A stretch of 21,122 nt of DNA. Origin: a virus. The position numbers and the translations under genes were made by a program. Below are positions 1 through 21,122 of this stretch, in pieces. The notes beneath the pieces were generated by a model. That model had not been told where the DNA came from. It saw only the letters and a list, made by a program, of their open reading frames with translations, and did no database searches. The stretch is taken from positions 1 to 21,122 of the IMG/VR virus record IMGVR_UViG_3300036826_000351. The stretch is one strand, 5' to 3'. Every line of letters starts with the position of its first letter. Positions within the stretch are counted from its first letter, which is position 1.

Positions 1-1
1 C

Positions 2-160
2 ACCTGGAACGGGTACCTGGCCGGCAACAGCTTCGGGATCCGGATGAAGAACTTCCGGATGGAGTGGATCGAGGCGGACCGGATCGAGGGCGAGATGACC
101 TACGACATGCGGGTGGTCGCCAAGGACATGGGCATCTTCATGGCCAACGCGGTCGCCTAG
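2..160 (+). CDS. Major capsid protein, C-terminal end (partial)
   Basis: The frame is open from the left edge to TAG at 158-160 and gives 52 residues beginning TWNGYLAGNSFGIRMK and ending with a small hydrophobic tail, GIFMANAVA. No start lies in the window, so this is the 3' end of a longer gene. The fragment has the look of the final beta-rich part of an HK97-fold capsid protein, where conserved aromatic and charged residues precede a short Ala-rich end. The call rests mainly on position: a strong hairpin follows directly, and then come the connector, neck and tail genes, which is where the major capsid gene sits in siphophages. A capsid-adjacent decoration protein is the main alternative. 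Confidence 0.7.
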   Translation, partial: TWNGYLAGNSFGIRMKNFRMEWIEADRIEGEMTYDMRVVAKDMGIFMANAVA

Positions 161-172
161 TAGGCAACACTG

Positions 173-208
173 GAGACGGGCTGTGGGTTCCGGCCCACGG
201 CCCGTCTC
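173..208 (+). terminator. 15-bp GC-rich hairpin after the capsid gene
   Basis: Arms GAGACGGGCTGTGGG (173-187) and CCCACGGCCCGTCTC (194-208) pair over 15 positions with one G-T wobble, closing a 6-nt TTCCGG loop. It begins 13 nt after the capsid stop and ends just before the next Shine-Dalgarno (AGGAGGA, 214-220). There is no U-run behind it on the + strand (CTCATC follows), so it is more likely a partial terminator or an mRNA-stabilising 3' end that keeps capsid mRNA more abundant than downstream mRNA than a full stop. Confidence 0.6.
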
Positions 209-224
209 TCATCAGGAGGACCAG

Positions 225-782
225 ATGGGCAGCCCGCTGCTGAGCAACGACCGGATCGGCTTCGTGGTCTCCAAGCCGTTCGTCTCGAGGGAGACCGAGT
301 ACTCCGTCGGCGACGACTTCGACCAGGCCGACGCCCGCAACATCGAGGTGCTGGTCCGGGCCCGGTACGTGATCCCGGTGGTGGAGGACCTCGCCGACCG
401 GCCGAAGTACTGGTACAAGGAGGTCCGGCTGAAGTCCGACGTGCTGGAGCGGCTGTTCCGAGACCGGGTCCAGCTGGAGATGCCGACCCCGCCGGACTCC
501 GACGAGGTGGTGAACCTCAACCAGCTCACCGACCCGAACCGGCCACCGGAGCAGGCCGAGGAGACCGAGCCCACCGAGGAGACCGAGCCCACCGAGGCCC
601 AGGTCACCCAGCAGGAGCAGGCCGAGGCAGCCGCCGAGGCGGTGCACACCGAGACCTACGACCCCAGCTACCACACCGTGGTCGAGGTCAACGAGTACCT
701 GGCCGCGCATCCCGACGAGCGCGAGCAGGTGCTCGAGGCCGAGCGGAACGGCAAGGCCCGGAAGGGGATCCTGGAGCCATGA
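225..782 (+). CDS. Head-region protein of unknown function with acidic linker
   Basis: 185 aa from ATG 225. This start is preferred over an upstream in-frame codon at 183 because AGGAGGA (214-220) sits 4 nt before it, and because the upstream codon lies inside the hairpin. The N-terminal part (about residues 1-85) mixes beta and helical character. Residues about 105-140 form a Glu/Thr/Gln-rich linker with a tandem EETEPT repeat. The last 40 residues form a compact helical segment containing VNEYLAAHPDEREQVLEAE. The stop overlaps the next ATG (ATGA). Its position directly after the capsid suggests a head accessory or connector-associated virion protein. No specific function can be assigned from sequence alone. 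Confidence 0.75.
   Translation: MGSPLLSNDRIGFVVSKPFVSRETEYSVGDDFDQADARNIEVLVRARYVIPVVEDLADRPKYWYKEVRLKSDVLERLFRDRVQLEMPTPPDSDEVVNLNQLTDPNRPPEQAEETEPTEETEPTEAQVTQQEQAEAAAEAVHTETYDPSYHTVVEVNEYLAAHPDEREQVLEAERNGKARKGILEP
558..596 (+). repeat. 18-bp tandem repeat (2.2 copies) coding for EETEPT
   Basis: Unit GAGGAGACCGAGCCCACC occupies 558-575 and is repeated exactly at 576-593, with GAG starting a third copy. It is in frame and extends the acidic linker of the surrounding protein, so copy number could vary by slippage without breaking the frame. Confidence 0.9.
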
Positions 783-1156
783 TCAGCGCGTTCGGAGTCG
801 ACCACGGCCAGTCAGACCAGATCGAGAAGCTGGCCAACCCGGTGCGGGCGCTGCGCACCTTCGGCGGGGCGATCGGGAGCGGGACCTCGCGGATGGGCCA
901 GGGGCTCAGCAGCCGGAGCGCGAACCTGGGGGCCAAGCTGAGGACCAGGCCGGGCGTGGCCACGATGCGCCGCTCGGCCGGGGTGAGCGCGGCCGGTGCC
1001 GGACAGCGCGGCGGGGGTGCGCTGAACCGGTTCGGTGGCGCGATGACCAGGCGGCCCGGACTGACCGGCGGACTGGCCACCGGCGGTACCACGGCCGGGG
1101 TCGGGGCCACCGGGATGGCGATCGGGCAGCGGAGGAAGCAGCCCGGGCACCTGTGA
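779..1156 (+). CDS. Small basic Gly/Arg/Ala-rich protein, unknown function
   Basis: 125 aa, with ATG overlapping the previous stop by 4 nt (ATGA). The first ten residues, MISAFGVDHG, are almost the same as the start of the 58-aa protein at 2083 (MLSAFGVEHG). The rest is low-complexity and strongly basic, rich in Gly, Ala, Arg and Ser, with repeated GG and R-R motifs and very few acidic residues. No catalytic motif is visible and membrane segments are unlikely. The composition would suit nucleic-acid binding or a disordered head component, but this is inference. The open frame is supported by tight overlap with genes on both sides and a GGAAGGGGATCC purine-rich stretch upstream. Confidence 0.7.
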   Translation: MISAFGVDHGQSDQIEKLANPVRALRTFGGAIGSGTSRMGQGLSSRSANLGAKLRTRPGVATMRRSAGVSAAGAGQRGGGALNRFGGAMTRRPGLTGGLATGGTTAGVGATGMAIGQRRKQPGHL

Positions 1157-1668
1157 TGGCCGGCACCTACAGCTACGCCGGGGCCGGGACCAGCGACAAG
1201 GACACCCTGCGGTTCCTGATCCAGGACACCGACCCGCACGGAGCCGGGGAGTGGCAGGTCAGCGACGAGGAGATCCAGTGGGCCTACGACACCTGGTACC
1301 CGGCCCAGGGCTCTCTGCATTATGTGGCGGCGACGCTGGCCGATACGATCGCAGCCCGTTACGCACGGGAGGCGTCCTACTCAGCTGATGGCGTGAGCAT
1401 CTCGCTCGGGCCGGTCGGGGATCAGTACCGGGCGCTGGCCGTGGCCCTGCGCGCCGCGGACAAGGAGCTGCACGTCGGGGGAATGCCCGATGTAGGCGGG
1501 ATGGCCCCCGACGAGCAGCTCGAGCCGGGCACCAAGCCGTTCGCCTTCGGCAAGGGCATGCACGACGATGTCGAGGCCGGCCGCCAGGACTACGGCGGGA
1601 TCTGGCCGCCCGAGCCGTACCTGAACCCGACCGGGGTGGCCGAGTACGAGCGGATCGTCGAGCCCTGA
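1156..1668 (+). CDS. Head-to-tail connector (adaptor) protein
   Basis: 170 aa from ATG 1156, which overlaps the previous TGA (TGATG). A GTG directly before it (1153) is an equally placed alternative start. The sequence has the pattern of gp6/gp15-type adaptors. It has an N-terminal stretch TLRFLIQDTDPHGAGEWQVS followed by a helix (DEEIQWAYDTW) and a long Ala-rich helical segment (LHYVAATLADTIAARYA). A short SISLGPVGDQYRAL segment and another helix come next. Such proteins form the ring under the portal. The C-terminal 50 residues are Gly/Pro-rich and probably extended. Gene order (next gene a head-closure-like protein) agrees. Confidence 0.8.
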   Translation: MAGTYSYAGAGTSDKDTLRFLIQDTDPHGAGEWQVSDEEIQWAYDTWYPAQGSLHYVAATLADTIAARYAREASYSADGVSISLGPVGDQYRALAVALRAADKELHVGGMPDVGGMAPDEQLEPGTKPFAFGKGMHDDVEAGRQDYGGIWPPEPYLNPTGVAEYERIVEP

Positions 1669-1669
1669 G

Positions 1670-2083
1670 ATGACCAGCCCGATCACCGCCGAGGCCCGCA
1701 AGTACGTCCGGTCCCGGGCCCGCGAGGTGATGGAGTACACCTGCCAGATCACCCGCGGGTCGGCCCCGGCCGGCTACGACGAGTCCACCCTGGTCTACAC
1801 CGCCCAGGGCGTGGCCGAGCTGGTCTACGAGGGACCGTGCCGGATCTGGGAGCTGACCGGAGGCTCGGCGATCATGGTCGGCGAGGCGGAGATCTACCAG
1901 CAGCCCACCCAGCTGTCCATCCCTTGGGACGAATCGGCGGTCATCAGGCGATACGACCAGGTGCTGGTCACCGGCGCGCCGCAGGACTCCCAAATGGTCG
2001 GGGAGCGGTTCGAGATCCAGACCGTCACCAAGGGTGGCGAACTCCGGGCCAGCCGCAGGTTCGAGATCCTCGGGGTGATGTGA
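1670..2083 (+). CDS. Probable head-closure (stopper) protein
   Basis: 137 aa, with ATG one nucleotide after the previous TGA. The N-terminus is helical and basic (EARKYVRSRAREVME). It is followed by a mainly beta region with motifs such as YTCQITRG, GPCRIWEL, QLSIPWDES and YDQVLVTGAPQD, and ends in RFEILGV. The layout resembles the head-closure/stopper family of actinobacterial phages and prophages: a helix, then a small beta barrel carrying a 'T-x-S-I-P' strand and a 'GE-F-I' strand. It seals the connector after DNA packaging. The stop overlaps the next ATG (TGATG). Position between the adaptor and the gp10-like neck protein is the strongest support. Confidence 0.7.
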   Translation: MTSPITAEARKYVRSRAREVMEYTCQITRGSAPAGYDESTLVYTAQGVAELVYEGPCRIWELTGGSAIMVGEAEIYQQPTQLSIPWDESAVIRRYDQVLVTGAPQDSQMVGERFEIQTVTKGGELRASRRFEILGVM

Positions 2084-2259
2084 TGCTCAGCGCCTTCGGA
2101 GTCGAGCACGGCATCTCCAAGAGCTTCATCCCCAAGCACATCCCCGGGGGCCGGGGCGGGAAGTACATCCCGGCTCAGCAGCTCACCGCCCGGGAGCGGC
2201 AGGGGATGAAGACCCACTTCTCGGCGAAGAAGCGGATCCGGCAGCTGGAGAAGCGCTGA
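2083..2259 (+). CDS. 58-aa protein sharing the SAFGV(D/E)HG start, unknown function
   Basis: ATG 2083 overlaps the previous TGA and the stop overlaps the next ATG (TGATG at both ends), so this small gene fills the gap exactly. The protein starts MLSAFGVEHGISKSFIPKH, continues through a Gly/Lys-rich stretch and ends in a basic helix (RERQGMKTHF...KKRIRQLEKR). Its first 30 nt match the start of the gene at 779 at 27 positions. The strongly basic C-terminus could contact DNA or an acidic virion partner (inference). No domain is recognised. Confidence comes from coupling on both sides. Confidence 0.75.
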   Translation: MLSAFGVEHGISKSFIPKHIPGGRGGKYIPAQQLTARERQGMKTHFSAKKRIRQLEKR

Positions 2260-2717
2260 TGCCGGCCGAGGCATCCGCGGACGTGTCCCGGCTGGCCGAG
2301 GCCCTGGAACGGACCGCCCAGCAGTCCCAGACCACCACCATGCAGGTGCTGGTGAGTTCGGCGAACTACATCCGCAACCAGATGCAGGCCGAGGCTCCGG
2401 TGCGGACCGGGACCCTGCGGAACTCGATCGCGATCAAGGTGGAGACCGACCGGGTCACCATCGGCCCGAGCCTGACCCAGGCTCCGTACGCCGGCTACGT
2501 GGAGTTCGGGACCCGGCCGCATGTGATCCGGCCGCGGAAGGCCGGCGGGGTGCTGGTGTTCACCGTGGGCGGCCAGAAGGTGTTCGCGCGGAAGGTCAAC
2601 CACCCCGGGACCAGGCCGCATCCCTACGTGATGCCGGCCTTCACCTCGTGGGTGGACAGTCTCGGGACGATGGCAGCAGAAGCCAACGTGAGGACGTTCC
2701 GTGACCATGCAGGCTGA
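2259..2717 (+). CDS. Neck protein, HK97 gp10-like
   Basis: 152 aa, with ATG overlapping the previous stop. The hallmarks of the HK97 gp10 family are all present in order: an N-terminal helix, the segment EAPVRTGTLRNSI (about residues 45-57), YAGYVEFGTRPHVIRPR (about 78-94) and a C-terminal HPGTRPHPYVMPAF (about 113-126). This family forms the neck ring that joins the finished tail to the head. The usual length is about 110-150 aa, so the protein is full length. It overlaps the next gene by 17 nt. Confidence 0.85.
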   Translation: MPAEASADVSRLAEALERTAQQSQTTTMQVLVSSANYIRNQMQAEAPVRTGTLRNSIAIKVETDRVTIGPSLTQAPYAGYVEFGTRPHVIRPRKAGGVLVFTVGGQKVFARKVNHPGTRPHPYVMPAFTSWVDSLGTMAAEANVRTFRDHAG

Positions 2718-3177
2718 CACGATCTCCCGGGGCCCGATCACCGACCGGCTGCTGACCCAGCTGGCCACCGAGGGGTTCCCGGTAGGCGACGACGCCGCGC
2801 CCACGGTGCCCTACGGCTGGCAGGGCGAGCCCGACGACCCGGGCAAGACCTTCACCCCGTGGATCACGCTGACTCCGAGCACGGCGATCCCGCAGAACCC
2901 GGCCGGTGCGCTGGCCAACACCTACGCGGACTGGAAGCTGGGCTACCAGGTCGGCTACGCCGGGATCAGCCGCAAGCAGACCGAGGCACTGGCCGACCGG
3001 ATGCGGCACGGGCTGACCTACATCGTCCGGGAACGGGTGCAGACCCCGACCGGGGACTGGAAGTTCCAGAAGGCCGCCTGCGTCACGATCGGCAACACCA
3101 GCCGGATGGGCTCGGCCTACCCGGACTACTTCACGCAGACCGACACGTTCGAGGTATGGGTCACGAAGGGGAGCTGA
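2701..3177 (+). CDS. Tail terminator protein
   Basis: 158 aa from GTG 2701. AGGA at 2691-2694 lies 6 nt before this GTG and 12 nt before the in-frame ATG 2707, so GTG is favoured. The protein starts with a helix (DRLLTQLATEG), continues with FTPWITLTPS and WKLGYQVGYAGISRKQTEALADRMR (read as strand then helix), and ends in strands containing DTFEVWVTKG. This is the usual pattern of gpU/gp17-type tail terminators, which cap the growing tail tube and connect it to the neck. Its position right after the gp10-like gene and before the major tail protein fits. Confidence 0.75.
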   Translation: MTMQADTISRGPITDRLLTQLATEGFPVGDDAAPTVPYGWQGEPDDPGKTFTPWITLTPSTAIPQNPAGALANTYADWKLGYQVGYAGISRKQTEALADRMRHGLTYIVRERVQTPTGDWKFQKAACVTIGNTSRMGSAYPDYFTQTDTFEVWVTKGS

Positions 3178-3178
3178 G

Positions 3179-3352
3179 ATGGGATACCAGAAGCTGGTCA
3201 GGATCACCAAGGGCGACACGGAGGCCACCGTCATCGAGTCGTCGCTGAAGGTCTATGAGCGCAACGGCTGGACGCGCGCAGATGATGGAAGTAGTGATGC
3301 AGCACCGCCCGAGACCGTCCCGCCGGCTGCGGGCAAGACCAAGGAAGGCTGA
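3179..3352 (+). CDS. 57-aa protein upstream of the major tail protein, unknown
   Basis: ATG 3179 follows GGGGAG with a 5-nt gap and sits one nt after the tail-terminator stop. The stop, TGA 3350-3352, is 3 nt before the next start. The protein begins MGYQKLVRITKGDTEATVIE, with a predicted strand-helix pattern followed by an acidic/Pro/Ala tail (SSDAAPPETVPPAAGKTKEG) that is probably disordered. The short folded part with a VIESSLKVYERNGW motif resembles small head-tail proteins often found before the major tail gene in actinophages. A role in tail tube start is possible but unproven. Confidence 0.7.
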   Translation: MGYQKLVRITKGDTEATVIESSLKVYERNGWTRADDGSSDAAPPETVPPAAGKTKEG

Positions 3353-3355
3353 CCG

Positions 3356-3835
3356 ATGGCCCGGATCATCCCCAATGAGAACACCTGGATCGGGTTCACG
3401 CCGGCCGACATCGCCGACCCGGCGGCACCCAGCGCAGCCGCGATCGCAGCCGCGGTGGACCTGACGCACTGGTGCATCAGCCTGAACGCCTCGGCCCGTG
3501 GCAACACGGTGCCCACCCCGGCCTTCGACTCCCTGTTCGAGACCAGCACCGCCGGCACCAGCGCGGCCACCTTCGACGCCGACTTCTACCGCGACGACGA
3601 GGACGACACCGCCTGGGAGACCCTGCCCCGGGCCACCCGTGGGTTCTTCATCATCTCCCGGTTCGGCGGCTCCGGGACCGGCAACCTGCCCGAGGCCGGG
3701 GACGACGTGGAGGTCTGGCCGGTGATGGTCACCTCCCGGACGATGGCGAACATGAGCTCGAACACGGTGCTCACCTTCACCGCCTCCTGCGCGGTGATGG
3801 TCGAACCCGCCGAAGATGCAGTGGTCGCTGCCTGA
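3356..3835 (+). CDS. Major tail (tube) protein
   Basis: 159 aa, with AAGGAAGG (3341-3348) 7 nt before ATG 3356. The sequence alternates small polar residues and short strands: an N-terminal WIGFTPADI, a central FETSTAGTSAATFDADFYRDD loop/strand, then LPRATRGFFIISRFGG and VEVWPVMVTSRTMANM with a C-terminal VLTFTASCAVMVEP strand. This pattern (two beta sheets with a T-x-T-F strand near the end) is typical of the tube protein fold. The protein polymerises around the tape measure. It is followed directly by the frameshifted chaperone genes, the standard order. The usual length is 150-200 aa, so it is complete. Confidence 0.8.
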   Translation: MARIIPNENTWIGFTPADIADPAAPSAAAIAAAVDLTHWCISLNASARGNTVPTPAFDSLFETSTAGTSAATFDADFYRDDEDDTAWETLPRATRGFFIISRFGGSGTGNLPEAGDDVEVWPVMVTSRTMANMSSNTVLTFTASCAVMVEPAEDAVVAA

Positions 3836-3863
3836 CCGGCCTGACCAGCGCTAACATGCGCGC

Positions 3864-4298
3864 GTGGGAACCACGACAGCCAAGACCACCGAAGCCAGGC
3901 AGAAGCAGTCACAGGCGGACAAGCGCGCCACCATCGACGAGCTGATCAACAAGCCGCGCTCGGTCACCGAGTTCTCCCTGTACCTCTCCGACGGCAACGG
4001 CACGTCGAAGGAGGTGACCCTGAAGTACCAGGCGATCGGGATGCGGGCCTACGACCGGCTGGTGAGCAAGCACCCGCCGAAGCCGGACCAGCGGGCCGAG
4101 GGTGCCTCCTTCGACATCGACACCTTCGCTCCGGCCCTGATCAGCGCGTGCGCGATCGAGCCGGAGATCAGTACCGCCCAGGCCAAGGAGATCTGGGACT
4201 CCGACGACTGGTCGCGCGGCGATGTGATGGTGCTGTTCCGCAACGCCGTCGAGCTGAACAACCGGGGGCTGGATGTCCCTTTCAGCGAGCGCGGCTGA
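3864..4298 (+). CDS. Tail assembly chaperone, short form (gpG-like)
   Basis: 144 aa from GTG 3864. In this frame TAA at 3852-3854 blocks any earlier start, so GTG is the only choice even though no clear Shine-Dalgarno precedes it. The protein has a Lys/Gln/Ala-rich start and a domain with EFSLYLSDGNGTSKEVTLKYQAIGMRAYDRL. A helical segment (FAPALISACAIEPEISTAQAKEIWDS) follows, and the protein ends GLDVPFSERG. This is the short product of the gpG/gpGT pair that coats the tape measure during tail assembly. Ribosomes that slip at 4277-4283 make the longer gpGT instead. Confidence 0.85.
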   Translation: MGTTTAKTTEARQKQSQADKRATIDELINKPRSVTEFSLYLSDGNGTSKEVTLKYQAIGMRAYDRLVSKHPPKPDQRAEGASFDIDTFAPALISACAIEPEISTAQAKEIWDSDDWSRGDVMVLFRNAVELNNRGLDVPFSERG

Positions 4299-4651
4299 GG
4301 AAGGACCCCAACTTCTTCCTGGAGATGTCCTACTGCCACGAGCACGGGATCCCGCACAGCGAGTTCCTGGAGTGGGACCCCGAGGACCGGGCCAAGACCC
4401 TGGCCTTCTCCACCGAGTCCGCGATCCGGTGCCAGATGTGCGGCACCGCCGAATGGGAGTGGGAGGAGAACAAGTTCGCCTTCACCGCGGTCGAGGAGTT
4501 CTGCCAGGGCTGCTACCAGAAGAGCGTGTTCAGTGACCAGCAAGGCTCGTCACTGCCCGGGACCAATGTCAAACTGATCCCGACGACCCCGAGGCTGACC
4601 GCGCAGATGGCCGCCAAGGCCCGCAAGCGCAGGATGCTGCGGATGGACTAG
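3864..4651 (+). CDS. Tail assembly chaperone, frameshifted long form (gpGT-like)
   Basis: Product of a -1 shift at CCCTTTC (4277-4283): 140 residues are read in the first frame, then reading resumes at 4283 to TAG 4649-4651, for about 262 aa. The second part has no usable start of its own and begins RLRKDPNFFLEMSYCHEHGIP, continuing with HSEFLEWDPEDRAKTLAF. It contains two CxxC pairs, C190-C193 and C214-C217 (numbering of the fusion), which look like a zinc-binding knuckle, and a basic end (KARKRRMLRMD). The FFLEM..CHEHGIPHSEFL pattern is typical of the long tail chaperone in actinophages. The fusion links the tape measure to the tube subunits. Its position just before the tape measure gene supports the call. 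Confidence 0.85.
4264..4298 (+). promoter_or_regulatory. -1 programmed ribosomal frameshift site (C CCT TTC)
   Basis: In the upstream frame the codons are GTC CCT TTC AGC. The heptamer C-CCT-TTC at 4277-4283 fits X-XXY-YYZ exactly, so both tRNAs can re-pair one base back on CCC and TTT. A GGGGG run at 4264-4268 lies 8 nt upstream and could act as an internal Shine-Dalgarno-like stimulator, as in dnaX (inference). The zero-frame stop TGA follows at 4296-4298. The -1 frame is open on both sides. Confidence 0.8.
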
Positions 4652-4673
4652 GACGAGATCTGCGAGGTCCGCG

Positions 4674-7600
4674 ATGACGGCGCAGCCGGTTGAGGCCAAC
4701 GTCGTACTGACTGCTGACAACAGCAACTACGACCAGGCGATGGGCAACTCCGCCCAGACCACCAACCAGCTCTCGAGCTCGATCGACACGCTGACGGCCA
4801 AGGTCTCCAAGATGACCCGGACCGCCGGCAAGTCCCTGATCGGGATCGCGGCCGCGGATGTCGCCCTGATCGGCGGGGCCACCAAGGCCTGGAACGACTA
4901 CGAGAAGCAGATGGAGCGACTGCGCTCCCAGGCGGCGGTGCTGTCTCGTACCCAGGACCAGCAGAACAAGGTGATGAAGGACTACACCACCTCGGTGCGG
5001 ACCCTGCGCTCGGAGTTCGGGACCACCACCACCGAGGCCGCCAAGCTGGTGGAGACCCTGTCCAAGGTCACCAACATCCGGCAGACCCGGGACCTGCAGG
5101 ACCTGGCCAAGGTCTTCGTGCAGATGAGCGGGGCCACCGGAGAGAGCTCGGAGGGCCTGGCCAGCTCGCTGACCAACCTGCAGAAGGTGATGGGCACCCC
5201 CATCAACGAGCGGAACTCCCGCCGGTACGCCGACACCTTCACCTACCTGGCCGCCCAGACCAACACCTCGGCCCAGGGCCTGATCGACTTCACCGCCCAG
5301 CTGGCCCCGGTCGCGGAGAGCCTGGGGATGAACACCCGGGAGGTGGCCGGCTTCGCCACCGCCTTCACCCAGGCCGGCCAGGAGGGCGGCGCGGCGGCGA
5401 CCGCGTTCACCAAGGTCACCAGCGACATGCTGCGCTCGATCCAGAGCGGGTCTCCGGAGCTGAAGACCTACGCCAACATCGTCGGGATGACCGGCGAGCA
5501 GTTCTCCAAGCTGGCCAAGGACGACTCCGCCGAGGCGGTGCTGCGGGTCTTCGAGGCACTGAGCCGGAACACCAAGACCGCCGCCAACGACCTGAACCGG
5601 CTGGGCCTGGACGGACCCCGGACGATCCGGGCGATCACCTCGCTGACCAACCAGCCCGGCGGGATCCGGGCCGCGCTCGGGCTGGCCGAGGACCCGGCCG
5701 CCCGGGGAGCCACCGAACGCGGCTACGAAGCGGCGATGGAGGGCATCAGCGACAACCTCGGCAAGCTCCGCGAGGACATGAAGCAGACCGCGGAGGCGTT
5801 CGCCAGCTACCTCGCGCCGATGATCGAGAGCTTCGTGACCGGCCTGGAGCGGGCCGGCTCGATCGTGCAGAACATCACCGAGGGCCCGTTCGGCGAGCTG
5901 ATCAGCATGATCGCCGGGATCGCGGCCCCGCTGGCCGGCGGGGCCGGGGCGATGCTGCTGTTCGCCGGGGCGCTGCTCAAGGTGGCCGCGGCGTTCACCG
6001 CGTTCCGGAGCTCGACCGCCTACGGGATCCGGGAGGGCTTCGCCGGCGGGTCCGGGATCACCCGGACCGCGGAGGGCACCTACGTGGCCCGAGGTGGCGG
6101 GATCCTGGGCCGCCGCGGCGAGCAGCTGCGGGCCGGCGCGATGACCGACGACCCGGCGCGGCGCAGCACCTGGATCCAGCGCGGCCAGTACAACGTCGGC
6201 CAGATGATCGGGGCCGGGGCCGGTGCGTTCCGGCGCGGTGGCGTGGTCAGCGACGACTGGCGGACCATCCGGGAGCGGGTCAGCGCCCGGATCCCGTGGA
6301 CCGAGCAGTACGTCCGGCCGGAGGCCCCGCGCAGTGCGCTGTCCTACGTCGCCGGCGGCCTGGGCCGGGGGATCAGCCAGTTCGTCACCCCGACCTTCGA
6401 CCAGATGCGCTATGCCGACCCGACCCGGCGGACCAGGTGGGCCGCCCAGGAGGCTCCCTGGCTGCGGGGCACCGAGCGGCTCCGGCTGACCGGCGACCTG
6501 GGCCGGGCGATGGGCGGGGTCGGCCTGACCGAGACCCAGCTGGCCGCTCAGCGCGCCGAGACCGCCCGGGTGCACGCGGACCCGCTGCTGACCAACGAGG
6601 CCAGGCAGGCCCGGCTGACCGAGCTGCGCACGATGCGCGAGGAGACGATGGCCCGCCGGGCCAGCTACCAGGCCCAGGAGACCGCGGTCCGTACGGAGAT
6701 CGCCTCCAAGCAGCGGCTCACCCAGGCCACCGAGGCCACCACCGGGAGTACCAAGACGCTCGGCGAGGCGGTCCGGGGGCTGGGCCGGGGTGTCGTCGGG
6801 GGCGTGGCGGGAGCGACCCGGGCCGGAGCCGGCGCGTTCTGGGGATCGGACCTGCGGAACCCGGCGCTGGGGATGGCGAGCATGGCCGCGCTGTCCGGGC
6901 TGGGTGTGCAGAGCAACGCCGCGATGATGGGCTCGATGGGGCTGATGATGGGTCCCGGGATCGCGGCCGGGATGGCCGGGATCGGCGCGATCCTGGACGC
7001 CCGGCAGCAGTACCAGGGCTTCCAGCAGATCCAGCGGGCCCGGGCCGAGGCCACCCGACGGGGAATCCCGTCGGAGATGCTGGGGACCAACCAGGCCGCG
7101 ATCGGCGAGTTCGCGCCGTACCAGACCCAGGAGGAACGCAGCTACCTGGAGCGGGCCACCCATCCCGGGGCACTGCTGGGCAACATCGGCCGGGGTCTGG
7201 GCTCGGCCTACCAGTTCCTCACCGGTGGCGGGAACGCCTACCAGACCCGGCAGGCCGAGGCCGAGGCCGCCCGGACCCAGACCCGGGACCTGGCCGACGC
7301 CATCTCCAGCCTGGCCGAGGCCCAGGGCAAGCCGTTGGGCCGGCTGGACCTGTCCAGCGACCGGGACCGGGCCAAGCTGGACCAGACCATCACCGACCTG
7401 GCTCCGGCGATGGACGAGCTCAACATCTCCACCGAACAGATCACCAAGGCCTTCGGCTCCCGGAACACCGTCGAGGGCGCTCGGGCCTGGTCGCAGATGG
7501 TCTCCGACCTGACCAGGCCCGGCGAGGCCACCGGGATGTGGGCCCGGCTGCGCACCACCGAGGCCGGCCAGGCGTTGCTCGGCGACCGGACCATGCGCCG

Positions 7601-10457
7601 CTCGCTCCAGCTCGAGGGCGACATCGCGCTGGCCTACGACGCCACCAACAAGGTCTTCACCAGCATGCGCGAGCAGGGGATGTCCTACCTGGACATCGTC
7701 CGGTCCACCGAGCGGGCCCAGGCCGAGATCGGGGTCGAGGGCGGCCCGGAGTACAGCCGGCTGGCGGCGATGGGTCAGAAGGCCCAGTACGCCCTGCAGA
7801 TGCAGGCCCCGCAGCTGGGCCGGGTCGGCGCGGTCCAGTCCCAGCTCGCGCTGACCCAGGCGGTGCTGGGGGTCCGGCCGACCACCGAGACCGACGCCGC
7901 CGAGCGGGAGGCCCAGAAGCAGGCCGCCGCCCAGGCGATCGCCAGCCAGGACGCCTACTTCCGGCAGATGCTGCTGGCCCAGCAGGCCTTCGACCGGAGC
8001 CGGGCCCGGGCCCAGGAGGACTTCGCCCTGCAGCGGTCCTACCAGGAGTACGACTACAACCTGCAGCGGACCCGGGCCGAGGACAACTTCAACCGGATGC
8101 GGGCCCGGGCGACCGCCGACTACCACCGCAGCGTGACCCGGGCCTGGTCGGACTTCCACCTGCAGCGGCAGCGCCAGGAAGACGACTACCACCACCAGCT
8201 GGAGGTGCAGGCCAAGCAGCGGGTGATCGCGATGAACCTCTACCAGCGGGTGGAGACCCAGCGCACCTCCTCGGCCACCTGGCTGTCGGCCAACGCAGGC
8301 GACATCGTCGACCGGATGCGCACCCAGATCGCCGACCTGCGCAAGCTGCGGCAGATGGGCATCTCCGACGACGCGATCCAGATGTACAACCTGGCCAGCC
8401 CGGAGAACCAGCAGCAGCTGGCCCGGCTGGTCACCGAGATGACCCCGCAGCTGACCCGGCGGTTCAACCGGCAGGCGGGCACCCTGCAGCGGCTGTCCGG
8501 GCGGCTGGGCCAGGACCCGGGGAACCTGGAGGCCGCCGAGGCCGAGCGCAACTTCCGGCTCAGCCGGGAGCGCGGGATGGAGGACATGAACCGGGCGATG
8601 GCCCGTCAGCACCGGGACTTCCGGCGTGGCCTGCACCAGCAGCGCGAAGACTTCAACATCATGATGAACCAGCAGGCCGAGGACTTCGAGACCCAGCAGC
8701 GCCGCCAGCTCAAGCAGTACAACACCACCATGGACCGGGCCGCCGAGGACATGGCCCACATGGCCGACGAGGTGCTGGGCAACATCGAGGACGTGCTGGT
8801 CAAGTCCTCCAAGCGGCTGACCGGCAGCGCCCAGGAGCAGGCCCGGCTCGCGCTGAAGGCGTTCCGGGACCTGAAGAAGGACACCACCCCCGAGGCGGTG
8901 GCCCTGATGCAGGAGCTGGCCGAGGTCTTCGGGTTCGACTACAAGAACCCGCTCAAGGGTGGCGGCGGCGGCAGCTCCGACCCCTACGCGCACGGCTCTG
9001 GCTATCCCGGGTCCGGCCGAGGGGCACCCCAGGCGGTGAGCACCCCGTACTACGCCGGCGGCTTCGGCGGGCCCAGCAACGGGATGCCCCGGGCCGAGGG
9101 CGGGATGGTGCCCGGCTGGACCCCGGGCCGCGACATCTACAACGTCCACCTCTCCGGCGGCGAGGCGATCATGCGCCCGGAGTGGGCCCGGGCGGTGGGC
9201 CCGCAGATCATCGACGCGATGAACCACCAGGCCAAGCACGGCGGGTTCGCCGCCGGCGGGGTGTTCTGGCCGGTGCCCGGACATCGGACCGGCACCTACC
9301 CCGGCCACGACGGGGTGGACATCAACCGTGGCTCGGGCTCGGACGACTACGGGGACCCGATCCGGGCGTTCCGGTCCGGCCGGATCGTCTACGTCGGCAC
9401 CCAGCGCGGCTACGGCGAGGCGATCTTCGAGGCCACCCGGGCCGGCACCGTGGTCTACGGGCACACCTCGAGCCAGAACGTGCACGCTGGGCAGCAGGTC
9501 CAGGCCGGTCAGCTGATCGGACGGGTCGGATCCACCGGCAACTCCTCGGCCCCGCACCTGCACTTCGGGATCCCGGGCGGGACCACCGCCCAGGCGCTGG
9601 CGCTGCTGAACGGAGCGATCCTGGGCGGGTTCGCCGGCGGCGACTACGCGGCGCTGGGGCCGCGCAAGACGCTGAGCGAGGTGGTCAAGGACCTCTACCC
9701 CCGGGCCGAGGCGGCGGCGGCGAACATGAAGGGCGTGCACCCGCTGTTCCCCGGTGACATCTCCAAGGTGATCAACCGGTTCGTGCGTCGCAAGTACCGT
9801 CAGCTGGACCGCCGGTTCGGCGCGACCGGTCCCGGCATCCTCGACATCGGCCGGGAGCCGAGCGGGCACCTGGACAACGAGCAGATCGTGCGCACCGGAG
9901 CGAACCGGATGGGCTGGGAGGACCAGTGGGCCGCGCTGCGGCAGATCGTGATGCACGAGTCCGGGTTCAACAACACCGCCCAGAACCCGACCTCGACCGC
10001 CTACGGGATGTTCCAGTTCCTGGACTCGACCTGGCCCTCCTACGGGGTCAAGAAGACCTCCGACCCGTGGCAGCAGACCCAGGCCGGGCTGCGCTACATC
10101 AAGGAGCGCTACGGCGACCCGCGCGGAGCCTGGCGGTTCTGGAAGGAGCACAACTGGTACGGCGACGGGGCGATGTTCGACGCCCCGAACCTGATCGGGG
10201 TCGGCGAGCGGGGCCCGGAGGCGGTGATCCCGCTCAACGACAAGGGTGGTGAGTTCCTGGCCCGCTCGATCGGGCTGACCACCTCGGCGATGGGCGGCGG
10301 GATCAACGTGTCGAACTACCGGATCGACCGGTCCACCAACTTCACCGGCCCGATCACGGTCCAGGCCAACGACCCCAACGAGCTGCTGGCCAAGCTCCAG
10401 GCCCGTCAGCGCGTCCGCGCGCTGAGCCGCCCGGTCCTGACAGGATCGGCGGCATGA
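4674..10457 (+). CDS. Tape measure protein with M23 peptidase and SLT transglycosylase domains
   Basis: 1927 aa, ATG 4674 with GAGGT 6 nt upstream. N-terminal residues 1-60 carry the usual tape-measure opening (VVLTADNSNYDQAM). Two hydrophobic stretches (about 409-435 and 731-774) are candidate membrane-inserting segments. Residues 1110-1175 and 1290-1366 are strict 11-residue repeats with an aromatic or Met at a fixed place. After a GGGGGSS linker (about 1429) comes a GGEAIMRPEW segment. An M23 metallopeptidase domain follows (about 1526-1640: H1545-x3-D1549, H1597, H1628-x-H1630, all zinc/catalytic positions present). An SLT-like domain follows (about 1750-1840: HESGFN with E1762 as putative catalytic acid, AYGMFQFLDSTW). 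The last part has GERGPEAVIPL. It sets tail length (about 290 nm if fully helical at 0.15 nm per residue) and probably opens the thick cell wall during DNA entry. Its stop overlaps the next ATG. Confidence 0.95.
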   Translation: MTAQPVEANVVLTADNSNYDQAMGNSAQTTNQLSSSIDTLTAKVSKMTRTAGKSLIGIAAADVALIGGATKAWNDYEKQMERLRSQAAVLSRTQDQQNKVMKDYTTSVRTLRSEFGTTTTEAAKLVETLSKVTNIRQTRDLQDLAKVFVQMSGATGESSEGLASSLTNLQKVMGTPINERNSRRYADTFTYLAAQTNTSAQGLIDFTAQLAPVAESLGMNTREVAGFATAFTQAGQEGGAAATAFTKVTSDMLRSIQSGSPELKTYANIVGMTGEQFSKLAKDDSAEAVLRVFEALSRNTKTAANDLNRLGLDGPRTIRAITSLTNQPGGIRAALGLAEDPAARGATERGYEAAMEGISDNLGKLREDMKQTAEAFASYLAPMIESFVTGLERAGSIVQNITEGPFGELISMIAGIAAPLAGGAGAMLLFAGALLKVAAAFTAFRSSTAYGIREGFAGGSGITRTAEGTYVARGGGILGRRGEQLRAGAMTDDPARRSTWIQRGQYNVGQMIGAGAGAFRRGGVVSDDWRTIRERVSARIPWTEQYVRPEAPRSALSYVAGGLGRGISQFVTPTFDQMRYADPTRRTRWAAQEAPWLRGTERLRLTGDLGRAMGGVGLTETQLAAQRAETARVHADPLLTNEARQARLTELRTMREETMARRASYQAQETAVRTEIASKQRLTQATEATTGSTKTLGEAVRGLGRGVVGGVAGATRAGAGAFWGSDLRNPALGMASMAALSGLGVQSNAAMMGSMGLMMGPGIAAGMAGIGAILDARQQYQGFQQIQRARAEATRRGIPSEMLGTNQAAIGEFAPYQTQEERSYLERATHPGALLGNIGRGLGSAYQFLTGGGNAYQTRQAEAEAARTQTRDLADAISSLAEAQGKPLGRLDLSSDRDRAKLDQTITDLAPAMDELNISTEQITKAFGSRNTVEGARAWSQMVSDLTRPGEATGMWARLRTTEAGQALLGDRTMRRSLQLEGDIALAYDATNKVFTSMREQGMSYLDIVRSTERAQAEIGVEGGPEYSRLAAMGQKAQYALQMQAPQLGRVGAVQSQLALTQAVLGVRPTTETDAAEREAQKQAAAQAIASQDAYFRQMLLAQQAFDRSRARAQEDFALQRSYQEYDYNLQRTRAEDNFNRMRARATADYHRSVTRAWSDFHLQRQRQEDDYHHQLEVQAKQRVIAMNLYQRVETQRTSSATWLSANAGDIVDRMRTQIADLRKLRQMGISDDAIQMYNLASPENQQQLARLVTEMTPQLTRRFNRQAGTLQRLSGRLGQDPGNLEAAEAERNFRLSRERGMEDMNRAMARQHRDFRRGLHQQREDFNIMMNQQAEDFETQQRRQLKQYNTTMDRAAEDMAHMADEVLGNIEDVLVKSSKRLTGSAQEQARLALKAFRDLKKDTTPEAVALMQELAEVFGFDYKNPLKGGGGGSSDPYAHGSGYPGSGRGAPQAVSTPYYAGGFGGPSNGMPRAEGGMVPGWTPGRDIYNVHLSGGEAIMRPEWARAVGPQIIDAMNHQAKHGGFAAGGVFWPVPGHRTGTYPGHDGVDINRGSGSDDYGDPIRAFRSGRIVYVGTQRGYGEAIFEATRAGTVVYGHTSSQNVHAGQQVQAGQLIGRVGSTGNSSAPHLHFGIPGGTTAQALALLNGAILGGFAGGDYAALGPRKTLSEVVKDLYPRAEAAAANMKGVHPLFPGDISKVINRFVRRKYRQLDRRFGATGPGILDIGREPSGHLDNEQIVRTGANRMGWEDQWAALRQIVMHESGFNNTAQNPTSTAYGMFQFLDSTWPSYGVKKTSDPWQQTQAGLRYIKERYGDPRGAWRFWKEHNWYGDGAMFDAPNLIGVGERGPEAVIPLNDKGGEFLARSIGLTTSAMGGGINVSNYRIDRSTNFTGPITVQANDPNELLAKLQARQRVRALSRPVLTGSAA
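8001..8198 (+). repeat. Six 11-residue repeats in the tape measure protein, block 1
   Basis: Residues 1110-1175 divide into six 11-mers: RARAQEDFALQ, RSYQEYDYNLQ, RTRAEDNFNRM, RARATADYHRS, VTRAWSDFHLQ and RQRQEDDYHHQ. F or Y occupies position 8 in every unit, usually after D or N. The DNA units have diverged, so the repeat is kept at protein level. Confidence 0.85.
8541..8771 (+). repeat. Seven 11-residue repeats in the tape measure protein, block 2
   Basis: Residues 1290-1366 divide into AERNFRLSRER, GMEDMNRAMAR, QHRDFRRGLHQ, QREDFNIMMNQ, QAEDFETQQRR, QLKQYNTTMDR and AAEDMAHMADE. Position 5 is always F, Y or M, mostly after D. It shows the same period and chemistry as block 1, from which it is separated by about 114 residues. 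Confidence 0.85.
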
Positions 10458-10939
10458 GCCGGACCAGGCAGGCCAAGCCGTTCGTGGCCACCCCGGAGGC
10501 CGGGCTGGACTACCTGGCGGTGGAGATCAGCTACGGCTCGCGCTGGGTCAACCTCAACGACGGTGCCGTCTACAAGATCTCGGCGGACCAGACCCGGGAC
10601 TCCACCACCAGGTCCTGGCGGAAGGTGACCGCCGACTCCCCGGTACTGGGCGGCAACTACCTGGTGCACGCGGTGCCGGACATGGTCAACGAGCAGATCG
10701 CGGTCTGGGTCTACGGAGCCAGCCAGTCCGAGGTGGCCGACAACCTATTCGGGCTGGTGCGGCTGTTCGAGCAGTACGACTTCCGGATCCGGTGGACCAC
10801 CGACGACTACCGGGAGTACTGGCGCTGCCAGCTGGCCGAGGCCGCGATGAGCCGGGGCCAGGTCTGGACCCACAGCCTGATGGCGATGGCCGCCTTCACC
10901 GTCCCGCGCTACCCGGACGTGACCCGGGAGCGGATCTGA
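10454..10939 (+). CDS. Minor tail protein, probable distal tail (Dit-like)
   Basis: 161 aa, with ATG overlapping the tape measure stop by 4 nt (ATGA). This is the first gene after the tape measure, the place of the distal tail protein in siphophages. The sequence is beta-rich with short strands (YLAVEISYGSRWVNL, YKISADQT, YLVHAVPDMVNEQIAVWVYG). A helix follows (SEVADNLFGLVRLFEQYD), then another strand pair (FRIRWTTDDYREYWRCQLAEA) and a final TVPRYPDV. This strand-helix pattern fits the N-terminal ring domain of Dit proteins, though at 161 aa it lacks an extra C-terminal domain. The function is assigned from position and pattern only. Confidence 0.65.
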   Translation: MSRTRQAKPFVATPEAGLDYLAVEISYGSRWVNLNDGAVYKISADQTRDSTTRSWRKVTADSPVLGGNYLVHAVPDMVNEQIAVWVYGASQSEVADNLFGLVRLFEQYDFRIRWTTDDYREYWRCQLAEAAMSRGQVWTHSLMAMAAFTVPRYPDVTRERI

Positions 10940-11394
10940 TGAGCGGCCGGCTGACGCTGTGGGGGGCCGGCGAGCTGCTGACCACCTTCTTCGGCAACGG
11001 TGCCAGCGGCAAGCTGCCGCCGGGCTCGTTCTACCTGGCCCTGATCCGGCAGGTCGCGCCCACCCCGTTCATGTCCGCGGCCGAGATCGACGAGCCGGAC
11101 GCCGCCGACTACGCCCGGACCGAGATCGCCAACGACACCGACAGCTGGGCCAACGCCTCCAGCCCGCAGCTGGTCTCCAACCTGCTGGTGGCGCAGTTCG
11201 CCGAGGCAGTCACCGACTGGGGCGAGTGCCGGTACTGGGCGCTGTGCAACGCCCCGGTCGAGGGGTTCAACTACCTGGTCGGCGAGCTGGAGACCCCGCT
11301 GCTGGTCAGCGCCGGGGACACCGTGGAGGTCGCCGAGGGTGACCTGGGCGTCTCCCTGGGCCCGTTCTTCACCGCCGAGGAGGACGACGAATGA
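10939..11394 (+). CDS. Small minor tail protein (tail fibre-like beta protein)
   Basis: 151 aa from ATG 10939, which overlaps the previous TGA. GGGAGCGG lies just upstream. Motifs in order: GAGELLTTFFGNG, PPGSFYLALIRQVAPTP, EIDEPDAADYARTEIAND, a SNLLVAQFAEAVTDWGECRYWALCN block, then YLVGELETPLLVSAGDTVEVAEGDLGVSLG. This order (F-Y-LAL-I, then YAR, then WG..YWAL, then GEL..P..V..GDTV....L.V.L) is seen in small tail-fibre-like beta-sandwich proteins of actinobacterial prophages. It also matches, more weakly, the protein at 14650. A virion structural role in the tail tip is likely. The exact role is unknown. Confidence 0.65.
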   Translation: MSGRLTLWGAGELLTTFFGNGASGKLPPGSFYLALIRQVAPTPFMSAAEIDEPDAADYARTEIANDTDSWANASSPQLVSNLLVAQFAEAVTDWGECRYWALCNAPVEGFNYLVGELETPLLVSAGDTVEVAEGDLGVSLGPFFTAEEDDE

Positions 11395-11404
11395 GGGGCG
11401 AGCG

Positions 11405-12388
11405 GTGGTCGTCAAGCAGATGAAGCCGGGCTCGACCGCGATCACCGCCAAGGCGATGACCAAGGCCGGCGTGGTGCCGCCCGAGATCCGGGAGCTGCCC
11501 GGCGGGCTGTACCCGCTGCACTCGGCCGCCTTCGAGATGGACGAGTACCGGATCATGGCCGGCTGGCCGGTGCCGGTGCCGGCCTACGACATCCGCGCGG
11601 AGACCCTGATGAGCGCCGACGGCACGGCGCTGGCCGACCGGGACCCACCGACCTCGCTGGTCACTGGGGCCACCTTCCGCTGGATCGCCGACACCAACTA
11701 CTACGACCTCACCTCGCTGCGCTGGGCCCCGATCCAGGGCGGGGCCCCACCGTGGACCGCGATGCCGGGCAGCGACCCGACCCTGGTCACCGACTACTCC
11801 TACCGGGTGGGCGAGGAGATGTTCACCTCGATGACCTGCCTCAACTTCGACTCCGACACCGCCGACTACCTCTCCTGCGACCTGAACCTGGCGATGGGCG
11901 GGTCCAACGGCTACTCGGTGATCATGGTGATGAGCCCGAACTCGGTCTACGGCAACAACCCCGACGTGCCGGCCAACGGCCTGTTCGGGCCGATGGGCGA
12001 CGCCGACTCGCCACCGGGCTGGTTCAGCCTGAGCATCCGGGGCAACTTCGTCTGGCTGTCCTCCGACGACTCCACCGACCAGCGCGGGGTCTCGATCGGG
12101 ACCGGGCAGCGCAGCACCGCGCCGATGTTCCTGGCCGTGGTCGTGGGTAGGCCTCAGGCGTCGCTGTATGCCGCCTCCGGGCCTTCCAGCCTGCTGACCA
12201 AGCGGATCCCCACCGGGGATGCCAGCAGGGCGCTGAGGGCCGATTTCTGGCTGGGCCGGACCCCGCTCACCCCGGCCACCGCGGACCTGGCCCTGTTCGA
12301 CCTGGGCATCTACGGAGACATGCTGACCCCGGCCCAGGTGGCCTCGGAGTTCGCCCTGCTGTCCGGCATCTACGGAGGCGACACCTAG
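11405..12388 (+). CDS. Minor tail protein with probable LamG-like C-terminal domain
   Basis: 327 aa from GTG 11405, chosen because GAGGGG (11393-11398) is 6 nt upstream. The frame is open further upstream, but that part is out of frame with and overlapped by the previous gene. The first 100 residues form a Pro/Gly-rich linker that includes a short beta segment (ALADRDPPTSLVTGATFRW). From about residue 140 the pattern is that of a concanavalin A/LamG jelly roll: FDSDTADYLSCDLNLAMG, YSVIMVMSPNS, FSLSIRGNFVWLSS and APMFLAVVVG, closing with LALFDLGIYGDMLTPAQVASEFALLSGIYG, which is typical of the end of such domains. These folds often bind sugars, so surface binding is plausible (inference). The stop overlaps the next GTG by one nt. 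Confidence 0.65.
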   Translation: MVVKQMKPGSTAITAKAMTKAGVVPPEIRELPGGLYPLHSAAFEMDEYRIMAGWPVPVPAYDIRAETLMSADGTALADRDPPTSLVTGATFRWIADTNYYDLTSLRWAPIQGGAPPWTAMPGSDPTLVTDYSYRVGEEMFTSMTCLNFDSDTADYLSCDLNLAMGGSNGYSVIMVMSPNSVYGNNPDVPANGLFGPMGDADSPPGWFSLSIRGNFVWLSSDDSTDQRGVSIGTGQRSTAPMFLAVVVGRPQASLYAASGPSSLLTKRIPTGDASRALRADFWLGRTPLTPATADLALFDLGIYGDMLTPAQVASEFALLSGIYGGDT

Positions 12389-14637
12389 TGCCTTCCCCGA
12401 TCGGCACCCTGACCGCGGTGCCCAGCGAGCAGATCCCGCTGGGCTACTTCCGGGTCTTCGCCCAGCCCCCGGGCGGGGCCCGGAAGGAGATCACCGTGTT
12501 CCGGGGTGCGCCGGTCAAGGTGGCCAACGCCACCACCGGGGACCCGTTCACCGACATCACCGCCCAGATCTCGCTGCCCCAGGTCACCGTCTTCGACGCT
12601 CCCGGCGAGGGCGACCTGGACTGGCTGGTGGCCGACTGCGACATCGACATCGTGTTCCAGAACACCGGGGGCTACGAGTTCGACTGGGCCTGGGAGGGCT
12701 ACATCGCCTCCTTCTCACTGTCGCTGTCGGGCAACGACTCGAGCGTGACCATCGACTGCAAGGGTGCCTTCTTCGGGCTGGACGACTACCTGGGCATCCC
12801 GTCCTTCCCGCGCCGGCCGATTCCGTACGAGATCCTGATCGCCCGGGCCTTCGACCAGACCTACCACCCGGCCCGGCTGGGCAACTTCCGGCTGGTGTTC
12901 CCGGACTGGTGGAACCAGCGGGTCCCGGAGTCCAACGACCCGGACTACCTGGTCGCGCTGAAGCCGTACGGGGTGGCCACCGGCCAGCTCTGGACCGGGT
13001 TCACCTCGCGGTCCACCGGGACCTGGGAGCCGCTGCTGACCGGGCATGTGCAGTCCATGCTCAGCGACATGTTCGCCGCCGGCGGCAACCAGTGGAGCAT
13101 CCGGAACCGGGGCAAGCGCCGACCCGAGCTGTACCTGCGGCAGATCCCCGACAGCCACGACGACGCGATCATCGAGATCTACCTGGGCGCGCCCGGGGTG
13201 AGCTTCGAGGGCAGCCGGGACTACACCCAGCGGGCCGGGGTGATCTACGGGCAGGGGGCCGACGAGGCCGGGATCACCTTCAACGGGATGGAGATCACCC
13301 CGGACGGCCGGCAGACCTACTTCAAGCCGTTCGCCTACTCCGCGCGGCAGTGGCCGAGGCTGAAGAACCCGATGTACGACAAGCGGGTCAAGCCCAAGGA
13401 GACGATGGTCCAGTTCGTCCAGGGCGTGGACGAGATCAGCGCGGTCAAGATCGCCCAGGCCCAGTACCAGCGGTTCGCCGAGCCCGGGATCACCGGCAGC
13501 ATCACCCTGCTCACCGACCCGCGCTACGCCGACGGCTCGCTGTGCCCACGGATGATGATCAAGGCCGGGTCCACGATCCGGCTGCACGGGCTGCTCGGGA
13601 TCAAGGAGGGCGTGCTGGCCCACGTCACCTCGTCCCAGGTGGACTTCACCGCGCTGACGGTCGCGCTGTCCTACGACACCAAGTACCGCGACCAGCTGAC
13701 CGTGGAGGAGGTCCGGGCCCGGACCCGGGACGCGCTGAACCCGCTGCACGCCCTGCAGGTGGGCAAGTACACCAACACCATCCAGGACCTGGTCATCCCG
13801 TGGTCCTACAAGCACGGCTCGGGGATCATCCCGACCCCGGCCAAGGAGTTCTTCGGCGAGAAACTGCCCTCGACCGCGCAGTTCCCCTACCAGGAGTGGA
13901 CCAGGAAGTACCCGCCCAAGGACCCGAAGAGCGCCCCGTACTACATCCGGATCGGGCCGACCGATGTCAACAACGCCAACCACAACTGGTCGGGGGTGAT
14001 CCGGGACCAGAAGATGACGATGGCGGTGCCGATCCGGATGGGCCAGGCCGGAAGCATCCGGCTCACCCAGATCGCGGCCTACGACCGGGACGGCAACGTG
14101 CTGCCGGTCAAGTTCCACTTCTCGCTGTACTACGGCAACGGCACGGCCGCGGACGCGATGCCGAAGTTCCCGATGGACCTGGACGACCCCGACGCCCCGG
14201 ATTGGCGCAGGGCACGGCGGGTCGACGGCACCGTGATCGAGACCCACTACCAGGCCTTCCAGTCCTTCCCGTTCTACAAGGGGGCCTGGGAGGAGCAGCA
14301 GGAGGACGGCACCCAGTTCCCGTGGAGCGCGGACGCCAACGTGACCACCCAGGGAGCCGGGTTCATCGTCGGCTGGGGCAACTACTACGAGCCGGCCGGC
14401 TACTCCCCGGGCCGGGCCAGCAAGGGAGCCGCCCGGACCGGGCTGCTGGAGGATGCCACCGCCTGGACCTGGGACGTGGCCGGGCATCAGAACATCGACT
14501 TCCAGAAGCCGGAGAACAACGTCAACGAGGAGTACGTGGGGATGCTCTTCGTGCAGTTCTACTGCGACGACCAGGGCGACGAGCCGGTCTACTTCATGGG
14601 CCGGCTGATCCGGACCGATCCCGGGCAGACGAGCTAG
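12388..14637 (+). CDS. Large minor tail protein, probable tail hub/baseplate (Tal-like)
   Basis: 749 aa from GTG 12388 (GGAGG at 12374-12378, 9 nt upstream; overlaps the previous TAG by one base). The N-terminal 400 residues are mainly beta with a conserved core pattern. A VSFEGSRDYTQRAGVIYGQG segment precedes VALSYDTKYRDQLTVEEVRARTRDALNP, a typical ending of the hub part of actinophage minor tail proteins. A Trp/Pro/Tyr-rich C-terminal region follows (about 500-749: NHNWSGVIRDQKMTMAVPIRM, GWGNYYEPAGYSPGRA, YVGMLFVQFYCDDQGDEPVYFMG) and looks like a separate beta domain, perhaps for host binding. The protein probably closes the tail tube and organises the tip. No protease or hydrolase motif was seen. 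Confidence 0.75.
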   Translation: MPSPIGTLTAVPSEQIPLGYFRVFAQPPGGARKEITVFRGAPVKVANATTGDPFTDITAQISLPQVTVFDAPGEGDLDWLVADCDIDIVFQNTGGYEFDWAWEGYIASFSLSLSGNDSSVTIDCKGAFFGLDDYLGIPSFPRRPIPYEILIARAFDQTYHPARLGNFRLVFPDWWNQRVPESNDPDYLVALKPYGVATGQLWTGFTSRSTGTWEPLLTGHVQSMLSDMFAAGGNQWSIRNRGKRRPELYLRQIPDSHDDAIIEIYLGAPGVSFEGSRDYTQRAGVIYGQGADEAGITFNGMEITPDGRQTYFKPFAYSARQWPRLKNPMYDKRVKPKETMVQFVQGVDEISAVKIAQAQYQRFAEPGITGSITLLTDPRYADGSLCPRMMIKAGSTIRLHGLLGIKEGVLAHVTSSQVDFTALTVALSYDTKYRDQLTVEEVRARTRDALNPLHALQVGKYTNTIQDLVIPWSYKHGSGIIPTPAKEFFGEKLPSTAQFPYQEWTRKYPPKDPKSAPYYIRIGPTDVNNANHNWSGVIRDQKMTMAVPIRMGQAGSIRLTQIAAYDRDGNVLPVKFHFSLYYGNGTAADAMPKFPMDLDDPDAPDWRRARRVDGTVIETHYQAFQSFPFYKGAWEEQQEDGTQFPWSADANVTTQGAGFIVGWGNYYEPAGYSPGRASKGAARTGLLEDATAWTWDVAGHQNIDFQKPENNVNEEYVGMLFVQFYCDDQGDEPVYFMGRLIRTDPGQTS

Positions 14638-14649
14638 GAGGGCAGAGCC

Positions 14650-15012
14650 ATCGACGGCACCATCACCGACGCCCAGGTGCACCTGTGGCTGCAGGACATC
14701 GCCGACGCCGGCTTCGTCAGCCTGCACTTCGACACCCCGGCCCTGGGCGGGACCGACAAGGCGGAGATCGCCGGGGGCGGCTACCAGCGGTTCAAGATGA
14801 GCTGGTCCAACCCCGACAACCGGGCGATCTGGAGCGTGGTGGACGCCCGGTTCACCGGGCTGACCCAGACCAAGGTCACCTACTTCGGGATCTGGAACAA
14901 GCAGAACAAGGGCCGGCTGATGGCCTACACCGAGCTGGCCTCCCCGGTAGCGATCGGCAACGGCAAGGGCTTCGTGATCCCGGCCGGGCAGATCGCGGTC
15001 AGCATGGGCTAG
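14650..15012 (+). CDS. Small tail protein, apparent ATC start
   Basis: About 120 aa ending at TAG 15010-15012. The only canonical in-frame start is GTG 14677, which has no Shine-Dalgarno. GGAGGG (14637-14642, overlapping the previous stop) is placed 7 nt before ATC 14650, and residues from there (DGTITDAQVHLWLQDI) look coding. Initiation at ATC, or a G-to-C change or error in an ATG, is therefore likely. The protein reads VSLHFDTP, EIAGGGYQRFKMSW, VTYFGIWNKQNKGRLMAYTEL and IPAGQIAVSMG. This order resembles the beta-sandwich protein at 10939. It is followed 3 nt later by the next gene. A tail-tip structural role is inferred. Confidence 0.6.
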   Translation: MDGTITDAQVHLWLQDIADAGFVSLHFDTPALGGTDKAEIAGGGYQRFKMSWSNPDNRAIWSVVDARFTGLTQTKVTYFGIWNKQNKGRLMAYTELASPVAIGNGKGFVIPAGQIAVSMG

Positions 15013-15015
15013 GCC

Positions 15016-15180
15016 ATGGCCGAGGACCAGGGAGCCAAGGAGAAAGTCGCGGAGAAGGCGACCGAGAAGATCACCCTGGCCCGGGGCGAGGTCTGGCTGC
15101 TGAGGATCGCCGCGGCCACCGGGGTGGTCTCGATGCTGGCGCACGGGGTCCAGTTCCTGCACGAGATCGGACTGTTCTGA
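15016..15180 (+). CDS. 54-aa single-span membrane protein, possibly holin-like
   Basis: ATG 15016 lies 3 nt after the previous stop. The stop is TGA 15178-15180. Residues 1-25 are charged (MAEDQGAKEKVAEKATEK) and residues about 27-50 form one hydrophobic segment (VWLLRIAAATGVVSMLAHGV) ending in LHEIGLF. This is the last gene of the rightward block, where small holins and other lysis or tail-tip membrane proteins are often found. It has no second span and no partner endolysin in the window, so a holin role is only a guess. Codon use matches its neighbours. Confidence 0.6.
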   Translation: MAEDQGAKEKVAEKATEKITLARGEVWLLRIAAATGVVSMLAHGVQFLHEIGLF

Positions 15181-15185
15181 GTCTG

Positions 15186-15212
15186 TTCACTTCAGTCACT
15201 CTGGTCACATCG
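15186..15212 (+). repeat. Three tandem 9-bp repeats
   Basis: TTCACTTCA (15186-15194), GTCACTCTG (15195-15203) and GTCACATCG (15204-15212) share (G/T)TCAC(T/A) at a 9-nt period, in the gap between the convergent gene blocks. They could bind a protein or be a chance low-complexity run. Confidence 0.4.
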
Positions 15213-15239
15213 GATGCAAAATTTTTTGGCCCGAAATGC

Positions 15240-15300
15240 AAAAAAGGCCCGGCCCCCGGCTCTCCACGCAGCCACGGGGGCCACGCGGAGAGCCGGGGGC
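15240..15300 (-). terminator. Intrinsic terminator ending the leftward cassette
   Basis: Perfect 14-bp arms: GCCCCCGGCTCTCC at 15252-15265 and GGAGAGCCGGGGGC at 15287-15300, with a 21-nt loop. On the - strand the stem is followed by CGGGCC and then six T (15245-15240). It lies 12 nt past the stop of the last leftward gene. On the + strand there is no U-run after the stem, but the hairpin may still slow rightward transcription. The tail CGGGCCTTTTTTGCAT recurs at the terminator near 20.62 kb. Confidence 0.8.
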
Positions 15301-15311
15301 TCGGGGTCTGC

Positions 15312-15530
15312 TCAGCTCAGCATCGCGTTGATGCGTCGTGCCGCGTCGGCGCGCATGGCGGCCTCGCCGCCGTTCCGCCAGAGCCAGCGGGCAACTGCGA
15401 TCACCTCGTCCTCGGTGAGGTCCTCCGGTCGCACCCGAATGGTGCGCATCTCGGCGGCCCTTCTCACCCAGGCGATCGAGATCTCGATGGCCGTGCTCGG
15501 TCTCGGGATGCCGGCTGTTTCGCTGGACAT
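15312..15530 (-). CDS. 72-aa small protein, unknown
   Basis: ATG at 15530 with AAGGAG 7 nt upstream. The frame stays open further upstream, but that part is Pro/Gly-rich and lies in the hairpin region, so it is excluded. The protein reads MSSETAGIPRPSTAIEISIA, then two helical parts (AWVRRAAEMRTIRV and DLTEDEVIAVARWLWRNGGEAAMRADAARRINAML). It is Arg/Glu/Ala-rich and has no known catalytic motif. The 'LTEDEVIAVARWLW' helix with a following helix could be a small DNA- or protein-binding helical bundle (inference). It is the last gene of the leftward cassette, just before the terminator. Confidence 0.65.
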   Translation of the reverse strand: MSSETAGIPRPSTAIEISIAWVRRAAEMRTIRVRPEDLTEDEVIAVARWLWRNGGEAAMRADAARRINAMLS

Positions 15531-15808
15531 GGTGGTTCTCCTTCCCCTCCCATCGGGGATCTCCCCGAATGACTGGTGCTGGGCCCGCCTCCCTCCTCCC
15601 CCATCCGAGAGAGGGGGCGGGCCCAGCAAGCGACGGCGAGAACCCCCCGGTCTCGAGCCAGTCGCTGTTTCCCAGACCAGGGCCGACCACGGGAGCTACC
15701 CATCGGTGTTCGGTCGGCCCCGGCCCGGGGGCCCGGACTACGCGGCATGAGAGCGCGCAGCCCGGGGACAAGCCGGGCCCGGCTTGAGGGCACCGGGCCC
15801 GGTGGGGG
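15531..15808 (-). other. 278-nt noncoding, hairpin-rich gap
   Basis: No convincing gene is visible: open frames here are Pro/Arg/Gly-rich and lack a Shine-Dalgarno. The stretch contains several long inverted repeats. One is TGCTGGGCCCGCC / GGCGGGCCCAGCA (15577-15589 / 15616-15628, perfect 13 bp). Another is GGGCCGACC / GGTCGGCCC (15680-15688 / 15712-15720, 9 bp). The remaining two are the palindromes AAGCCGGGCCCGGCTT (15770-15785) and ACCGGGCCCGGT (15792-15803). None has a U-run, so they may be partial terminators, processing sites or parts of a structured RNA in the leftward transcript. Confidence 0.6.
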
Positions 15809-16051
15809 TCAGAAGTGGGGGTAGCTGGCCATCGCCATCGCGATCCGCGAGAACACGATGTCGCGACCCGCCTGGTCCCAGAACAGCAGGAACTGCTCCT
15901 TCAGCCAGGACAGGAACAGTCGGGCCTCCTTCAGCCCCTGGTGCAGCATCTCGCGGAGCTTGGCCCGGCTCTGTTCCCAGAACCCGGGCGGCGCGCCCTG
16001 GTACTTGCCCTCCAGCTGGTCCAGCTCGCGGGTCATCTCGGTCTCGGACAT
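15809..16051 (-). CDS. 80-aa helical protein, unknown
   Basis: ATG at 16051, preceded by AGGAGGGG with a short spacer. That Shine-Dalgarno overlaps the stop of the ParB-like gene upstream. The protein starts acidic and helical (MSETEMTRELDQLEGKYQ). It then has PPGFWEQSRAKLREMLHQGL and a long amphipathic to hydrophobic helix rich in aromatics (EARLFLSWLKEQFLLFWDQAG), and ends MAMASYPHF. The Leu/Phe/Trp-rich helix could lie on a membrane or form a coiled coil. No family is recognised. Coupling to the ParB-like gene suggests joint expression. Confidence 0.7.
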   Translation of the reverse strand: MSETEMTRELDQLEGKYQGAPPGFWEQSRAKLREMLHQGLKEARLFLSWLKEQFLLFWDQAGRDIVFSRIAMAMASYPHF

Positions 16052-16062
16052 GGTTTCCCCTC

Positions 16063-16917
16063 CTAGTTGACTTCGGGCATGTGGTCGGCACCGGGTCGGT
16101 GCCGCACGGTCTGACGTTCGCGGCCGGTGGCGTAGTCGTTCCAGGACCGGATGCCGTTGGCCAGGAACGTGGTCTGCCGGTAGGTGCCGGGCACCTTGGC
16201 GTAGCCGGACTCCATGATCAGCCACTGCCGGAAGGCCCGGATCGGGCTGCCCTGGCCGAGGTCCGCACCGTCGCCGAGCCGGGCAGCGAACTCCGCCTGG
16301 GTGTCCGGCCCGTGCTGGCTGTACAGCGAGACCACCGAGATCAGCACCGAGGCACTGGTGCGCAGCCCGTACCGGCCGATCTGCTTGGCCACCTGGTAGC
16401 CCGGACGCAGCGAGTCCTCGATCGGCTTGCCGAGCTCGGGGTTGGCCAGCGCGATCAGGATGTCCGCGGTGGTCATCGACTGGGTGGCGGTGGTCAGCGT
16501 CGAGTTGGTGCCGACCACCTCGGGGTAGGCCAGCACCTGGCGGGTGGTGGCGGCCAGCACGTTCACGTCGGAGTAGCCGGCGATCTTCAGGCTGTCACCG
16601 GGCGACCGAGCCCGACCGGTGTCGATCACCCCGAAGGTCTCGGGGCTGGCATCGAAGGCCACCAGGCAGGTGACGTGCCTGCGCTGGCTGGCGATGGCGG
16701 TGAGCCGGTGCCGGCCGTCGAGCACGAAGCCGGTCGGGTCCAGGGCGATCGCCTGGTGGGTGACCTTCCATTCGCCGGACTCGATGGCGTGCAGGATCTT
16801 GGCGACGTTGCGCTGGTTGATCACCCTGGTGTTGCGCTCGGGTGAGACGGCCAGCCACTCCCGCGCCATCGCGGGGCTGATCTTGACCTCCTCTACTCGC
16901 ATCTTGGGGTTGGGCAT
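16063..16917 (-). CDS. ParB-like nuclease-fold protein
   Basis: 284 aa, ATG at 16917, 3 nt after the stop of the upstream gene, with GAAGGA as Shine-Dalgarno. The N-terminal 100 residues carry the ParB/sulfiredoxin-like pattern: INQRNVAKILHAIESGEWKV, then QAIALDPTGFVLDGRHRLTAIA with the DGRHR motif at residues 67-71, then VTCLVAFDAS and VIDTGRARSPGDSLKIAG. The remaining 180 residues are helical (LAATTRQVLAYPEVV, RTSASVLISVVSLYSQH). Proteins with this module in phages are usually called ParB-like nucleases and may bind nucleotides or DNA, or nick DNA. Which activity applies here cannot be told. There is no partner ParA, so genome partition is not indicated. Confidence 0.8.
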   Translation of the reverse strand: MPNPKMRVEEVKISPAMAREWLAVSPERNTRVINQRNVAKILHAIESGEWKVTHQAIALDPTGFVLDGRHRLTAIASQRRHVTCLVAFDASPETFGVIDTGRARSPGDSLKIAGYSDVNVLAATTRQVLAYPEVVGTNSTLTTATQSMTTADILIALANPELGKPIEDSLRPGYQVAKQIGRYGLRTSASVLISVVSLYSQHGPDTQAEFAARLGDGADLGQGSPIRAFRQWLIMESGYAKVPGTYRQTTFLANGIRSWNDYATGRERQTVRHRPGADHMPEVN

Positions 16918-16920
16918 GAC

Positions 16921-17199
16921 TCATTCCTTCTCTGGTGTGGTGAGGAACTCCAGGAACCTGGCGAGCAGGTCGGTGCTCATCGGAATCCGGATCGTTGCTT
17001 CGTCGGCCTGGTAGGTACGACCGGCGACGAAGGCCAGGACGGCGATGTCCTCGTGCCGGTCACCGGCCTCCATGCCCTCGATGTCGTTGTTGACGTAGAT
17101 GGCACGGATCACCTCGCGGAGCCGGGCCTCGTGCTCACCGCCGACGTTGGTGTCCGCGGCTTCGATCGCCTCGGTGGTGAAGGCTTCTTCGATCTCCAT
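16921..17199 (-). CDS. 92-aa acidic protein, unknown
   Basis: ATG at 17199 with GGGAAGGA upstream. It sits 3 nt before the ParB-like gene, so the two are probably co-translated. The protein is acidic, with a helical start (MEIEEAFTTEAIEAAD), a middle HEARLREVIRAIYVNNDIEG and a HEDIAVLAFVAGRTYQADEA part, and an ending STDLLARFLEFLTTPEKE. No motif is recognised. It is small, soluble and rich in Glu and Asp, so it could be a regulator or a partner of the ParB-like protein (inference). A 127-nt gap with a large hairpin separates it from the AAA+ gene upstream. Confidence 0.7.
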   Translation of the reverse strand: MEIEEAFTTEAIEAADTNVGGEHEARLREVIRAIYVNNDIEGMEAGDRHEDIAVLAFVAGRTYQADEATIRIPMSTDLLARFLEFLTTPEKE

Positions 17200-17228
17200 G
17201 GGTGTGTCCTTCCCGGTTCAGGGGGTAT

Positions 17229-17316
17229 CCCCGGGGGCCGGCCGGCTCTCGGGAAGCCGACCCCCGGGAAGCGGGCCCGAGAGCCCCGGGACCGGCTGAG
17301 TGGACCGGCCCCGGGG
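17229..17316 (-). terminator. Large nested hairpin between AAA+ gene and acidic protein gene
   Basis: Outer arms around CCCCGGGG-G-CCGG (17229-17241) pair with CCGGCCCCGGGG (17305-17316) with one bulged G. Inner arms GGCTCTCGGG (17244-17253) and CCCGAGAGCC (17276-17285) are perfect. It lies about 10 nt past the AAA+ stop in the leftward direction. No U-run follows, so it may act as a partial terminator or a 3' stability element separating AAA+ expression from the genes behind it. Confidence 0.55.
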
Positions 17317-17326
17317 TGTCGCGGTG

Positions 17327-18886
17327 CTAGCTGCGCACCATGATCTCGCCGTCGCTCAGGTCCACCTGGTGACGCTGGAGGACCCGCTCGACCACCGTCT
17401 CGAGAGAGGTCTCGAGCGCCGGCCGCTCCGGCCGGTCGGTGGACATCTGGTGCATCTCGATCGAGGGCCGCAACGCGTTCGCCGCCCGCACGAAGTCCTC
17501 GGTCGCCAGCGGCTGGCCGAGCTTCTTGGTGCGGATGATCGAGTACTTCACCACATCCTCCAGGGACCGGACGATGAACGCCGGCATCCAGCCCTCATAG
17601 GCGGTGTACAGAGCCGAGTAATCCAGCTCCAGCCGCTGCGAGGCGGGGATGTGGGCGTCGATCAGGCGCTTCACGCCGGGCTCGTCCAGACCACCGATGT
17701 TGATGGTGTGGTCGATCCGGTGCCCGCCCTTCATCGACTTCGGGATCTCCTCGATGTGGTTGGTGGTCATCAGCAAGGTGACCTCGAACCCCTTCGACCG
17801 CATCCCGTCGAACTCGTCCAGCAGCGCGTTCATGGCGTCGAGGTTGGTGAACAGGTGCTCCACGTCCTCGACCACCACCACCGCTGGGTTGTTCAGCGCC
17901 TGGACGAACCGCAGCACCAGGGCCAGCGGCTCGTTCCACCTGGCCTCCACAAAGGTGTGGCCGTTCTCCAGGCAGTACTGCCCGGCGATCGCACAGGCCA
18001 GCGTCTTGCCACCGCCGTTGTCACCCGACAGCAGCACGTTGTTGGACAGCTTGATGTGGGTGAACTCCCGCTTGGGCTGACCGGTCTCGGGATCGGTGAC
18101 CGGGTTGCCCTCGGCGTCCACCACCTCGAAGCCCTCGGTGTTGGCCCTGCGGATCAACTCGGCGTTCTCGATCAGCCCGTAGACGTGGGCCTGCAGCTCC
18201 CACCAGTTCTCCTCGGAGTAGGCCACGATCGAGCGGTCCACCTTGTAGGGGTCATAGAACTCCGGATCACCGGTGACACCACGCATCGACTTGCCGGAGT
18301 AGATCGAGTTCTCCTTGAGGAAGTCCTCGAACATGGCGAAGAAGTTCGTGATGTCGTCCTCGAACTTCTTGGCACCGTAGGCCTCCACATGCAGCGCCGG
18401 CCCGTACTCCGGGTCGTGGATGCCGTTCAGCACGAAGGTGGTCTTCCAGGGGGCGAAGTACAGCTGCCCCCAGGGGACGTTGATCCGCTTGGTGGGGCTG
18501 ACCTGCACCCGCATGATCTGGGGTGGCTGGTCTCCGAAGAAGCTGCGCTGCCGCTTGCCGACCGGGAAGTCCCAGAGCTTGGCCAGCAGCTGGTTGAAGT
18601 TCCAGGCACCGTCCGGGGGACGGCACTTGAAGGTCGCGTTGAACTCGTAGGTGTCGGCGTTGGCGGTGATCTTCTCCTGGATGATCTCGCCGGCCTCTTC
18701 GAGCTCCATCTTCTCCGGGATGGCGACCTTGGTGCCGCCGTCCTTGCGCTTCTCGATCTTCTCGATCGTGGTCACACGGTCCCGGCCGTAGGCCGCCAGC
18801 AGCTCGCTGACGCTCTCGAGCTGGCGCAGCCCCGCTTCCTCGGTCCACGGGTCTGTTACCTCTTGAGTTGTCTTCTTCGTTGCCAC
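17327..18886 (-). CDS. AAA+ ATPase
   Basis: 519 aa from GTG at 18886, with AGAGGA about 10 nt upstream. The N-terminal 280 residues form an unidentified mixed domain (about 80-170 beta-rich with KRINVPWGQLYFAPWKTTFV; about 170-250 helical). The ATPase core follows. It has Walker A GDNGGGKT (288-295), Walker B VVVVED (336-341), sensor-1 region LLMTTNH (371-377, Asn376), and R390 in GHRIDHTI as a likely arginine-finger position. A C-terminal helical lid runs to about 475. The E340-D341 order and TTNH resemble BCS1-type AAA proteins rather than the common DE. The protein probably works as a hexamer that remodels a protein or protein-DNA complex. The target is unknown. The neighbouring membrane and ParB-like genes are candidate partners. 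Confidence 0.85.
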   Translation of the reverse strand: MATKKTTQEVTDPWTEEAGLRQLESVSELLAAYGRDRVTTIEKIEKRKDGGTKVAIPEKMELEEAGEIIQEKITANADTYEFNATFKCRPPDGAWNFNQLLAKLWDFPVGKRQRSFFGDQPPQIMRVQVSPTKRINVPWGQLYFAPWKTTFVLNGIHDPEYGPALHVEAYGAKKFEDDITNFFAMFEDFLKENSIYSGKSMRGVTGDPEFYDPYKVDRSIVAYSEENWWELQAHVYGLIENAELIRRANTEGFEVVDAEGNPVTDPETGQPKREFTHIKLSNNVLLSGDNGGGKTLACAIAGQYCLENGHTFVEARWNEPLALVLRFVQALNNPAVVVVEDVEHLFTNLDAMNALLDEFDGMRSKGFEVTLLMTTNHIEEIPKSMKGGHRIDHTINIGGLDEPGVKRLIDAHIPASQRLELDYSALYTAYEGWMPAFIVRSLEDVVKYSIIRTKKLGQPLATEDFVRAANALRPSIEMHQMSTDRPERPALETSLETVVERVLQRHQVDLSDGEIMVRS

Positions 18887-18956
18887 TACGGGTCAATCCT
18901 CTCCATGGTGATGCGCGTGTGTTTCCGGATTGGGTTGAACGGTCGTGCTGTCGTGC

Positions 18957-19394
18957 TCAGTCGTGCAGGGTGATCGCCTCCTCCAGGTCGAGACCCAGGA
19001 ACTGCTCGGCGTACATGTCCCGAGAGCCCTCGGTCGTCGGTGAGTCCTGGTCGTGCCAGACCACGTCGCCCCGCGGGTAGGCCAGGGTGTGGAACTCACC
19101 GAGGCGGTCCGGCTCACCTGATCCGTCGGCGAAGTACTCGACCACCGCGCCGATCCCGCTCTCGTCCATCGTCGACGCGACGATCCCGCCCAGGCAGATC
19201 ACCGCCAGCAGCTCGCCCTCGTCTAGCAGCCGCTCCCGGACCTGCCGGGCCCGTCGGTAGTCGAACTCGCTGACCGCGATGATGGTGCTGCGGACCTGGT
19301 AGTCCCGATCGACCTGGATGATCTGGTCGACCGAGCCACCCTTGGTCGCCAGCATCGCCTGGGCGATCGCACGGAGCCTGTCGTCGTTGAGCAT
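18957..19394 (-). CDS. 145-aa protein, unknown
   Basis: ATG at 19394 with GGGGAG 8 nt upstream. The open frame further upstream runs antisense-like through the neighbouring gene and is excluded. The protein has a helical N-terminus (RLRAIAQAMLATKGGSVDQI), a central segment FDYRRARQVRERLLDEGELL, a hydrophobic patch (LLAVICLGGIVASTM) and an acidic C-terminal half (FADGSGEPDRLGEFHTL, GDVVWHDQDSPTTEGS) ending LGLDLEEAITLHD. It has no recognised fold. It lies between the membrane protein and the AAA+ gene, with a 70-nt gap to the latter and a hairpin behind the former. Confidence 0.7.
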   Translation of the reverse strand: MLNDDRLRAIAQAMLATKGGSVDQIIQVDRDYQVRSTIIAVSEFDYRRARQVRERLLDEGELLAVICLGGIVASTMDESGIGAVVEYFADGSGEPDRLGEFHTLAYPRGDVVWHDQDSPTTEGSRDMYAEQFLGLDLEEAITLHD

Positions 19395-19427
19395 GGTGCT
19401 TTCTCCCCTTTCTGAAGAGATGAAGAA

Positions 19428-19457
19428 GGGAGGGGCCTGGTCTCCCAGACCCCTCCC
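19428..19457 (-). terminator. Hairpin with GAGA loop behind the membrane protein gene
   Basis: GGGAGGGG (19428-19435) pairs with CCCCTCCC (19450-19457). The stem continues through one wobble and CTGG/CCAG, and on the - strand it closes a GAGA tetraloop. A pyrimidine-rich TTCTTCATCTCTTC follows on the - strand. It sits 12 nt past the stop of the 334-aa membrane protein, so it is probably a weak terminator or an mRNA 3' protector. Confidence 0.6.
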
Positions 19458-19468
19458 GGTGGTGAGCA

Positions 19469-20473
19469 TCAGGCGGCCTTGTCGCCCGAGCCCTTCTGAG
19501 CCTCGGCCAGGGCCTTCAGCTCGCGGATGTGCTTGAGCCGCTTGTCCTCGGCCTGGGCACCTCGGTGCAGCGCGTCCCGGTAGACCCCGGAACGCTCCCG
19601 GTCGAGCCGCCCGCCCGGGTGCTCGTGCATCCACTGGGCCTCCAGGTACTCGGAGAACTCCCGGTGGATCTGGGCGGTGGTCGCGGTGTCCTTCTTGAGC
19701 GTGGTGGACTTGCCGGCCCGGACGTGCACCAGGTTCCGGCGAGCCTGCAGCTCGCACAGGTACTCCGGGTCGGGCTCGACCTTGGCCTGCTCGGCCTTGA
19801 TCAACCCGTCCAGGAAGTTGAAACGCTGCGTCAGCGTCTCGTTGGGGTTCAGGTCGCCGTCGGGCAGCCTGACCTGGTATCCACCGTTGACGATCGGGGC
19901 GACCGTCTGGGCGACGACCTCCGCGACCTCCTCGGTGACCTGCTGGGCCTCGACAGCCGCCGCTGTCTCGGTCGTGCGTGCCTCGGCCGCCTCGGCGGCT
20001 GCCCGGCTGGCGTTCTCCTCGGCGATCCGCCGCTGGTCCATCGCGGTCTCGAGCGTGGTGACCTTCTCCTCCACGACCTCGACGACCGGGGTCCTGCTCT
20101 TCCAGCCCTTCCGGAGCCAGTTGAGGAACATGATCACCGCGACCAGCCCGCCGATGGCGAACAGGGCGGTCAGGATCTTGGACCCGGCCAGGAACATCAA
20201 GAACGCGCCGGCCCCGACAAGCATCGGGTCGATCACGTATCTGGTGGTGAAGACACGGGCAGGAGTGCTCCACGCCCATACCTTCCTCGCTGCCGCGGCG
20301 GTGCGGTTCCACACCCACTGCGTGGCGGCGTTCGTGCCGAGCCACTTCGTGGCCCGGACAACCTGAGAGCCGGCCTTCTTGGCGACCCTCGCGAGCTTCT
20401 GCCTCATCGAGCGGAAGTCCGACGCGACCCTCATCAAGAAGGTGTCGCGGTTTGGGATGGCTGCTTCAGCCAT
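19469..20473 (-). CDS. Two-span membrane protein with coiled coil, unknown
   Basis: 334 aa, ATG at 20473, 6 nt after AGGAGGGG. Residues 1-80 are basic with several Trp (KWLGTNAATQWVWNR, AAAARKVWAWSTPAR). Residues about 83-98 and 100-119 are hydrophobic (MLVGAGAFLMFLAG, then ILTALFAIGGLVAVIMFLNWL) and form a hairpin of two spans. A basic patch RKGWKSR follows, then a long Glu/Ala-rich coiled coil (about 128-195) and a helical C-terminal domain (about 215-325) with charged residues. Both long ends are predicted to be on the same, probably cytoplasmic, side. It could anchor another cassette protein, such as the AAA+ ATPase, at the membrane (inference). Confidence 0.75.
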   Translation of the reverse strand: MAEAAIPNRDTFLMRVASDFRSMRQKLARVAKKAGSQVVRATKWLGTNAATQWVWNRTAAAARKVWAWSTPARVFTTRYVIDPMLVGAGAFLMFLAGSKILTALFAIGGLVAVIMFLNWLRKGWKSRTPVVEVVEEKVTTLETAMDQRRIAEENASRAAAEAAEARTTETAAAVEAQQVTEEVAEVVAQTVAPIVNGGYQVRLPDGDLNPNETLTQRFNFLDGLIKAEQAKVEPDPEYLCELQARRNLVHVRAGKSTTLKKDTATTAQIHREFSEYLEAQWMHEHPGGRLDRERSGVYRDALHRGAQAEDKRLKHIRELKALAEAQKGSGDKAA

Positions 20474-20528
20474 GTCAGTCCCCTCCTATTGGGATTGAAG
20501 TTGGATGGTGCATTGCAATTGCGTACCG

Positions 20529-20603
20529 GGGCCTCTTCGGGCCTACCCCGCAGGGGTGGATCTCGCTACATGACTTCGGGCCTCTTCGAGCCCCACCCGC
20601 AGG
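20529..20603 (-). repeat. Two 26-bp direct repeats, each able to form a hairpin, in the leader
   Basis: Copies at 20529-20554 and 20578-20603 agree at 22 of 26 positions. They share GGGCCTCTTCG and CCCGCAGG. On the - strand each reads CCTGCGGG...GGC(T/C)CGAAGAGGCCC and can fold into a small GC stem with a GAA-type loop. They lie between the terminator at 20616 and the membrane protein gene at 20473, in its probable 5' leader. The start-to-start distance is 49 nt. Confidence 0.75.
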
Positions 20604-20612
20604 TTCCGGACA

Positions 20613-20745
20613 TGCAAAAAGGCCCGCCGGCTGATAGCCGACGGGCCTGGTTAGACCGAACGGTCCAGGGTGCCCACCCCGGGGTAGGGGATGGGCACGA
20701 CTGCAGCGCTCGGGCTGGTTGTGGGCAGGCTTACGCCAACTCACT
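20613..20745 (-). ncRNA. Candidate small RNA or attenuated leader with three hairpins
   Basis: A predicted leftward transcript starts near 20745, below the promoter, and ends at the terminator around 20616. It contains no convincing open frame. Reading leftward it holds an 11-bp hairpin with one bulged base (arms around GTGCCCA/TGGGCAC, 20670-20698). A second hairpin follows (CCTGG/CCAGG with inner GACCG/CGGTC, 20646-20669), and then the terminator stem. The second hairpin and the terminator share two bases, so they could compete. It does not fold as a tRNA. Either a free RNA of about 130 nt or an attenuator for the genes further left would fit. Confidence 0.5.
20616..20647 (-). terminator. 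Classic intrinsic terminator (leftward)
   Basis: On the - strand GGCCCGTCGGC (20647-20637) pairs with GCCGGCGGGCC (20631-20621) over 11 positions with one wobble, closing a TATCA loop. TTTTT (20620-20616) follows directly. This is the cleanest terminator in the window. Confidence 0.88.
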
Positions 20746-20748
20746 GCA

Positions 20749-20780
20749 TGTAGTTTATCACAAACACTACAGCAGGTCTA
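20749..20780 (-). promoter_or_regulatory. Leftward sigma70-like promoter overlapping a palindromic operator
   Basis: On the - strand TAGACC (20780-20775) and TAAACT (20757-20752) are separated by exactly 17 nt. Each matches the -35/-10 consensus at 4 of 6 places. This is one of the few AT-rich patches in the window. A 23-bp imperfect palindrome, arms TGTAGTGTT and AAACTACA (20749-20771), covers the spacer and the -10 box, which is where a repressor would block polymerase. The -35 box overlaps the stop codon of the gene at 20778. Confidence 0.55.
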
Positions 20781-20999
20781 GGGAGGTGGCTGATCCGGAT
20801 GCACCGTGATCCCGGGGATCAGGAGCCGGGTGATCAGCTCCTGCACCTCCGGCGGGTAGTCATCCAGATGCAGGTCCACCTGGTGATGGGCCTGGGCCCG
20901 CTTCTCGGCCGCCTCCATCAGGTTGGCGATCCGGTTCAGGTCGCGGGCGATGGAGCCGATGTGACCCCACATCTGCTGCTCGCCGATGGTGACGCCCAT
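20778..20999 (-). CDS. 73-aa small protein, unknown
   Basis: ATG at 20999 overlaps the stop of the upstream gene (TGATG) and has GAGGGG just before it. Sequence in parts: MGVTIGEQQMWGHIGSIARD, then LNRIANLMEAAEKRAQAHHQ (amphipathic helix), VDLHLDDYPPEVQELITRLL and IPGITVHPDQPPP. The pattern is a helical N-terminal half and a short helical C-terminal half with a Pro-rich tail. No family is recognised. Overlap with the membrane protein fragment upstream means the two are translated together. Confidence 0.72.
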   Translation of the reverse strand: MGVTIGEQQMWGHIGSIARDLNRIANLMEAAEKRAQAHHQVDLHLDDYPPEVQELITRLLIPGITVHPDQPPP

Positions 21000-21121
21000 C
21001 ACTCCATCCCCTCGTCGTGGTTGCCCATCTCGGCACGGGCCCGACGCTGGTAGTAGGCCTCCATGAACACACAGGTGATCATGGAGGCCCCGACCGAGGT
21101 CAAGATCGTGGTCAGCCACTC
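20999..21121 (-). CDS. Membrane protein, C-terminal end (partial)
   Basis: This is the frame that ends in the TGA overlapping the next ATG. It gives 40 residues open to the right edge, so the start lies outside. Residues EWLTTILTSVGASMITCVFM form a hydrophobic span. AYYQRRARAEMGNHDEGME follows, a basic then acidic cytoplasmic tail (positive-inside). It may be a short single-span protein that starts just beyond the window. Another reading frame over the same bases is open but lacks this clear span and the coupled stop. Confidence 0.6.
   Translation of the reverse strand, partial: EWLTTILTSVGASMITCVFMEAYYQRRARAEMGNHDEGME
21056..21089. repeat. Perfect 11-bp inverted repeat inside a coding region
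   Basis: GGCCTCCATGA (21056-21066) and TCATGGAGGCC (21079-21089) are exact reverse complements with a 12-nt loop. The repeat lies within the membrane-span codons of the partial gene at the right edge. Confidence 0.85.
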
Positions 21122-21122
21122 G

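Follow-up and report, generated by a model that had tools for sequence, protein, structure and literature searches.

The DNA analyzed here, which we refer to as the window, is a phage record from IMG/VR with a length of 21,122 nucleotides (21 kb) and a G+C content of 63 to 76%. Its structural genes run rightward up to ~15.2 kb, and a leftward operon extends from 20.47 kb down to ~15.8 kb. The predicted products of this operon are a 334-aa membrane/coiled-coil protein, a 145-aa protein, an AAA ATPase, a 92-aa protein, and a ParB-like protein. The first gene (19469..20473, minus strand), which encodes the 334-aa protein, evolves fast; the AAA ATPase and ParB-like genes lie at 17327..18886 and 16063..16917, both on the minus strand. 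Upstream of the operon is another leftward gene, of 73 aa (20778..20999, minus strand). The subject of this analysis is a promoter-terminator unit in the interval from 20778, where the 73-aa gene ends, to 20473, where the operon begins. The relatives used for comparison are metagenomic records throughout; a probable actinobacterial setting is suggested by base composition and by a distant similarity to phages of Gordonia, Arthrobacter, and Microbacterium.

The unit begins with a leftward promoter, TAGACC-17-TAAACT, which had been proposed in a preliminary description of the locus and which is borne out by our analysis. The putative −35 element TAGACC (20775..20780, minus strand) overlaps the TAG stop codon of the 73-aa gene. 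It is separated by 17 nt from the −10 hexamer TAAACT (20757-20752, minus strand), part of an extended −10 element, TGA-TAAACT (20752..20760), that is the sole TGnTAnnnT match on either strand of the window. Even the simpler TANNNT pattern occurs only four times on the minus strand of the whole 21 kb. The promoter core is 25/30 identical in a near relative, G001 (IMGVR 3300036832_000756), which has an AAA ATPase 84% identical to that of the window and carries a promoter-terminator unit between the same two genes. Most relatives have a TNGACN or TTGTGC-like hexamer ~17 to 18 nt upstream of the −10 element, as judged by eye. The pattern TGnTAnAnT is present in 16 of 19 related records. Where leftward or structural genes fix the orientation of a record, the pattern is found on the leftward strand only, whereas its reversed control falls on both strands; this comparison leaves out two records without units but with scattered matches (G031 and G042). 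The longer TGTGnTAnAnT gave 17 matches in 37 records, versus 7 for the reversed control. The promoter is presumably active, judging from its sequence. It is very improbable that the terminator merely ends the upstream operon and that the apparent promoter arose by chance: a leftward gene does end at 20778, but the promoter core is conserved across the group, and the extended −10 element, rare elsewhere in these genomes, is found on the leftward strand alone. A second promoter class, CCCTTGTGC-17-TGATATAAT-like, was observed ahead of further leftward genes at seven loci (L153, L154, L156-L159, and L164), and most of its members have a conserved TGTAGTG in the spacer.

A 23-bp imperfect palindrome, TGTAGTGTTTGTGATAAACTACA (20749..20771), overlies the promoter, as previously described, and 8 of its 11 pairs match. 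It does not exceed chance expectation in a local shuffle test (p = 0.10), and it is one of 72 23-mers in the window that have at least eight pairs. In G001, it has decayed to 6/11 pairs without compensating changes. L136, L143, and most second-class promoters retain the left arm, TGTAGT, next to a right arm that does not pair with it. A repressor binding this putative operator and thereby controlling a small RNA or attenuator, as the preliminary description envisaged, is accordingly an unlikely explanation. In its favor, inverted repeats around the −10 element reach p ≤ 0.02 in 8 of 26 related promoters, and the Fisher combined p, obtained from promoters that are not all independent, is ~5 × 10−8; the spacers of these repeats, however, vary from 4 to 14 nt. 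Furthermore, a search for integrases of the tyrosine type found none in the records of 14 relatives, and HTH_3 domains occur in only three records. A repressor may operate in some phages of the group, but the lysogenic operator and lysogen setting suggested for this phage are unsupported.

From the −10 element, we predict a leader RNA of ~131 nt (20615..20745, minus strand) with a fold z score of about −6.7, or −4.6 when the terminator is removed. A 5′ hairpin (P1; 20721..20744) lies at the start of the RNA and is weak in the window alone (z = +0.33), compared with a mean z of −1.45 for the same region over 26 homologous 5′ ends (mononucleotide shuffles). The central hairpin (P2; 20653..20716) has an apical stem at 20670-20698 with a 7-nt loop. 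The RNA ends in the intrinsic terminator that had already been recognized (20648-20616), with a 13-bp stem, a 3-nt loop, and five T residues. All three hairpins are on the minus strand. The small GGACCGTTCGGTC stem of the preliminary description is not separate but is absorbed into the central hairpin in the lowest-energy fold. We also confirm that the ~130 nt lack a convincing open frame, as the four closest leaders have none in common. A small peptide from an 89-aa GTG frame was considered and rejected because this frame is not conserved. Searching Rfam with the RNA returned no match above the gathering score.

The unit recurs in related phages. Relatives were not readily recovered by sequence similarity: a DNA search against phage records gave no direct match to the window, searches through the first operon gene, the 73-aa gene, or the tail protein returned only G001 or nothing, and two genome scans found no relative. 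A search of IMG/VR with the promoter DNA pattern gave 12 matches besides G001, all of which we attribute to chance in AT-rich phages. A capsid search of IMG/VR yielded 79 loci, and the AAA gene was present in 14 of the 45 records searched. The unit lies upstream of the AAA operon in 12 records besides the window (G001 counted) and also occurs in second positions. In total, we read ~30 units, all leftward, in 15 records (window included), and each genome carries between one and four of them. No clear unit was seen at one extra site (G026, 9333). The arrangement in relatives is that of the window, namely, an extended −10 element, a structured RNA of ~65 to 155 nt, a terminator, and a gene within ~26 to 150 nt. 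We set aside cultured phages whose AAA or capsid proteins resemble those of the group, as their gene order differs. Most hairpin letters differ between the RNAs of the window and G001, and both fold with z scores of about −6.7 (−6.65 for the G001 counterpart, L002); without its terminator, the G001 leader has a z of −3.9 and, like that of the window, is still significantly folded. Between its upstream gene and promoter, G001 also has a stretch of ~117 nt (L002, 2999-3116) that is flanked by perfect 14-bp inverted repeats, CCTGCTGTGCCGGG, and is absent from the window.

The association of promoter and terminator is far above background. Terminators were called by one fixed rule, and the background was set on 2.0 Mb of structural-gene DNA of the group, both strands. 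Of 26 extended −10 sites, 18 are followed within 220 nt by a strict terminator, compared with a background of 0.003 per 220 nt. The other eight sites have bulged or long-loop hairpins with T-rich runs, which were identified by eye and not by the fixed rule. In control structural-gene DNA, none of 18 extended −10 motifs precedes a terminator. Whole-leader fold z scores range from −3 to −8 in 17 leaders. Because a MAFFT alignment of all 15 leaders was poor, we counted covariation on the four closest leaders only (the window, L002, L138, and L151). Among these, 55 pairs were counted, of which 92.6% are paired and 15 are changed on both sides. The covariation score was reached by none of 500 shuffles, a control that is independent of the consensus structure but ignores relatedness. 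It was lost when the partner was slid by one to three columns, a control biased in favor of the structure, which is the consensus of the same four sequences. Two-sided changes fall in the central hairpin, in the terminator (5 of 14 pairs in this subgroup), and in stems beyond the terminator; none occurs in the 5′ hairpin. Relatives lacking both the promoter and hairpin covariation had been named beforehand as evidence that would count against the unit; instead, the promoter is kept and the hairpins covary.

These folding predictions do not support a classical RNA switch, that is, an attenuator or riboswitch with an antiterminator. We saw no antiterminator pairing as a conserved feature among the leaders, and no mutually exclusive alternative is visible. 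In most leaders, the 5′ arm of the terminator is predicted to pair hardly at all with the RNA upstream of it (values near zero); the maximum is 0.65, and the window has a value of 0.62.

The ATG of the gene at 20473 is 135 nt past the terminator, or 134 nt past the GCATGTCC tail described below, with no other −10-like hexamer between. The same holds across the group: all 25 units whose start codon was assigned have a gap, often of 26 to 44 nt, that is free of TANNNT-type −10 elements, which are what the check covers. Start codons were assigned by a simple rule and may be wrong in L138, L145, L133, L141, and L151, where the true gap would be longer or shorter. The order is therefore promoter, intrinsic terminator, and gene with no other TANNNT-type promoter between, as is characteristic of an attenuator or terminated leader, and this arrangement is kept in related genomes. 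A stand-alone small RNA is characterized by its own promoter, its own terminator, and a lack of coding capacity, all of which the unit has by sequence alone, and by a separate promoter for the downstream gene, for which our search for TANNNT-type −10 elements found no candidate.

A conserved tail, GCATGTCC (20608..20615, minus strand), stands directly behind the T-run of the terminator. We found [CT]ATG[CT]C behind 16 of 18 strict unit terminators and [CT]ATGTC behind none of 26 control terminators. The combined pattern TTTTN(0-3)CATGTCC has a single occurrence in the window; 11 of 24 records contain it, and throughout the group it is leftward. Among five cultured phages checked, it is absent from four, and the fifth, Keelan, has a single site. 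A conserved open reading frame starting at ATGTCC was rejected because lengths and frames vary. Farther on, part of the 5′ untranslated region (20529..20617, minus strand) is also structured, with a TTGCATGTC/GTCATGTAG stem, TGCG-loop hairpins, and paired GGGCTCGAAGAGGCCC-type hairpins. These structures are confined to the window, L002 (3248-3345), L138, and L151, in which covariation is present and the post-terminator stem begins inside the T-run. The GGGCTCGAAGAGGCCC-type hairpins of this four-leader subgroup are two near-identical copies, 49 nt apart, in the 5′ untranslated region of the first gene.

We consider that the unit probably (at a probability of roughly 0.7) provides the leftward operon for the membrane/coiled-coil, AAA ATPase, and ParB-like proteins with its promoter and a terminated leader. 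What the sequences show is the order of promoter, folded RNA, terminator, and gene, the conservation of the promoter, the covariation in four leaders, and a gap without another −10-like hexamer. The weakness of the window's 5′ hairpin alone counts against this reading. RNA polymerase would start near 20745 and make a folded leader of ~130 nt; it would mostly halt at the intrinsic terminator, releasing a short hairpin-protected RNA, and the fraction running through would yield the operon mRNA. In each related phage, such leaders would head between one and four leftward genes or operons. Here, we infer the start site, the efficiency of termination, and the abundance of the short RNA. Since the gene follows the terminator immediately, with no promoter visible between them, its expression requires transcription across the terminator. 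Read-through from the unit promoter is the more likely source of the operon transcript because this promoter is so well kept; upstream leftward transcription could also feed the operon, and the short RNA would then be a separate product.

The terminated leader is a stronger reading than the self-contained small RNA without a gene that the preliminary description offered. Of that description's small RNA or repressible attenuator, comparison supports a promoter-driven, terminated, structured RNA; its isolation from any gene is the weaker part, given that ~30 units lie directly upstream of genes with no other recognizable promoter in the gap, and the palindrome proposed as its operator is weak here and not kept as such in the nearest relatives. 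A true small RNA gene, whose short product would act on host or phage RNAs or proteins while the operon is fed from upstream past the terminator, is a less probable alternative. It accords with the strong fold, the 5′ end closed by a hairpin, and the strong terminator, as well as with the Pleft RNA of phages L5 and D29, which is abundant and whose region is toxic to M. smegmatis (PMC5712189). Nevertheless, all units with an assigned start directly precede a gene, which is not required of a free small RNA; the hairpin sequences diverge fast, with no conserved target-pairing seed identified; and transcripts from upstream would meet the same terminator.

In the terminated-leader reading, the absence of a conserved antiterminator pairing implies that read-through is either leakage or dependent on a factor. 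A phage or host protein acting on the 5′ hairpin or on CATGTCC might let polymerase pass at all leftward units, a possibility to which we give limited credence. The repetition of the architecture at several loci per genome speaks for such antitermination, as does the presence of YATGTCC after nearly all unit terminators and after no control terminator; with no RNA-encoded antiterminator, any control would need a factor. No factor has been identified, however, the conserved motif is positioned after the terminator and not before it, and constant leakage explains the order equally well. More speculative still is the proposal that the leftward units form one regulon under control at the terminator, in which a phage or host factor recognizing the leader or CATGTCC would, as infection proceeds, make all leftward operons yield full mRNA in place of short RNA.

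Unit order alone also resembles that of type III toxin-antitoxin systems such as ToxIN, which consist of promoter, RNA, terminator, and gene. We rejected this identity because tandem repeats are lacking between promoter and terminator and nothing downstream matches a toxin family (ToxN type).

The closest parallels are leaders known from single systems. The Pleft RNA of L5, D29, and StarStuff is likewise a terminated noncoding RNA from a leftward early promoter, heading a leftward operon, and ~90% of L5 Pleft transcription terminates with some read-through (PMC5712189). The analogy is partial: the L5 Pleft RNA is ~500 nt, processed, located at the genome end, and driven, in a temperate phage, by a promoter whose repressor is known (PMC5712189), whereas the units described here are 65 to 155 nt, occur several times per genome, and belong to phages in which no tyrosine integrase was found. 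GraL, in the Escherichia coli greA leader, similarly has an intrinsic terminator within a 5′ untranslated region, with approximately two-thirds of transcripts ending as short RNA and one-third becoming mRNA (PMC6829880). It is a single cellular locus of ~50 nt regulated by GreA (PMC6829880); the phage leaders exceed this length, contain additional hairpins, and recur. Together, L5 Pleft and GraL establish that such leaders exist and that their RNA products can have effects of their own. The SAS/ESAS elements of Cluster K phages are also short conserved sequences upstream of several phage genes, some with an inverted repeat of variable spacer (PMC3203893). However, SAS GGGATAGGAGCCC lies at the start codon, with no promoter-terminator unit described (PMC3203893), and the conserved YATGTCC tail of the units described here lies between terminator and ribosome site. 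Cluster O mycobacteriophages have SigA-type promoters and 17-bp repeats (PMC4351075). Unlike the units here, some of those promoters are predicted to be leaderless, few terminators were reported, and the repeat is an invariant palindrome in more than 30 copies (PMC4351075).

Terminated leaders that yield a short RNA together with a smaller share of long mRNA have been known singly. In the present group they are recurrent, with ~30 units in 15 records, a promoter that is conserved, hairpins that covary, and a conserved motif immediately beyond the terminator. Phage-wide control by termination becomes testable, and the units define an RNA family that is absent from Rfam. Our findings also call for caution, as similar phage promoter-terminator pairs may be operon leaders and not isolated small RNA genes.

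Two further terminator-like hairpins were noted on the minus strand of the window. One, inside the operon after the membrane/coiled-coil gene (19457-19428), has 13 bp followed by TTCTTC, and L137 has a similar hairpin at a comparable place. The other (15257-15243) is followed by TTTTTTGCATTTC at the meeting point of the converging gene sets, and its tail is similar to those of the unit terminators.
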